From Tetragenococcus osmophilus (GTDB taxonomy: Bacteria > Bacillota > Bacilli > Lactobacillales > Enterococcaceae), in the NCBI RefSeq assembly GCF_003795125.1, contig NZ_CP027783.1:1488001-1552000 (forward strand): 64,000 nt of DNA, read 5' to 3'. Under the pieces are notes generated by a model. That model worked only from the letters and a program-made list of their open reading frames with translations, ran no database searches and was not told the origin of the DNA. Shown here in pieces: positions 1 to 64,000 of the stretch (position 1 is its first letter; each line of letters opens with the position of its first letter). A program made the translations under genes and the position numbers.

Positions 1-105
1 AATGAGATTTTTTGTTCTATCTTTCCTTATCTTTTAAAATAGGCTATGATAAACATGAAAACAAGAACATTTGCTTATAAAAAGCAAAGAAAAAGGAGGC
101 ATAAT

Positions 106-555
106 GTGAAAAAAGAAGAGCGGCATCAACTCATTATCCAATTATTAGAAGAAGAAAATATTCAAAAACAAGAAGAATTGGTAACAGCTTTACAAAATCG
201 TAATATTGCAGTCACTCAAGCAACAGTATCAAGAGATATCAAAGAATTAAAATTGATTAAAGTTCCTGCTACAGGAGGTGGTTATCGTTATAGTCTTCCT
301 GTAGAATCAGACGAGGAAATGAATGAAAAATTAACTAAATTAATAAAAAATGCTTTTGTGTCACTGGATCATATGGATAAATTTGTTGTCTTAAAAACTT
401 TGCCCGGCAACGCTTCTGCCATTGCTAATTTGATTGATAAACGCTTTGCTGAAGAGCTGTTTGCAATTTTAAATGATGACGATAATATTTTGATGATCAC
501 AAAGACAACTCAAGCCAGAGAACACTTATTTCAAGAGCTGCAAAAGTATATCTAA
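106..555 (+). CDS. argR: Arginine repressor ArgR family
   Basis: Transcription regulator of arginine metabolism, 149 aa, the usual family length. The N-terminal winged helix carries the recognition segment ATVSRDIKELKLIKV (about residues 39-53). The C-terminal part holds LPGNASAIANLID and NDDDNILMI, the region that binds arginine and forms hexamers in known ArgR proteins. I chose the GTG at 106 because AAGGAGG (94-99 region) lies just upstream; an upstream in-frame ATG at 46 would add 20 basic residues without a ribosome site. A weak -10 (TATGAT, 45-50) precedes it. It sits 15 bp before recN, the standard argR-recN order of Firmicutes. Which ArgR paralogue this is (ArgR or AhrC type) cannot be decided here. 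Confidence 0.93.
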   Translation: MKKEERHQLIIQLLEEENIQKQEELVTALQNRNIAVTQATVSRDIKELKLIKVPATGGGYRYSLPVESDEEMNEKLTKLIKNAFVSLDHMDKFVVLKTLPGNASAIANLIDKRFAEELFAILNDDDNILMITKTTQAREHLFQELQKYI

Positions 556-570
556 TAAGGGGAGTTACAT

Positions 571-2250
571 ATGTTATTAGAGTTGTCTATTGAAAATTTT
601 GCAATTATAGAAGACCTTCACTTAACCTTTCATAAAGGAATGACGGCATTAACAGGAGAAACAGGAGCTGGTAAGTCAATTATTATTGATGCGATGGGCT
701 TATTAGCAGGTGGAAGAGGTTCTATAGATTATATTCGTCAGGGAAAACAAAAATGTGTATTAGAAGGCTTATTTGAATTACCTAAGTCTATTTCTTTTAG
801 CACCTTGCTAGAAGAGTTGGGAATTGAACAACAAGATGAATTGTTAATTGTTCAACGTGATATTACCAGTTCTGGCAAGAGTGTTTGTCGTGTGAATGGT
901 AGAATGGTTACTTTAGGAAACTTAAAGCGGATTGGCAGCTATCTCGTGGACATCCAAGGCCAAAATGAACATCAAGATCTTTTGCAACCAGAAAGACATT
1001 TACAGATGGTGGATAATTTTGGTTCTCAGGATTTTAAAGAACAACTAGCAAACTTTAAAGAAAAGTATAACGAGTTTCGTGAGCTAGAAAAAAGAGTTCG
1101 GGATATCCAAGAAAACGAACAATCTTATATTCAACGAATCGATATGTTGAAATTTCAAAAACAAGAGATTGAAGAAGCTGATTTACAAATAAATGAAGAA
1201 GAGAAACTGGTAGAAGAACGAGATAAGTTAGTAAATTTTCAAAAGATCGTAGATGCATTTGCTAAAAGCCATGAAGCTTTAGCTTCAGAAACAGAAAATA
1301 GTTTAGATGGGATTGGAATTGTGGCTCAAGAACTACAAGAAGTAGCTCATTTAGATAAAGAATATGAACAAATTAATGAAAATGTTCAAAATGCTTACTA
1401 CTTATTACAAGATGCTGCCGGAGAAATTTCTGATACGCTAGATCAACTAGAGTTAGATGAGGGACGTTTGGAAGAAGTGAATGCGCGTTTGGAAGTGATC
1501 CGTCAGTTGAAACGCAAATACGGAGATTCAATCGAGACGGTCTTGAATTACTATGAAGAAATTTCAGCAGAATTAGCTCAAGCAGATGATACTGGAAATC
1601 ATTTAGAAGAACTACAGTTAAAGTTAGATAAACAAAATAATGAGATTTGGAAAATGGCTGAAAATATACATGCTCAACGAAAGAAAATAGCCCGGCAATT
1701 AGAAAAAGATATTCTACAGGAATTAGCAGATTTATATCTTGAAAATACACAGTTTGAAGTTCATTTTTCTGAAGAAAAACATTTAAATCAAACAGGATTT
1801 GATAAAATTGAATTTTATCTAACAACAAATCCAGGTGAACCTGTAAAACCTCTAGCTAAAGTTGCCTCTGGAGGAGAATTGTCACGTATATTACTAGCTT
1901 TAAAATCAATTTTTTCTAGAGCCCAAGAAAAAACAAGTATCGTTTTTGATGAAGTAGATACAGGAGTGAGTGGACGGGTAGCCCAAGCTATCGCAGAAAA
2001 AATTAGTGGGATTGCTTATGGTTCGCAAGTTCTTTGTATTACACATTTGCCACAAGTTGCAGCAGTTGGCGATTATCAATACTTAATCAATAAAGAGGTA
2101 CAAAATGGCAGAACAAAAACAGTGGTTAAAGAAATTGACGATACCAAGCGTATTCAAGAGATTGCACGTATGCTTTCTGGAGCAGAGATCACTGAATTGA
2201 CGATGGAAAATGCAAAAGAAATGTTAACAAAAGCTGGTAAAATTGCATAA
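571..2250 (+). CDS. recN: DNA repair protein RecN
   Basis: SMC-like ATPase acting in double-strand break repair, 559 aa, full length. Walker A is GETGAGKS (residues 29-36). The middle (about 150-380) is charged and coiled-coil-like. The ABC signature ASGGELSRILLAL lies near residue 431 and the Walker B FDEVDTGVSG near 460, followed by the switch His in CITHLPQVAA. Ribosome site GGGGAG precedes the ATG. It is probably co-transcribed with argR and ends at a hairpin shared with a convergent small gene. Confidence 0.96.
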   Translation: MLLELSIENFAIIEDLHLTFHKGMTALTGETGAGKSIIIDAMGLLAGGRGSIDYIRQGKQKCVLEGLFELPKSISFSTLLEELGIEQQDELLIVQRDITSSGKSVCRVNGRMVTLGNLKRIGSYLVDIQGQNEHQDLLQPERHLQMVDNFGSQDFKEQLANFKEKYNEFRELEKRVRDIQENEQSYIQRIDMLKFQKQEIEEADLQINEEEKLVEERDKLVNFQKIVDAFAKSHEALASETENSLDGIGIVAQELQEVAHLDKEYEQINENVQNAYYLLQDAAGEISDTLDQLELDEGRLEEVNARLEVIRQLKRKYGDSIETVLNYYEEISAELAQADDTGNHLEELQLKLDKQNNEIWKMAENIHAQRKKIARQLEKDILQELADLYLENTQFEVHFSEEKHLNQTGFDKIEFYLTTNPGEPVKPLAKVASGGELSRILLALKSIFSRAQEKTSIVFDEVDTGVSGRVAQAIAEKISGIAYGSQVLCITHLPQVAAVGDYQYLINKEVQNGRTKTVVKEIDDTKRIQEIARMLSGAEITELTMENAKEMLTKAGKIA

Positions 2251-2286
2251 AAAACACAGCTCCTCAAAAGAGAAGCTGTGTTATAA
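2251..2286. terminator. Bidirectional terminator between recN and the 38-aa membrane gene
   Basis: A perfect 9-bp stem AACACAGCT / AGCTGTGTT (2253-2261, 2274-2282) lies between convergent genes. On the minus strand it is followed by a run of T, so it best fits termination of the minus-strand small gene. The plus-strand tail is only AT-rich. Confidence 0.8.
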
Positions 2287-2289
2287 ATT

Positions 2290-2406
2290 TTATAGAACAG
2301 CTGTAAGGGCACTTAATACAATGGTGCCAATCGTTACAATCAACATAATCCATATGACAACTTTCGTAACTTTAGTAAAAGTACTTGTTGGCTTTTTGTC
2401 TCGCAT
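2290..2406 (-). CDS. Small single-pass membrane protein, DUF4044-like
   Basis: A 38-aa peptide on the strand opposite recN. It starts MRDKKPTSTFTKVTKVV and continues as one hydrophobic helix (about residues 17-38), ending in VLSALTAVL. A short basic N-terminus, Thr-Lys-Val motif and single helix are typical of the DUF4044 family of tiny Firmicutes membrane proteins, to which I assign it from memory of the pattern. AAAGGA lies about 9 bases before the ATG at 2406; an in-frame ATG at 2412 would add two residues. It ends 4 bp from the terminator hairpin. Function is not established; similarity to small stress-linked membrane peptides is only a guess. Confidence 0.75.
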   Translation of the reverse strand: MRDKKPTSTFTKVTKVVIWIMLIVTIGTIVLSALTAVL

Positions 2407-2482
2407 GTTCATTCATCCTTTTAATATTTTAGTGATAGTTTACAACCTAAACGAATAGAAAACAAGGAAAGGGTTCGTAAGA

Positions 2483-3445
2483 TTATAAAAGATTCTTTTT
2501 CTTTAAAATTTTCACTGCAATCCAGCTGACAATTACAATAACTATCATGATGCCCCAAAACGCATAAGGCTGCCTGTCTAGTGGTAGTTTAACATTCATG
2601 CCATAAATTCCACCGATAATTGTTGGTATAGTTAACACTAAAGTGATTGAAGTTAAAATTTTCATTACGTTGTTTAAATTATTGGAAACAACAGAAGAAA
2701 AGGTGTCATTCATATGCGTAGCAAACTTTAATTGGATATTTGCGGAAGTTAAAGATTGTTTTGTCTCTTCAATAACGTCACGTAAATGGTGTTTAAATGC
2801 ATGATACCCCTTTAACTGGATTAGTTCCGTGTCTGCTAGAGCTTCTAAAGTATCTAAATTAGCTGAAGTTGCTTCGTCAAAAGAAACTAAACTTTTTTGC
2901 ACATCCATAATTTGATATAGTTGATCATTTTGTGTAGAAACTTTAATTTGTCTTTCTAAATAGTCTAAGTGATCTTTTGTGTTTTTTAACCTATCATTAA
3001 AAGAAAGAACGACTTGCCATAAAATTTCTAAAGCAATATTCATTTCAGGGACATTATCATTGGGCTTGAAGTGATGGTTTTCAATCGTTTGGAAAAATGG
3101 TAAGGGGTAATTGGCTACCGTAATAATCCTATTTTCTGGTGTAATGATTAAGGATAGCGGATAAGTTTCGAACTGTTGAAAGCCTGAAGGGCTTTGTATC
3201 TCATAAGGAAACTGAAGGAGCAGAAGTGCAGCTTTTTTCATACGTTGCTGGTTTAACCCTTCACTACGAGAATTTTCTTCATCATCTAAAACAGCTGTCA
3301 GATAATCTTTAGGTAAATGGTAATTTTTCCGTAAAGTGTCGATTTCTTGAGAATTTGGTTTTTCAACGTGGATCCATAAAGTATTTTGCTTGATTGAATC
3401 TTGTCTAGCTAAGTAACTATCATGGAATGTATAGTAATAAAGCAT
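2483..3445 (-). CDS. corA: CorA-family divalent cation transporter
   Basis: Mg2+/Co2+ channel, 320 aa. The long N-terminal cytoplasmic part is followed by two C-terminal membrane helices (about 265-283 and 293-315). The signature YGMN, which forms the pore entrance in CorA, is at about residue 280 in GGIYGMNVKLPL. GAAGGAGGGC precedes the ATG. It is monocistronic and convergent with the small membrane gene. An IS1380 element has inserted 64 bp upstream of the start, so its native promoter region may have been split or replaced. Confidence 0.92.
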   Translation of the reverse strand: MLYYYTFHDSYLARQDSIKQNTLWIHVEKPNSQEIDTLRKNYHLPKDYLTAVLDDEENSRSEGLNQQRMKKAALLLLQFPYEIQSPSGFQQFETYPLSLIITPENRIITVANYPLPFFQTIENHHFKPNDNVPEMNIALEILWQVVLSFNDRLKNTKDHLDYLERQIKVSTQNDQLYQIMDVQKSLVSFDEATSANLDTLEALADTELIQLKGYHAFKHHLRDVIEETKQSLTSANIQLKFATHMNDTFSSVVSNNLNNVMKILTSITLVLTIPTIIGGIYGMNVKLPLDRQPYAFWGIMIVIVIVSWIAVKILKKKNLL

Positions 3446-3508
3446 AATGCCCTCCTTCGTTGTGCTTGTATATTTTACCAGAAATCAAAAAAACAATAAA
3501 ATAATAAA

Positions 3509-5182
3509 CCTGAATGATTTATAAAAATTTGTGGATAACGCATTCGACTGTTCAACGAGGTGACTTTGATGTTATTTTCCCTTTTTATCGCCGCTTTTGA
3601 ATAAAGAATAGAAAGGGATGATCGAACGACGCTAAAAAAAGATAAAATTCTTCCTAGAGAATGAAAGCCAAGCCTTTTTTATCAAGAGGAAAAGGGGAAA
3701 AGTAAACTAGAGATTCAATCGCTGAATTCGTGTAAGGACTTCCCAAAAAAGCGTGTTGTAAACATTCGTACTTGATAAGTGAATTTGCACTTGACGCGCG
3801 TGTTCTGTGACTTTTCCAGCAATATGAAATAGTTGAAAACGGATCGTGTCAATCACCGTCGTCTTTTTCTCTTGCGGAAAAGTCAGCTGTTTCATCAAGT
3901 GGATGATATTATAGGCGATAAAACTTAGGGCTAAGCGAACCTTATTCGCTAAAAAGGAAGGACTGTCCGTTTTATCAGCGAAAAATCCGGTCTTCATTTC
4001 TTTAATGAAGTTTTCCATATTCCCTCGTTTTTGATAGAGCTGAAAAATGGTTTGGGGCGAAAGATGAGCGAAATCGGTCACCACAAATTGAAATTCGGAA
4101 AAAAGTAAAGTTTCGGCTTTTCGAGTAGCCTTGATGGCTACTGTTCGAGATCGGTCCCAAGAATCTGCTTGATAAGCCATCTTAAAATATTGATGTTCGG
4201 ACTTTGTGTAGTCCGTACCGTTGGTATATTGGACAAGATGTTGCGCATAATGAATCAACCGTACGTTATTTTTCAATTTAATCACATAATGGGCGCCTCG
4301 ACACTCACATTGTTTATAAATTTCCGGTTTGGCAAAGCCACTATCCCCGCGTACAAGCATTGTGGGATCACTCGAACGTTGTTGGTAATGCGCCAACATT
4401 TCTACGAGATAATCTTCGGCGTGGGTGGAGGTATAAGATTTGCCATGACGATGGCGAACATCTAATGCCAATCCGGTTAAACCTTCAAATGCCACAAATG
4501 GATGATACCCATTGAGGCCATAGTGGTAAATATATTCCCCTGCTTCTTGCTTTCCGTAAGTGGGACAACAGGTGGAATCCAGATCAAGCACGAGTTGTTG
4601 GCTGTTTTGCTGGTCCATGCCTAAATCGCCAAGTTTTTTCGCCACTTGTAATAGTTGATTAACATTTTCTTCTGTCAAGGTATGAAGCAAAGTAGACATC
4701 ATAAATTGCGAACTAAGGCGTTCTTGTTTCAATGCTTCCTTAAAAAGGCGATCATATTGTAAGGTATTGGCGTCTCGGTCTCGAGAATAACCAGCGATCA
4801 ATTGATATAGCCATTGTTTTACGACATCCAGCCATTCATGTTGGGCGAAGGCACGATACTCTGGAATATGAACGTATCGCGCTAACAGGGAATCAAAACG
4901 AATTTGATTTAGAAACTCCGAAAGTAAGACGAGCCCCGCGTCATTGGTTAAGGTGCCACCGTCATTGGCGATCAAGATGGCTTTTTGCTTATTGAATGTA
5001 AGAGAATTTTGTTGTAAAGTGAAAGACATAAGAACGCACTCCTTATTGTTATGTTTCGTTGACTTTACAATAACACGAAGTGCGTTCTTTTTGTACACCC
5101 AGAAGGTGAAGCAACTAAACTTTTAGAAAAATGAGCATACCAATGATTGAATCATTCTTGGAAAAATTTATAAATCATTCAG
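3509..5182 (-). mobile_element. Complete IS1380-family insertion sequence (1674 bp)
   Basis: The ends are a perfect 17-bp inverted repeat beginning CCTGAATGATTTATAAA (3509-3525) and its complement ending at 5182. Both ends are flanked by the direct repeat ATAAA (3504-3508 and 5183-5187), a 5-bp target duplication. Length, CC...GG ends, and 4-5 bp duplication fit the IS1380 family. One transposase gene fills it. The intact duplication indicates a fairly recent simple insertion between corA and the DUF3397-type gene. Confidence 0.93.
3707..5029 (-). CDS. IS1380-family transposase
   Basis: DDE transposase of 440 aa, apparently intact. It starts MSFTLQQNSLTFNKQKAIL and contains ANDGGTLTNDAGLVLLSEF (N-terminal family signature), VLDLDSTCCPTYG (first Asp), MLVRGDSGF (second Asp) and YQKRGNMENFIKEMK (Glu region). 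AAGGAG about 9 bases upstream supports the ATG at 5029; an upstream in-frame start at 5098 lacks a ribosome site. Confidence 0.94.
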   Translation of the reverse strand: MSFTLQQNSLTFNKQKAILIANDGGTLTNDAGLVLLSEFLNQIRFDSLLARYVHIPEYRAFAQHEWLDVVKQWLYQLIAGYSRDRDANTLQYDRLFKEALKQERLSSQFMMSTLLHTLTEENVNQLLQVAKKLGDLGMDQQNSQQLVLDLDSTCCPTYGKQEAGEYIYHYGLNGYHPFVAFEGLTGLALDVRHRHGKSYTSTHAEDYLVEMLAHYQQRSSDPTMLVRGDSGFAKPEIYKQCECRGAHYVIKLKNNVRLIHYAQHLVQYTNGTDYTKSEHQYFKMAYQADSWDRSRTVAIKATRKAETLLFSEFQFVVTDFAHLSPQTIFQLYQKRGNMENFIKEMKTGFFADKTDSPSFLANKVRLALSFIAYNIIHLMKQLTFPQEKKTTVIDTIRFQLFHIAGKVTEHARQVQIHLSSTNVYNTLFWEVLTRIQRLNL

Positions 5183-5232
5183 GATAAACAATCATCTAAA
5201 ATTCTAAAAAATATATTAGAAAGGACCTCTTT

Positions 5233-5601
5233 ATGTCTAATTTTTCTCCACTTTATTTATTTTGGTATGTATTTCCTGTCGTTGTTTTATTTGCAGGAAA
5301 ATTATGTGTGACCGCCTTTTCGTTACAAAAAAGATTTCGCTTAAAAGCTGTGGATTTATCCGTACCATTTTTGCTGTTTGGTATCCATCAGCTTTCAAAC
5401 CTTAGCTTTCGATTTTCCATTTTTCCTTATTTTTTACTTACTCTTTTTCTACTAGGAATTGCTTTAGCTATTTTACATGCTTACTTTTTTGAGGAGATCG
5501 ATTACCGACGCTTTTTTAAAATGTATTGGCGTTCGGTTTTTTTGCTTGCTTTGCTTTTGTATATCATGCTAATTATTTTCAGTATAATCCAAGCCTTTTA
5601 A
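5233..5601 (+). CDS. DUF3397-type integral membrane protein
   Basis: A 122-aa very hydrophobic protein with four likely membrane helices (about 7-25, 37-55, 62-85, 96-120). Small membrane proteins of this size, usually assigned to DUF3397, commonly sit just upstream of mraZ in enterococci and bacilli, which is the main reason for the call. AAAGGA precedes the ATG. No catalytic motif is visible. It starts 51 bp after the IS1380 element, so its original promoter may be altered. Function unknown. Confidence 0.7.
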   Translation: MSNFSPLYLFWYVFPVVVLFAGKLCVTAFSLQKRFRLKAVDLSVPFLLFGIHQLSNLSFRFSIFPYFLLTLFLLGIALAILHAYFFEEIDYRRFFKMYWRSVFLLALLLYIMLIIFSIIQAF

Positions 5602-5710
5602 ACTTTTTTAAGTAAAAGTCTTTTAAAAGACTCTGAAAAATCTCGCCATTACCGATATTTCCTTTTGGTGAAAAATAGTCAAAAAAGTTCTTCAGCAATT
5701 TTATACAAAA

Positions 5711-5757
5711 TGTGGTAGAAAGTGGGGGATTGTGGTAGACTGTGTTTATCAGGTGGT
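5711..5757 (+). promoter_or_regulatory. Candidate MraZ operator: GTGG repeats with 10-bp period
   Basis: Upstream of mraZ, GTGG recurs at 5712, 5722 and 5732, exactly one helical turn apart, with further related steps at 5742 (GTGT) and 5753 (GTGG). TGTGGTAGA occurs twice, 20 bp apart. MraZ proteins bind arrays of TGGG- or GTGK-type boxes with 10-bp spacing in front of their own dcw operon, so this is the likely autoregulatory site. Confidence 0.7.
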
Positions 5758-5773
5758 AATCGGAGGGATTATT

Positions 5774-6205
5774 ATGCTAATGGGTGAATTTCAACACTCG
5801 ATAGACACAAAAGGTCGTTTGATCATACCTTCCAAACTTCGTGAACAACTCGGTGAAAAATTTGTTGTAACGCGAGGTTTAGATGGTTGTCTATTTGGCT
5901 ACCCTTTGACTGAGTGGGAGAAACTAGAAGAAAAGTTAGATCAAATGCCTCTTGCTAAAAAAGATGCAAGAAGTTTTGTACGTTTCTTTTATTCCGCAGC
6001 CACTGAATGTGAAATTGATAAACAAGGTCGTATTAATATTCCAACGACTTTGAGAAAGCACGCGAGTTTAGAAAAACGTTGTGTGATTATTGGAGTTTCT
6101 ACTCGTATTGAAATTTGGGATGAACAACGTTGGAACGACTTTTCTGAAGAAACAGAAGAAAACTTTGAAGATATTGCCGAAACAATGATTGATTTTGGCT
6201 TGTAG
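5774..6205 (+). CDS. mraZ: Transcriptional regulator MraZ
   Basis: A 143-aa double SpoVT/AbrB-type DNA-binding protein that controls the dcw cluster. The two tandem half-domains are seen in [13 protein letters not shown] (about 11-23) and [13 protein letters not shown] (about 80-92). I take the ATG at 5774 because CGGAGGGA lies just upstream and the resulting [11 protein letters not shown] start is the family standard. First gene of the division cluster, 14 bp before rsmH. Confidence 0.96.
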
Positions 6206-6219
6206 AAAGAGGAAATCGG

Positions 6220-7173
6220 ATGGTAATGTTTCAGCATTTTACCGTAATGAAACAAGAAACTGTTGATAATTTAAATATTGATCCACATGGCATTTATGTT
6301 GATTGCACTTTAGGTGGTGCCGGACATAGTCAATATTTATTGGAACAGTTAGCATCTGATGGACACCTATATGCATTTGATCAAGATCAGCAAGCTATTG
6401 ATTATGCTAAGGTTCATTTACAGGATTATATAAAAAATGGTCAAGTAACGTTCATAAAAAAGAATTTTCGCTTTTTAAAAGAAGAACTTGAAGCATTAAA
6501 TGTGCAAAAAGTAAATGGTATTTTTTATGATTTAGGCGTTTCTTCTCCTCAGTTGGATGAAGCTAGCCGTGGGTTTAGCTACCATCAAGAAGCTCCTCTT
6601 GACATGCGAATGGACCAAAACCAAGCATTATCTGCTTACGAAATTATCAATGAATATGATTACCAACAATTAGTAAAAATATTTTTCCGTTATGGAGAAG
6701 AACGGTTCTCTAAACAAATTGCTCGTAAGATTGAAACAGCTCGTCAAAATCAGCCAATTGAAACTACTACCCAATTAGTAGATATTATAAAATCAGCTAT
6801 CCCCGCTCCTGCAAGAAGAAAAGGAGGGCACCCCGCAAAAAGAGTATTTCAAGCTATTCGAATTGCGGTAAATGATGAGTTAGGTGCAATTGAAGATTCC
6901 TTGGAACAGGCAATTCCATTATTAACAAAAAATGGACGCGTCGCTGTTCTTACCTTTCATTCTTTAGAAGATCGTATTGTTAAAAATATATTTAAAGAAT
7001 ATAGCCGAGCAAAGGAAACACCCCCTGGTCTTCCTATAATACCAGAAGAGTTTCAACCTATTCTTTCTGTCGTAACAAAAAAACCAATACTTCCCAAAGA
7101 AGCGGAAGTAAACCAAAATAATCGTTCACGTAGTGCAAAATTACGTGTAGCTGAAAAGATAAAGGAGGAGTAA
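6220..7173 (+). CDS. rsmH: 16S rRNA (cytosine-1402-N4) methyltransferase RsmH
   Basis: S-adenosylmethionine-dependent methylation of C1402 in the ribosomal P site, 317 aa. The SAM-binding signature [15 protein letters not shown] (about 28-42), [15 protein letters not shown] and the C-terminal [13 protein letters not shown] are all present. AGAGGA precedes the ATG. Also known as mraW, it is the standard second dcw gene. Confidence 0.97.
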
Positions 7174-7178
7174 AACCA

Positions 7179-7586
7179 ATGGCAGAACTTAAAGCACAAG
7201 ACGCTTCTTATGAAATGGAAGAAGAATTACCGCAAGAAGAGATGGAGACTCAACCATCGGATACTCCTAATCGACCAGACGTAGTGGTCGTACCTTTATC
7301 TCCTAGCCGAAAATTGGCAAAAATTTCTCGCTTGGAAAAGGCGTTAGTTACTGGCTTATTGGTGGCATTGGTTGGATTAGGTTTGCTGACAATTAGTCTA
7401 CGAACCTCTATTAGCGAGGTAGAACAAGACGTATCCTCTTTACAAGAAAATGTCAACCAAGGAGAAGCAGAAGTAACACGTCTACAACAAGAAAAAAACG
7501 AGTTGTCTAAAAGTGAACGAATTCAAAAAATTGCTGAAGATCAAGGGCTATCGATTGATAGTGACCATTTAAGGAAAGTGAAATAA
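7179..7586 (+). CDS. ftsL: Cell division protein FtsL
   Basis: A bitopic divisome protein of 135 aa. An acidic cytoplasmic N-terminus (1-55) is followed by one membrane helix (about 56-77, VTGLLVALVGLGLLTISL) and an extracellular coiled coil (78-125). FtsL sequences vary widely, so the call rests on topology plus position between rsmH and the septal penicillin-binding protein. AAAGGAGGAG lies upstream; it starts 5 bp after rsmH. Confidence 0.9.
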   Translation: MAELKAQDASYEMEEELPQEEMETQPSDTPNRPDVVVVPLSPSRKLAKISRLEKALVTGLLVALVGLGLLTISLRTSISEVEQDVSSLQENVNQGEAEVTRLQQEKNELSKSERIQKIAEDQGLSIDSDHLRKVK

Positions 7587-9803
7587 ATGCGTATGATAGA
7601 AAAAATCCGGCAATACTTTAAAAAGAAAAATTTGTCTACCAGGAACAATCGCAAAAAAGTAGGAATTATTCTCTTTGCTACGAGTATTGGATTGTTCTTT
7701 TTATTTGTCGCACGATTGAGTTATATTGTAGTTGTAGGCGATGTTGCTGGAGAATCATTAGAAACACAAACTAAAAATTTATACCAAGGTTCAGAAGTGG
7801 TAAAAGCAAAACGAGGGACAATTTATGATCGCAATGGTGAACCTATAGCAGAAGATGCGACTTCTTATTCTTTATATGCGGTGTTATCGAAAAACTATAG
7901 AAATGGCGATGAAAAGTTGTATGCTGAGAAAACAAACTTTGATAAATTAGCAGAAATTATCTCAGATACAGTGAAAGATGTAGATAAAAAAGAGACACTT
8001 AAAGTATTGGAAGAAGGAGAAAAGGAAAATAAATACCAAGTAGATATCCCCAACGCTAAGAGTATAACATTACAACAAAGAGAAAAAATCGAAAATGAAA
8101 TGGAAGATCAAAATATTGCTGGGTTATATTTCACAGAACATCCATCTAGAATTTATCCTAATGGTGTATTTTCTTCTCATTTTATTGGTTATGCTGATGT
8201 GCAAAACGAAGAAGACACAGATCAAGAAAGTCTTGTAGGTCGTATGGGACTTGAAGAAGATTACAATGACATTCTAAAAGGAAAAGATGGGAAAATTATT
8301 TATCAAAAAGATAATTATCAAAACCCATTGCCTGGAACGGTTGCAGAATCACAAGGAGCAGTTGATGGACAAGATATTTATACAACACTAGATAGTCGTT
8401 TACAAAGTTACTTAGAAACATTGATGGACCAAGCATGGAAAAAAATTGATGCTGAAGATATGACGGCTGTATTAATGGACGCCAAGTCTGGCGAGATTGT
8501 TTCTATGTCACAACGTCCTACTTTTAACCCAGAAACTAAAAATGGAATTAACGATGATGACTTTGTCTGGTCTAATCTATTTGTGGAAGATAATTATGAA
8601 CCTGGTTCTACTATGAAACCAATGACAGTAGCCAGTGCGATAGATAACGGTGATTTTGATCCAGATGAAACTTATAAACCTGGAGAGATGAAGCTACGCG
8701 ATGCAACTATCCGGGATTGGGATTATCAAAGAGGACCTAAACCCGTTCTAACTATGAGACAAGCTTTGTCTTGGTCAAGTAACGTAGGTATGGTGAGATT
8801 AGAACAACGCATGGAAGAACGTTGGCAAAGATACTTACAAGAGTTTGGTTTTGGTAGAAGCACTCATTCAGGTCTTTCCGGAGAAAAAAGCGGAACTTTA
8901 CCAGAAGATAACGTGGTAAGTCATGCCATGACCGCTTTTGGTCAAGCTATTGGAGTTACGCAATTTCAAATGTTGCAGGCATTTAGTGCAATTTCAAATG
9001 ACGGTGAGATGTTAAAACCACAAGTGGTCAAAAAAATTGTTGATGATGCGCAAAATGATGAAATGGATACCCAACCAGAAGTTGTGGGCCATCCTATTTC
9101 TGAAAACGCAGCAAAAGACGTCCGTGAATACATGAGAGATACAGTGGAAAGCGAAGAATACGGGACGGCTTATGATCAATATAAAGTGCCCAATGAAAAT
9201 GTATCTGCTAAAACGGGGACAGCACAAATTTCTCAAGATGGTAGCTATCTTGAAGGACAAGGAGATTACTTGTATTCTGTTGTTTTGATGACTCCATCTG
9301 AAGATCCGCAATACGTTATGTATCTTACAATGGATCGTCCAGAGCAAGAAGATACCGAAGTGTTGCCTAGTATAGCCAATCCGTTGCTGGAAAGAGCAAT
9401 GGACCTTCATGATGTCGATGAAAGCCAAGGAAATGAAGATACGAATAATGAGAAAGTGAAAGTAGAAGATTACCGTAATTTAGAAGCAGATGCTGCAGCA
9501 AGTGATGTACAAAAGAAAGGACTAACACCGGTGGTCATTGGTGATGGTCAAAAGGTTACCCAACAATCAGTGGATAACGGAGAAAGAATAATGTCTTCTG
9601 AAAAATTAATGCTTTTAACTGATGATGACAGTCCAATGATGCCAGATGTTAGTGGGTGGTCAAAAGCAGACCTTGTCAAATTAGGAGATTTATTAGACGT
9701 CGAAGTTGAATTTGAAGGCGAAGGATACTGTACTGAACAAAGTGTTGAAGCATATAGTGAAATTAATGATGATAAATTAAGTTTTAAATTAGCTGGTAAT
9801 TAA
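7587..9803 (+). CDS. pbpX: Septal transpeptidase PBP2x-type (class B PBP)
   Basis: Peptidoglycan DD-transpeptidase for septum synthesis, 738 aa. An N-terminal membrane anchor (about 25-47) precedes the dimerisation domain. The catalytic motifs are STMK (about 341), SSN (about 396) and KTGTA (about 542). The C-terminus has PASTA-like segments (VVIGDGQKV and MMPDVSGWSKADL). The ATG directly abuts the ftsL stop, with AAGGA inside the end of ftsL, indicating translational coupling. Confidence 0.95.
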   Translation: MRMIEKIRQYFKKKNLSTRNNRKKVGIILFATSIGLFFLFVARLSYIVVVGDVAGESLETQTKNLYQGSEVVKAKRGTIYDRNGEPIAEDATSYSLYAVLSKNYRNGDEKLYAEKTNFDKLAEIISDTVKDVDKKETLKVLEEGEKENKYQVDIPNAKSITLQQREKIENEMEDQNIAGLYFTEHPSRIYPNGVFSSHFIGYADVQNEEDTDQESLVGRMGLEEDYNDILKGKDGKIIYQKDNYQNPLPGTVAESQGAVDGQDIYTTLDSRLQSYLETLMDQAWKKIDAEDMTAVLMDAKSGEIVSMSQRPTFNPETKNGINDDDFVWSNLFVEDNYEPGSTMKPMTVASAIDNGDFDPDETYKPGEMKLRDATIRDWDYQRGPKPVLTMRQALSWSSNVGMVRLEQRMEERWQRYLQEFGFGRSTHSGLSGEKSGTLPEDNVVSHAMTAFGQAIGVTQFQMLQAFSAISNDGEMLKPQVVKKIVDDAQNDEMDTQPEVVGHPISENAAKDVREYMRDTVESEEYGTAYDQYKVPNENVSAKTGTAQISQDGSYLEGQGDYLYSVVLMTPSEDPQYVMYLTMDRPEQEDTEVLPSIANPLLERAMDLHDVDESQGNEDTNNEKVKVEDYRNLEADAAASDVQKKGLTPVVIGDGQKVTQQSVDNGERIMSSEKLMLLTDDDSPMMPDVSGWSKADLVKLGDLLDVEVEFEGEGYCTEQSVEAYSEINDDKLSFKLAGN

Positions 9804-9853
9804 AGTTAAGAATTTAGGATAAATGATATATTGGATATAGGGAGAGAAAAAAT

Positions 9854-10819
9854 ATGGATTGGACAAAAATGATTCTGCCGATTGCAAGCGGCTTTGCGCT
9901 AACAGTCATCTTAATGCCATTATTTATTGGTTATTTTCAGATGAAAAAATATGGACAGGAGATCCGTGAAGAAGGGCCGAAATGGCATAATGTTAAAGCT
10001 GGAACTCCTACAATGGGTGGTCTCGTTTTTTTAGTCGGTTCAGTGATTACGGCGATTTGGGTAGGTTTATGGCAAAATGTGTTAACTCCATCTCTTTTAA
10101 TTTTGCTTTTTGTTTTAATGCTTTACGGTTTATTAGGTTTTCTAGATGACTTTATCAAAGTATTTAAAAAGCAAAACATGGGTTTGACGTCAATGCAAAA
10201 ATTAATCGGACAAATCATAGGCGCCGTCGTTTTTTATTTAGTTTTTTTGTATGAAGGAAATGCAAATACCTTAAACTTTTTTGGTTTAGCTGTTCCATTG
10301 TCCATTTTTTACGGCTTGTTTGTCATGTTCTGGTTAGTTGGTTTTTCCAATGCTGTTAATTTAGCTGATGGAATTGATGGGTTAGTCTCAGGGCTTGCAA
10401 TCATTTCTTTTGCAACTTATGCAGTAATTGCTTGGTACCAAAATCAAATAGATATCTTAATTATTTGTTTAAGTGTGATAGGAGCGCTAGGAGGTTTCTT
10501 TCTTTACAATCGTAAACCAGCTAAAATTTTCATGGGAGATGTAGGCTCGCTTGCTTTAGGTGGTTTGTTAGCAGCTATTTCTATTCTTTTACATCAAGAG
10601 TGGACTTTGCTACTTGTGGGAATGATTTATGTCATTGAAACAGCAAGTGTAATTTTACAAGTAATTAGTTTCAAATTAACAGGAAAGCGTCTATTTAAAA
10701 TGTCGCCTATCCACCACCACTTTGAAATGAGCGGCTGGTCTGAATGGAAAATTGATGGTATATTTTGGTTGACTGCTTTTATTTTTTCTCTTATTACTTT
10801 AATCATTTGTTTAAATTAA
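9854..10819 (+). CDS. mraY: Phospho-N-acetylmuramoyl-pentapeptide-transferase MraY
   Basis: Integral membrane enzyme transferring phospho-MurNAc-pentapeptide to undecaprenyl phosphate to give lipid I; 321 aa with about ten helices. Signatures are the DD pair in [34 protein letters not shown] and the His triplet [18 protein letters not shown] precedes the ATG. Confidence 0.97.
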
Positions 10820-10861
10820 TTGAGTAAAAAAGTAGCCATTATTTGCAGGAGATGAAAAACG

Positions 10862-12241
10862 TTGAAAAATATTACAACCTATAAAAATAAAAAAGTACTT
10901 GTTTTAGGATTAGCTAAAAGTGGGGTGAGTGCGGCCAAATTGTTACATGATTTGGGCGCATTTGTTACCGTTAATGACGGAAAACCATTTGAAGAAAATC
11001 CAGAAGCGCAAGATCTACTCGCTTTAGGTATTAAAGTGATTTGTGGCAGTCACCCGATTGAGTTATTAGATGAAGATTTTTTTATGATGGTAAAAAACCC
11101 TGGTATTCCTTATACTCATCCTTTAGTTCAAAAAGCACAAGAAAAAGGGCTTCCTATTATTACGGAAGTTGAATTAGCTTATCAAATTTCAGAAGCCCCA
11201 ATTATTGCTATTACGGGGACAAACGGTAAAACGACCACAACGACTATGATCGAACATATTTTAAATGCTGGTATGGAAGATAGTAAAGCACATTTAGCAG
11301 GAAATATTGGGTATCCAGCAAGTACAGTAGCAAAAAAAGCTACAAATGAAGATTGGCTTGTAATGGAAGTATCAAGTTTCCAACTAATGGGTACTAAACA
11401 ATTTCATCCTAAGATAGCTGTATTAACAAATTTATATGAAGCTCATCTAGACTACCATGGTAGTTGGGAAAATTATGTAGCTGCAAAATGGCGAATTCAA
11501 CAAAATATGAATTCAGATGATTATCTAGTCTTAAATTGGAATCAAGAAGAAATTCAAGAACTAGCACAAAATACAAACGCCACAGTCGTTCCTTTTTCTA
11601 CTAATGAAATAGTAAATGGTGCGTATCTATATCACGATATGCTTTATTATAAAGATGAAGCTATTCTAGCAGTAGATGAAATTGGAATACCGGGTACTCA
11701 CAATATAGAAAATGCGCTTGCTGCTATCGCAACAGCTGCTCTTTGGGGGATGGACGCTCAAACAATTGCTGATACTTTACGAAGTTTTTCTGGCGTCAAA
11801 CACCGTACGCAATATATTGGCAAAGTGGATGACGTTGCCTTTTATAATGATTCGAAGGCTACGAATATACTGGCAACGCAAAAAGCCTTAGAAGGATTTG
11901 ATCCTCATAAACTTATCTTATTGTGCGGCGGGTTAGATCGAGGGAACGATTTTGATCCATTGGTCCCTTCTTTAAAGGGAATTAAAGCCGTTGTTTTATT
12001 TGGTCAAACAAAATATAAATTGGAAGATGCTGCTAAAAAAGCTGGCGTTACTAGCATATATTTTACTGAAAATGCTGAAACAGCAGTGGATACTGCATTT
12101 GAATTAGGAGAAAAAGGAGACACTGTCTTATTATCCCCTGCCAATGCGAGTTGGGATCAATATGACAACTTTGAAATTCGTGGAGATCGTTATATGGCGG
12201 CAGTGGAACAATTAAATAAAACGAAAAGGAGCAGTCAATGA
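10862..12241 (+). CDS. murD: UDP-N-acetylmuramoylalanine-D-glutamate ligase MurD
   Basis: Cytoplasmic Mur ligase adding D-Glu, 459 aa. The ATP loop is GTNGKTTTT (about 119-127); the N-terminal Rossmann-like [17 protein letters not shown] and the substrate-side DSKATN follow. The start is TTG at 10862, supported by AGGAG 9 bases upstream; a nearby ATG at 10852 is out of frame. Its last codons overlap murG by 4 bp (ATGA). Confidence 0.96.
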
Positions 12242-13329
12242 GAGTATTAGTCACAGGCGGCGGCACAGGTGGTCACGTTTATCCAGCATTAGCTTTTATT
12301 AATTATGTTAAAAGTGTAGATTCGGATTCTTCATTTTTATACGTGGGGGCAAAAAGAGGAATGGAAAATAAAATTTTGCCTCAAACAGATATTCCATTTT
12401 TAACGCTGGAAGTTCAAGGGTTTAAGCGTAAACTGACTTTTGAAAACTTTAAGACCATTCAATTATTTTTAAAAAGTATTAAACAAGCTAAAAAAATAAT
12501 AAGAGATTTTCAACCAGATGTAGTTCTTGGAACTGGAGGATATGTGTCTGGGGCCGTTGTTTATGCTGCTACAAAGTTAGGTGTTCCTACAATTGTTCAC
12601 GAACAAAATAGCGTTCCAGGTATTACAAATAAGTTTTTAGCTCGTTATGTCGATAAAATAGGTCTTGCTTTTTCTGATGCGGCTCAATATTTTCCTGAAG
12701 ATAAAACAATATTAGTAGGTAATCCACGAGCTCAAGAAGTAGCAGGCATGCAACCGACAGAAGTGTTACGTACATTTGATTTAGACCCAGGCAAAAAGAC
12801 TGTCCTAATATTTGGAGGCAGTCAGGGAGCATTGAAAATTAATCAAGCTGTAGTAGCAGCTATCCCTGAGTTTGCAAAAAAAGATTATCAGGTACTTTAT
12901 GCTTCAGGCGAACGTTATTATGAAGAAATTAGTGAGTCGATTGGTATGACCAAAGATGCCTTTACTAATATTAGCATCCAACCCTATATCAAAAATATGA
13001 CGGAAGTAATGGTTAACTGTGATTTGTTAGTTGGACGAGCGGGTGCCACTTCTATTGCAGAATTTACTGGCTTAGGTTTACCAGCTGTATTAATTCCAAG
13101 TCCTTATGTGACAAATGACCATCAAACAAAAAATGCAAAAAGTTTAGTCAAAGAAGGAGCAGCAAAAATGCTTCACGATAATGAACTGACTGCAGAAAAT
13201 TTAGTTGCTACTGTAGATGAGGTCATGGAAGATGATGCTTCTTTACAACAAATGAAAGAGCAGACGAAAAAGCAAGGAATCCCTGATGCTTCTGAACGTT
13301 TATACCAAGTTATTCAAACAATTATTTAA
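12238..13329 (+). CDS. murG: MurG, lipid I to lipid II N-acetylglucosaminyltransferase
   Basis: Peripheral membrane glycosyltransferase adding GlcNAc to lipid I, 363 aa. The Gly-rich loop [13 protein letters not shown] (7-19), a second [16 protein letters not shown] and the C-terminal [22 protein letters not shown] donor-site motif are present. Translationally coupled to murD through an ATGA overlap. Confidence 0.97.
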
Positions 13330-13367
13330 TCACAATAAAATTAAACTTAGCAAAGGAGGCGAACACC

Positions 13368-14375
13368 ATCAGTAAAAAGGGAATATTTAACCGTAATTCT
13401 TCAAAAAAAAGAGAAGAGGAAAATGAAGAAGAATTAACTCCTTGGCAAAAGGAGCACAATCGTTATTTAGAAAAGCAAGAAGATGATACAAAAGAAAAAG
13501 CAAATGCAAATAAGCCAACGAATTCTTCAAAAAATCCCGAAACAAAACAGGAAGAAAAATCTACGGCAAATAATAATTATAAAGAACAAAAAAAAGATAA
13601 TTACATTTCTTTTACTGATCGTCTGCCTAAGCTAAAAAATCATCGTAATAAACAATTACATAAACGCTTATTTATAATCATTACGCTTTTTACCATTCCT
13701 CTTCTTTTTACCTTGTACTATATTTCGCCTTTAAATAGCTTATCTAATGTAGAAGTTGAGGGGAATCAAAATATTGATTCGCAAGAAATTGTTGCCTCCT
13801 CTGGTTTGCAAGTAAACCAAAATTTATGGAGTCAGTATTTTGACCGGGAGCAATTTACTAAAAAATTAGTTAAAGAATTTCCTCGAATGAAAAATGCTGA
13901 GATTAAATTTTCTGGCTTAAACCAATTTCAAATTGACGTGACTGAGTATCGAGAAGTTTCTTTATTGGCTAAAGACGAGAAGTATTATCCCATTTTAGAA
14001 AATGGAGAAGTTGTGAAGCAACCACAAGAAAAGGCAGACAAAAATAAAGTTATTTTAGAAGACTTTAAGTCACAAAACCAAATTATGTCGACTATTGAAA
14101 ATTATTATGAGCTTCCTAAAGAAATTCAAAGCGGGGTTTCACAGATTAATTACACCCCTTCTAAAAATAATGAAGAATTGTTGACTATTTTTATGAATGA
14201 TGGCAATCGAGTCATACTGAATATTTCTAATATGGATCAACAAATGCAATACTACCCACAAGTAGCAAAAGAAATGGATGATAAAGGGATCGTTGATATG
14301 GAAGTTGGTATTTTTGTGCGGCCTTATGAAGAAAATTCAACTGAAGATGAACAGGAAGAAGAAGAGACCGAATAA
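13368..14375 (+). CDS. divIB: Cell division protein DivIB/FtsQ with apparent AUC start
   Basis: Bitopic divisome protein, 335 aa if started at 13368. A charged cytoplasmic N-terminus (1-100), one membrane helix (about 103-121), then a POTRA domain beginning SNVEVEGNQNIDSQEIV and the beta domain. The frame is open back to an ATC codon at 13368, preceded by AAAGGAGG with an 8-nt gap. No ATG, GTG or TTG occurs in frame between there and a TTG at 13713, which lies inside the membrane helix and has no ribosome site. AUC is therefore the only well-placed start. The 38-bp gap after murG keeps it in the operon. A mutated start codon or a sequence error are alternatives. Confidence 0.88.
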   Translation: MSKKGIFNRNSSKKREEENEEELTPWQKEHNRYLEKQEDDTKEKANANKPTNSSKNPETKQEEKSTANNNYKEQKKDNYISFTDRLPKLKNHRNKQLHKRLFIIITLFTIPLLFTLYYISPLNSLSNVEVEGNQNIDSQEIVASSGLQVNQNLWSQYFDREQFTKKLVKEFPRMKNAEIKFSGLNQFQIDVTEYREVSLLAKDEKYYPILENGEVVKQPQEKADKNKVILEDFKSQNQIMSTIENYYELPKEIQSGVSQINYTPSKNNEELLTIFMNDGNRVILNISNMDQQMQYYPQVAKEMDDKGIVDMEVGIFVRPYEENSTEDEQEEEETE

Positions 14376-14543
14376 AAATATAATTTTTAGCTTAAATATC
14401 TGAATATTTTTCATTAACTTCTTTCTCAAAACGCCTTAACTATGGTAAAATTAGTCACAGTGAATAATAAAAAACTTTAAAACATAAATATGAATAATTT
14501 TTGTTTGCGATATAGGCAAAAAAAGTAGGAGGGAATCCCAGCC

Positions 14544-15881
14544 ATGGCTAAAACTGGAATGTATGTTGGCCTAGATATCGGTACAACCTCAGTAAAAGTT
14601 GTTGTTGCCGAATATGTAGAAGGTCAAATGAACATTATTGGTGTAGGAAATGCAAAATCAGAAGGAATCGATCGAGGTATTGTGATCGATATTGATAAAA
14701 CGGTTCAAGCAATTCAACGCGCTGTTACACAAGCAGAAGAAAAAGCAGGAATCCAAATTCGTAATGTTTGCGTTGGTTTGCCTGCCAATCTTTTAGAAGT
14801 TGAAAATTGTCAAGGTATGATTGCCGTTAATAACGAATCAAAAGAAATTACAGATGAAGATGTTCGTAATGTGGCATCCGCGGCTCTTGTCCGTTCTATC
14901 CCTCCTGAAAGACAAATGATTACGATTCTGCCACAAGATTTTACCGTTGATGGTTTTGAAGGCATTAAAGACCCTAGAGGCATGATTGGTGTTCGTTTAG
15001 AAATAAATGGCGTAGTTTTTACTGGCCCTAAAACGATCATTCATAATGTTCGTAAATGTGTGGAAGAGGCGGGCTTATTTATTGATGAAATGGTTATTAC
15101 TCCATTGGCTTTAACAAGTTCGATTCTTTCAGACGGCGAACAAGATTTTGGCACTACAGTTATTGATATTGGCGGGGGTCAAACTACGGCTGCTGTGATG
15201 CATAATAAACAATTAAAATTTACTTATGTAGATCAAGAAGGCGGGGAATATATAACAAGAGATATTTCCACTGTGCTGAATACATCGTTTAATAATGCAG
15301 AAGCATTGAAAATTAATTACGGGGATGCCTACCCTGATAGAACATCTTCAAGTGAAGAATTTCCAGTAGATGTTATTGGACAGTCAGAACCGGTGAATGT
15401 GGATGAACGGTATTTATCAGAAATTATCGAAGCTCGGATTGAGCAAATCTTTATGAAGGCAAAAGAGGCTCTTGATGATATTGAAGCACTAGAATTACCA
15501 GGTGGGATTGTACTGTCTGGGGGAGCTGCGAGTCTTCCAGGAGTAGTTGAATTGGCACAAGAAATTTTTGGCGTTAATGTAAAATTACATGTGCCAAACC
15601 ATATGGGGCTTAGGAACCCTGTCTTTACAAATGTGATAAGTATCCTAGAATATGCTGCTGAACTTGGAGATGTTTATCAGTTAGCTAAAAGTGCTGTGAC
15701 TGGTGAACCGGTCCAAATTGAAGAAGCTCCGCAAACTTATACAAGAGAACAACCCACATACGAACAACCTTCGTATGAACCAGAAGAACAAACTTACCAA
15801 GAAGAAGAACCAGAAGATACAGAGCCTAAAGAAGGTTTTGGCGATAAAGTCAAAAACTTTTTCTCGAACATTTTTGAATAA
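14544..15881 (+). CDS. ftsA: Cell division protein FtsA
   Basis: Actin-like ATPase that tethers FtsZ to the membrane, 445 aa. The phosphate loops are GLDIGTTSVKVVV (about 9-21) and VIDIGGGQTTAAV (about 207); SGGAASLPGV is the adenosine motif. After a repetitive Pro/Tyr/Glu linker (about 390-425) the C-terminus FGDKVKNFFSNIF is an amphipathic membrane-targeting helix. TAGGAGGG lies 11 bases before the ATG. The 168-bp gap before it could hold a promoter, but I see no clear one. Confidence 0.96.
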   Translation: MAKTGMYVGLDIGTTSVKVVVAEYVEGQMNIIGVGNAKSEGIDRGIVIDIDKTVQAIQRAVTQAEEKAGIQIRNVCVGLPANLLEVENCQGMIAVNNESKEITDEDVRNVASAALVRSIPPERQMITILPQDFTVDGFEGIKDPRGMIGVRLEINGVVFTGPKTIIHNVRKCVEEAGLFIDEMVITPLALTSSILSDGEQDFGTTVIDIGGGQTTAAVMHNKQLKFTYVDQEGGEYITRDISTVLNTSFNNAEALKINYGDAYPDRTSSSEEFPVDVIGQSEPVNVDERYLSEIIEARIEQIFMKAKEALDDIEALELPGGIVLSGGAASLPGVVELAQEIFGVNVKLHVPNHMGLRNPVFTNVISILEYAAELGDVYQLAKSAVTGEPVQIEEAPQTYTREQPTYEQPSYEPEEQTYQEEEPEDTEPKEGFGDKVKNFFSNIFE

Positions 15882-15904
15882 TAACCGTGAAAGGAAGATA
15901 GACT

Positions 15905-17140
15905 ATGGAATTTTCAATGGATAATATCGTCAACGAAGGTGCAGTGATCAAAGTGATCGGCGTTGGCGGCGGAGGCGGCAATGCGGTAAACCGTATGATT
16001 GAAGAAAACGTTAAAGGCGTTGAATTCATTGCTGTCAATACTGATGTGCAAGCTTTAAAAAATTCAAAAGCAGAAACAGTTATACAATTAGGACCTAAAT
16101 TTACACAAGGTTTAGGGGCTGGTTCACAGCCAGAAGTTGGTCAAAAGTCTGCTGAAGAAAGTGAAGATGCTATTCGAGATGCTCTTGGCGGAGCGGATAT
16201 GATTTTCATTACAGCTGGTATGGGCGGCGGCACTGGTACGGGTGCTGCACCAATTGTAGCCAGTATTGCTAAAGAACTAGATGCATTAACTGTTGGTGTT
16301 GTGACACGTCCTTTTACTTTTGAAGGACCAAAACGCGGACACTTTGCTGCAGAAGGCATTGCCCAACTAAAAGATAATGTCGATACTTTATTAATTATTT
16401 CTAATAACCGTCTACTAGAAGTAGTGGATAAGAAAACTCCAATGCTTGAAGCTTTTCGTGAAGCAGATAATGTATTACGGCAAGGCGTTCAAGGCATCTC
16501 TGATTTAATTACAGCTCCTGGTTATGTAAACTTGGATTTTGCTGATGTTAAGACAGTAATGAAAAACCAAGGAACTGCATTAATGGGAATTGGTATTGCT
16601 AGCGGTGAAGAACGTGTTGTTGAAGCAACTAAGAAAGCTATTTCTTCTCCTCTACTAGAAACTTCTATCGATGGAGCAGAGCAAGTGTTGCTTAATATCA
16701 CAGGCGGCTTGGATATGACTTTATTTGAAGCCCAAGATGCTTCTGACATTGTTTCTCAATCTTCAACAGGTGATGTAAATATTATCTTAGGAACTTCAAT
16801 TAATGAAGATCTAGAAGATGAAATTAGTGTCACAGTGATTGCGACGGGAATTGATCCAACAAAAAGCGAAAAAAAGTCCGGACGCGCTTCTAGACAAAAT
16901 CAAACAAGCGCGAAAAGACCACTTTACGATATGGAGCAAGCACAACCTACGCAAAAAGAAGAAAATAATGACTTTTCGGACTGGGATATTCGCAAGAAAG
17001 AAGATAATGCCCGTCCTAAAATTGATGATACACAATTTGAAGAAATCGAAAAAAAAGACTTTGATACTTTCAAAAGAGATACACCAAAATCTGATGACGA
17101 CGAACTAGATACACCACCATTTTTCCGTCGTAAAAGATAA
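15905..17140 (+). CDS. ftsZ: Cell division GTPase FtsZ
   Basis: Tubulin homologue forming the Z ring, 411 aa. [15 protein letters not shown] (about 18-32) and the tubulin signature [10 protein letters not shown] (about 104-113) are intact, as is the T7 region NLDFADVK. An acidic linker (about 320-400) leads to the C-terminal peptide [15 protein letters not shown] that binds FtsA/SepF. AAAGGAAG precedes the ATG. Confidence 0.98.
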
Positions 17141-17153
17141 GGAGGAAGAGCAC

Positions 17154-17828
17154 ATGATTTCTGATAACTTGCAGGAGGTTCAGCAAGAGATACAGGATTC
17201 CTGTGCTCTTGTTTCACGTTCTAGCTCAGAAGTCACTTTAGTCGGCGTTACAAAATCAGTAGACACTGAACAAACTATTGAGTTGGCTAACCAAGGCTTA
17301 AAGCATTTAGCTGAAAATCGAGCGGATCAATTTTTAGCAAAGAAAAAAGAAATGAGTCATTTAACAGACATTTCTTGGCATTTTATTGGGAACTTGCAAC
17401 GACGGAAAGTAAAGTCGATCATAAATGAAATTGATTATTTCCATGCTTTAGATAGTTTAAAGCTAGCTAATGAGATTCAAAAAAGAGCAGAACGAACAAT
17501 TCGTTGTTTTGTAGAAGTTAATGTAAGTGGAGAATCTTCAAAACAAGGGATTGCTTATGAAGAGTTGGAAGCTTTTATTGAACAACTAGCTTCTTTTGAT
17601 AAAATAAAAGTCGTCGGACTGATGACTCTAGCTCCACTACATTCGACGCAAAAAGAACAACACGAAATTTTTGCTAAACTTAAAAGTTTGCAGGAAATGA
17701 TACAAGAAAAAGGGCTTGATTTTGCTCCTTGTACCCAGACAAGCATGGGGATGAGCAATGACTTTTCAGTTGCGATACAAGAGGGAGCGACTTTTATTAG
17801 AGTGGGAACAGCTTTATTTAAAAATTAG
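17154..17828 (+). CDS. ylmE: YggS/YlmE-family PLP-binding protein
   Basis: A 224-aa single-domain PLP-binding protein of the PLPBP (YggS) family, involved in pyridoxal phosphate homeostasis. The PLP lysine lies in LVGVTKSVD (about residue 36). HFIGNLQRRKVK, FVEVNVSGESSKQGI, GLMTLAP and TSMGMSNDFSVAIQEGATFIRVGTALF are family signatures. AAGGAGGAAG precedes the ATG, 13 bp after ftsZ. Usual neighbour of sepF. Confidence 0.94.
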   Translation: MISDNLQEVQQEIQDSCALVSRSSSEVTLVGVTKSVDTEQTIELANQGLKHLAENRADQFLAKKKEMSHLTDISWHFIGNLQRRKVKSIINEIDYFHALDSLKLANEIQKRAERTIRCFVEVNVSGESSKQGIAYEELEAFIEQLASFDKIKVVGLMTLAPLHSTQKEQHEIFAKLKSLQEMIQEKGLDFAPCTQTSMGMSNDFSVAIQEGATFIRVGTALFKN

Positions 17829-17842
17829 AAGGAGGGCGTGAC

Positions 17843-18487
17843 ATGTCTTTTATGGAAAGAGTTTCAACTTTTTTTGGTTTGGAAGATGAAGAATATACAG
17901 GAAATGAACAAACAAAGCAAACACAAAAAGTAGCTACACAACCGGCACAGCAAAATCGTACTGCGAAAAAATCGGCGCCTAGTCAGAAGAAAAATCCGCA
18001 GGCGCAGGTCTCTAATGCAAAAACGTCTGTTCGCAAACCGGTGTATGAAAAAACTCAGTCGTCAAAACAGCCATTACAAAACACTAAACATACGAGTGAA
18101 AACAAACGACCTAATGAACAAAGGGTGAGACAGCAAGCGCCAACTCCAAACCGCTCAGAAAATAATGTAGTTGCGATGAAAGCCAATCAGCCTAAACAAA
18201 CACAACAAAATCAGTCAGGTAAAATTATGATCATTGAACCTAGGGCTTATGCAGAAGCAATGACAGTTGCTAAGCACGTTATCGGGGGTCAATCAGTACT
18301 TGTTAACTTTCGTTTGATTGAAGAAACGCAAGCGCGTCGCATTGTTGATTTTCTAACAGGAACAGTGTACGCTGAGGATGGCGATATCAAACGGGTAGCA
18401 GACGAGATATTTTTATGCACTCCTAAAGAAGTTGAAATAGACGGAACGGCCCAGTCGTTAGTTGAAAATAATTTATTTGATTTATAA
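17843..18487 (+). CDS. sepF: Cell division protein SepF
   Basis: FtsZ-bundling and membrane-anchoring protein, 214 aa. The N-terminal amphipathic segment MSFMERVSTFFGLEDEE binds membrane. A long Gln/Lys/Asn-rich linker (about 25-125) precedes the SepF core (IMIIEPRAYAEAMTVAKHVIGGQSVLVNF and DFLTGTVYA). The linker is longer than in bacilli. AAGGAGGG precedes the ATG. Confidence 0.95.
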   Translation: MSFMERVSTFFGLEDEEYTGNEQTKQTQKVATQPAQQNRTAKKSAPSQKKNPQAQVSNAKTSVRKPVYEKTQSSKQPLQNTKHTSENKRPNEQRVRQQAPTPNRSENNVVAMKANQPKQTQQNQSGKIMIIEPRAYAEAMTVAKHVIGGQSVLVNFRLIEETQARRIVDFLTGTVYAEDGDIKRVADEIFLCTPKEVEIDGTAQSLVENNLFDL

Positions 18488-18505
18488 TCCGGAGGAGGAA
18501 ATATC

Positions 18506-18775
18506 ATCGTACTTTATCGATTACTAAATTTAGTCAATGATATTGCATATTTGTACACTATTTTACTGGTGGTATATGCGCTTTTATCTTGGTTTCCAGG
18601 TGGCTATGATTCAGCTATCGGTCGTTTTTTACGGAAGATATGTGAACCATATTTAAGTTTATTCGATCATTTGAATTTATCACTTGGGCCTATAAATTTT
18701 AATATAGCTTTTGCTATTATTGTACTTCAACTTGCCGTACAAGCATTAACTCGTATCATAGTAGCTATTTTTTAG
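18506..18775 (+). CDS. ylmG: YggT/YlmG family membrane protein with apparent AUC start
   Basis: A two-helix membrane protein, 89 aa, typical family length. The hydrophobic N-terminal helix (about 5-26), LLSWFPGG, the conserved RFLRKICEPYLSLF loop, and a second helix (65-88) are clear. The frame is open back to ATC codons at 18503 and 18506, with GGAGGAGG (18491-18498) ideally placed. The first conventional start, TTG 18551, is inside the first helix and lacks a ribosome site. This is the second AUC-type start in the cluster. A role in envelope or division is inferred from position. Confidence 0.88.
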   Translation: MVLYRLLNLVNDIAYLYTILLVVYALLSWFPGGYDSAIGRFLRKICEPYLSLFDHLNLSLGPINFNIAFAIIVLQLAVQALTRIIVAIF

Positions 18776-18793
18776 CAGGGGGTATAAAAAGCA

Positions 18794-19576
18794 ATGGATG
18801 CCAATATATATCAGCATTTTAGAAGCGAGGAACGCCCGTTTATTGATATAGTTCAAGATTGGATTGAGCAAGTAAACATTCAATATGCTCCAGTATTGAC
18901 TGAATTTTTAGATCCTAGACAAGCATTTATTTTAGAAACGCTTGTTAGGCAAGAGTCAGACTTACGATTTCGCCTTTTTGGAGGATATGAGGCTGCTGAA
19001 AGAAAACGTTGTTTAATTTTTCCTGAGTATTACGAACCTACGCAAGAAGATTTTGAAATTGAATTATTTAACGTTCATTATCCTAAAAAATTTGCAGTTT
19101 TGAGTCATGGAAAAATATTAGGAAGTTTGATTGGTACAGGAATTAAACGGGAGTTTCTCGGTGATATCATATCAGATGGTGAAAATTGGCAAGTTTTTAT
19201 CGCTAAAGAAATTAGCCATTATATCCAATTACAATTGACAAAGATTGGCAACGTGAAAGCTCGCTTGGAAGAACGCTCTTATGTTGATATTTTAATGCCA
19301 AAGGATAGTTGGTCTGATGAAACAACAACAGTAAGCTCCTTACGGTTAGATAATGTTATAGCAACTTTATTTAATATATCCAGACAGCGAGCAAAGCAAT
19401 TAGTTGAAAGTGAGAAAGTGAAGGTAAACTGGGCAGTTACCCAACGCCCGGATTTTGTTTTAGACTTATTAGATATTGTCTCTATCCGAGGTTTTGGGCG
19501 TTTACAAATTCAAGACATAGAAGGTACAACTAAAAAAGGGAAAATTCGATTGAATTTAGGCCTATTACGTAAATAA
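18794..19576 (+). CDS. ylmH: YlmH, S4-domain RNA-binding protein
   Basis: A 260-aa protein with an N-terminal RRM-like half and a C-terminal S4 RNA-binding domain (about 178-240: SSLRLDNVIATLFNISRQRAKQLVESEKVKVNW). YlmH homologues act on stalled ribosomal 50S complexes. AGGGGGT lies upstream, 18 bp after yggT. Conserved position between yggT and divIVA supports the call. Confidence 0.93.
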   Translation: MDANIYQHFRSEERPFIDIVQDWIEQVNIQYAPVLTEFLDPRQAFILETLVRQESDLRFRLFGGYEAAERKRCLIFPEYYEPTQEDFEIELFNVHYPKKFAVLSHGKILGSLIGTGIKREFLGDIISDGENWQVFIAKEISHYIQLQLTKIGNVKARLEERSYVDILMPKDSWSDETTTVSSLRLDNVIATLFNISRQRAKQLVESEKVKVNWAVTQRPDFVLDLLDIVSIRGFGRLQIQDIEGTTKKGKIRLNLGLLRK

Positions 19577-19595
19577 AATAAAGAGGTGTAAGAAA

Positions 19596-20354
19596 ATGGC
19601 ATTAACTCCGCTAGATATTCAGAATAAGAGTTTCCAAACAAAGATGAGAGGTTATGAAAAGGACGAAGTTGACGATTTTTTGGACATTGTTGTAAGAGAT
19701 TATGAAGAAGTCGTACAAAAAAATCGTGAAATGGAAAAATCATTAAAACACGCAGAAGAAAAATTAGAGTATTTTAATGAATTAAAAGATGCATTAAATC
19801 AGTCCATTGTTGTTGCGCAAGATACAGCTGATAAAGTGAAAAAGAGTGCTAATAAGGAATCTGAAGTGGTTGTTACTTCAGCACAAAATAAAGCTGATGA
19901 ATTGGTAGCTAATGCCGAAAAACAAGCAGACCAACTAACTCAAGCCGCTCAAGAACGTGCTAAAGAAATTTTGAGCGATGCTACACGAAAAGCGCGCGAA
20001 TTAACAACTGAAACGAATGACTTGAAAAAGAAGACTAGAGTATTCCATAATAATTTATCTTTAATGCTTGAAACTCAGTTAGAACAAGTGAAAAGCCCAG
20101 AATGGGATGAAATTCTTGCTCCATTTTCAAGTTATGTGCAAGATAGCCATGAAGTTTTTCGCGAAATATTAGCTGAAGAACTTGACAACGAAAACGACTC
20201 TGAAGTAAACTCGGAACAAGCAACTTCAGAGCAAGAAACAGAAGCAGCTGATGGAGATGAAGAAGACGAAGATGTTTCAGTGGTTGATTCAAGCCATCGA
20301 GTGGTTCCTGTTTCTACAGATGATCACGAAGATACAGAAGAATATAGTCGATAG
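19596..20354 (+). CDS. divIVA: Septum-site and polar scaffold DivIVA
   Basis: A 252-aa coiled-coil protein that senses negative membrane curvature. The N-terminal lipid-binding head MALTPLDIQNKSFQTKMRGY continues with DEVDDFLDIVV. Coiled coils run through about 30-150. The acidic C-terminal tail (about 195-252) is low complexity. AAAGAGGTG precedes the ATG. Confidence 0.96.
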   Translation: MALTPLDIQNKSFQTKMRGYEKDEVDDFLDIVVRDYEEVVQKNREMEKSLKHAEEKLEYFNELKDALNQSIVVAQDTADKVKKSANKESEVVVTSAQNKADELVANAEKQADQLTQAAQERAKEILSDATRKARELTTETNDLKKKTRVFHNNLSLMLETQLEQVKSPEWDEILAPFSSYVQDSHEVFREILAEELDNENDSEVNSEQATSEQETEAADGDEEDEDVSVVDSSHRVVPVSTDDHEDTEEYSR

Positions 20355-20364
20355 TAAGTAGAAT

Positions 20365-20575
20365 AGAAAAACTGTATGTATTTTCAAAGCGAGCCGGTGC
20401 TAGTGAAAGTCCGGTAAACCCTACATTCCGTTAGATCCTCTACAAGTCTTATTCTTGAAAAAAGTAAAGAATAACGGTTGGTCGCGTTAATGACCCTAGA
20501 GGAAAATTATAAGATTTTCAAACTTTGGGTGGTACCACGACACGTTCGTCCCTTTTATGGGCGAGCGTTTTTTTA
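20365..20575 (+). promoter_or_regulatory. T-box leader controlling ileS
   Basis: Leader RNA of tRNA-responsive antitermination. The distal stem I motif GAGCCGG...GTGAAAGTCCGG (20389-20414) and the T-box sequence GGGTGGTACCACGAC (20527-20541) are visible. A terminator follows: CGTTCGTCCC / GGGCGAGCG and a T run (20542-20574). The likely specifier is ATC (20435-20437, isoleucine), fitting the downstream ileS; I placed it by eye. Confidence 0.92.
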
Positions 20576-20669
20576 ATGGAAATTTTATGGTATAAGTTAT
20601 TTTTTTGTGCGTGCTTTGAAGTTTTTTGAATAAAAAATTTAAAATGGGTTTTATGAGAGGATGAATAGG

Positions 20670-23462
20670 ATGAAAATGAAAGATACGCTTCATTTGGGAA
20701 AAACTAAGTTTCCAATGCGAGGAAATTTGCCTAACCGTGAAGCAGATTGGCAAAAAGAATGGGAAGAAAATGATATTTATGGCAAACGCCAAAAAATAAA
20801 TGAAGGCAAACCAACTTTTGTTTTACATGATGGGCCTCCTTTTGCTAATGGGAATATTCATATTGGCCATGCGTTAAATAAGATTAGTAAAGATATTATT
20901 ATACGAGCAAAATCAATGTCTGGCTTCCGAGCTCCTTACGTTCCTGGTTGGGATACACATGGCTTACCTGTTGAGCAAGTATTGGCTAATAAAGGAATCA
21001 AAAGAAAAGAAATGTCGACCGCAGAATATCGACAAAAATGTTATGAATATGCCTTAACACAAGTTGATAAACAACGGGATGATTTTAAACGTTTAGGCGT
21101 TCAAGGAGATTGGGAAAATCCTTATTTAACTTTAGCTCCTAGTTATGAAGCTGCAGAGATCCGTGTTTTTGGGAAAATGGCGGAAAAAGGTTATATCTAT
21201 AAAGGAATGAAGCCGATCTACTGGTCTCCTTCCAGTGAGTCTTCTTTGGCAGAAGCAGAAATAGAATATAAAGATTTAAAATCTCCTTCAATTTATGTAA
21301 CTTTTCAAGTTGTAGATGGAAAAGGGATTTTAGATCAAGACACTTCCTTTATCATCTGGACAACTACACCATGGACGATTCCTTCTAACTTGGCGATCAC
21401 TGTTCATCCAGATTTTACTTATGTTCAACTAAAGGCAGACGGTAAAAAATATGTTATTGCTAAGTATTTATTAGAAGATGTCCAAGAACAATTAGGATGG
21501 GAAGAAGTAGAAATCCTACAAGAGTTTAAGGGAGCACAGTTAGAAAATATAACAGCACATCATCCATTTTATGATCGTACTTCTTTACTAATCTTAGGAG
21601 ACCATGTAACTTTAGATACAGGTACTGGTTTAGTTCATACTTCACCTGGACATGGGGAAGATGACTACTATGTAGCTAAAAAATATGGACTTCCTATTCT
21701 TTCACCAATCGATAGTCGAGGTGTATTTACTGAAGAAGCTCCTGGCTTTGAAGGCGTCTTTTATGATAAGGCCAATCCAATGGTTACTGATCTATTACAA
21801 GAAAAGGGCGCATTATTAAGCCTTGACTTCTTTGTTCATAGTTACCCTCATGATTGGCGAACTAAAAAACCTGTTATCTTTAGGGCAACACCTCAGTGGT
21901 TTGCTTCTATTGATGAATTTCGTCAAAATATTTTAGACGAAATTGAAAAAGTTGACTGGATTATCCCATGGGGAGAAGCGCGCTTATATAATATGATTCG
22001 CGATCGTGGTGACTGGGTAATTTCAAGGCAACGTGCTTGGGGCGTTCCATTACCGATTTTTTATGCAGAAAATGGCGATGCCATTATCACGCCAGAAACA
22101 ATTGAACATGTGGCTCAGTTATTTGAAGAATATGGTTCAAATGTTTGGTTTGAACGTGAAGCTAAAGATTTGTTACCAGAAGGCTTTACGCATTCCGGTT
22201 CGCCAAATGGCGAGTTTACTAAAGAAACTGATATTATGGACGTGTGGTTTGATTCTGGGTCTTCGCATGCAGCTGTATTGCGCCAACGACCTGAATTGAC
22301 CTTCCCAGCTGATATGTATTTAGAAGGTTCTGACCAATATCGAGGTTGGTTTAACTCCAGTATTACAACGAGCGTTGCTGTTAGCGGGAAAGCTCCTTAT
22401 AAATCTGTATTATCGCAAGGATTTACTTTAGATGGTGAAGGCCGAAAAATGAGTAAGTCTTTAGGCAATACTATTGTGCCAGATAAAGTCCTTAAACAAA
22501 TGGGGGCAGATATCTTACGTTTGTGGGTTGGCAGTGTTGATTATGAATCAGACGTCAGAGTTTCGATGGATATTTTACAACAAGTATCTGAAGTTTATCG
22601 GAAGATTAGAAATACTGTGCGATTCTTACTAGCTAACACAAGTGATTTTGATCCACAAGAAAATACAATCGAATTTGTTGACTTACGTTCTGTGGATAAA
22701 TACATGTTAATTCGCCTGAATGAGGTTATCCGAGAAGTTCGAGATAACGGTTATGACAAATACGATTTTGCGCATGTTTATCGTACTATTTTGAACTTTA
22801 TTACTGTAGATCTGTCCTCATTTTATTTAGATTTTGCTAAAGATGTTGTTTACATTGAAGAAAAAGATAGTTATGAACGTCGTTGTATGCAAACTGTTTT
22901 TTATCAAGCAACAGTAGCTATTGCGAAATTGTTAGCGCCAGTTATTCCGCATACGGCCGAAGAAATCTGGTCTTATGTCGAAGAAGAGGAAGAATATGTT
23001 CAATTAACAGATTTTCCTGCTTACCAAGTTTATTCTAACCAAGAAGAGTTAATGGATATTTGGACGGCGTTTATGAATTTCCGGGATAAAGTATTGAAAG
23101 CTTTAGAAATTGCTAGAAATGAAAAACTAATTGGTAAATCAATGGAAGCTAAGGTAACGATTTATCCTAACGAACAAGTATCAGCTATGTTGAATGCTGT
23201 GGATGCTAATATCGCTCAATTATTAATTGTCTCTCCTGACTTTTTCACAATTAAAGATGCTAATGAAAAAGCACCTGAAGAGGCAGTAGTTTTTGAAGAT
23301 GTAGCTATCATGGTGGAAAAAGCCGATGGGGAAGTTTGTCAACGTTGTCGTCAAATGAGGACAAGCGTAGGAGAAAGTGAACATTTCCCTACAATGTGCG
23401 CGCATTGTGCGGCAATTGTAGAAGATGAACATCCAGAAGCTATCCAAGAAGGATTCGAATAG
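20670..23462 (+). CDS. ileS: Isoleucyl-tRNA synthetase
   Basis: Class I aminoacyl-tRNA synthetase, 930 aa. HIGH motif in [16 protein letters not shown] (about 57-72), editing domain with [17 protein letters not shown] motif in [10 protein letters not shown] (about 594), and a C-terminal zinc finger CQRC...CAHC. I prefer the ATG at 20670 because GAGAGG lies 9 bases before it; the in-frame ATG at 20661 abuts that site. Regulated by the T-box leader and followed by a strong terminator. Confidence 0.97.
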
Positions 23463-23476
23463 CCTAAAAGCAAAAT

Positions 23477-23537
23477 AAAATACCCGAACTATAAGAGAAG
23501 GCCATTTTGCCTCTTCTCTATATAGTTCGGGTATTTT
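23477..23537. terminator. Strong bidirectional terminator between ileS and zwf
   Basis: A long hairpin pairs AAAATACCCGAACTATA with TATAGTTCGGGTATTTT, with an inner AGAGAAG / CTTCTCT stem. A-run and T-run on both sides allow termination of the convergent ileS and zwf. Confidence 0.93.
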
Positions 23538-23575
23538 TATTATAAAAAATTTACTTTAGCTCTTTGGTATTTTTG

Positions 23576-25096
23576 CTATTTTAATAAGCCTCGCTGGCGG
23601 TACCATTCATCTGGTTCCCAAACCCAATGGCGTCCTTCTTTTTCGAGTAATTGGTAGGCTTCATCAGGTCCCATTGTTCCAGCTCGATAGCCAGGAGGTG
23701 TTTGTTGATCTTTATCCCATGTTTCTCGAATGCGATCTACAATTTTCCAAGACTGAGCGACTTCGTCCCAATGAGTAAAGTTTGTTCCGTCTCCATTTAA
23801 AGCGTCGAGTAACAATTTTTCATAAGCTTCTGGCGTATTTTCGATAATATCGGAACTATTACGATGCTCTAATTTTATCGGATCTGTTTGGAATCCCTGA
23901 CCAATTTCTTTGCCATTTAAAGTTAGTGAAAAACCTTCTGTTGGTTGGATATAAATGGTTAAAATATTAGGAGCTAGGCTTTTTTGATCGCAAGGACCAG
24001 TGACAGAATCTTTAAAAACATTTACAGGTACTTGTTTGAAGACTACGTTAATACGAGTTCCTTTTTCTGTTAGTCGTTTACCAGTACGTACATAAAAAGG
24101 AACACCGGACCAACGGAAGTTATCGATTAAAAACTTACCCGCAACAAAAGTTTCCGTTAATGAATTTTCATCCACATTTTCTTCTTCTCGATAACCTCGG
24201 AACTGATCATCACCAATTTCTCCGGCAACATATTGTCCGCGTACAAAATTCTTTCGTACTTCTTCTTCAGAAAACATGCGAATGGATTCTAAAGCTTTAA
24301 TTTTTTCTGTACGAATTTCTTTTTCCGAAAAAGCAACTGGGGGTTCCATTGCTAGTAATGACAGCATTTGTAATATATGATTTTGTACCATATCTTTTAG
24401 AGCGCCGCTTTTATCATAGTAGCCGCCACGTTCTTCAACGCCTACGTCTTCAGCTAAACTAATTTGGATATTGTCAATGTATCGATTATTCCAAATAGAT
24501 TCAAAAATCAAGTTCGCAAAGCGAATGGCTGAAATATTTTGAATCATTTCTTTTCCTAAATAGTGATCGATACGATAAATTTCTTCTTCAGTAAAAACTT
24601 CATTGATTTCATCATTTAACTCAGACGCTGATTGATAGTCATTACCAAATGGTTTTTCAATAATTACTCGATGGTAACCATTTGTATTAAGCATTCCTTG
24701 AGATTTTAAATGAGAAACAATGGTGCCAAAAAAGTTGGGGGACATAGCTAAATAAAAAATACGGTTTCCTTGAATATGATATTTCTCATCTAATTCGTCA
24801 CTTAATTTCTTTAAAGCATCATAATGTTGTGTATCTTTAACATTATGAGATTGATAATAAAAATGGGAAGCAAAATCTTCTGCCTCTTTGTTTGATGGCT
24901 GAAAGCTAGCGATAGAGCTTTTGATTACTTCGTGATACGTTTCATCACTCCATGGACGACGTGCTGTACCAATGACAGCGAAGTCTTCGCCTAAATTTCC
25001 CTTCTGATACAAACGAAATAAGGAAGGGTATAATTTGCGTCTTGCTAAGTCACCTGTTCCTCCGAAAATGGTAAACAATACATTTTTTTGATCCAT
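23576..25096 (-). CDS. zwf: Glucose-6-phosphate 1-dehydrogenase
   Basis: First oxidative pentose phosphate enzyme, NADP-dependent, 506 aa. The N-terminal coenzyme fold has FGGTGDLARRKLYPSLF; the active-site signature RIDHYLGKE is near residue 180. The start MDQKNVLFT at 25096 has AAGGAGTG upstream; an in-frame ATG at 25129 is inside the preceding gene's stop region. It lies 32 bp downstream of the MntR-like gene, likely co-transcribed. Confidence 0.96.
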   Translation of the reverse strand: MDQKNVLFTIFGGTGDLARRKLYPSLFRLYQKGNLGEDFAVIGTARRPWSDETYHEVIKSSIASFQPSNKEAEDFASHFYYQSHNVKDTQHYDALKKLSDELDEKYHIQGNRIFYLAMSPNFFGTIVSHLKSQGMLNTNGYHRVIIEKPFGNDYQSASELNDEINEVFTEEEIYRIDHYLGKEMIQNISAIRFANLIFESIWNNRYIDNIQISLAEDVGVEERGGYYDKSGALKDMVQNHILQMLSLLAMEPPVAFSEKEIRTEKIKALESIRMFSEEEVRKNFVRGQYVAGEIGDDQFRGYREEENVDENSLTETFVAGKFLIDNFRWSGVPFYVRTGKRLTEKGTRINVVFKQVPVNVFKDSVTGPCDQKSLAPNILTIYIQPTEGFSLTLNGKEIGQGFQTDPIKLEHRNSSDIIENTPEAYEKLLLDALNGDGTNFTHWDEVAQSWKIVDRIRETWDKDQQTPPGYRAGTMGPDEAYQLLEKEGRHWVWEPDEWYRQRGLLK

Positions 25097-25128
25097 TTTT
25101 TTCACTCCTTTGAATAAAAAAGTAACCA

Positions 25129-25776
25129 TTAAAGCTTATCAACAAATATAGTATCTGCTGCTTTATAACTTACTTGTACGGTCTTTTCCTGATTCTTAAG
25201 TGTAAGGCCTCCTTCATAAGCAGCTATATTAGTAATGGTGTATTCTTCATTAATACCTAAGTCAATAGAAACCAAATAATCTAATAATTCACGTTCATCA
25301 AGGACACGAGCAATTCGGACTTTTGTTCCTACGGGGTAGTCACTGAGTTTTTCTCTTTTTTTCTCATGGACTAACTGATCTATTTTAGGAATCATACCTC
25401 CGTGTGGACAGTAAGTAGGGTGCTCTAAATATCCATCTAAGCGGTTAGCCAACGTTTCAGAAGTAACATGTTCGAGCACTTCTGCATCATCGTGCACTTC
25501 ATTCCAGCTATATTTTAAATGTTCAACTAAAAAAACCTCCCAAAGACGATGACGCCTTACAAGCGCACTTGCTTTTTTTAAACCGGCTGTCGTCAGCTGA
25601 ACGCCTTGATAAGGAGTGTGCTCGACAAGTTGTTCTTTTACTAATTTAGTAATCATCTCACTAACAGAAGCGGCTGATACTACCAAACCTGAAACAATTT
25701 GTTTATTATTAATTTTTACTTGATCCCCGCCTAATTCTAAAATAAGTTTGAGGTAATCTTCACGATTTGGGGTCAT
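25129..25776 (-). CDS. DtxR/MntR-family metal-dependent regulator
   Basis: A 215-aa iron- or manganese-responsive repressor. N-terminal winged helix (MTPNREDYLKLILELGG..., VVSAASVSEMITKLVKEQLVEH), dimerisation region with metal-ligand-type residues (HHDAE-like segment VHDDAEVLEHV, HPTYCPHGGMIP), then a FeoA/SH3-like C-terminal domain (YPVGTKVRIARV...). ATG at 25776 has AGGG about 9 bases upstream; the ATG at 25785 abuts it. Metal specificity is not readable; Mn-type is the usual finding in lactic bacteria. Confidence 0.88.
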   Translation of the reverse strand: MTPNREDYLKLILELGGDQVKINNKQIVSGLVVSAASVSEMITKLVKEQLVEHTPYQGVQLTTAGLKKASALVRRHRLWEVFLVEHLKYSWNEVHDDAEVLEHVTSETLANRLDGYLEHPTYCPHGGMIPKIDQLVHEKKREKLSDYPVGTKVRIARVLDERELLDYLVSIDLGINEEYTITNIAAYEGGLTLKNQEKTVQVSYKAADTIFVDKL

Positions 25777-26006
25777 TGTTTTCATCCCTTCTATATAAAA
25801 CCGATTTTATCAAAAATTTGTTTTTTTTACTATGTAAAATACTTATTAAAATACTTATGCTCTTAAAATAGATAGAAAAAGAGGCTTAGACAGTTTCTTC
25901 TAACAATGTTGCACATATACTTTGCACTAAAAAAGTAATTTGAGTGTTTGTTTTATGAACCATCGCTGAAAAATAAAGCATGTCTTTGCCTCTAATTGAA
26001 ATTTAA

Positions 26007-27242
26007 TTATGCCCAGTCGCCATTACGAAAAACTGGAACAACTGTACCATCTTTTTTTATACCATCAATAGACATTTGATTTGAGCCTACCATGAAATCA
26101 ACATGTGTCTGACTTAAATTTAAGCCACGTTTTCTAAGTTCTTGTTCACTCATTTCGGTGCCACCTTGTAGATTAAAGGCATAAGCAGATCCTAACGCTA
26201 AGTGGTTGGACGCATTTTCGTCAAATAAGGTATTGAAAAAGATAATTCCTGATTGAGAGATAGGGGAAGGGTCAGGAACTAATGCAACTTCACCTAGATA
26301 TTTGGCGCCTTCGTCTGTTTCTAATAGTTGTGCTAGTACGTCTTGGCCTTTTTCAGCTGAAAAGTCTACAACTTTTCCATTTTCAAAAGTAAATTTCATT
26401 CCAGAAATAATTGTCCCAGCATAACTTAATGGTTTTGTACTTGAAATAACACCGTTTACTCGTCGACTATCAGGAGCAGTAAAGACTTCTTCTGTTGGCA
26501 TATTTGCAATAAACTTTTCACCTCTAGAATTAAAACTACCTGCGCCTTCCCATAGATGACTTTCTGGTAATCCTATTGTTAAATCTGTCCCAGGGGCTTG
26601 ATAGTGAAGAGAGGCAAATTGTTGCTGGTTTAATTCATCAGCTTTTTTCTCTAAAGCTTCATCATGCTCTTTCCAAGCAGCAATAGGGTCTTTACAATCA
26701 ACACGAGTTGTTTTGAATATTTCTTCCCAAAGCGTATTTACTGCTTCATCTGTTGGTAATTCAGGAAATACTCTTTTGGCCCAATTTTCTCCTGCTGCTG
26801 CAACAACTGTCCAACTCACTTTGTTGGATTGAGTCGCTTTACGTAAGTTGGCTAGCCCTTTACCGGCAGCTTTTTGATAAGCAGCCACGCGTTGGCTGTC
26901 AACGTTTGCTAGAGCTTGTGGGTCTGAAGATATAACTGAAATACGGCTTGCTCCTTTTTCAATCCATTCATCAGCTTGTTCAACTTTATATTGAGGAAAT
27001 TCTTTTATCCGATCAAATGCTGCGTTTGCTAAAAATTCTTTTTGAATCTCTTCGTCTGACCATTCTACAATGACTTCTGCCGCTTTAAGTTCATAAGCTT
27101 TTTTAGTGATTAAACGAGCTAAAGGAGCTTGTTCAACACTAATTTGCAACACGACTGTGTGGGATTGCTGAACATTGACGCCCATTTCTACAATTAACTG
27201 CGCATATTTGTCTAAATTTTCTTTAAATTTTGCTGAGTCCAT
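26007..27242 (-). CDS. pepS: Aminopeptidase PepS/AmpS (M29 family)
   Basis: A metal-dependent aminopeptidase of peptidase family M29, 411 aa, full length. Family segments include LYEEIFK-like TLWEEIFKTTRVD, the ligand stretch GEKFIANMPTEEVFTAP, GAKYLGEVALVPDPSPIS, and the C-terminal HVDFMVGSNQMSIDG. Cytosolic, probably acting in peptide utilisation. AAGGAGG precedes the ATG. Monocistronic; the 230-bp region downstream holds nothing I recognise. Confidence 0.92.
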   Translation of the reverse strand: MDSAKFKENLDKYAQLIVEMGVNVQQSHTVVLQISVEQAPLARLITKKAYELKAAEVIVEWSDEEIQKEFLANAAFDRIKEFPQYKVEQADEWIEKGASRISVISSDPQALANVDSQRVAAYQKAAGKGLANLRKATQSNKVSWTVVAAAGENWAKRVFPELPTDEAVNTLWEEIFKTTRVDCKDPIAAWKEHDEALEKKADELNQQQFASLHYQAPGTDLTIGLPESHLWEGAGSFNSRGEKFIANMPTEEVFTAPDSRRVNGVISSTKPLSYAGTIISGMKFTFENGKVVDFSAEKGQDVLAQLLETDEGAKYLGEVALVPDPSPISQSGIIFFNTLFDENASNHLALGSAYAFNLQGGTEMSEQELRKRGLNLSQTHVDFMVGSNQMSIDGIKKDGTVVPVFRNGDWA

Positions 27243-27449
27243 CTTTCCTTCCTCCTTTACAATACTTTAGTATAATAACACTAAGACGAAGTAGAAACAA
27301 CTCGTTATAGCAAGTGAAGTAAGCGCTTTTTTTAACGTTTGTTTTAAAAAAATAAAGAAGATGACTTGTAATTTTGCTTTACTCAAAAAAATGGTAGAAT
27401 GAATGAAATGATAAATAACAGCATACTTCATTTAAGGAGGCAGGAATGC

Positions 27450-28040
27450 ATGGCAAGAAAGAAAACGATTACTAGAGACCAGATTTTAGAAGCAGCTTAC
27501 GAAGTTGTTGCAAAAGAAGGTTTTTCCAAGTTTACTGCGCGTAATATTGCGGCCAAAATGAAATGTTCCACACAGCCAATTTATTTAGAGTTTAAGAACA
27601 TGGAAGATTTGAAACAAGCGTTGCTTAAAGAAATTTTTGACTATCTTTCTGCTGAAGTCCTTCCAAAAGAACAATCTGGAGATAAGCTAGTTGACTTAGG
27701 ATTTAACTATATCAAGTTTGCTACTAAAGAAAAACAATTGTATAAGGCTTTATATCTAGAAGAAGATTTGGGAGATAACTCGATTCAGAAGTTTTCTTTT
27801 GATTACTTTGTTGAGCTTGTACAACAAGAGCCTGAATATAAAGATTTACCTGAAGACAAGCTTTCTGCTTTATATACAGGTTTTTGGATTATAGTGACCG
27901 GTCTTGCTGCTTTGACTTCTGCAAATATTATGAAACCTTCAGACGAAGAAATTACTACTTTATTAACAGAAGCTGTTAATAATTTGACAAGTAATGAAGA
28001 TAAGTTGAATCAAATTTTTTCAGGTTTTAAATTTCATTAA
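27450..28040 (+). CDS. TetR/AcrR-family transcriptional regulator
   Basis: A 196-aa protein with a TetR helix-turn-helix at the N-terminus (ITRDQILEAAYEVVAKEGFS, then AKMKCSTQPIYLEFKNMEDL) and a divergent helical ligand domain. The ATG at 27450 follows AAGGAGG by 9 bases. A -10 (TAGAAT, 27395-27400) lies upstream. No neighbour suggests its ligand: the flanking genes are an aminopeptidase and a flavodoxin on the other strand. Confidence 0.88.
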   Translation: MARKKTITRDQILEAAYEVVAKEGFSKFTARNIAAKMKCSTQPIYLEFKNMEDLKQALLKEIFDYLSAEVLPKEQSGDKLVDLGFNYIKFATKEKQLYKALYLEEDLGDNSIQKFSFDYFVELVQQEPEYKDLPEDKLSALYTGFWIIVTGLAALTSANIMKPSDEEITTLLTEAVNNLTSNEDKLNQIFSGFKFH

Positions 28041-28041
28041 A

Positions 28042-28085
28042 AAAAAGCAAGGACATTCCTTTTCGTGAGTGCTCTTGCTTTTTTA
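28042..28085. terminator. Bidirectional terminator between tetR-type gene and flavodoxin
   Basis: AAAAGCAAG pairs with CTTGCTTTT across an imperfect middle, with A and T runs outside. It lies between convergent genes. Confidence 0.82.
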
Positions 28086-28535
28086 TTACATGGCTTGGCA
28101 CGCAGTAACTAACTCAGAAGCAAAGGCTTCTAGTCGTTGAACATCTTCTTTTTCTGCGGCTAGATCTACTTTTATTTTTTCAGTTCCTTTTTTGGCTCCT
28201 GCGGTTAAAAAGGCTTCTTCGAATTTATCTACTGCCGTAGCGTAGTATTCATAAAACGTGTCGCCTGAGCCGCATACGCCAAATACCTTGCCGTTAAGGT
28301 CTAGTTCTTGTAGGTCTTCATAAAGGTCTAACATTTCTTCAGGAATAGTCCCTTCATCGTAAGTATAAGCTCCGACAACGCAGATATCTGCATTGTTAAA
28401 TTCAGCAGCGTCCACCTGAGTACACTCATCGATTTCTACTTCGATATCTAATTTTTCTAAAGCTTCACAAACAATGTCCGCCATTTCTTCAGTATTTCCT
28501 GTTAAACTCCCGTAAATAATTTTGGCTAAAGTCAT
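28086..28535 (-). CDS. Flavodoxin
   Basis: Small FMN electron carrier, 149 aa. The phosphate loop YGSLTGNTEEMA (about 8-19) and the FMN-binding VVGAYTYDEGTIPEEM and GVCGSGDTFYEYYATAVD segments are standard. ATG 28535 has AAGGAGG upstream; longer in-frame starts lack one. Redox partner unknown. Confidence 0.94.
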   Translation of the reverse strand: MTLAKIIYGSLTGNTEEMADIVCEALEKLDIEVEIDECTQVDAAEFNNADICVVGAYTYDEGTIPEEMLDLYEDLQELDLNGKVFGVCGSGDTFYEYYATAVDKFEEAFLTAGAKKGTEKIKVDLAAEKEDVQRLEAFASELVTACQAM

Positions 28536-28656
28536 AGTTTCCTCCTTGATATAATAAGTGGGAAAAAGGGATTTTATTTCAGTATTATTGTTAATTATTA
28601 TAGCAAAATAAGCAATAAAAGAAAATAATAACACTGTAGCTTTTCGTCAATGAAAT

Positions 28657-28686
28657 TTGGAAAAAAAGGGCGTGCTGTGGTAGAAT
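28657..28686 (+). promoter_or_regulatory. Promoter of map
   Basis: TTGGAA (28657-28662) and TAGAAT (28681-28686) with an 18-bp spacer and a TG two bases before the -10, located 30 bp before the gene. Confidence 0.6.
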
Positions 28687-28716
28687 AAGTAAGATTTCAA
28701 TAAAGGAGATAAGCAA

Positions 28717-29481
28717 ATGATTACATTAAAGTCAAAAAGAGAAATTGATAGTATGGACGAATCTGGTGCCTTACTAGCTGATGTACATAAACAATTACGA
28801 TCATTTATTAAACCAGGAGTAAGTAGTTGGGAAATTGAAGAATTTGCTCGTGATTACATTGAAAGTCATGGTGGTATCGCAGCACAAATTGGTTTTGAAG
28901 GATACGAATATGCCACATGTACAAGTATTAATGATGAGATTTGTCATGGTTTTCCACGAAAAAAACCATTAAAAGATGGAGATCTAATTAAAGTTGATAT
29001 GTGTGTGGATTTAAAAGGCGCTGTTTCTGATTCTTGTTGGGCTTATGTGGTAGGTCAACCTTCTGATGAAGTAAAACAGCTAATGGAAGTAACTAAAAAA
29101 GCCTTGTATCTTGGCATTGAGCAAGCCCAAGTTGGAAACCGTATTGGAGATATTGGACATGCGATCCAAACTTATGTTGAAGGAGAAGGCTACGGCGTCG
29201 TGCGCGATTTTATTGGCCATGGGATTGGACCTACGATTCATGAAGAACCTGCTGTTCCACATTATGGACATAAAGGCAAAGGTTTGCGTTTAAAAGAAGG
29301 TATGGTTATTACAATCGAACCAATGGTTAATACAGGTACTTGGGAAATGAAAATGGATCCTAACGGCTGGACTGCTTATACACAAGACGGTGGCTTGAGT
29401 TGTCAATATGAACATAGTTTAGCTATTACTAAAGAAGGACCTCGCATTTTAACTTCGCAAGGTGAAGAAGGAACATATTAG
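28717..29481 (+). CDS. map: Methionine aminopeptidase type I
   Basis: Removes N-terminal Met from new proteins, 254 aa. Metal ligands are visible in KVDMCVDLKG and SDSCWAYVVG (Asp pair), FIGHGIGPTIHEEPAVPHYG (His), and MVITIEPM and CQYEHSLAI (Glu pair). AAAGGAGAT precedes the ATG. Its stop overlaps the upstream region of the broken BrkB-type gene. Confidence 0.97.
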   Translation: MITLKSKREIDSMDESGALLADVHKQLRSFIKPGVSSWEIEEFARDYIESHGGIAAQIGFEGYEYATCTSINDEICHGFPRKKPLKDGDLIKVDMCVDLKGAVSDSCWAYVVGQPSDEVKQLMEVTKKALYLGIEQAQVGNRIGDIGHAIQTYVEGEGYGVVRDFIGHGIGPTIHEEPAVPHYGHKGKGLRLKEGMVITIEPMVNTGTWEMKMDPNGWTAYTQDGGLSCQYEHSLAITKEGPRILTSQGEEGTY

Positions 29482-30333
29482 TAAAAAGGAGAAGGCGATG
29501 AGTAAAAAAGAAGCAGTGAGTAACCAGAAGAGCTTTTCGAGATTTTTTAGTATTTTAAAAGAAAGGATCAAGATCTCAGAGTTTACTACATATTCTATTG
29601 TAGTGGCTTATTATTTGTTATTATCTCTTTTTCCATTACTGATTACTGTGGGAAATATTCTCCCTTTTTTAAGCATTGATCCTGACTCAGTGCTTCCTTA
29701 TATTCAAGAAATTATTCCTAGTACGATTTATCGATTTTTAGGGCCTGCAATTGAAGATCTACTGACCCAAAGTTCAGGTGGTTTGCTATCTATTTCAGCA
29801 ATTACGACAATTTGGTCTGCGAGTAAAAGTATTAATGCTTTGCAAAAAGCAATGAATAAAAGCTTAAATGTTGAGCAACGAACGGGTATAGTAGCAAGAA
29901 TTCTTTCAGTACTTGTTTTGATTGTCTTTTTATTTGCGATGGTTGGTTTATCTCTTGTTATCGGTGCAGGTCAAGTGCTTTTGGATGCTATACAACCTAT
30001 TTTCCAAATTCCTGAGTCCTTTTTAAATATATTCCAAACAGTAAAATGGCCGCTTACTTTTGTGGCTTTATTCTTATTAATGGCAATTATTTATTGGATG
30101 GTGCCAAATGTCAAAATGAAGATACGCTCGGTTTTGCCAGGGGCCGTTTTTGCGACGGTCGGTTGGATGCTACTATCTCAAGTATTTGGACTTTATGCAA
30201 GATACTTTGCTACCACGGTGAGCGGGCATCCTAAGTGTAAAATTTATTGAGGTTCCCTCTAGACGAATAAAAAAGAAACCGTTACTCTATTCATTGGGCT
30301 GTGACAGGCACTAATGAACAAAGGCGGTTTCTT

Positions 30334-31752
30334 ATGGAATCTATTGTAACAGATTTAGTGGAAGTAATGAAGAAGGAAACGAATTTTTTAGCAAGAGAAA
30401 GAGCTATGATGATCTTTTTTACGCAATTGATCACGACAATTACCCAACTAGCGTTTCAAACGCTTGATGAAGAAATTTGTGCGCAATGTAAGAAAGAAGG
30501 CTTTCGCGTCGATCGTAAAAGCGAGAGAACCATCACCTTTTTGTTTGGGACCGTGACCTATGTTCGTCGACGAATGAAAAATCAAGCCAATGACATTCGT
30601 TACCCCTTAGATGAATTTCTAGGGATTCGAAAAGGGCTTCGTTATAGTTCGCTAGTCCTGCGAAACGTCTCTCAATTAGGCAGTATCATGGTTTATCGTC
30701 ATGTTTCTCAAGCGATTGACTGTTTAACTTCTTGGCAGATGAGTCATCAAAATGTGCAACAGTTGGTGGTTAAAACCGGTGAACTGGTCCAGACACGAAG
30801 CACGCATGAAAGTCGTTATGACGGCGTGATCATCAAGAAAAAAGTGCCTTATTTATATTTGGAAGGAGACGGCGTAAAGATTGGCGGACAGAAGAAACAA
30901 TCTCTTGAAGTCCATCGTTTTCAAGTATGTGAAGGCAGCCAGAAAGTCGGGAATCGCTCGGAAATGATCGCCCCGCACTTTGTGAGTCATCTGAATCGGC
31001 AAAAAGCATACAAAGAAATGATGGCCTATCTTCAAGCCTATTATGATTTAAGTCATACCGTTGTCATTTCCAATAGTGACGGCGGTTCAGGCTATGAAAA
31101 AGCCGTGTTTGATGAACTGGCTTTAGGTTGTTTGCGTCATGAACACTTCCGTGATCGATACCATGTCCATCGTAAAATTAAAGAACGAATGCCTTTTGTT
31201 CCCCAACTCCAACATCGTATGATACGAGCGATTGAACATTATGATTGGCAAGAGGTCCAGCTTGTTTTAGATACCTCGGAAAGCTTGATTGAAGAAAAGG
31301 AAGCCGAGGCTTCAGAACATTTACGTTTACTGCATCACTATCTTCAAAGAAATTGGCCTTATTTAAAATCATTGAAAGCACGAGGAATCAGAGATCCCCA
31401 AGCATGTATTGGCACGATCGAAAGTACCCATCGAAAAATCACCTATCGCATGAAGCGCCAAGGTCGTTTATGGACAAAAACCGGTGCCCAAGCCATGATT
31501 CGTGTCATTGATAGTTTACGGAATCAAGAATTTGAAGGATGGTTGAATCAATACGAAGCCCTTCCGGACGACGTGGTCGCTCAAGAAAAGCGTTGGCAAG
31601 CTATGAAACGTTGGGTACAGAAAAAACCTAACTTTCAAGCTCATGAAGGTGCGTTTAAAGGGCAAATGGGCGAAGGAAAAGCGAAAAGTGCACCTTTAGG
31701 CCAATTCGCCAAAGGACTAAATCAATTAATAATGACCCCGAATTATCTCTAA
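30334..31752 (+). CDS. ISLre2-family transposase (UPF0236)
   Basis: A 472-aa transposase, apparently complete. It has RTITFLFGTVTYVRRRMKN, LYLEGDGVKIG, VVISNSDGGSGY, LRHEHFRDRYHVHRKI and GTIESTHRKITYRMKRQGRLW, characteristic of ISLre2/UPF0236 proteins. Start placed at ATG 30334 with AAAGGCGG upstream. It lies in the same direction as the host gene. Confidence 0.93.
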   Translation: MESIVTDLVEVMKKETNFLARERAMMIFFTQLITTITQLAFQTLDEEICAQCKKEGFRVDRKSERTITFLFGTVTYVRRRMKNQANDIRYPLDEFLGIRKGLRYSSLVLRNVSQLGSIMVYRHVSQAIDCLTSWQMSHQNVQQLVVKTGELVQTRSTHESRYDGVIIKKKVPYLYLEGDGVKIGGQKKQSLEVHRFQVCEGSQKVGNRSEMIAPHFVSHLNRQKAYKEMMAYLQAYYDLSHTVVISNSDGGSGYEKAVFDELALGCLRHEHFRDRYHVHRKIKERMPFVPQLQHRMIRAIEHYDWQEVQLVLDTSESLIEEKEAEASEHLRLLHHYLQRNWPYLKSLKARGIRDPQACIGTIESTHRKITYRMKRQGRLWTKTGAQAMIRVIDSLRNQEFEGWLNQYEALPDDVVAQEKRWQAMKRWVQKKPNFQAHEGAFKGQMGEGKAKSAPLGQFAKGLNQLIMTPNYL

Positions 31753-31800
31753 TAAAAACTTGTTTTTGTTAGAGATGATGAGGGCGAACCGAACGAAAGT

Positions 31801-31855
31801 GAGGTTGAAAAATAACTTCGTGTCTGCCCAAAAGACGGTTTTTTTATTCAACCTC
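31801..31855 (+). terminator. Stem-loop at the 3' end of ISLre2
   Basis: GAGGTTGAA (31801-31809) pairs with TTCAACCTC (31847-31855), enclosing a smaller GTCT / AGAC hairpin followed by a T run. Placed between the transposase stop and the IS end; probable terminator. Confidence 0.7.
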
Positions 31856-32067
31856 AATAAACTTGACACATACGCGGGCATCAGATTATTGGAAGTTTTG
31901 TCGTGTTGATGCTATGGTTAAACTTTGCAGCTATGATTATTATCTTAGGTAGTGTATTGAATGCTTCAATGGAAGAATTTTATAATGGCAAATTACAGAC
32001 AAACGATGCGTCTGATAAATAAAAAATTTTGACTCCTGAAAAAGTTGAATGAAAGCGAGCAATACGA

Positions 32068-33204
32068 ATGGGGTTTACTTTTCAATTCATATTAAAATTG
32101 ATTGCGATAATGTGTTTGTCAGCTATTTTAACTCCTTTGTTAAAATTAGCATCCTTTAAAATCGGAGCAGTTGACCGGCCTGACGAACGTCGCATTAATA
32201 ATAAAACGATGCCCACAGCGGGTGGCTTAAGTATTTTTATTTCATTTACTGTGGCTGTTTTATGGGAATTTAATAATACTTTAGATTCACAACGAGTCTG
32301 GCCAATGTTGCTAGCTACTCTTATTATTGTCCTAACGGGACTTATGGATGATATTTTTGAATTAACGCCAAGTCAAAAAACAATAGGCATTATTATCGCC
32401 TCTTTAGTCATATATTTTATTGGTGATATTGGGATCAATACTATTTCAATTCCTTTTGTAGGCTCTTTTCAACTTGACTGGCTACGCCTTCCGATGACGC
32501 TTATTTGGATTTTGGCAATTACGAATGCCGTAAATTTAATTGATGGCTTAGATGGTCTTGCTTGTGGTGTAGCAGTTATTGCTTTGGTTACTATTGGATT
32601 AACTAGTTACTTCTTTTTACCTAGTAATGGGGTACCACTAGCTATCATGATTTTTTCCTTAGTTGCTGCGATTACTGGCTTCTTTCCTTATAATTTTCAT
32701 CCAGCCACGATTTATCTAGGAGATACCGGCGCTTTATTTTTAGGGTTTATGATTTCGATTTTTTCCTTACAAGGGTTGAAAAATGCGACCTTCATCTCTG
32801 TACTAACTCCAATGTTTATTTTAGGAGTTCCTATTACCGACACAGTTTATGCTATGTTGCGTCGCTATTTTAATAAAAAGCCGATTTCTACTGCAGATAA
32901 AATGCATCTTCACCATCGTCTGCTTTCTTTAGGATTTACTCATCGCGGCGCAGTACTTACAATTTATGCCTTAGCCACAGTGTTTGCTATGATTGCTTTA
33001 TTAATGAACATTGCTAGTACTTGGGCAATTATTTTATTAGTTATAAGTACGTTATTTGGCTTAGAGTTATTCATTGAATTAATTGGATTAGTTGGTGAAA
33101 ATCGCCAACCGCTAATGAGGACATTGAAATTTTTTGGTAACCGTAGGTATCGTCAAGGTGTATTGAAAAAAACAAAACGTAAAAATAAACATGAAAAAAA
33201 ATAA
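32068..33204 (+). CDS. tagO: Undecaprenyl-phosphate GlcNAc-1-phosphate transferase (TagO/WecA type)
   Basis: Membrane sugar-phosphate transferase of the MraY/WecA family that starts wall teichoic acid or related polymers, 378 aa with about eleven helices. Signatures: AVDRPDERRINNKTMPTAGG, GLMDDIFELTPSQK, AVNLIDGLDGLACG, YLGDTGALFLGF and HLHHRLLSLGFTHR. The long basic C-terminal tail is typical. Ribosome site is weak (GAAAGCGAG). TagO versus another WecA-type role cannot be decided because no teichoic acid genes are adjacent. Confidence 0.92.
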   Translation: MGFTFQFILKLIAIMCLSAILTPLLKLASFKIGAVDRPDERRINNKTMPTAGGLSIFISFTVAVLWEFNNTLDSQRVWPMLLATLIIVLTGLMDDIFELTPSQKTIGIIIASLVIYFIGDIGINTISIPFVGSFQLDWLRLPMTLIWILAITNAVNLIDGLDGLACGVAVIALVTIGLTSYFFLPSNGVPLAIMIFSLVAAITGFFPYNFHPATIYLGDTGALFLGFMISIFSLQGLKNATFISVLTPMFILGVPITDTVYAMLRRYFNKKPISTADKMHLHHRLLSLGFTHRGAVLTIYALATVFAMIALLMNIASTWAIILLVISTLFGLELFIELIGLVGENRQPLMRTLKFFGNRRYRQGVLKKTKRKNKHEKK

Positions 33205-33243
33205 AAGTTGGAGATTAAGCCATTAATTTCCAACTTTTATTTT
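33198..33243 (+). terminator. Terminator after tagO
   Basis: A perfect 15-bp stem AAAATAAAAGTTGGA / TCCAACTTTTATTTT with a 16-nt loop, overlapping the end of the gene. Confidence 0.88.
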
Positions 33244-33270
33244 AATTATGAGAGAAGCAGAAACGTTTAT

Positions 33271-33299
33271 TTGACAAATGTTGATTACAAGTGTAAACT
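33271..33299 (+). promoter_or_regulatory. copYZ promoter with cop box
   Basis: TTGACA (33271-33276) and TAAACT (33294-33299) are 17 bp apart. The palindrome TACAAGTGTA (33286-33295) matches the CopY operator TACANNTGTA and overlaps the spacer and -10, so CopY binding would block RNA polymerase. Confidence 0.88.
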
Positions 33300-33325
33300 T
33301 ATTACATGAGAAAGGGGCTGTCTTT

Positions 33326-33784
33326 ATGAACACATTGGTAGAAGCAGAACCGATAAAGATCAGTGATTCCGAATGGGAAGTTATGCGTGTTGTTTGGACT
33401 AAAGGAGAAACAGACGCTAAAACAATCAATGATTTGCTAAGTGACTCTAAAGGTTGGAAATTAGCAACAACCAAAACATTGCTTGGCAGATTGGTTAAAA
33501 AAGATATATTACAAACAGAGCAATCAGGTAAGAAATTTGTTTATTCTGCAAAAGTTTCCGAAGAGCAAACTGTCCGTAGCGCTACAGAAAATATATTTTC
33601 TCATATATGCGCTAAAAAGGTAGGAAGTACGATTGCTGATATGCTTTCAGAAGCTGAATTAACACAAGAAGACATTGACAACATTGAAGCTGTTTTATCG
33701 GAAAAAAATCCAGTAACAGATATTGCTTGTAATTGTACCCCGGGGCAATGTATTTGCCAAGAAAATGAAGTGGAGGAATCATAA
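33326..33784 (+). CDS. copY: Copper-responsive repressor CopY
   Basis: BlaI/MecI/CopY-family repressor, 152 aa. Winged helix [16 protein letters not shown]...[14 protein letters not shown], and a C-terminal metal site [10 protein letters not shown], the CxCxxxxCxC hook that binds Cu(I) or Zn. ATG 33326 has AAAGGGG upstream. The cop box in its promoter supports autoregulation. It runs directly into copZ. Confidence 0.94.
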
Positions 33785-33994
33785 GTGAAACAAAAGTTTT
33801 CTATTGAAGGTATGAGTTGTGATCATTGTGTGGCTCGTATTGAAAAAGCAGTAAATGAATTGCCTGGCATCCAAAAGGTAAATGTTCATTTAAAACGTAA
33901 GAATGGTGTAGTTAAATTTGACGATACACAAGTAGATAGCAATCAAATTGTAGGAAAAATTAGTGATACAGGTTATACGGCAAAACCTATGTAG
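33785..33994 (+). CDS. copZ: Copper chaperone CopZ
   Basis: A 69-aa heavy-metal-associated domain with the Cu(I) site MSCDHC (residues 10-15). Starts with GTG immediately after the copY stop, so it is translationally coupled. CopZ normally passes copper to CopA or CopY. No copper ATPase follows; the transcript ends at a terminator. Confidence 0.94.
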   Translation: MKQKFSIEGMSCDHCVARIEKAVNELPGIQKVNVHLKRKNGVVKFDDTQVDSNQIVGKISDTGYTAKPM

Positions 33995-34019
33995 TCTAAG
34001 GTAAACTTTATAAACGAAG

Positions 34020-34045
34020 GCAGGCAGAAACCGCCTGCTTTTTTA
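34020..34045 (+). terminator. Terminator after copZ
   Basis: GCAGGC / GCCTGC stem with a 7-nt loop and a T6 run. Confidence 0.92.
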
Positions 34046-34146
34046 TTATGTAAATTTTTTTATTTCGTACACTTAATTTTACTATTTGAAATTGTGAACT
34101 GGTGAAATTCTTATGCTATAATAAAAATGATGAGAGGGGGAGTACA

Positions 34147-34683
34147 ATGGAACTAAAAAAGCTTGAAGTTCCGACGACTTCCATTACCGAAGTGAAGCGT
34201 TCACCAATGGAGGTATTTGAACAAGCAAAACAAGCAGGGACTGCTGTATATGTATTTAACCGCGAGAAAGTAGCAGGCGTGATGCTAACTCAAGAACAAT
34301 ATGAAGCTTTGGTACAAGAATTAGATGATTTACATGGTAAAGAATCTGCGTTGTCCAAATCACCTGAAAAGATAGAAGAAAAATTCGTTGATACAGGTTT
34401 AGAAGAATTATACCAACAATTACAAGAAAGTCTAATGAATGAAACGAGTATTTCCGCAAAAGCGTTGGATGAACGAATGGTATCTCATGGTTTCATTACT
34501 AGAAAAACTGGTTTTGGCGGTGTAACAGATCTGCTTAACGAATTGAAAAAATCAGGGAAAATTGTTTATCAATCACGACAAAAAGTATCTGGGAAAAATG
34601 TTGTTGCCGAGATCATGGGCGAACAAGACAAAAAGGCACGTTTGCTTGACCATATAAATATAGAAAGAATTTATTTGAAATAA
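34147..34683 (+). CDS. Phd/YefM-like protein, no partner toxin
   Basis: A 178-aa protein. The N-terminal half resembles Phd/YefM antitoxins: a short basic start, then VPTTSITEVKRSPMEVFEQAKQAGTAVYVFNREKVAGVMLTQEQYEAL, the beta-strand and helix pattern of that fold. The C-terminal half (about 90-178) is helical with no motif I recognise. ATG 34147 follows GAGGGGGAG; a TATAAT (34117-34122) lies upstream. No RelE/Doc-type gene follows, so it is either an orphan regulator or a domestic DNA-binding protein. Confidence 0.7.
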   Translation: MELKKLEVPTTSITEVKRSPMEVFEQAKQAGTAVYVFNREKVAGVMLTQEQYEALVQELDDLHGKESALSKSPEKIEEKFVDTGLEELYQQLQESLMNETSISAKALDERMVSHGFITRKTGFGGVTDLLNELKKSGKIVYQSRQKVSGKNVVAEIMGEQDKKARLLDHINIERIYLK

Positions 34684-34689
34684 AGAACG

Positions 34690-34724
34690 AAAAGTGGCTG
34701 GATGAATTTTTCCAGTCATTTTTC
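34690..34724 (+). terminator. Terminator after the Phd-like gene
   Basis: AAAGTGGCTGGA pairs with TCCAGTCATTTTT through one G-T pair, followed by T-rich sequence. Confidence 0.75.
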
Positions 34725-34832
34725 TAAAAAGGTCAGAAAAATCGTGAGAAACTTTTGAATTTTCTAGCTTTTTAAGTTATGTTAGGATAATAACAATTAG
34801 ATTTGTAAGTTTACATTAAAGGAATGATAAAA

Positions 34833-36017
34833 ATGGTAGATGTTACGCAAAGATTTAATTCACGTTTAGATCAAATTGAGGTGTCTATGATCCGGCAATT
34901 TGACGAACGAGTCTCAAGTATCCCTAATATGTTAAAACTAACATTAGGTGAACCAGATTTTAATACCCCTGAACACGTTAAACAAGCTGGAATTTCTGCT
35001 ATCGAGCAAAATTATAGTCATTATACAGGAATGTCAGGTCTGCTAGAATTAAGACAAGCAGCTGCTAGGTTTGTTCATGACAAATATAATTTATCCTATG
35101 ATCCTCAATCAGAAGTGTTAGTTACAGTGGGGGTTACTGAAGGTATTTCTGCTAGTTTGATTAGTGTGTTGGAAGCTGGCGATAAAGTAATAGTGCCTTC
35201 TCCTATTTTTCCAGGTTATGAACCTATCATTACACTAACAGGGGCAGAACCGATATACATTGATACAAGTTCAAATGACTTTATTCTTTCTCCGGAAGTA
35301 TTAGAGGAAACATTACAAAAATATGGCAATCAGGTAAAGGCGATCATACTTAACTATCCTAGCAATCCAACGGGAGTAACTTATTCAAGAGGAGAAGTTC
35401 AAGCAATTGCTGATGTTGTTAAAAAATATCCAGTATTTGTTATTAGCGATGAAGTTTATAGTGAGTTGACTTATGAAGGCGAGCATGTATCAATTGCTGA
35501 ATACGCACGTGAGCAAACGATTTTACTTAATGGGCTATCTAAGTCTCATGCAATGACAGGTTGGCGTTTGGGTTTAATTTTTGCTCCGGAAGAGTTAACT
35601 AAACAAATTATTAAAACTCATCAGTACTTAGTTACTTCAGCTGCTTCAGCAGTTCAAGTGGCCGCTATTAACGCTTTATCTAGTGGAATTGATGACGCCT
35701 TACCGATGAGAAAAGAATATCAAAAACGACGCGATTTCGTTTATGAGAAATTACAAAGTTTGGGTTTTGAGCTAGCTAAACCTACAGGGGCGTTTTACAT
35801 TTTTGCTAAAATTCCTGAAGGTTATCAGCAAGATTCGATGGCCTTTTGTGTAGATCTTGCAGAAAAAGAAAGTTTAGCTGTTATCCCAGGAGCTGCTTTT
35901 GGTGTAGGTGGCCAAGGTTATATACGTCTTAGCTATGCTGCTAGCATGGAGGACCTAGAAGAAGCCTTAAAACGGTTGAAACGTTATATGGAAAATAATA
36001 AAAATACCAGCCAATAA
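34833..36017 (+). CDS. Class I/II PLP-dependent aminotransferase
   Basis: A 394-aa fold-type I aminotransferase. The N-terminal SSIPNMLKLTLGEPDFNTPEHV, the NYPSNPTGVTYS motif, SDEVYSELTYEG, and the PLP lysine in NGLSKSHAMTGWRLG (about residue 235) are intact; YIRLSYAAS carries the substrate Arg. It most resembles the PatA group (aromatic or N-acetyl-diaminopimelate aminotransferases), but substrate cannot be assigned. ATG 34833 follows AAAGGA by 9 bases. Monocistronic with its own terminator. Confidence 0.92.
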   Translation: MVDVTQRFNSRLDQIEVSMIRQFDERVSSIPNMLKLTLGEPDFNTPEHVKQAGISAIEQNYSHYTGMSGLLELRQAAARFVHDKYNLSYDPQSEVLVTVGVTEGISASLISVLEAGDKVIVPSPIFPGYEPIITLTGAEPIYIDTSSNDFILSPEVLEETLQKYGNQVKAIILNYPSNPTGVTYSRGEVQAIADVVKKYPVFVISDEVYSELTYEGEHVSIAEYAREQTILLNGLSKSHAMTGWRLGLIFAPEELTKQIIKTHQYLVTSAASAVQVAAINALSSGIDDALPMRKEYQKRRDFVYEKLQSLGFELAKPTGAFYIFAKIPEGYQQDSMAFCVDLAEKESLAVIPGAAFGVGGQGYIRLSYAASMEDLEEALKRLKRYMENNKNTSQ

Positions 36018-36032
36018 ATTTGTGAGAAAATG

Positions 36033-36088
36033 AGGATCGAGCAAGACTACATTTGTAGAAAGTAAATGTAGATTGTTCGATTCTTTTT
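36033..36088 (+). terminator. Terminator after the aminotransferase gene
   Basis: GGATCGAGCAAGACTACATTT pairs imperfectly with AAATGTAGATTGTTCGATTC, followed by TTTTT. Confidence 0.85.
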
Positions 36089-36136
36089 GTGAATAGATAT
36101 TTCTATGCATTTTTATAGGAATCAATAAAAGGGCTA

Positions 36137-36163
36137 TGTCAAGCGATCATAAAATGGTATAAT
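36137..36163 (+). promoter_or_regulatory. Promoter of ylxM-ffh
   Basis: Extended -10 TGGTATAAT (TATAAT at 36158-36163) with a weak -35-like TGTCAA at 36137-36142, 84 bp before the gene. Confidence 0.55.
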
Positions 36164-36246
36164 TAAGATCGATTTTGAAAAGATTTTTTATAAATTGTTT
36201 AGAGCAATAACTGAAACGTGTGAATATATAGGCGGAGATGAAAAGA

Positions 36247-36585
36247 ATGGAAATTGAAAAGACAAACCGAATGAATGCACTTTTTGAATTCTACGCCACT
36301 TTATTAACCAAAAAACAAATGAATTATATGGAACTATATTACGCAGATGATTTTTCTTTGGGAGAAATTTCCGAGGAATTTAATGTGAGTCGTCAAGCAG
36401 TGTATGATAATATAAAGCGCACGGAAAAGATTTTAGAAGATTATGAGTATAAATTATCCATGTATTCTGATTATAGGGTTCGAAACGAACTATTAGACCA
36501 GTTAGCTGACTACATAAAAGAAAGTTATCCAACGGATGAAACTTTAACAAATCTTGTCCGTGATATTCAAGAAATTGATGAATAA
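36247..36585 (+). CDS. ylxM: YlxM/p13-like DNA-binding protein (UPF0122)
   Basis: A 112-aa helix-turn-helix protein that accompanies ffh and stimulates SRP GTPase activity in streptococci. The sigma-70 region 4-like helix ([35 protein letters not shown]) is clear. ATG 36247 is about 9 bases after GGCGGAG; the in-frame ATG at 36238 abuts it. 17 bp upstream of ffh. Confidence 0.93.
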
Positions 36586-36602
36586 AGAAAGAGGAATGAA
36601 AT

Positions 36603-38027
36603 ATGGCATTCGAAAATTTAACTGATCGCTTGCAACAAGCGATGAAAAAATTGCGCAAAAAAGGAAAAATTTCCGAATCTGACGTAAAAGAAATGATGCG
36701 CGAGATCCGTCTAGCTTTGTTAGAAGCAGACGTTAACTTACAAGTAGTTAAAGAATTTACTAAAAACGTACGAGAACGCGCGGTAGGAGCTGAAGTATTA
36801 GAAAGCTTATCACCAGCACAACAAATCGTTAAAATTGTAGATGAAGAGCTGACTAAAACGCTTGGTTCAGAAACAGTAGAGCTTAATAAAGCCCCCAAAA
36901 TTCCAACAGTCATCATGATGGTTGGTTTGCAAGGGGCAGGGAAAACTACCTTTGCTGGAAAATTAGCGAATCATTTGATGAAAAATGAAAATGCACGGCC
37001 TTTGATGATCGCAGGTGACGTTTATCGTCCAGCGGCAGTGGATCAATTAAAGGTATTAGGTCAGCAGTTATCTGTGCCGGTATATGACCGCGGAACGGAG
37101 GCTAACCCTGTAGACATCGTGCGAGAAGGCATGGAGTTAGCTCGCGAAAAGAAAAATGATTATGTATTGATTGATACGGCTGGACGTTTGCACGTTGATG
37201 AAGCACTAATGCAAGAGTTACAAAATATTAAAGAAGTTGCTCAACCTAACGAAAGTTTATTAGTTGTGGATGCGATGACCGGTCAAGACGCGGTTAGTGT
37301 TGCTGAAAGTTTCAATGAACAATTAGGGATTTCAGGCGTTGTGATTACTAAATTGGATGGAGATACTCGCGGTGGTGCTGCGCTATCTATTCGTTCTGTA
37401 ACTGGTGCTCCTATTAAATTTACGGGTACAGGAGAAAAACTAAGCGATATAGAAGTTTTCCACCCGGATCGTATGTCTAGCCGAATTTTAGGCATGGGCG
37501 ATATGCTTACCTTGATCGAAAAAGCTCAACAAGATTATGATGAACAAAAAGCCGAAGAAATGGCTGCAAAGATGCGAGAAAACACCTTTGACTTCAATGA
37601 TTTTATTGAGCAGATGGATCAGTTATCTGGTATGGGTTCAATGGAAGATATTATGAAGATGATCCCAGGAATGAATCAAATGCCAGGTATTGAGAATATG
37701 CAAATTGACCCTAAAGATATCGAACGGAAAAAAGCGATTGTTTATTCGATGACACCTGCAGAACGAGAAGATCCAGATTTATTGAATCCAAGTCGAAGAC
37801 GTCGACTTGCTGCGGGTTCTGGTAATAGTGTGGTTGAAGTCAATCGAATGATCAAACAGTTTAAAGAATCACGCAAGATGATGCAGCAGATGTCTAAAGG
37901 AAATATGGAGAATATTCCTGGTATGGACCAAATGCTCGGTGGTGGAGTTAAAGGTAAAATTGGTAAAATGGCCATGAACCGTTCTATGAAAAAGTCCAAG
38001 AAGAAGAAAAAGAAAAAACGTAAATAA
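36603..38027 (+). CDS. ffh: Signal recognition particle protein Ffh
   Basis: SRP54 GTPase, 474 aa. The N domain is followed by the G domain with GLQGAGKTTFAGKLA (about 104), DTAGRLHVDEAL and TKLDGDTRGG, and a Met-rich M domain (QMDQLSGMGSMEDIMKMIPG...). The extreme C-terminus is a polylysine tail. Targets membrane proteins to SecYEG. GAAAGAGG precedes the ATG. Confidence 0.97.
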   Translation: MAFENLTDRLQQAMKKLRKKGKISESDVKEMMREIRLALLEADVNLQVVKEFTKNVRERAVGAEVLESLSPAQQIVKIVDEELTKTLGSETVELNKAPKIPTVIMMVGLQGAGKTTFAGKLANHLMKNENARPLMIAGDVYRPAAVDQLKVLGQQLSVPVYDRGTEANPVDIVREGMELAREKKNDYVLIDTAGRLHVDEALMQELQNIKEVAQPNESLLVVDAMTGQDAVSVAESFNEQLGISGVVITKLDGDTRGGAALSIRSVTGAPIKFTGTGEKLSDIEVFHPDRMSSRILGMGDMLTLIEKAQQDYDEQKAEEMAAKMRENTFDFNDFIEQMDQLSGMGSMEDIMKMIPGMNQMPGIENMQIDPKDIERKKAIVYSMTPAEREDPDLLNPSRRRRLAAGSGNSVVEVNRMIKQFKESRKMMQQMSKGNMENIPGMDQMLGGGVKGKIGKMAMNRSMKKSKKKKKKKRK

Positions 38028-38111
38028 TAACAAACAATTGCAAAATGGTTTTTGTTTGTTATAGGAAAAAAACCATGATATTATAAAAACACCAAGAGAG
38101 GAGAAGATAAA

Positions 38112-38335
38112 ATGAGTACAATAAAGACGATTTAAAAGGGAAATTCAACGAAGCTAAAGGAAAAGCAACTGGCGATAGTTCCGAAGAATTAAAAGGAAAG
38201 GCCCAACAAGGTCTTGGTAAAGCAAAAGATAAAGCCGAAGAAGTTGCTGATAAAGCAGCGGACAAAGTGAATAAACAAGTAGACGAACAAAAGGACGAAT
38301 CAGACAGTAGTCAAGATTCTAACTCGAATGAATAA
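38112..38335 (+). pseudogene. CsbD-family stress protein gene with 5' frameshift
   Basis: AGGAG and ATG 38112 open a frame that stops after seven codons (ATG AGT ACA ATA AAG ACG ATT TAA). One frame over, from 38120, a complete CsbD-like sequence follows: NKDDLKGKFNEAKGKATGD, then ELKGKAQQGLGKAKDKAEEVA, ending at the TAA 38333-38335. There is no start codon in that frame after the stop at 38108. A single missing base between codons 2 and 4 explains it. CsbD proteins are abundant stress proteins of unknown function. A sequencing error is possible. Confidence 0.85.
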
Positions 38336-40027
38336 TAGATAATAAATGAAAAAATAACGAAATGATCTTTGATCGTTTCGTTATTTTTGTCTGAGTAGAA
38401 AAAGCAGAAGGAGGTTTTGCATGAAAAGTGCAAAAGAACTTGAAGGATTATTAAAATCCTTAGATGGCCAAAAATATGGTGCTTATAAACGGCTTAAAGG
38501 AAACTATCAATTTGAAAACTTTCAACTTTCGGTTGATCATGTCCAAGTTGATCCTTATGCGCCACCTTCTAAAATGCAAGTGAATATAAAAAGAGAAACA
38601 GCAGGTATTCCATCAAAGTGGTTGGATACAAAAGATAAAGCCATTGCTGTCTCTGATTTTTTAACTAGGACATTTGGAGAAAAAGTTCAACCTTTTAATA
38701 AAGAAGCTAAAGGTTCTGGTACAAACGGTAAAGTTCTTATTGATCGTTGTGGACAAGAAATTTTGGAACGAACCTCTGTGGTAATCAAAGAAAATGAGAT
38801 AGAAGTTCGTTTCGAAGTCGGCTTACCAGCAGCTGGACGAAAAATTTTAGGAAAAGCGGCTAGTCGTATTTTTACAGATGTATTGCCTAAAGTCGTGGAG
38901 CGAGCATTACTATATCGTAACCTAGATCAAAAGGCTTTACAACAACAAGTGACTTTAATGTTGGATCAGGTATTCATTAGAGAAGAATTAGCTCGCAGAA
39001 AATTAGTAGCTTTTGTAGCGAACAATTCGTTTTTACCTCGTCGTAGCGGAGTTTCTGATAAGCCGTTAAAAGATGCCGTATTGTTTACTAGTCCAGAAAA
39101 CTTTGCTATTGAAATGCAATTGCCTAGCGGCCAAACAGTTACTGGTATGGGCATTCCAGAAGGCGTTAGTTTAATAGTTGGGGGCGGTTTTCATGGAAAA
39201 TCTACCTTATTACATGCTTTAGAACGAGGCGTGTACCAACATATCGCAGGCGATGGAAGAGAAATGATTATTACCCGTCAAGATGCAGTTAAAGTGCGTG
39301 CTGAAGATGGCCGAAGCATAGAAAAGGTGAATATTAGCGCATTTATTAACAACTTGCCTGGTAAAAAAGATACTACTCAATTTTCGACAGAAAATGCTAG
39401 TGGGAGTACCTCACAAGCTGCGAATGTAATGGAAGCTCTAGAAGCAGAGACTTCTTTATTGTTAATTGATGAAGATACTTCGGCTACCAACTTTATGATT
39501 CGAGATGGGCGTATGCAAAAATTGGTAGCTCCAGAAAAGGAACCTATTACTCCGTTTACAAATAAAATAAGACCTTTATATGATACATTAAATGTCTCTA
39601 CTATCCTTATTGTAGGTGGCTCTGGAGATTATTTTGACGTGGCAGATCAAATTCTTATGATGGATGAATATTGTCTAAAAGATGTAACGAATACAGCTAA
39701 ATCTATTGCAAATTCTACAGGTTATCAAAGACAAATGTTTTCTCAGCAAGAGTTTGGTGAAATTCCTGCTAGAATTCCTTTGAAAACTAGTTTTTCTCAT
39801 TCAGGAAAAGATCAACGCTTAAAAGCTCAAGGAAGACATAAGATTTTATATGGACACGAAGCTATTGATATTTCTGGTTTGGAACAATTAGTTGACGATA
39901 GTCAGACAAATTGTATTGCTATGATGTTTGATTTTTTCCAAAATAATATATTCCAAAATTTCAAGTTTAAGTTAGCCACTTAGTAAAACTAAATTTCATG
40001 CGATATTTGACGGTTACTATCTGTGTA

Positions 40028-40136
40028 GTGAGGGCTTGATAATGAGCTGAGACATGATAGTCTTTTGACAAGCTGGCTTCAGCCAGCTCTACAGCTTTAA
40101 AATCATGTCGAAGGAGGCTCGTTGTCAAGCCCTCAC
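40028..40136 (-). other. Long stem-loop between transposase stop and IS30 end (copy 1)
   Basis: Nested pairing: GTGAGGGCTTGA / TCAAGCCCTCAC (12 bp), GAGC / GCTC, GACATGAT / ATCATGTC (8 bp), AGCTGGCT / AGCCAGCT (8 bp), joined by small internal loops over 109 nt. It starts 3 bases after the transposase stop. May be a terminator, an RNA stability element or an IS-encoded RNA. Confidence 0.85.
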
Positions 40137-40139
40137 GGG

Positions 40140-41219
40140 TTAAGCCACTTGCTTTTCTAATCGTAAGGCATTGACGAAACACTCATGAGGTGTTTTATAA
40201 TCCAATATTTTTCTGGGATAATCGTTCATCCATTGTTGTATACGTAAGCATTGTGATTCTAAAACTTGACCCATCGACTTTCCTTTCGGAATGAAGCGAC
40301 GAATGAATTTATGCTGATTCTCACTCGTTCCTCGCTCAAATGATGCATAAGGATGGCTAAAATAAACATCCAGGGTATCCTTTAACGCTTCATGTAGACC
40401 TGCAAATTCAGATCCATTATCTGAAGTAATCGTCTTAAACATAGTAGAAAAGTCATCTCCAGCGCGTTCTTGAAGAGAATAAATGGCTTCGTCCACTGAA
40501 TATTGATCTTTACCGTTTACCTTCATAATAACTTCAAAGCGGGTTTGTCGTTCAACTAATGTTAGTAGTACGGCATCGGTCTTCTCCTTATTACCAACGA
40601 CTGTGTCGATTTCCCAGTGACCAAAAGTTTCACGGCTATCAATTTCTTTAGGCCGTTTGTCTATCGATTGCCCGAGAATACGTTTATTTGGGCGTTTCTT
40701 CAGAGAGGACACTTTTGGTTTACGAGAGAGCTTTTCTAAAAGATCAAGGTTCGTTGTTCGCATGATTCCTTTATCTATCCAATTGTAAAGTGTTGTTGTA
40801 CTAGGAATAATGGCACGATCAAACAACTCATGCTCTAACGCAAAACCAGTCACGGCATCAGGGGACCATTTATCAAGCAACATCTTATCATCGGCCCATT
40901 CTATAAAGGTATCTATATCCGCCCATTTTGGCCGTCGGCCACAGTTTAAACGATGTCTGTCATAAGCTGCTTGTCCAGCATCAGCGTCATAAGCTTCAGT
41001 ATAGTAATCATAGACCTTTCCTTTTTGCTTTTGGCGTTTAAGTTGTGTGACCGTTCCGCGCTTCACCTCATTATTGATTGTTTGTGGAGCACGTTCTAAA
41101 ACACTAGCAATCCGACGATTGGAATAGTTTTCTTGCTTTAAAATAGCGATTTGAGACCGCTCTGAATAAGATAAGTGTTTTCCCTTACGTGCTGATGTGG
41201 TATGGTTAGAGTGCGTCAT
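40140..41219 (-). CDS. IS30-family transposase, copy 1
   Basis: A 359-aa DDE transposase. N-terminal helix-turn-helix (HLSYSERSQIAILKQENYSN), catalytic segments HWEIDTVVG, TSDNGSEFAGL and the Glu in FERGTSENQHKFIRRFIPKG. Apparently intact. The predicted protein is identical to copy 2. Confidence 0.95.
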   Translation of the reverse strand: MTHSNHTTSARKGKHLSYSERSQIAILKQENYSNRRIASVLERAPQTINNEVKRGTVTQLKRQKQKGKVYDYYTEAYDADAGQAAYDRHRLNCGRRPKWADIDTFIEWADDKMLLDKWSPDAVTGFALEHELFDRAIIPSTTTLYNWIDKGIMRTTNLDLLEKLSRKPKVSSLKKRPNKRILGQSIDKRPKEIDSRETFGHWEIDTVVGNKEKTDAVLLTLVERQTRFEVIMKVNGKDQYSVDEAIYSLQERAGDDFSTMFKTITSDNGSEFAGLHEALKDTLDVYFSHPYASFERGTSENQHKFIRRFIPKGKSMGQVLESQCLRIQQWMNDYPRKILDYKTPHECFVNALRLEKQVA

Positions 41220-41549
41220 GTGAATTCATCCTGTCTATTGAGAGTTAGTGGTAACTTCAATATAACATGAAATTCACATGGCGTTTTTTATATGTTAGCC
41301 AGGTGGCTAACTTCATTATAAAATCCAGCAAAATAATATATTAGATGAAAAAATGACAATAGCTCAAGCTGTAGATCAGATATATAATTATATTGACCGT
41401 AAGGGATTAGATGCGATTTCTCCTTACAGTGGACATCCAGGGAATTTAGCCTTACCAAGAAAGCAAGAATTTTGTGCTGCTTTGAATCGGTATCGCGGTT
41501 TAAAAATAAAAAAATAAATATTAATCACTTTATGTCATTTTAAAGTATA

Positions 41550-41587
41550 AAAAAGGGAGATTGTAAAAAACAATCTCCCTCTTTTAT
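41550..41587. terminator. Bidirectional terminator between broken ATPase gene and wrbA-type gene
   Basis: Perfect 10-bp stem AGGGAGATTG / CAATCTCCCT with a 7-nt loop and flanking A and T runs; lies between convergent genes. Confidence 0.92.
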
Positions 41588-41598
41588 AAAATGTTTTA

Positions 41599-42195
41599 TT
41601 AACCATTCACTCGACCAGCGATGTCTACAACGTGACGTGCTTGTTGTTTAGCAGCTTCTTCCACGTCTTCTATCATATTGCCGTCATCATCGATCGTAAC
41701 AGAAGTTCCATAAGGGTTACCACCAGCTGTCGTATATTCTGCTTCAGAATATCCAGGTGCTGCAATGATAGCACCCCAGTGCATCATTTGGATGTAAAGA
41801 GAAAGAAGGGTTGCTTCTTGTCCACCGTGGGCATTATGAGCAGATGTCATACCGGATACCACTTTATTTACGGTATCGCCACTGGCCCAAATACCACCTT
41901 GTGTGTCGATAAATTGTTTCAATTGTGCAGCCATAACGCCAAAACGAGAAGGAACACTAAAGATAATGCCGTCTGCCCAAACGATATCATCAGAAGTTAC
42001 CTCTGGAATATCGCGCGTTGCGTCATAATGAGCTCGCCAAGCAGGGTTGGCATCGATAGCTACGTCGGGAGCTAATTCAGGAGCTTTGACTAAGCGAGCT
42101 TGCGCTCCTGCATTTTCCACAGCTTCTTTTGCCCATTGTGCGAGTTGGTAGTTTGTTCCTGTAGAACTGTAATAAACGATTGCGATTTTTGTCAT
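41599..42195 (-). CDS. WrbA-like NAD(P)H:quinone oxidoreductase
   Basis: A 198-aa flavodoxin-fold protein. The FMN loop is YYSSTGTNYQLAQWA (9-23); DGIIFSVPSRFGVMAAQLKQFID and MTSAHNAHGGQEATLLSLYIQMMHWGAIIAAPGY are WrbA-family features. Likely two-electron quinone reduction protecting against oxidative stress. AAGGAGAG precedes the ATG. A second flavin reductase gene lies just upstream on the same strand. Confidence 0.9.
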   Translation of the reverse strand: MTKIAIVYYSSTGTNYQLAQWAKEAVENAGAQARLVKAPELAPDVAIDANPAWRAHYDATRDIPEVTSDDIVWADGIIFSVPSRFGVMAAQLKQFIDTQGGIWASGDTVNKVVSGMTSAHNAHGGQEATLLSLYIQMMHWGAIIAAPGYSEAEYTTAGGNPYGTSVTIDDDGNMIEDVEEAAKQQARHVVDIAGRVNG

Positions 42196-42316
42196 AATAA
42201 ATTCTCTCCTTATTTCTTAGTAATTTTAATACATTCTAAACTTTAAAGTATTTAAAAAAGAATAGCAATATTTTTGCTTATTTTTTGTAAGTATTTTAAA
42301 TTAGTTTTTAATTTGA

Positions 42317-42871
42317 CTATTTTGTTAGCTTATTAAAGAAATCAAAATATTTATCGATAATTACTTGGAAGAAGTTTTTTGTATCTTCTACAAAGGTTCC
42401 GTCTTCATTTAATAAGGAATCAAAGTTTCCGATATAAGCTTCCGGTTGTTGCATTACGGGCATATTTAAAAATACAAGAGATTGACGTAAAGCATGATTT
42501 GCGCCAAATCCTGCAATTCCGCGAGGAGCAACACTGATAACAGCTGCAGGTTTGCCATCCCATTTACTTTCGCCATAAGGGCGTGACCCTACATCCAAAG
42601 CATTTTTAAGTGCAGCAGGCATGGAACGATTATATTCTGGCGTAAAGAAAAAGATACCATCCATTTCTGCGATTTCTTTTCTAAAACGTAACCAGCTTTC
42701 TGGTGCTTTACCAGCAACTTCTAAATCTTCATTATAAAAAGGCAAGTCACTAATTTCGATAAAATTTGCTTCGACATCTTCTGGTAATAACTTTTCAAAT
42801 GTTTGAGCTGTTTTTAAATTATTAGAATCTTGTCGTAAACTTCCAACTATAAAACCAATTTTTGTACTCAT
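42317..42871 (-). CDS. NADPH-dependent FMN reductase family protein
   Basis: A 184-aa flavin reductase/azoreductase-type protein. FMN-binding segments are VGSLRQDSNNLKTAQTF (9-25), FFTPEYNRSMPAALKNALD and VISVAPRGIAGFGANHALR. AAGGAGG precedes the ATG. Substrate unknown. Confidence 0.9.
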   Translation of the reverse strand: MSTKIGFIVGSLRQDSNNLKTAQTFEKLLPEDVEANFIEISDLPFYNEDLEVAGKAPESWLRFRKEIAEMDGIFFFTPEYNRSMPAALKNALDVGSRPYGESKWDGKPAAVISVAPRGIAGFGANHALRQSLVFLNMPVMQQPEAYIGNFDSLLNEDGTFVEDTKNFFQVIIDKYFDFFNKLTK

Positions 42872-43086
42872 GAAAAAATACCTCCTTGAAAGTAATAATA
42901 ATTTAAACTTATATTTTTACCACAAATTATATCTTACAAAAAGTTAGTGAAATTTGCAAAGAAAAAAGGTTGTCCTATAAAAGATATATTGTTAAAAAAT
43001 TTAGTCTGTAAAGAGAAAACTCTTTACACTATAATTAAAACCTGTTACACTACATTTTGTGAGTAAAACTAACGGAGGTGTAAAAT

Positions 43087-43362
43087 TTGGCAGTAAAAAT
43101 TCGTTTAAAACGTATGGGGGATAAAAAACGCCCAACTTACCGTATCGTAGTCGCAGATTCTCGTTCACCACGTGACGGTCGCTTTATCGAAACAGTGGGA
43201 ACATACAACCCATTGAAAGAACCAAGCGAAGTAAAAATCGAAGAAGCTAGCGTGCTTGATTGGTTAGCTAAAGGCGCTCAACCTTCTGATACGGTTCGTA
43301 ATCTTCTTTCTAAAGAAGGCATTATGAAAAAGCATCATGACGCAAAAAACGCTAAGAAATAA
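43087..43362 (+). CDS. rpsP: 30S ribosomal protein S16
   Basis: A 91-aa ribosomal protein with the standard start [35 protein letters not shown]. The start codon is TTG (43087), preceded by ACGGAGGTG. A TATAAT lies at 43030-43035. Followed 11 bp later by khpA. The genes that usually follow (rimM, trmD, rplS) are not here. Confidence 0.97.
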
Positions 43363-43373
43363 GGTGGCCAATT

Positions 43374-43622
43374 ATGACAGATTTGACCGATTTGGTCTTA
43401 ACGATTGTTCGTCCCTTGGTTACACAGCCTGAACAAGTGTCAGTCGAAATTGAGGAGACAGATAACTTTTTTGAATATAATTTATCTGTTGCACCTGGTG
43501 ATGTTGGACGTATCATTGGTAAACAAGGACGTATTGCAAAAGCAATTCGTACGATTGTTTACAGTGTTCGAACCAATGATCGAAAAAAAGTACGTCTGAA
43601 TATTTTAGATGGCAAAGAGTAA
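43374..43622 (+). CDS. khpA: KH-domain RNA-binding protein KhpA
   Basis: An 82-aa single KH-domain protein (UPF0109). The GxxG loop is in GRIIGKQGRIAKAIRTI (about 43-59). KhpA with KhpB binds many RNAs and affects cell elongation in streptococci. AAGGTGG precedes the ATG. Terminator follows directly. Confidence 0.95.
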   Translation: MTDLTDLVLTIVRPLVTQPEQVSVEIEETDNFFEYNLSVAPGDVGRIIGKQGRIAKAIRTIVYSVRTNDRKKVRLNILDGKE

Positions 43623-43650
43623 AAAGACTGGGATTCCCAGTCTTTTTTTT
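43622..43650 (+). terminator. Terminator after khpA
   Basis: AAAAGACTGGGA / TCCCAGTCTTTT stem with a T8 run. Confidence 0.93.
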
Positions 43651-43668
43651 ATTAGAAAAAATAGAAGC

Positions 43669-43861
43669 TATGTTCTGAGTTTGTTTTCAGGACATAAATC
43701 AACAGCAGTTATGTCCTGAAATCGCCCTCAGTACATAGGTTGAGCTTTTTCTAAACTAAATTTAGGATTTTAGAACATAAGTTTAGAAAATCTATGTCCT
43801 ATATCTCCTTTCAGGACATAAGTCTTCTCATTTTATGTTCTGAGTTTGTTTTCAGGACATA
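43669..43861 (+). repeat. Palindrome array 1: five degenerate 28-nt units, 41-42 bp period
   Basis: Units begin at 43669, 43710, 43752, 43793 and 43834 (steps 41, 42, 41, 41). Each follows the pattern TATGTTCTGA...TTCAGGACATA, an inverted repeat able to form a 10-11 bp hairpin; unit 3 is badly decayed and unit 2 has mismatches. Spacers are 13-14 nt and often begin A(A/G)TC. The same unit forms the array at 57305. Fills most of the gap between khpA and the next gene. Confidence 0.9.
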
Positions 43862-44008
43862 AGTCTGATAATTTAAATGCATTTAGTTTTTTGTGGAAGA
43901 CTCATAAACAGTAATAGGAAATAAAAGTTTCCTTTAAATCAGGCGGAAGAAGGATGTTTTCTATCATCCTTTATATCATAATAGGAAAATATAAGGGAGG
44001 TAATTTGG

Positions 44009-44263
44009 GTGGAGACATTTATTGCTATTGCTATAGGAATTTTTCTTTTTATTTGGGCCTTTCGAACAAGAAGTTGTCTTTTACGTTTAATTGCTTTAGT
44101 CCTTTTTCTTTTTTTACTTTGGATTTACCGTATTGAAGTAGCAAACGTTGTAGATCAGATTGGTCAATATTTTAATATAGAAGATATGTCTGGACGGCTC
44201 TACGATACCTTCATAAATATGTGGCAAAGGTTGACTCAATGGTTCGGTCAACTTCTGCAATAA
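44009..44263 (+). CDS. Small hypothetical membrane protein
   Basis: An 84-aa protein starting with GTG 44009, 8 bases after AAGGGAGG. Two hydrophobic stretches (about 2-18 and 24-42) separated by RTRS form a tight membrane hairpin; the C-terminal half is amphipathic with many Trp, Gln and Phe (NMWQRLTQWFGQLL). I do not recognise the family. It lies between the palindrome array and a terminator, so it is probably a single-gene unit. Confidence 0.7.
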   Translation: METFIAIAIGIFLFIWAFRTRSCLLRLIALVLFLFLLWIYRIEVANVVDQIGQYFNIEDMSGRLYDTFINMWQRLTQWFGQLLQ

Positions 44264-44267
44264 AAAA

Positions 44268-44318
44268 TAAATACAAGCTCAGTATTATAAGCAATAAAGA
44301 TACTGTGCTTGTATTTTT
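44268..44318. terminator. Bidirectional terminator before citG
   Basis: AATACAAGCTCAGTAT pairs imperfectly with ATACTGTGCTTGTATT, flanked by A and T runs, between convergent genes. Confidence 0.85.
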
Positions 44319-44322
44319 GTAT

Positions 44323-45186
44323 TTAAATAAGTTCTTCTAAAAAACTAAAATAAATCCCTAAACTCAATAAATCAGCGGCACCGCCCGGGCTTAGGTTTTT
44401 TTCAATTAATTCTTGATTAAATGATGTTAGACTTTGCCTAAAGTCATATTCATTTAACTTACTTTCATGAATAAACATGCCTCGTTGTTTTACTTGTTGC
44501 CAGCCATTTACTCCTCCGCGATGAAGTAGGTTACTATCTTCAATTTGACTTACTAGTAAAATTAGACCACGTAATAGCAATACTTCTGTATTTTCTTGTC
44601 CAGTATGATCACGTAAAAAAGGTAAGAGTAAATTTGATAGCGCTGGATATCCTTGCGTAGCTTCTCCACGAACGCCTAGAACCCCTGTTTTAATATATAG
44701 TTTTTCTCCATGTGATAAATCATTTTTTTGTGTTATGTGAGAAAAGTCTTGCTGAACAAGGTGTTGGGTCATTTGAGAAACTAAAGACAAAACATTTGCG
44801 GTATCCTGAAAAGAAAAAGGTAATGAATGCTCCTGCAAGTAAAAACCTGTAGCTCCTAGCAGGACGGCAAAGGAAAAATTTGCGCCCTTATGGGTGTTTA
44901 TTTGGTAAGTAGCCTCTAACATGTCACGTTCAGCTTCAATTCCTTTATGGCGCAGTTTTGTAAAAAGGGAGGCCAAATCGCCATGATGTTCAAAGCCCAA
45001 CCGCGCATATTCATAAAAATATGGAGCTAAACTTTCAATGCTATCAATAAACATAAAGAAATCCATATCCTGATGAGCACCGTTATCAAAGCGATCTACA
45101 AGGCCAGGTTTAGGCGAAAGCGTCACTTCATAGTATAATGATTTTGTGGCAAATTTTGTTAACTGCATTAATATAGGGTTACTCAA
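44323..45186 (-). CDS. citG: Triphosphoribosyl-dephospho-CoA synthase CitG
   Basis: Makes the precursor of the citrate lyase prosthetic group from dephospho-CoA and ATP, 287 aa. Family features are YYEVTLSPKPGLVDRFDNGAHQDMDF (about 18-43), THKGANFSFAVLLGATG, GVRGEATQGYPAL and LSPGGAADLLSLGIYF. Its first codons overlap the citO end by 8 bp, so citO-citG form a unit transcribed away from citC. Confidence 0.94.
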   Translation of the reverse strand: MSNPILMQLTKFATKSLYYEVTLSPKPGLVDRFDNGAHQDMDFFMFIDSIESLAPYFYEYARLGFEHHGDLASLFTKLRHKGIEAERDMLEATYQINTHKGANFSFAVLLGATGFYLQEHSLPFSFQDTANVLSLVSQMTQHLVQQDFSHITQKNDLSHGEKLYIKTGVLGVRGEATQGYPALSNLLLPFLRDHTGQENTEVLLLRGLILLVSQIEDSNLLHRGGVNGWQQVKQRGMFIHESKLNEYDFRQSLTSFNQELIEKNLSPGGAADLLSLGIYFSFLEELI

Positions 45187-45874
45187 TTTTTCTTCTTTCC
45201 ATTTCTTTTATAACAAATTGTAATGAATGGTTTAAATGTTCGTGGGTGATTAAAGTAATTTGTTCAATGTCATTATTTTTCATGCCACGATAAATCAACC
45301 AGTGTTCTTGCAATGCCAAACTTCTTCGCGCTGAAGCACGAATTGCAATATCGCGAAAGTACACTAGATAAGCTTGCAGATCTGTTACGATGGCTTTTAA
45401 GCGTAACATCTGGCTTTTTTTATAAATAAATGAATTAAAATCAGAGAAATTTTGTAAAAGATTATCTACTTGATCTGTTTTATTATAATATTCGCCTTCT
45501 TCAAGTAGTTGTTCTAGTTCCTCAAAATCCTGGCTATCCATTAAGGTCATTGCTTTAGTCGTGGCTAGGGTATCAAGAGCTTTACGAATATCATAAATTT
45601 CGTAAGCATCTTTTATACTAATTCCCTTAACAATAATCCCGATTCTAGGAACATGCTCAACGAGTTGCTCTTTTACTAATTCTTGTAGGGCAAAACGAAT
45701 CGGCGTACGGCTGATATTTAATTCTTCAGATAGTTCTTTTTCGTTGATTCTTTCTCCGGCTGGAATATCACCTAAAATAATTGTTTTACGTAAAGCGTTG
45801 TAAACACAAAGTTTTAAGGGTCTATTTTGCGATAAGTCTAAATTGCTTTTTATAGCCTCAACGATCGGGTTCAT
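45179..45874 (-). CDS. citO: GntR-family citrate regulator CitO
   Basis: A 231-aa GntR/FadR-type regulator. N-terminal winged helix (NALRKTIILGDIPAGERINEKELSEELNISRTPIRFALQELVKEQLVEH) and an all-helical FCD effector domain. In enterococci the GntR-type CitO activates the cit operon in response to citrate; the divergent position here supports the same role. ATG 45874 is 9 bases after AAGGAG; an upstream in-frame ATG abuts that site. Confidence 0.88.
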   Translation of the reverse strand: MNPIVEAIKSNLDLSQNRPLKLCVYNALRKTIILGDIPAGERINEKELSEELNISRTPIRFALQELVKEQLVEHVPRIGIIVKGISIKDAYEIYDIRKALDTLATTKAMTLMDSQDFEELEQLLEEGEYYNKTDQVDNLLQNFSDFNSFIYKKSQMLRLKAIVTDLQAYLVYFRDIAIRASARRSLALQEHWLIYRGMKNNDIEQITLITHEHLNHSLQFVIKEMERRKIE

Positions 45875-45956
45875 TTCCCCCATCTCCTTATGATTAACTA
45901 ATGGATTATTTATTATAATCACGTCTCTTTCATTTTACCATAAAATAAGAGGGATA

Positions 45957-46031
45957 GTTAACAAACTCGTGTTTTTGTACATTTATTGTTCTAAATTTCA
46001 ATTTTGTTAACATAAACACGAAAAGAACAAT
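45957..46031. promoter_or_regulatory. Candidate CitO operator cluster
   Basis: Between citO and citC, GTTAAC occurs twice (45957, 46006), CGTGTTT (45968) is matched by AAACACG (46014), and ATTGTTCT (45985) by AGAACAAT (46024). The half-sites are interleaved rather than nested, suggesting protein sites on DNA rather than an RNA hairpin. They lie about 50-120 bp upstream of the probable citC start, where an activator would bind. Confidence 0.6.
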
Positions 46032-46071
46032 TTTATTGGGAGTTTTTACTATAAATTTTGCAAACTTTTCC

Positions 46072-46077
46072 TATAAT
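46072..46077 (+). promoter_or_regulatory. citC promoter -10 element
   Basis: A perfect TATAAT about 100 bp before citC with no good -35 at the right distance (CTATAA), as expected for a promoter needing an activator. Confidence 0.6.
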
Positions 46078-46177
46078 AGGGGTGTAGGTGTTTTTTAGAT
46101 AAGAGAGTATGAAAGTAACTTATGGAAAAAGGCAGAAATTAAGTTGTTAAAATTGGATTGGAGAGGGGGTTGAGTCG

Positions 46178-47176
46178 ATGGATAACAAATATACAAGTAA
46201 ACGTATTTGGCTGGATAAAGATAAAAAAGCTTATGAAGCTTGGAAAAGTTTAATAACAAGTGCCAACCTGCAAGCAGAAGAGCATTTGGATTATACTGTT
46301 GGGATTTACGATGAAAGAAAGTTAATTGCTACAGGTTCTATTGCTGAAAATATTATTAAGTGTGTCGCAGTTTGTAAGGATTATCAGTCAGAAAATTTGG
46401 TGAATCGGATAGTTACTCAATTAATTGAGCAATTAAATGAAGAAGGTTATTTTCACTATTTTTTATATACTAAACCAGAAAGAGAAACTGTGTTTCGTTC
46501 ATTAGGCTTTAAAAAAATTATTGCAAACAAAGACGTTCTATTTATGGAACAAGGTCCTGAAGATTTTTCTACTTATCTTTATGAGTTACAAGAAAATAAG
46601 AAAACAGGCCAAGGGGCTGGCATTGTTATGAATGCTAACCCGTTTACTAAGGGTCATCAATATCTAGTGGAAACTGCCGCCCAAAATAATGATCAGGTTT
46701 ATGTTTTTGTTTTATCAGAAGATCATTCTGAGTTTTCAACAGATGATCGCGTGAAAATGGTTCAAGCGGGTGTTAGTCATCTAGAAAATGTGACAGTATT
46801 TCCTACCCGCAAATATCTTGTCTCACAAGCAACGTTTCCAGCTTATTTCTTAAAGGATAAAGCTGAATTAGCGGTTGCTAAGACTCAAGCTACTCTTGAT
46901 GCGCAAATTTTTAAAGAAAAAATTGCCCCAGTTTTAGATATACATGTTCGATATGTAGGAGAAGAGCCTTACTCTAAAGTCACTGAGGTATATAACCAGG
47001 CTATGCAGGAGGTCTTTGGTGAAGCGTTGAAATTAGTTATTTTACCTAGAAAAGCCATAGAAGGTGACATTATTTCAGCAACAAAAGTCCGTAAAGCTAT
47101 AGCAGAAGAAGATGAAAAGTTACTTTTACAACTTTTACCTAAAACAACATATAATTATTTAAAGAAAAATTTTTAA
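46178..47176 (+). CDS. citC: Citrate lyase ligase CitC
   Basis: Acetylates the citrate lyase prosthetic group with acetate and ATP, 332 aa. An N-terminal GNAT-like part (1-130) is followed by a nucleotidyltransferase domain with [18 protein letters not shown] (about 150, HxGH-type motif) and [23 protein letters not shown] precedes the ATG. First gene of citCDEFX. Confidence 0.95.
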
Positions 47177-47190
47177 ACGAGGTGAATACA

Positions 47191-47499
47191 GTGGAACTAT
47201 TACAAAATGCTGTTAGCGGAACCTTGGAATCTAGTGACATTCAAATCACTATCCAACCCGTTGATAACGCTGAAATCCAAATTGATTTGGATAGTAGCGT
47301 GGAAAAACAATTCGGCCGTAAGATTCGGCAAGTCATTACAGATACGTTGCAACGTTTAGATGCCCAAGGGGTTAAAGTGACGGCTGTAGATAAAGGTGCG
47401 TTAGATTGTACAATTCAAGCTCGTACTATTACGGCTGTGCATCGTGCAGCTAAACAAGAGCAATATGATTGGAAGGAGATTGACTCATGGAACGATTAA
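47191..47499 (+). CDS. citD: Citrate lyase acyl carrier protein (gamma) CitD
   Basis: A 102-aa acyl carrier; the phosphoribosyl-dephospho-CoA is attached to the Ser in TLESSDIQI (about 12-20). I prefer GTG 47191 (start [17 protein letters not shown]), with ACGAGGTG 7 bases upstream, over GTG 47182 which overlaps that site. Overlaps citE by 13 bp. Confidence 0.94.
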
Positions 47500-48374
47500 G
47501 AAGAACAATGATGTTTGTCCCTGGCCAAAATGCTGCCATGTTAAGAGATGCACCATTATATGGGGCAGATTCAATTATGTTTGATTTAGAAGATGCTGTT
47601 TCATTACCAGAAAAGGATTCCGCAAGAACATTAGTTCATAATGCTTTACGTACTTTTGATTATAGTAGTGTAGAAACTGTCGTTCGTATTAATGCTTTAG
47701 ATGCTGGCGGAAAATTAGATATTGAAGCTATGATTTTAGCAGGAATTAATGTGATCCGTTTGCCTAAAACTGAAACTGCACAAGATATTATTGATGTCGA
47801 AAAAGTTATTACAGAAGTAGAAGAACAAAATAATATCGAAGTGGGCACTACTCGTATGATGGCAGCTATTGAATCAGCAGAAGGAGTGCTAAATGCACCA
47901 GCTATTGCCAAAAGTTCACAACGTTTGATTGGTATTGCCTTAGGTGCTGAAGATTATGTAACCAACCTAAAAACAGAACGCTACCCAGATGGCAAAGAAC
48001 TATTTTTTGCACGTAGTATGATTTTACATGGTGCTAGAGCTGCAGGTATTGCTGCTATTGATACAGTGTATTCTAATGTTGAAAATCCTGAAGGCCTTGA
48101 AAGCGAAGTACGACAAATTAAACAACTTGGCTTTGATGGAAAATCAGTGATTAATCCACGACAAATCCCAATTGTAAATAAAATTTATGCGCCAACAGAA
48201 GATGAAGTACAAGACGCTAAAGAAATTATATGGGGTCTGCGCGAAGCACAAGAAAAAGGATCAGGTGTTGTTTCTGTTAACGGAAAAATGGTGGATAAAC
48301 CAGTCGTTGAACGTGCAGAACGTGTGATTGCTTTAGCTCTAGCTGCAAATATGATTAAAGAGGAGGATATTTAG
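47487..48374 (+). CDS. citE: Citrate lyase beta subunit CitE
   Basis: Citryl-ACP lyase, 295 aa, cleaving citryl-ACP to oxaloacetate and acetyl-ACP. [49 protein letters not shown] and GAEDYVTNL contain the Mg-binding acidic residues. GGAGAT lies upstream inside citD. Confidence 0.96.
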
Positions 48375-48376
48375 TT

Positions 48377-49909
48377 ATGGTAGTAAACAATGTTGGCAAA
48401 GATATTCCTCAAGAATATGCGGATCAATTTGGCATTTATGAAGGAGAACTTGCTCATATCAATGAATATCAAGAAGCAAGTCGCCAAACAAAACCAGCAA
48501 AACCAAATGATGAAAAATTATTAAAAAGTATACGAGAAGCCATTGAAAAAACTGGCGTAAAAGATGGGATGACGATTTCTTTCCACCATCACTTCCGTGA
48601 AGGCGATTATGTAATGAACATGGTCTTAGATGAAATTGCTAAAATGGGAATTAAAGATATTTCCATTGCCCCAAGTTCCATTGCGAACGTCCATGAACCA
48701 TTAATTGACCATATTAAAAATGGCGTGGTGACAAATGTCACTTCTTCTGGTTTACGTGATAAAGTGGGCGCAGCTATTTCTGAAGGTATTATGGAAAACC
48801 CGGTAGTCATCCGTTCACATGGTGGCAGAGCAAGAGCAATTGCTTCTGGAGATGTGCATATTGATGTTGCCTTTTTAGGGGTACCAAGCGCCGATGAATA
48901 TGGGAATGCTAATGGTACAAAAGGAAAGGCTACTTGTGGTTCATTAGGTTATGCAATGATTGATGCAAAATATGCAGATCAAGTCGTAGCTATTACTGAT
49001 ACTTTAGCTGATTATCCGAATACACCAATTAGTATACCGCAAACCGATGTTGACTATGTAGTAGAAGTTGATGCGATTGGTGATCCAGAAGGTATCGCAA
49101 AAGGCGCTACACGTTTTACCAAAGATCCAAAAGAATTGATTATCGCTCAAAACGCGGCGAAAGTTATTACAAATTCACCTTACTTTAAGCAAGGATTCTC
49201 TTTCCAAACAGGTACTGGTGGTTCAGCACTAGCTGTTACACGCTATATCCGTGAACAAATGATTGAAAGTGGTATTACCGCAAGTTTTGCACTTGGTGGT
49301 ATTACAAATGCAATGACAGATCTACTAAAAGAAGGACTAGTTGAAAAAATCATCGACGTGCAAGACTTTGATCACCCATCAGCTGTTTCACTTGATGAAA
49401 ATGATAACCATTATGAAATTGATGCAAATATGTACGCTTCACCTCTAAGTAAGGGGGCAGTAATTAATAAATTAGATACGGCTGTTTTATCAGCTTTGGA
49501 AGTTGATACCGACTTTAATGTCAATGTAATTACTGGTTCAGACGGCGTTCTACGTGGCGCTTCAGGTGGACACTCTGATACGAGTGCTGCTTGTAACATG
49601 AGTCTAGTTATTTCTCCATTAGTTAGAGGTAGAATTCCAACATTTGTTGACGAAGTAAATACGGTAGTTACTCCAGGTGACAGTGTTGATGTGATTGTGA
49701 CAGAAGTAGGTATTGCAATCAATCCTAATCGTCAAGATTTGATCGAACACTTCAAAGACCTAGACGTACCACAATTTACTATCCAAGAGCTTAAAGACCA
49801 AGCTTATAATATTGTCGACGAACCAGATCCTATTGAATATGGAGATAAAGTAGTTGCTTTGATTGAGTATCGCGATGGCACTTTAATCGATGCGGTGAAA
49901 AATGTCTGA
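48377..49909 (+). CDS. citF: Citrate lyase alpha subunit CitF
   Basis: Citrate:acetyl-ACP transferase, 510 aa. TISFHHHFREGDYVMN, SHGGRARAIASGDVHIDVAFLG, FQTGTGGSALAVTRYI and GGHSDTSAACNMS are characteristic. GAGGAGG precedes the ATG, 2 bp after citE; it overlaps citX by 8 bp. Confidence 0.96.
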   Translation: MVVNNVGKDIPQEYADQFGIYEGELAHINEYQEASRQTKPAKPNDEKLLKSIREAIEKTGVKDGMTISFHHHFREGDYVMNMVLDEIAKMGIKDISIAPSSIANVHEPLIDHIKNGVVTNVTSSGLRDKVGAAISEGIMENPVVIRSHGGRARAIASGDVHIDVAFLGVPSADEYGNANGTKGKATCGSLGYAMIDAKYADQVVAITDTLADYPNTPISIPQTDVDYVVEVDAIGDPEGIAKGATRFTKDPKELIIAQNAAKVITNSPYFKQGFSFQTGTGGSALAVTRYIREQMIESGITASFALGGITNAMTDLLKEGLVEKIIDVQDFDHPSAVSLDENDNHYEIDANMYASPLSKGAVINKLDTAVLSALEVDTDFNVNVITGSDGVLRGASGGHSDTSAACNMSLVISPLVRGRIPTFVDEVNTVVTPGDSVDVIVTEVGIAINPNRQDLIEHFKDLDVPQFTIQELKDQAYNIVDEPDPIEYGDKVVALIEYRDGTLIDAVKNV

Positions 49910-50435
49910 ACAAGTATTTTCTGGACCTAGCGTTTCGCTAGGCGAAATGCTTGATGCTCGTGAGATGCGTGCTAGTCGGCAAGAAGAGTTTTTACAAAAA
50001 TACCCTGAAGCTACGCTTTTGCTAGCCACGATGAATATTCCAGGAGAAGTAAAAAATTCGGCGGTTTTAAGTCGAGCTTTTTCTCAAATGGTTGTACAAA
50101 TCAAACAAGAGCTGTCTTCTTATTCTATTATTACAAGCGCTGAGTATAATCTTAAAACCGGGCCTGAGTTTTATTTAGTAGCAGATATTTCGCCTGCTGC
50201 TTTAAAAGAAAAAATGGTTGGTCTTGAAGAAAATTATACTTACGGACGATTGTTTGACCTAGATATTCACTATATAAAAGATGGTTTGCAAAGCTTGAGT
50301 CGACAAGATATTGGATTTTCTCCAAGGCGTTGTTTAATTTGCCAAAGAAACGCTAAAGAATGTGGGCGAGAGCGTCGTCATTCGATTGAAGAAATGCAAA
50401 ATAAAATTACCGCGATTATAAACCAAATGGATTAG
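49902..50435 (+). CDS. citX: Apo-citrate lyase phosphoribosyl-dephospho-CoA transferase CitX
   Basis: Transfers the prosthetic group made by CitG onto CitD, 177 aa. VSLGEMLDAREMRASRQEEFLQKYP, GRLFDLDIHY and the C-terminal ISFSPRRCLIC-like segment GFSPRRCLICQRNAKECGR are signatures. Last gene of the operon, ending at a terminator. Confidence 0.94.
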   Translation: MSEQVFSGPSVSLGEMLDAREMRASRQEEFLQKYPEATLLLATMNIPGEVKNSAVLSRAFSQMVVQIKQELSSYSIITSAEYNLKTGPEFYLVADISPAALKEKMVGLEENYTYGRLFDLDIHYIKDGLQSLSRQDIGFSPRRCLICQRNAKECGRERRHSIEEMQNKITAIINQMD

Positions 50436-50439
50436 CAGT

Positions 50440-50486
50440 AAAAAAGCCTTTGCGTAAGAATTGATTCTTACACAGAGGCTTTTTTT
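50440..50486. terminator. Bidirectional terminator after citX
   Basis: Two-part stem AAAAAGCCT / AGGCTTTTT with inner GTAAGAA / TTCTTAC, between convergent genes. Confidence 0.93.
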
Positions 50487-50490
50487 GGCT

Positions 50491-51591
50491 TTAACTAATA
50501 AGTGAAAAAGAAAGAGTTAATAGTAGTAAGAAAATGCCATTGACTAGATAAAAGTTCCGCAGAAAAAGTTTACGTTCACTAGGAACTTGTATACGAATGA
50601 TTTTGTAACCAATTAGGTTGGCTAAAGAAGCAATTAAAGTACCAAGTCCGCCAATGTTTACGCCCAAAAGAAGAGATTGGTGATATTTGGTAAAAGGAGC
50701 TAATAAAATAGCTGCAGGAACATTCGAGATAACTTGAGACGTTAAGATACTACCTAGCAGGGTGTTCTCATAATTTGTGAATATACTTTGTAACCAAGTG
50801 ATTATACTTTCGGACTGGCTAAGATTGCCAACAATAACAAAAAAGAAGGCAAAGGTGGCTAATAAACGATAGTCTACGTTTTTGAAAAGTTGAGGTTGCC
50901 AAAACAAAACGATAATTGCCACAATAGCAAGCGCTAGAAAGTAATCAATAAGCCCAAAGACGCCTCCAATCATGATTAACATTAAAACACCAAATCCTAC
51001 CGCTTTTGGGCGATCAAACTGGTTGTCAGTCAGAGTTATACGTATGGGTTCTTTGGGAATGAATTGGATAGAAATCATTAATAGTATTAAAGAACTAATC
51101 GCTATTAAACTTGTTGCAGAAAAAAATTTTAATAAGGGAATATGATAATAGGAATACAAAAATAAATTTTGTGGATTACCAAAAGGAAAGAAACTGCTCC
51201 CTAGATTTGCTGCTGCAATGATATAAACTGTACCTAACAACACAGGTTGCCGATTATCAATAATTTTTGTTAAACGTAGATAGATAGGAAGTAAAGTTAA
51301 TATGGCTACATCATTTGTTAAAAACATTGAACTAAAAAAACTCAGAAGCACAATGTAACGAAGCAATTGTCTAAAAGAAAAGCTTTTTTTGACTAAAAAC
51401 TGTCCAAAATAACTTAAAATCCCGCTCATATCTAATCCGCTAATCACTAGCATTAAGCCAGCAAGTGTCACGATAACTTTGAAATTGATGTCTTGTATGG
51501 AAAAACGCCCAAATATAATAGCAATGATAGCCAATAAGAGCGAAAAACTAAAAAGAAGGTCTTCTCGAAAAAACTTGATTACTTGTTTCAT
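50491..51591 (-). CDS. Ion-transporter-superfamily permease (ArsB/CitMHS type)
   Basis: A 366-aa integral membrane protein with about ten helices. The duplicated motifs FFSSMFLTNDVAILTLLP and LTSQVISNVPAAILLAPF and the GNPQNLFLYSYY segment are typical of the ArsB/NhaD/CitMHS superfamily of anion permeases. ATG 51591 has GAGGAG 8 bases upstream. It is convergent with citX; because no other citrate carrier is seen here it is a candidate, but arsenite or dicarboxylate transport is equally possible. Confidence 0.8.
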   Translation of the reverse strand: MKQVIKFFREDLLFSFSLLLAIIAIIFGRFSIQDINFKVIVTLAGLMLVISGLDMSGILSYFGQFLVKKSFSFRQLLRYIVLLSFFSSMFLTNDVAILTLLPIYLRLTKIIDNRQPVLLGTVYIIAAANLGSSFFPFGNPQNLFLYSYYHIPLLKFFSATSLIAISSLILLMISIQFIPKEPIRITLTDNQFDRPKAVGFGVLMLIMIGGVFGLIDYFLALAIVAIIVLFWQPQLFKNVDYRLLATFAFFFVIVGNLSQSESIITWLQSIFTNYENTLLGSILTSQVISNVPAAILLAPFTKYHQSLLLGVNIGGLGTLIASLANLIGYKIIRIQVPSERKLFLRNFYLVNGIFLLLLTLSFSLIS

Positions 51592-51759
51592 TATGTAGCT
51601 CCTCATAGATTCTGTTGTGTCACTATTTTAGCACTCTTTTTATGTTGCTAAAACCAAAAGCACCTAAGATTAGTATCCGTATATTGTTAGGGGGGATGGC
51701 TAATAAACGGCTAAGGCTTAAACCTGTGTGATAGAAAATATTCTTTATTGACTGAAATA

Positions 51760-52806
51760 TTATAGAAAGTAATTAACTAATTGATATAATAGCGGCATAA
51801 TGCCTACTGCGTGAATGAGACGAGCAATTTGAATCATGGCAACACTGTTCATATTAACGCCGTAGTCCGCTGAAATCAATGCGATATCTGTAGCTCCAGC
51901 AGGACAAGAAGCAAATAAGGCAGAAGTAAAATCTAACCAGCCTTTATGTTTATTTATTTGAGCATAAAGATAACTGATAAATAGATAGATAATAATTAAA
52001 AGCACAGCGGGAATAACAAAGGAGTTCAAAGAAGCTACAATATCACGGGTAAAACTAGCGCCTACCATTGAACCAGCTAAAATTTGAGCAAACTGCCGAA
52101 TTTGGATGGGAAAAGCACTAATGTTAGTGCGTAATTTAAATAAACCAGAAAATAGTAAAGACAAACTGAGAGTTCCTGCGGGGAAACCTAAAATATATCC
52201 TAGCAAACCGCCAGAAATTCCGACGAACATCACAGTTAAAAAATGCTTCTTATTTAGAGCTTGTTTTTTTCCGGTGGTTGCAGTTTCTTCTTTTGTTGGT
52301 TCTTGGGATTTTTCTGTGGAAAAAAGTTTAATTCAAGCAGGGAAAAGTAACAGGACACCTATACTACGTACCAATTGCATAATGGCAACAATATGAATTT
52401 CAGAATCAAAGTCAGCTGCAATTAAGGTCGTATCCATTAGACCACCTGGAGTCGTTGCTAGAAGGCCTGTTAAGACATTCCAATCAAAAATATAAGAAAA
52501 AATAAATCCGAGTATAAATGTATTTACTGTTAAAAGAACTAAAAGAAGAAGCGTTGGTTTTATAACATATTTTAAATGAATTACATCAGAACGTGTAAGT
52601 TTTTGGCCAATAAAAATTCCCGCAACAATTTGAGCGATTACCTTGGCTTCTTGAGGAAAATAAGCTTTATTTGTAATTACAGAAAAAAGCATGACAGCTA
52701 GCATACTTCCGATCATAAATGGTGCTGGGAAATTTAATTTTTGTCCAAGCTTTGCGCCTATAAAAGCGACAATAAGAGTAAAAAGCATGGAGATGCCAAT
52801 GGACAT
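51760..52806 (-). pseudogene. AbrB-family membrane protein gene with in-frame UGA
   Basis: The first part (52806 to 52336) encodes MSIGISMLFTLIVAFIGAKLG... to GVLLLFPA, then TGA at 52333-52335. The same frame continues without another stop as IKLFSTEKSQEPTKEE, a linker, and then FVGISGGLLGYILGFPAGTLSLSLLFSG... to 51760. The two halves are the duplicated modules of the AbrB/ammonia-monooxygenase-like family (PF05145), each with a TTPGGLMDTTLIAADF or SCPAGATDIALISADYG motif. A single base change (probably TGG to TGA) breaks it. TGGAGG is 8 bases before the ATG. Confidence 0.9.
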
Positions 52807-52848
52807 TAGAATAACCTCCACTAATAAAATGAGTTTATTACCGTTACA

Positions 52849-53586
52849 TTATTGTTCTTGTTTAATTTCTTCCAAAAGTTTTTTCATTTCGTCAGTCAAT
52901 TCGATTTTTTCTAACATATCGGGCCTACGCTGCCATGTACGTCGTAAAGCTTCTTTTAGTTGCCAGTTTTCAATCAACTTATGATTGCCATTTTTTAAAA
53001 CCTCTGGAACTTCCATATCGTTAAACACAGCCGGTCTTGTATATTGAGGATGCTCTAATAAACCTGTTGAATGTGAATCAGCTTTTGCTGACAATTCATT
53101 TCCCAATACTTCGGGTAACAAACGAACTGTCGCATCAATCATTACCATGGCACCCAATTCGCCACCAGTTAATACATAATCGCCAATAGAAACCTCGTCT
53201 GTCACTAGTGAGCGAATGCGTTCATCATAACCTTCATAATGCCCACAAATAAAAATTAAATGATCTTCTTGTGAGAAGTCTTCTGCCATTTTTTGATTAA
53301 AAGGAGTTCCCGCTGGATCCAATAATACGATACGCTTTTTACTAGCCGGCGTTTCTTCTTTGATAGCTTCCAAGTTGTCATAAATCGGCTGTACTTTTAA
53401 AAGCATACCTGCACCACCGCCGTAAGGATAGTCATCTACTGTTTGATGTTTGTTTGCTGAATAATCACGAAAATTTGATACATTGATCTCTAAGTGCCCA
53501 TTTTCTTGGGCTTTACCAATCATTGACTCGCCCATAGGACCTTCAAACATTTTTGGAAATAGCGTTAATACATCAATTCTCATCAT
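52849..53586 (-). CDS. trmD: tRNA (guanine-37-N1) methyltransferase TrmD
   Basis: Homodimeric SPOUT methyltransferase, 245 aa. [32 protein letters not shown] and [10 protein letters not shown] form the knot. Its ATG overlaps the end of rimM by 14 bp. rplS, usually next, is not downstream. Confidence 0.97.
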
Positions 53587-54097
53587 CTAACAACCCTTCA
53601 GGAATTTCTACTTCAACCTTTTGTTTATCAAGATCGATATTTTTTACCACAGAAGAAATAAATGGAAGTAACAAGTCAGCTTTTCCCTCACGTTGTACAA
53701 CCCAAACGTCATTAGCTCCGGGAGCAAGAATCTCTTTTACTTGTCCTAATTTTTCTCCTGTTTCTTCGTAAACGTCTAAACCGATGATTTCATAATAATA
53801 ATATTCATTATTCTCTAGATTAGAAAGTTCAGTTTTAGCTACCATTAATATCCCATCACGAAAAACTTCAACCTCATTAATTGAAGTATAGCCTTCAAAA
53901 GACAGCAAGTCGAAATTTTTATGCTTTCGATGACTAGCTACTGTTAATTCCACAGGTTCTTGATCTTTAAGAAAAACAGTTAGTTTTGCTCCTTTTTGAT
54001 AACGTTCTTCTGGAGCGTCTGTTAGAGACATTACACGGACTTCTCCTTTAATCCCTTGAGTATTTACGATTTTCCCTACTTCTAAATATTCAGCCAA
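53573..54097 (-). CDS. rimM: Ribosome maturation factor RimM
   Basis: 16S rRNA processing factor that binds S19, 174 aa. N-terminal beta barrel ([23 protein letters not shown]) and C-terminal PRC barrel ([12 protein letters not shown]...[15 protein letters not shown]). In related genomes it directly follows rpsP-khpA; here it is 10 kb away and on the other strand. Confidence 0.96.
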
Positions 54098-54238
54098 TTC
54101 TTTCCCTCATTTCTTAGTAGTCCTATTTATTTTAGCATGCTTAGGTAATGAAAGCTAGAATCGCTGATTTATGTTATAAAACACTATGGAAATTTTTTTA
54201 TTAATGCTATAATAAAAGAAAAAGGGGAGGCGCTTACA

Positions 54239-54673
54239 ATGGCAGAAGCGTATACTAGGGTATTAGTTGCAATCGATGGTTCAGAAAAATCAGAAAAGGC
54301 TTTTGAAGAGGCGATTGAAATCGCCAAACGAAATGATGCGACCATTTTTTTGACTTGGATTATCAATGATGTCGAATTAACCACAAGTGCTTATGCTTTT
54401 TCACGGTTATTAAAAGACGAACAACAAAACATTGAAGAAGATATGGAAGAAAAAGCAAAAATTGCTGAACAAGCAGGGGTTAAAAATATCGAACGTATTG
54501 TAGAAATTGGTTCGCCTAAAGAAATGCTTGCTATGGATTTACCCAAAGAACATGATATTGATTTAATTGTCATGGGGTCAACAGGTAAAGGAGCTATTGC
54601 TCAAGCCTTAGTTGGTTCTACAACGTCTTTTGTAGTAAATCATGCGCCTTGTAATGTGATGGTTATTAAATAA
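54239..54673 (+). CDS. Universal stress protein UspA family
   Basis: A 144-aa single-domain Usp protein. RVLVAIDGSEKSEKAFEEA at the start and the ATP-loop motif VMGSTGKGAIAQALVGSTTSFVVNHAPCNVMVIK (Gx2Gx9GS/T) at the end indicate the ATP-binding type. A TATAAT lies at 54208-54213 and GGGGAGGCG precedes the ATG. Confidence 0.95.
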   Translation: MAEAYTRVLVAIDGSEKSEKAFEEAIEIAKRNDATIFLTWIINDVELTTSAYAFSRLLKDEQQNIEEDMEEKAKIAEQAGVKNIERIVEIGSPKEMLAMDLPKEHDIDLIVMGSTGKGAIAQALVGSTTSFVVNHAPCNVMVIK

Positions 54674-54690
54674 TTTGAATAAATATATAG

Positions 54691-54736
54691 GCAATTGCAA
54701 CATAAGTCTAAAAGCTTGTGTTGCAGTTGCTTTTTT
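54691..54736 (+). terminator. Terminator after the usp gene
   Basis: GCAATTGCAACA pairs with TGTTGCAGTTGC (one mismatch) and a T6 run follows. Confidence 0.88.
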
Positions 54737-54835
54737 GTTTGTATTTTATGTATTGTCAAATAGGTATTAAAATAAAAGTTTCTTATGGTAAAATACAGCT
54801 TAGGACAATCAAAAGGACTAAAAGGAGGAATAATT

Positions 54836-55105
54836 ATGCGGGCAGTTTTGACAGTAATTGGTAAAGATAAAGTCGGTATTGTAGCTGGTGTAAGCCAACA
54901 TCTAGCTGTATTAAACATAAATATTGTAGATATTACACAAACAATTATGCAAGATTACTTTACAATGATGATGATTTTAGAGATGGATAAACAAGTTAAT
55001 TTTGAGTCTGTGAGAAGTGAATTGGACAAAGCAGGTCAACAATTGGGGATAAAAATAAGCATCCAAAATGAAGAAATTTTTAATGCGATGCATAAATTAG
55101 GTTAG
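54836..55105 (+). CDS. ACT-domain protein (UPF0237)
   Basis: An 89-aa single ACT domain: MRAVLTVIGKDKVGIVAGVSQHLAVLNINIVDITQTIMQDYFTMMM. AAAGGAGG supports ATG 54836. This small protein is nearly always paired with the UPF0210 gene that follows 10 bp later; it may be a ligand-sensing partner. Confidence 0.92.
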   Translation: MRAVLTVIGKDKVGIVAGVSQHLAVLNINIVDITQTIMQDYFTMMMILEMDKQVNFESVRSELDKAGQQLGIKISIQNEEIFNAMHKLG

Positions 55106-55115
55106 GAGATAGGAT

Positions 55116-56465
55116 ATGGAAACCAATCAAATTCTTGAAACCATTCGAATGATAGAAGAAGATAATCTAGATATTCGAACCATTACGATGGGAATTTCGT
55201 TATTAGATTGTATTGACGCCGACGTTGATAAAGCCTGTGAAAAAATTTATCAAAAAATTACTCATTGTGCTAAAGATTTAGTTAGTGTGGGCGAGCAAAT
55301 CGCTACTGAATATGGCATACCGATTATAAATAAGCGGATTTCTGTGACACCCATCGCCGCGGTTGCTTCTGCAGCTAAAGCTACGAGTTCTGACTGTATT
55401 AAATACGCGCAGGCTTTAGATCGTGCAGCTAAAGAAGTAGGCGTAGATTTTATTGGTGGATACACTGCTTTAGTGGAAAAGGGATTTCAAGGATCAGAGT
55501 TAGCGCTTATTGAATCTATCCCGCAAGCATTAGCTAAGACCGATTATGTCTGTTCTTCTGTGAACATAGGTTCAACTAAAGCGGGAATCAATATGGATGC
55601 TGTGCAAACAATGGGACAGGTGATTAAGCAAACGGCTGAAAAATCTGACTTAGGTTGTGCCAAACTCGTGGTATTTGCAAATGCAGTGGAAGATAATCCA
55701 TTTATGGCTGGTGCTTTCCATGGCTTCGGTGAGGAAGATGTTGTTATTAATGTAGGAGTAAGCGGTCCTGGCGTGATGAAACGGGCATTAGAAAAGGTTA
55801 AAGGCGAACCTTTTGACGTGGTAGCTGAAACTGTGAAAAAGACAGCCTTCAAAATTACTCGCATGGGCCAATTAGTAGGGCAAGAAGCTTCAAAGCGCTT
55901 AGGAATTTCATTTGGTATTGTCGATCTTTCGCTAGCGCCTACGCCAGCAGTTGGTGATAGCGTGGCTGAAATTTTAGAAGAAATGGGCTTAGAATCGGTA
56001 GGAACACATGGAACGACGGCTGCACTTGCTTTATTAAATGACGCTGTGAAAAAAGGGGGCGTTATGGCATGCAATCATGTAGGAGGCTTATCAGGCGCAT
56101 TTATTCCTGTATCAGAAGATGCTGGGATGATTGATGGTGTCGAAGCAGGCAGTTTGAATTTAGAAAAACTCGAAGCAATGACAGCCATCTGTTCTGTTGG
56201 TCTGGACATGATAGCAATTCCTGGTGATACGCCCGCTGAGTCGATTAGTGGAATGATTGCAGATGAAGCAGCTATTGGTGTTGTTAATCATAAAACGACA
56301 GCCGTACGCATTATTCCAGCTCAAGGAAAACAGATCGGTGACCATATAGAATTCGGTGGTCTATTAGGTTCAGCTCCGGTAATGAAAACAAATGACGCCA
56401 GCTCTACTGAATTTATTCAGCGTGGGGGAAGTATTCCTGCGCCATTGCATTCTTTCAAGAATTAA
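55116..56465 (+). CDS. UPF0210 (DUF711) family protein
   Basis: A 449-aa protein of the UPF0210/PFL-like family. Repeated Gly and Ala-rich motifs ([15 protein letters not shown]-like, [51 protein letters not shown]) are typical. Biochemical role is not established. Co-transcribed with the ACT gene. Confidence 0.93.
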
Positions 56466-56486
56466 AATAAAGGAGAAAGATACTTT

Positions 56487-56954
56487 ATGTGGAATAAAGA
56501 AGAAAAACAAAAAGCATACGAAATGATGTTATCCCAACAAGAAGAACTCATAAAAGATGAAAAGAATTGGTTGGCCACTTTAGCTAATGCTACGGCTTTG
56601 TTAAATATGACACTTCCTACAACAGTATTTGCAGGTTTCTATTTGTTTGATGAAAATGAATTAATTTTGGGCCCTTTTCAAGGGAGAGTTTCTTGCACAC
56701 GTATCCAGTTAGGTAACGGCGTTTGTGGTGAAGCAGCTGCTGAAAAACAAACAGTAATCGTAGGAAATGTTAAAGAACATAAAAATTATATTTCTTGTGA
56801 TTCTGATGCTTTATCTGAAATCGTAGTGCCTATGGTAAAAAATGGAAAGTTAATTGGTGTTCTTGATATAGATAGCCAAGAAACCAATAGTTATGATCAA
56901 GTGGATCAAGACTATTTAGAAGCTTACTGCGAAAAACTATTACAAGTATTTTAA
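56487..56954 (+). CDS. Free methionine-R-sulfoxide reductase (GAF domain)
   Basis: A 155-aa GAF-domain protein. The three cysteines of the fRMsr active site are in [17 protein letters not shown] and [16 protein letters not shown]. Reduces free Met-R-sulfoxide using thioredoxin. AAAGGAGA precedes the ATG, 21 bp after the UPF0210 gene, so possibly the last gene of that operon. No obvious terminator follows. Confidence 0.92.
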
Positions 56955-57123
56955 ATGAAAAAAGCCTGGACCATAATTTTTTCAGCAACGATTTCTAATA
57001 AGTTATCTTTTTTAGATTTTGATTTTTATAATACAAAATCAAACAACTACAAAAGACAACCTATAATTAATATTGACGAAAGTTTTAATCCAGACTCTTT
57101 TTAATATTTTTTCGAGCGGTTAT

Positions 57124-57189
57124 TCAATAACTGCCACCAGAGATTTGACGATATAACCAATCGAATGGTGCAAAGAAAACATCTTCCAT
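57124..57189 (-). CDS. Candidate 21-aa peptide of unknown function
   Basis: ATG 57189 opens 21 codons: MEDVFFAPFDWLYRQ followed by ISGGSY and a TGA. GAGGGGG lies about 9 bases upstream. The peptide is aromatic-rich and neutral to acidic, unlike the hydrophobic type I toxins. It is too short for reliable prediction. It lies alone in the 690-bp gap between the sulfoxide reductase gene and ssrA, 115 bp from palindrome array 2. Confidence 0.45.
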   Translation of the reverse strand: MEDVFFAPFDWLYRQISGGSY

Positions 57190-57304
57190 ATACTCGTCCC
57201 CCTCTATTTAAACAATAACATAGGTAGGGATTACAAAGAGATTAGTTTTTATTACAAATTAAATAAGTTATGTTACACACAAGATTTATGAGAAAAAGAC
57301 GACT

Positions 57305-57496
57305 TATGTTCTGAATTGATTTTCAGGACATAAGTCTGGTGGATCTATGTTCTGAATTGACTTTCAGGACATAAGTCTGGCGGATCTATGTTCTGAATTG
57401 ACTTTCAGGACATAAGTCTGGCGGATCTATGTTCTGAACTGACTTTCAGGACATAAATCTGGTGGATCTATGTTCTGAATTGACTTTCAGGACATA
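57305..57496 (+). repeat. Palindrome array 2: five 28-nt units at an exact 41-bp period
   Basis: Units start at 57305, 57346, 57387, 57428 and 57469. Each pairs TATGTTCTGAA with TTCAGGACATA around a 6-nt loop (one G-T pair on the plus-strand RNA); unit 1 is extended by GACT / AGTC to 15 bp. Spacers are 13 nt, nearly identical (AGTCTGGCGGATC and close variants). Ends 94 bp before the ssrA promoter. Not a CRISPR: spacers are short and repeated. Confidence 0.95.
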
Positions 57497-57589
57497 AATC
57501 AGTATAGATTCCTCAATTTCTTAATCATAGTCATTTATTTTTTTAAAGAAAAAGTCAGTTTATATTTAATCTTGAAAAAGGCAAATAGC

Positions 57590-57617
57590 TTGAAAAAAAT
57601 GTAAATTATGGTAGAAT
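57590..57617 (+). promoter_or_regulatory. ssrA promoter
   Basis: TTGAAA (57590-57595) and TAGAAT (57612-57617), 16-bp spacer, about 30 bp upstream of the mature tmRNA 5' end. Confidence 0.75.
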
Positions 57618-57646
57618 AGTTATTGGTTATAGTACCCTTTAATTAA

Positions 57647-58008
57647 GGGGACGTTACGGATTCGACAGGCATAGATCGAGCTCGAATTGCGCTCCGTAGG
57701 TTGCGTCTACGTAAAAACGCTCAGTTAAATATAACTGCTAAAAACAATAACAATTCTTACGCTTTAGCTGCGTAAAAACAGCTAGCGTAGATCCTCTCGG
57801 CATCGCTCATGTGCCGAATCAGGGTCTCAACTTTAGTGGGATACGCATTGACTTTCCGTCTGGAAGTCAATGAAGAGATTATCAGACTAGCTTTATAAAC
57901 GGCTTGTCACATAGCGGTTTATAAAGCGAAATTAAACCCATGTGACTATGAGCGTAGATATTCAAGCGGCGATATGTCTGGACGCGGGTTCAACTCCCGC
58001 CGTCTCCA
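57647..58008 (+). ncRNA. ssrA: tmRNA (ssrA)
   Basis: Transfer-messenger RNA that rescues stalled ribosomes. The 5' end GGGGACGTTACGG pairs with the 3' end CGTCTCC, and the T-loop GGTTCAACTCC is complete. The tag frame reads AKNNNNSYALAA and stops at TAA (about 57774). The enterococcal tag is very close (one residue different, from memory). CCA is not encoded. The 3' end is used as an integration site by the island that follows. Confidence 0.97.
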
Positions 58009-58029
58009 TATGGAGATTTCAAAGCTTTG
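58008..58029 (+). repeat. attL-like direct repeat at the ssrA 3' end
   Basis: Beginning at the last base of ssrA, ATATGGAGATTTCAAAGC and four further bases match 63531-63552 in 20 of 22 positions. tmRNA 3' ends are common targets of tyrosine integrases, and an integrase gene lies 94 bp away. Confidence 0.65.
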
Positions 58030-58036
58030 CAGTAGA

Positions 58037-58076
58037 TGCCAAAATCCTTTTTAGATTAGGATTTTGGTATTTTTTG
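58037..58076 (+). terminator. Terminator after ssrA
   Basis: CCAAAATCC / GGATTTTGG stem and a T run. A diverged copy lies at 63559-63597. Confidence 0.9.
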
Positions 58077-58122
58077 TTTTCAGAGGATTTCATTGTTTTG
58101 AAGTAAAAGTATATTCAAAAAG

Positions 58123-59259
58123 TTAAAAATCAACATAATCATTAAATTGTTTTGCTAATTTTTCTTTAGCATATTTTGATACGTGGGTGTAAATGTCCAT
58201 TGTCGTTTGAATATCACTATGACCTAATCTAGCTTGTACATCTTTTATAGTTGCGCCTGCTTCAAATAGTAAACTAGCGTGAGTATGTCTAAAACCATGT
58301 GTAGAGATTCGCTTTAATGGTTCTTTGCGTGACTTGTTTATATTATTTTGAACAGTAACTAACCACTTACGTGTTTTAGCAGGAGAGAGGATATCACCTT
58401 TTTCAGAGTGAAAAATAAGATCATTAGTTGGTTCTTGCTCTTTAAAGGTTTTTAATATGGAAAGTGTTTTATCATCAACTGATATTCTACGAATAGAAGC
58501 AGGCGTTTTAGGCGTTTGAATATATAAACCAGTAGCTTTTCGGGAGACAGCTTTATTAATATTTAATGTTTTATTTTGAAAGTCAATATCTGACCACTTT
58601 AAAGCTAATGCTTCACCTTTACGCATACCAGTAAAAGCGAGGAGGCGAAAGAATACGAAAGCTCTAAAGTTTGCCCCTTGTTCAAGTTCATTCATAAGAA
58701 TTTTTAGTTCGTTTTTATCGTAAAAATTTAAGTCTTTATCTTCTTTCACTTGTTTTTGTCGCGTAGGTTTACGGATGACTTTTGTAGGGTTTGACTGGAT
58801 TAAACCAATACGTATAGCATAATTAAAAACCATCCCCGCATAGTTCATGATCATCGACGCACGAACATATTTTTTATGCCATATATTCATTTGCTCTTGT
58901 ACAATTATCGGTGTAATCTCTGCAATATTTTTATTCCCGAAAGCAGGTAAAATATGATGGTTAAAAAGCTGTTCTGCTTTATATAGAGTAGACTCTTTTA
59001 CAGTTGCAGCGTATTCTTCTAGCCATGATTCATAAACCTGTTTAAATGTTTTTACTTCTTTTTCCTCATATTTTGCTTTTAAATCATCTAACCAGTTAAG
59101 TTTTAGACGAGACAGCTCTAAATTTGCCTCGCGTTTTGTTTTAAATCCGCGTTTTGTTGTAAATACTTTTTCTTTAGTGTAGGGGTTAATACCTAAATAG
59201 GTTTGGAATTTATAACGCTTTTCGCCATTTTTTAAATTGTATTCTTTAATTGTTGGCAT
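58123..59259 (-). CDS. int: Tyrosine site-specific integrase
   Basis: A 378-aa phage/ICE-type integrase. AP2-like N-terminal arm (MPTIKEYNLKNGEKRYKFQTYLGINPYTKEK), SAM-like core-binding region, and catalytic domain with Arg in LLAFTGMRKGEALALKW, HGFRHTHASLLFEAG (HxxR) and the Tyr in TTMDIYTHVS. ATG 59259 has AAGGAG upstream; a GTG at 59268 is within that site. Adjacent to and facing the ssrA 3' end, as usual for an integrase using this target. Confidence 0.95.
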   Translation of the reverse strand: MPTIKEYNLKNGEKRYKFQTYLGINPYTKEKVFTTKRGFKTKREANLELSRLKLNWLDDLKAKYEEKEVKTFKQVYESWLEEYAATVKESTLYKAEQLFNHHILPAFGNKNIAEITPIIVQEQMNIWHKKYVRASMIMNYAGMVFNYAIRIGLIQSNPTKVIRKPTRQKQVKEDKDLNFYDKNELKILMNELEQGANFRAFVFFRLLAFTGMRKGEALALKWSDIDFQNKTLNINKAVSRKATGLYIQTPKTPASIRRISVDDKTLSILKTFKEQEPTNDLIFHSEKGDILSPAKTRKWLVTVQNNINKSRKEPLKRISTHGFRHTHASLLFEAGATIKDVQARLGHSDIQTTMDIYTHVSKYAKEKLAKQFNDYVDF

Positions 59260-59386
59260 AGTAATCACTCCTTCGAATTTTTAGCTTATGAATACGAATT
59301 CCGATGTTTTAACTTGAATTTTGGCTATAATTGCTAGGAATTTTTGAATTTCATCTACTAAAATGCGAACTCCAGTTCGATTGATG

Positions 59387-59425
59387 AATAAAAAGAAAAG
59401 CCTCAAAAGGCCATTTCTTTTTATT
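59387..59425 (-). terminator. Terminator after the truncated surface protein gene
   Basis: AATAAAAAGAAA...AGCCT / AGGC...TTTCTTTTTATT hairpin overlapping the stop codon; T-rich on the minus strand. Confidence 0.8.
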
Positions 59426-60333
59426 CAGCTTGTCCGTTTGTTTCAAATTTATCCACGCTAACGAATGGTACTGTTATATTCCCGCCTATTGTTGATTCAT
59501 AATCGATGGTACCTTCAGATTCCCCGTAGATGGTTAAAACGTCATCTTCTAGAACGCGAGATTCCAATAATTCTTCTGGAATATCTATAAGAACTATATT
59601 GTTATAGTCATCATCGACAGCTAGGCGATACTGAGAACTACTAGTTCCTTCTAATACCTGCATGATCGTTCCCGAGAGTGTGACGTTTTCACCTTCGTTA
59701 TCGTCAGGATTACGAGCAAGATCGTCATATGTAATGTCTGTATTATAATCTGCGGTATCTATATTTTCATTTTCGTCTTCTTCAGTGTCAATATTGTCTT
59801 CGTAGTAGTTGTTTAGGACATGTACTTCTAATTTTTCACCCAATTTTTCATTGTCAGATGCCTGTAAGTTATATTCTTCCATGCTTATATCAGAAACTTC
59901 AACTTCAAAATTAAAATCCCCATTTTCATCTGTTTCGGTTGTTTGTTTTTCTAAATACGGACTTTGTGGAAGTAGTTCAACATCAGCATCTTCAGCTGTT
60001 TTTCCTTCAATATTAGCAATGCCATCTTCATCAGTTTCGAATTCAATAAAGTCTGAATAAGTGTTCTCGTCATCTGCAGTTATTTCTAAGTCGTCTTTAG
60101 TTATTTCTGGATCGTCTGTCGAACCTGAACTCTTTGAAGTAGTGCCCTCTGTAACTGGACTAGTTGTTTTTTCCGCCAGATGAGCAAAAGTTGGAGCGCT
60201 TATAAAAAAAACGACTACTGACGCTAATAAAGAAATAATCGGAAATTTTTTAGGAGTTTTAGTAAAAAAACTAACTACTAACCATATTAAACAACCAAAA
60301 AATCCAAAAAAAGATGGATTTACGTCAATATTC
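59421..60333 (-). pseudogene. 5'-truncated membrane-anchored surface protein gene
   Basis: The native part begins at the IS3 boundary with no start codon: NIDVNPSFFGFFGCLIWLVVSFF and a second hydrophobic stretch (SLLASVVVFFISAPTFAHLAE), then a Ser/Thr/Asp/Glu-rich linker, an Ig-like repeat (ETDEDGIANIEGKTAEDADVEL...), and a C-terminal domain (ITYDDLARNPDDNEGENVTLSGTIMQVLEG...) resembling the OB-fold domain often found on Firmicutes lipoproteins. The frame continues 18 codons into the IS to an ATG (60389) but without a ribosome site. Very acidic outside the membrane part. The 5' end was probably lost with the IS3 event. Family assignment is tentative. Confidence 0.6.
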
Positions 60334-60336
60334 TGG

Positions 60337-60484
60337 ACACATTTTTTGAGAGATTTTTTTCGAAACGAATCCACGTTTGAGAATGTCATCGTCTCCGCCT
60401 AATGTCAAATGGAGAACCGTATTTGACATTAGGCGGAAACGATGACAAGAGGGTCTCGTGGATAAGTTCCTCAAAAAAATGTGT
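60337..60484 (-). other. Large stem-loop at the 3' end of the IS3 element
   Basis: The core pairs 27 nt (60384-60410 with 60421-60447, one mismatch; it includes TCCGCCTAATGTCAAAT). CCACG / CGTGG and ACACATTTTTTGAG / CTCAAAAAAATGTGT extend it outward to 148 nt. Its outer arm overlaps the terminal repeat. Confidence 0.85.
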
Positions 60485-60499
60485 AGGAGAATCTCAAAC

Positions 60500-61360
60500 C
60501 TACACCAACATTTTGGCTTGATCTTCCGCTTGCTGGGGCGTTAAGTAATGGAGTTTCCCATGAATGCGTTCGCGATTATACCAACCACTGATATATTGGA
60601 ATAAAGCGAGGCGCGCTTCATCAAAAGTTTTGTAATGTTTCAAATAAACTTCTTCCTTTTTCAAAGTCGCATGAAAAGATTCGATCCCTGAATTATCATA
60701 AGGGGTTCCTTTGCGACTGTAAGAATGACTGACATGATATTGGAGGAGAAGTTGTTCAAATGCATCACTTGTATATTGCGTACCTAAATCCGTTTGAAGG
60801 ACCAATCCAGCCCCCTCTTTTAATTGTTGGTTTTGCACGGCTTGGTGAAAAGCCTCCACGGCAATCGAAGCCGTCATTTGTTTGCCATAAGAATAGCCAA
60901 TAATTTTACGAGAATACAAATCCATGACAGAAGCCAAGTAAGTCCAACCCTCTTTTTGGGTATGGACATAGGTGATATCTGCGCCCCATTTCTGGTTGAT
61001 CGAAGTTGTAGAGAAATCCTGTTTTAAGAGATTTTCACGAGCGGTCACTTTTTCATGATTCGTCGCTGGACGATACTTTTTTCGAGTAATGGAACGAATC
61101 CCAAGTTCTCGCATCAATCTTTGGACGCGCTTTTGACCGATCTTCCAACCGGACTGTTTTAATTTATAGGTGATTTTGGGAGCGCCATAACGGCGCTTGC
61201 TTTTCTCGTAAATCTGTAAAATTTCTTGTTTTAATTGCTCGTTTTCTTGGCTCCTTGGACTTGGACGACGATACTTGGAAGCATAGTACGTCGACTTTGG
61301 TACCTCGAGAACATCCGTTAACAGACGTACCGGGTACTCTTGACTTTCTTCGTCGATCAT
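60500..61360 (-). CDS. IS3-family transposase OrfB
   Basis: Integrase-core (rve) domain, 286 aa as an independent ORF. Catalytic residues: Asp in KWGADITYVHT, Asp in VLQTDLGTQYTSDAF, Glu in NSGIESFHATLKKEEVY. The frame extends upstream to meet orfA, so it is probably produced as an OrfAB fusion through -1 frameshifting at an A7 run (61411-61417). Confidence 0.93.
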   Translation of the reverse strand: MIDEESQEYPVRLLTDVLEVPKSTYYASKYRRPSPRSQENEQLKQEILQIYEKSKRRYGAPKITYKLKQSGWKIGQKRVQRLMRELGIRSITRKKYRPATNHEKVTARENLLKQDFSTTSINQKWGADITYVHTQKEGWTYLASVMDLYSRKIIGYSYGKQMTASIAVEAFHQAVQNQQLKEGAGLVLQTDLGTQYTSDAFEQLLLQYHVSHSYSRKGTPYDNSGIESFHATLKKEEVYLKHYKTFDEARLALFQYISGWYNRERIHGKLHYLTPQQAEDQAKMLV

Positions 61361-61383
61361 CTCATAAATGGGAGAGTCATCGG

Positions 61384-61641
61384 CTATTCTTTCGTGAATA
61401 TGGTGATAGCTTTTTTTAGAATATCATTTTCCTGCTCCAGACGATGCATTTTTTTCTCCATTTGATGGATATCTGCCTGACTTTTTCCTGTTTCTTCATC
61501 CGGAGTATATTCTTTTTTCCAGTTAAATATCGTTGCTTCAGAAATACCATATTCACGTGCCAAAGAAGGGACACTTTGTCCTTGTTTATTTAGTTGAAGG
61601 ATCAATTCTCTTGTTTCTTGATTATATTTTTTAGCCATCAT
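61384..61641 (-). CDS. IS3-family OrfA (helix-turn-helix)
   Basis: An 85-aa HTH/leucine-zipper protein (QETRELILQLNKQGQSVPSLAREYGISEATIFNWKKEY, then IHQMEKKMHRLEQENDILKKA). The codons CTA AAA AAA G near its end form a slippery site for -1 frameshifting into orfB. AAAGGATG precedes ATG 61641. Confidence 0.92.
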   Translation of the reverse strand: MMAKKYNQETRELILQLNKQGQSVPSLAREYGISEATIFNWKKEYTPDEETGKSQADIHQMEKKMHRLEQENDILKKAITIFTKE

Positions 61642-61911
61642 TAGACATCCTTTCATAGAATATTATAATACTCTACAAATATGTGTCCATGAATTTAACC
61701 TAACACCAAGATAATAATATCAAACATAAAAAAATAAAACTCATTTTTACATACTCCTTCTATAACACTTCTCGTTTCTACCCACACTAATATTCAATAT
61801 ATCATTAAACCTCATAATTTTTATACACTTTTATCACCAAAATTTCAAGTTTAAGTTAGCCACTTAGTAAAACTAAATTTCATGCGATATTTGACGGTTA
61901 CTATCTGTGTA

Positions 61912-62020
61912 GTGAGGGCTTGATAATGAGCTGAGACATGATAGTCTTTTGACAAGCTGGCTTCAGCCAGCTCTACAGCTTTAAAATCATGTCGAAGGAG
62001 GCTCGTTGTCAAGCCCTCAC
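61912..62020 (-). other. Long stem-loop between transposase stop and IS30 end (copy 2)
   Basis: Same structure as at 40028-40136, shifted by 21,884 bp, with the 12-bp outer arm GTGAGGGCTTGA / TCAAGCCCTCAC. Confidence 0.85.
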
Positions 62021-62023
62021 GGG

Positions 62024-63103
62024 TTAAGCCACTTGCTTTTCTAATCGTAAGGCATTGACGAAACACTCATGAGGTGTTTTATAATCCAATATTTTTCTGG
62101 GATAATCGTTCATCCATTGTTGTATACGTAAGCATTGTGATTCTAAAACTTGACCCATCGACTTTCCTTTCGGAATGAAGCGACGAATGAATTTATGCTG
62201 ATTCTCACTCGTTCCTCGCTCAAATGATGCATAAGGATGGCTAAAATAAACATCCAGGGTATCCTTTAACGCTTCATGTAGACCTGCAAATTCAGATCCA
62301 TTATCTGAAGTAATCGTCTTAAACATAGTAGAAAAGTCATCTCCAGCGCGTTCTTGAAGAGAATAAATGGCTTCGTCCACTGAATATTGATCTTTACCGT
62401 TTACCTTCATAATAACTTCAAAGCGGGTTTGTCGTTCAACTAATGTTAGTAGTACGGCATCGGTCTTCTCCTTATTACCAACGACTGTGTCGATTTCCCA
62501 GTGACCAAAAGTTTCACGGCTATCAATTTCTTTAGGCCGTTTGTCTATCGATTGCCCGAGAATACGTTTATTTGGGCGTTTCTTCAGAGAGGACACTTTT
62601 GGTTTACGAGAGAGCTTTTCTAAAAGATCAAGGTTCGTTGTTCGCATGATTCCTTTATCTATCCAATTGTAAAGTGTTGTTGTACTAGGAATAATGGCAC
62701 GATCAAACAACTCATGCTCTAACGCAAAACCAGTCACGGCATCAGGGGACCATTTATCAAGCAACATCTTATCATCGGCCCATTCTATAAAGGTATCTAT
62801 ATCCGCCCATTTTGGCCGTCGGCCACAGTTTAAACGATGTCTGTCATAAGCTGCTTGTCCAGCATCAGCGTCATAAGCTTCAGTATAGTAATCATAGACC
62901 TTTCCTTTTTGCTTTTGGCGTTTAAGTTGTGTGACCGTTCCGCGCTTCACCTCATTATTGATTGTTTGTGGAGCACGTTCTAAAACACTAGCAATCCGAC
63001 GATTGGAATAGTTTTCTTGCTTTAAAATAGCGATTTGAGACCGCTCTGAATAAGATAAGTGTTTTCCCTTACGTGCTGATGTGGTATGGTTAGAGTGCGT
63101 CAT
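62024..63103 (-). CDS. IS30-family transposase, copy 2
   Basis: A 359-aa transposase with predicted sequence identical to copy 1, including the HWEIDTVVG and SDNGSEF catalytic segments. Intact, so either copy could supply transposase in trans. Confidence 0.95.
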   Translation of the reverse strand: MTHSNHTTSARKGKHLSYSERSQIAILKQENYSNRRIASVLERAPQTINNEVKRGTVTQLKRQKQKGKVYDYYTEAYDADAGQAAYDRHRLNCGRRPKWADIDTFIEWADDKMLLDKWSPDAVTGFALEHELFDRAIIPSTTTLYNWIDKGIMRTTNLDLLEKLSRKPKVSSLKKRPNKRILGQSIDKRPKEIDSRETFGHWEIDTVVGNKEKTDAVLLTLVERQTRFEVIMKVNGKDQYSVDEAIYSLQERAGDDFSTMFKTITSDNGSEFAGLHEALKDTLDVYFSHPYASFERGTSENQHKFIRRFIPKGKSMGQVLESQCLRIQQWMNDYPRKILDYKTPHECFVNALRLEKQVA

Positions 63104-63212
63104 GTGAATTCATCCTGTCTATTGAGAGTTAGTGGTAACTTCAATATAACATGAAATTCACATGGCGTTTTTTATATGTTAGCCAGGTGGCTAACTTCAT
63201 TATAAAATCCAG

Positions 63213-63231
63213 CTCCATCAAACAAACTCAT
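63213..63231 (-). pseudogene. 5' stub of a gene cut off by IS30 copy 2
   Basis: AGGAGGAG is followed at 7-8 bases by ATG AGT TTG TTT GAT GGA, then the IS begins. Nothing beyond the IS continues the frame recognisably. This is the start of an island gene whose body was lost. Confidence 0.55.
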
Positions 63232-63457
63232 AAATTACTCCTCCTAAATAAGCGCTATTATTACCATCTATTTCAAATTTATCTACTGCAACAGTTTTAA
63301 ATTTATAGTTGTCTATATGCTATCATAATAAAGTACTTTTGTTATCATTTTTATCCAAAAAGATAGCAGGTTGAAATTCAAAGTGGTGTTAGGCTAAACT
63401 AATAGCCACATTTTTATAGAGTTTTATAATATTTTACGAGGGGAGGGGGGGTCGTTT

Positions 63458-63555
63458 ATGAAGAAAAGATATAACAAAAAATAAGAGAATCGCCTCTTTG
63501 GTTGAATGAATATGGACAAAATGTATGTAAATATGGAAATTTCAAAACTTTGTAA
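63458..63555 (+). pseudogene. Frameshifted 32-codon remnant spanning the attR-like repeat
   Basis: GGGGAGGGGG precedes ATG 63458, which reads MKKRYNKK and stops. Adding one A to the A-run (AACAAAAAATAAG) would continue as IRESPLWLNEYGQNVCKYG and end NFKTL at TAA 63553-63555. The last seven codons are the att-like repeat itself. Possibly the tail of a displaced chromosomal or island gene. Confidence 0.4.
63531..63552 (+). repeat. attR-like direct repeat
   Basis: ATATGGAAATTTCAAAAC and four further bases match 58008-58029 except at two G/A positions. Confidence 0.65.
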
Positions 63556-63558
63556 AAC

Positions 63559-63597
63559 GCCCAAACCCTAATTGAAAAAGGATTTGGGCATTTTTTG
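63559..63597 (+). terminator. Terminator copy at the island right end
   Basis: GCCCAAACCC / GGATTTGGGC hairpin with a T6 run. Its position relative to the att-like repeat and its layout mirror the ssrA terminator at 58037. Confidence 0.85.
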
Positions 63598-63662
63598 CTT
63601 TCGTTGGACTACTTAAACTTAAAACTAAGTCGAAATTAGAGTAATCTATATATACAATAAAC

Positions 63663-64000
63663 TTAATAAAGCTCAAACAGCAATGACACAGCTTCGAAGG
63701 TTGACTCTTTTGGAAAAATGAAGAAAGGAAACGTTTGATCTGTGAGCTCTAAAAATTGTACCTTTTGGATAACAGCGTCGTCAGCGATAGTTGTTCTCAA
63801 CTTTTCTAATTCGGGGTACTTTTTATGGTCTAAAATAAAAGATTTTATTTTTTCAAAGGTTGAGGGCAAGTCTTTTTGTAAATCGTTTTGAATTTGGGGC
63901 TTATTGTAATCAGTAACGCCATTATAAGGCATTGTCCTACTAACAAACGATTCCTTGAAGGCATATTGATCTTCTGGACTTATGAAAGGGGCAAAAAAAG
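63663..64000 (-). CDS. Partial gene of unknown function, runs off the right edge
   Basis: The C-terminal 112 residues of a longer protein; the frame is open to the window end. Visible sequence reads FFAPFISPEDQYAFKESF, then VSRTMPYNGVTDYNKPQIQN, and ends FEAVSLLFELY. An internal ATG at 63932 has no ribosome site, so the start is outside. No family is recognised. It lies outside the att-like repeat and so may belong to the chromosome. Confidence 0.65.
   Translation of the reverse strand, partial: FFAPFISPEDQYAFKESFVSRTMPYNGVTDYNKPQIQNDLQKDLPSTFEKIKSFILDHKKYPELEKLRTTIADDAVIQKVQFLELTDQTFPFFIFPKESTFEAVSLLFELY

Follow-up and report, generated by a model that had tools for sequence, protein, structure and literature searches.

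Small dispersed repeats of bacteria are usually read as mobile debris or as RNA hairpins. In the EFAR repeats of Enterococcus faecalis, short palindromic modules are joined in variable assemblies. The BOX elements of Streptococcus pneumoniae are modular, with the arrangement boxA-boxB(n)-boxC, and carry terminal inverted repeats together with target-site duplications, as described (PMC3049150). Here we set beside these systems an array of short palindromes upstream of the tmRNA gene ssrA, located in a 64,000-nucleotide stretch of a Tetragenococcus chromosome (the whole stretch is called the window below), together with its relatives across the genus; no description of the palindrome repeat was found in a literature search whose coverage is thin for subscription journals.

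Results

Two arrays in the window

Array 1 (57301..57500, no strand assigned) holds five 28-bp dyads, 36 bp each with their outer bases, which follow one another at a period of 41 bp on the plus strand, with unit 1 at 57305..57332, unit 2 at 57346..57373, unit 3 at 57387..57414, unit 4 at 57428..57455 and unit 5 at 57469..57496. An earlier note on this DNA had described a five-unit array at 57305-57496 with these same unit starts, a single polarity, an exact 41-bp period and near-identical 13-nt spacers, all of which is borne out. The palindromes it named are indeed dyads, but their arms are not perfectly complementary (T.G at position 6/23 in all five units), and its equation of 41 bp with four helical turns is only approximate, since 10.5 bp per turn gives, by arithmetic, 3.9 turns and a drift of about 34 degrees per unit. 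Read as 16-bp half-sites, array 1 alternates in orientation, with half-site starts 20 or 21 bp apart.

The neighbouring ssrA gene (57647..58008, plus strand) lies outside the element. A promoter-like TTGAAA...TAGAAT stands at 57590-57617, 93 bp past array 1 and thus close to the 94 bp previously given as the distance to the tmRNA promoter, promoter-like matches of this sort showing no excess over shuffles in that region. A link of the array to ssrA is unsupported and an ssrA-specific element was rejected, because in the genomes G001, G003 and G007 no array accompanies the ssrA promoter region and the sister species G005 has a mere remnant; G002, G004, G006 and G008 are uninformative for this comparison owing to contig ends or different surroundings. 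The array at ssrA probably has no function there beyond occupying spacer DNA.

Several other features surround array 1. A conserved small ORF (57124-57189, minus strand, 21 aa here, MEDVFFAPFDWLYRQISGGSY) is preceded by a GA-rich, ribosome-site-like stretch and recurs as a translated frame at five of six loci in the genus, the sixth (L061) being a DNA match in the opposite orientation. Just past ssrA and 626 bp from array 1, an ORF judged by eye to be tyrosine-recombinase integrase-like (58123-59268, minus strand) suggests that an element may have integrated at the tmRNA gene. An ORF pair resembling an IS3-type transposase, likewise by eye, is located at 60500-61656 on the minus strand.

Generalising the unit to TATGTNCTGAR-N6-YTCAGNACATA gave nine matches in the window at up to three mismatches, against 0.03 expected in shuffles, namely the five units of array 1 and four in a second array of the same family, which is absent from the earlier note. 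This array 2 (43669..43861, no strand assigned) consists of the four called units and a divergent fifth in their middle, a 2 + special + 2 form. The special central unit (43751..43779, plus strand) is 29 nt long, takes a 42-bp step and has one degenerate arm. Array 2 lies behind a hairpin that by eye is terminator-like, downstream of a KhpA-like gene.

Distribution and genomic setting of the family

The window genome (2.38 Mb, with the window on its 2.33-Mb contig) contains 123 units of the palindrome family at up to two mismatches, all of them accounted for by 29 dispersed intergenic loci; across the family, called units number two to nine per locus. At least two good units are present at 28 of these loci, and the 29th (L028) has one plus a degenerate second. 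With one mismatch allowed, a survey of the genus found matches in four of nine Tetragenococcus genomes (110 in the window genome, 58 in G005, 5 in G008 and 1 in G007), and none of 96 genomes from 16 other genera of the family contained the unit pattern at the same threshold. An exact scan with the oriented pattern across 84,980 species genomes, a collection that possibly lacks the window's own genome, returned 12 stretches, 11 of which belong to Tetragenococcus muriaticus DSM 15685 (G005) and one to a Tetragenococcus MAG (G008). On these searches, the palindrome repeat looks specific to the genus Tetragenococcus. A plasmid or phage origin was rejected, as array 1 had no blastn match at E 0.01 in plasmid and phage collections and the exact unit pattern had no match in viral contigs.

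Across 46 arrays, no ORF of at least 60 aa overlapped an array by more than 40 bp, and a single array (L027) was overlapped by 16 bp. The 29 arrays of the window genome lie between tandem genes in 19 cases (ssrA counted), convergent genes in eight and divergent genes in two, and a terminator-like hairpin, as read from the sequence, precedes at least L013, L014, L022 and L023. Neighbour annotation covered 50 of 53 listed proteins of at least 80 aa; the list was compiled for 28 of the 29 loci, and stretch ends truncate many of its entries. The scanned proteins are mostly products of ordinary chromosomal genes of no recurring type, three of the 50 being without a family. Regulators adjoin single arrays, namely a response regulator (L013) and ArsR-like (L027), MerR-like (L030) and TetR-like (L036) proteins, as does a ParE-like toxin (L017), none of these types recurring, and a phage integrase had no match among the 50 scanned neighbours.

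Some loci have neighbours of separate interest. The sole transposase among the 50 scanned proteins, of the IS110 family, is encoded at 1278-1799 of L019, 358 bp from the array. At L023, a gene for a 37-kD nucleoid-associated protein (NA37; 1008-1799) ends 95 bp from the array, which makes its product a possible candidate DNA-binding partner. Next to the array at L015 (about 1100-1210), and likewise at L045 and L108 (G007), there is a second small repeat whose ends resemble TATAGTTCGGATAT; two copies of it with one mismatch face each other at 23479-23535 of the window, where the count of matches is at chance level. A two-component system at L065 (1650-5120) lies in a segment of about 3 kb that has an array on either side, each array following a terminator-like hairpin, and the two hairpins are related; in G001, G004, G005 and G007 this place is taken by unrelated DNA of about 0.8-1.2 kb.

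Spacing and the special unit

Between neighbouring units up to 300 bp apart we counted 156 spacings at 46 loci: 127 of 41 bp, 25 of 83, two of 124 and one each of 114 and 155, one of the 124-bp spacings (L039) being uninformative because it spans an assembly gap. Despite widely differing units, all 156 can be written as 41n with at most one special unit of 42 bp or, rarely, 73 bp. The 83-bp spacings contain the special unit, a 29-nt dyad with a 42-bp step and often one degenerate arm, while the spacings of 114 and 155 bp hold its 73-bp version, which occurs at L016 of the window genome and at its orthologous locus in G008, L052. Altogether 18 of the 29 window-genome loci have a special unit, in the form of one 83-bp step, and at nine of these 18 it is flanked by exactly two called units on each side; the others have 1 to 4 and 1 to 3. 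Among the loci without a special unit, several have homogeneous arrays, array 1 at ssrA being an example.

Throughout the family, the dyad with its outer bases spans 36 bp, and successive 15-16-bp half-sites, at intervals of about 20 and 21 bp, point in opposite directions. The 113 unique 41-mers require about 569 substitutions by parsimony, a set preselected for length 41, so that the unbiased statement on spacing is the census above. Unit polarity is mixed within many loci. Of 163 unique units, 94 could be given an orientation, and their profile reads about GAYT at the hairpin foot. The earlier note had asked whether unit number and period vary freely; compared between species, the number does vary, by whole units, but the period is constant over the 156 spacings.

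Change, gain and loss at orthologous loci

Across 11 pairs of orthologous loci, changes were seen at 37 of 873 arm-core positions, 100 of 482 loop positions, 99 of 477 spacer positions and 650 of 6016 aligned flank positions, i.e., arm cores are about five times less changed than loops and spacers, in a comparison where calling units in one genome by their match to the consensus lowers the apparent core change and where three of the 11 pairs have replaced units, so that paralogous units are compared. The cleanest diverged pair, L011/L038, gave 2/54 for the core, 8/30 for loops, 6/26 for spacers and 87/552 for flanks. Two pairs run counter to the trend: in L037/L041 the core (4/162) changed more than the flank (6/579), and in L016/L052 it changed about as much (14/72 against 83/376). 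L018/L039 and L037/L054 were excluded from the 11 pairs for unread bases or unalignable flanks, and the flank of L024/L050 is unreliable, with a contig end close by. Several pairs have flanks that are about 98% alike or more, for which recent exchange is a possible explanation.

Orthologous arrays L028 and L044 differ by exactly one unit. In L015/L045, L027/L040 and L035/L046, the units of the sister species are mostly replaced by one or two unit types with similar unit number, and the G008 array L054 stands at the place of L037/L041 with intergenic flanks that can no longer be aligned. Moreover, the L036 site is without an array in G001, G003, G004 and G007, as is the L015 site in G001, G004 and G008, with a remnant in G007; beside the L037 site, inspection by eye of about 900 bases in G001-G004 and G007 showed no array, the other side of the interval being rearranged. 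Arrays missing from orthologous sites indicate that arrays have been gained and lost, mainly on the lineage of the window species and T. muriaticus, and, judging from these comparisons, they retain their form while present.

Arms as DNA half-sites or RNA stem

If the palindromes were selected as RNA, covarying arm positions would be expected. The arms of 162 unique units formed 1526 Watson-Crick pairs against 1523 in shuffled arms (p 0.36), and with one unit per locus at 28 loci of the window genome 264 pairs were formed against 267 in shuffles (p 0.79 as the mean of 30 draws), a test of limited power as most arm positions barely vary. Pooled units had a weak pairing excess at position 6 (94 against 84, p 0.03) and position 7 (151 against 148, p 0.02) and a deficit at position 11 (81 against 96); when each of 29 loci contributed a single unit, positions 6, 7 and 11 gave 15.6 against 15.6, 28.0 against 28.0 and 15.0 against 18.0, and the excesses were gone. 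An equality of G-T and A-C mismatches among pooled units is no evidence against RNA, because pooling arbitrary strands gives equality anyway, and the mismatch test was therefore rerun on oriented units and with shuffles. Here no consistent preference for G-U over A-C emerged, position 11 favouring G-U on one strand and position 0 on the other. With arms that pair as shuffled arms do, the transcribed RNA element offered by the earlier note is not supported, and the arm statistics would fit half-sites of 15-16 bp that alternate on DNA better than they fit a stem in RNA.

Discussion

We put the probability at about 0.5 that array 1 represents a single copy of a modular repeat that is confined to Tetragenococcus, dispersed between genes and mobile, with its geometry set by a putative multimeric DNA-binding protein. 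In this explanation, to which the estimate applies as a whole, each 41-bp unit would be a dyad on DNA formed by a pair of 15-16-bp half-sites (about GAYTTATGTNCTGAAA), so that half-sites follow one another along the array about every 20.5 bp, with successive ones inverted. A dimeric protein would bind neighbouring dyads side by side, which would account for the fixed geometry. The repeat itself would be a small non-autonomous mobile element that spread for the most part within the lineage of T. muriaticus and the window species, probably mobilised by the dyad-binding protein or by a partner enzyme acting on the repeat, and local duplication and conversion may have made some mixed arrays homogeneous, perhaps including the one at ssrA. 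The fixed geometry and the half-site statistics, both unlike BOX, point to a protein recognising DNA dyads arranged in rows. A protein-binding array, another option of the earlier note, is favoured because the spacing is invariant and the two arms behave like half-sites independent of each other, the binding protein being putative; against the explanation stands that neither a cognate protein nor a transposase has been identified for the repeat.

The same arrays could instead be a selfish or inert small repeat of BOX or EFAR kind, moved by a transposase in trans and involving no host protein, whose hairpins matter only accidentally when transcribed. Lineage-specific, intergenic and modular distribution, presence and absence at the same site, and mostly ordinary neighbours of no recurring type all agree with this, yet decay should bring indels, which the intergenic flanks of nine locus pairs show at 10 per 145 substitutions, and no spacing in the census breaks the rule; the cores of the 11 pairs are also better conserved than loops and spacers. 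We consider this reading possible but doubtful. A host array that organises the chromosome, as a nucleoid or terminus-domain marker read by a dedicated putative DNA-binding protein, would explain the fixed geometry and the grouping of units at nearly every locus, which differs from the scattered operators of a regulator. Furthermore, the half of the chromosome remote from dnaA contains 21 of the 29 loci (p 0.02), and a single quarter contains 17 (p 0.006). Both biases vanish, however, when loci within 15 kb are merged (14/22, p 0.29, and 11/22, p 0.20), for which reason a terminus-domain marker was rejected, and arrays were not found in five of the nine genus genomes and are absent from single sites elsewhere, so that we regard a chromosome-organising array as quite improbable. 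Unlikely, too, if a little less so, is a genus-specific nucleoprotein system in which a putative dimeric protein would coat the alternating half-site chains at the 29 arrays in their 41/42-bp geometry, forming organising or domain-marking complexes that arose within one genus.

Least probable is that the units are transcribed and act as RNA, as equal hairpins in a row that would regulate ssrA or the ends of mRNAs. The RNA strand folds far better than shuffles (z -9.1), as any palindrome would, and the weak pooled pairing excess at positions 6 and 7 speaks for this reading, but overall covariation does not exceed independence, oriented units lack a consistent G-U preference, the array has no match in Rfam, and three relatives have no array at ssrA; an RNA hairpin or regulatory RNA is disfavoured by all four.

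The Tetragenococcus repeat combines one exact spacing, kept through strong divergence, with arms that lack RNA-type covariation, and this makes the cause of the fixed geometry a testable question in a food bacterium. Should the protein be found, it would stand for a new type of enzyme that spreads repeats or, alternatively, for a system of chromosome organisation that evolved recently.

Comparison with known systems

CRISPR arrays, defined by unique spacers between identical repeats, differ from the present family, in which spacers within homogeneous arrays are near-identical. The dif-like core site of tyrosine recombinases, with 11+6+11 bp, has the same layout as the dyad. A site of this kind seems unlikely, as the Tetragenococcus arms do not appear to resemble dif arms. 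With EFAR, compared by description only, the repeat shares the bacterial family and short palindromic modules; the difference is that its unit pattern had no match in the 96 genomes of 16 other genera.

As described (PMC3733652), GTAG REPs are likewise short, dispersed intergenic palindromes that sometimes form arrays. The REP-like habit suggested by the earlier note thus stands (29 loci, intergenic, lineage-specific), whereas a REP of the GTAG/RAYT kind is not supported: the hairpin foot has about GAYT in place of GTAG, and Y1 transposases are unrelated to the arrays in position and distribution, the only match in the window genome being a frame of 156 aa whose nearest array is about 21 kb away, and Y1 transposases occurring in seven of nine genus genomes irrespective of arrays, including the array-free G001-G004.

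The closest likeness is to BOX, which is also a modular intergenic repeat (PMC3049150), dispersed and nearly confined to one lineage, with a tandem part variable in unit number, and modular tandem units of variable number were found in the Tetragenococcus arrays as well. We found no terminal inverted repeats beyond the dyads and no target-site duplication, the flanks of empty sites being too diverged to show one. In contrast to BOX, whose boxA and boxC were compared by description only, the arrays begin and end with ordinary units and by eye share no flanking module at 46 loci; all units are versions of a single dyad, the period is invariant at 41 bp and the special unit is central. Overall, we think the family is best read as a new modular repeat of BOX-like kind that has spread in the manner of a small mobile element.
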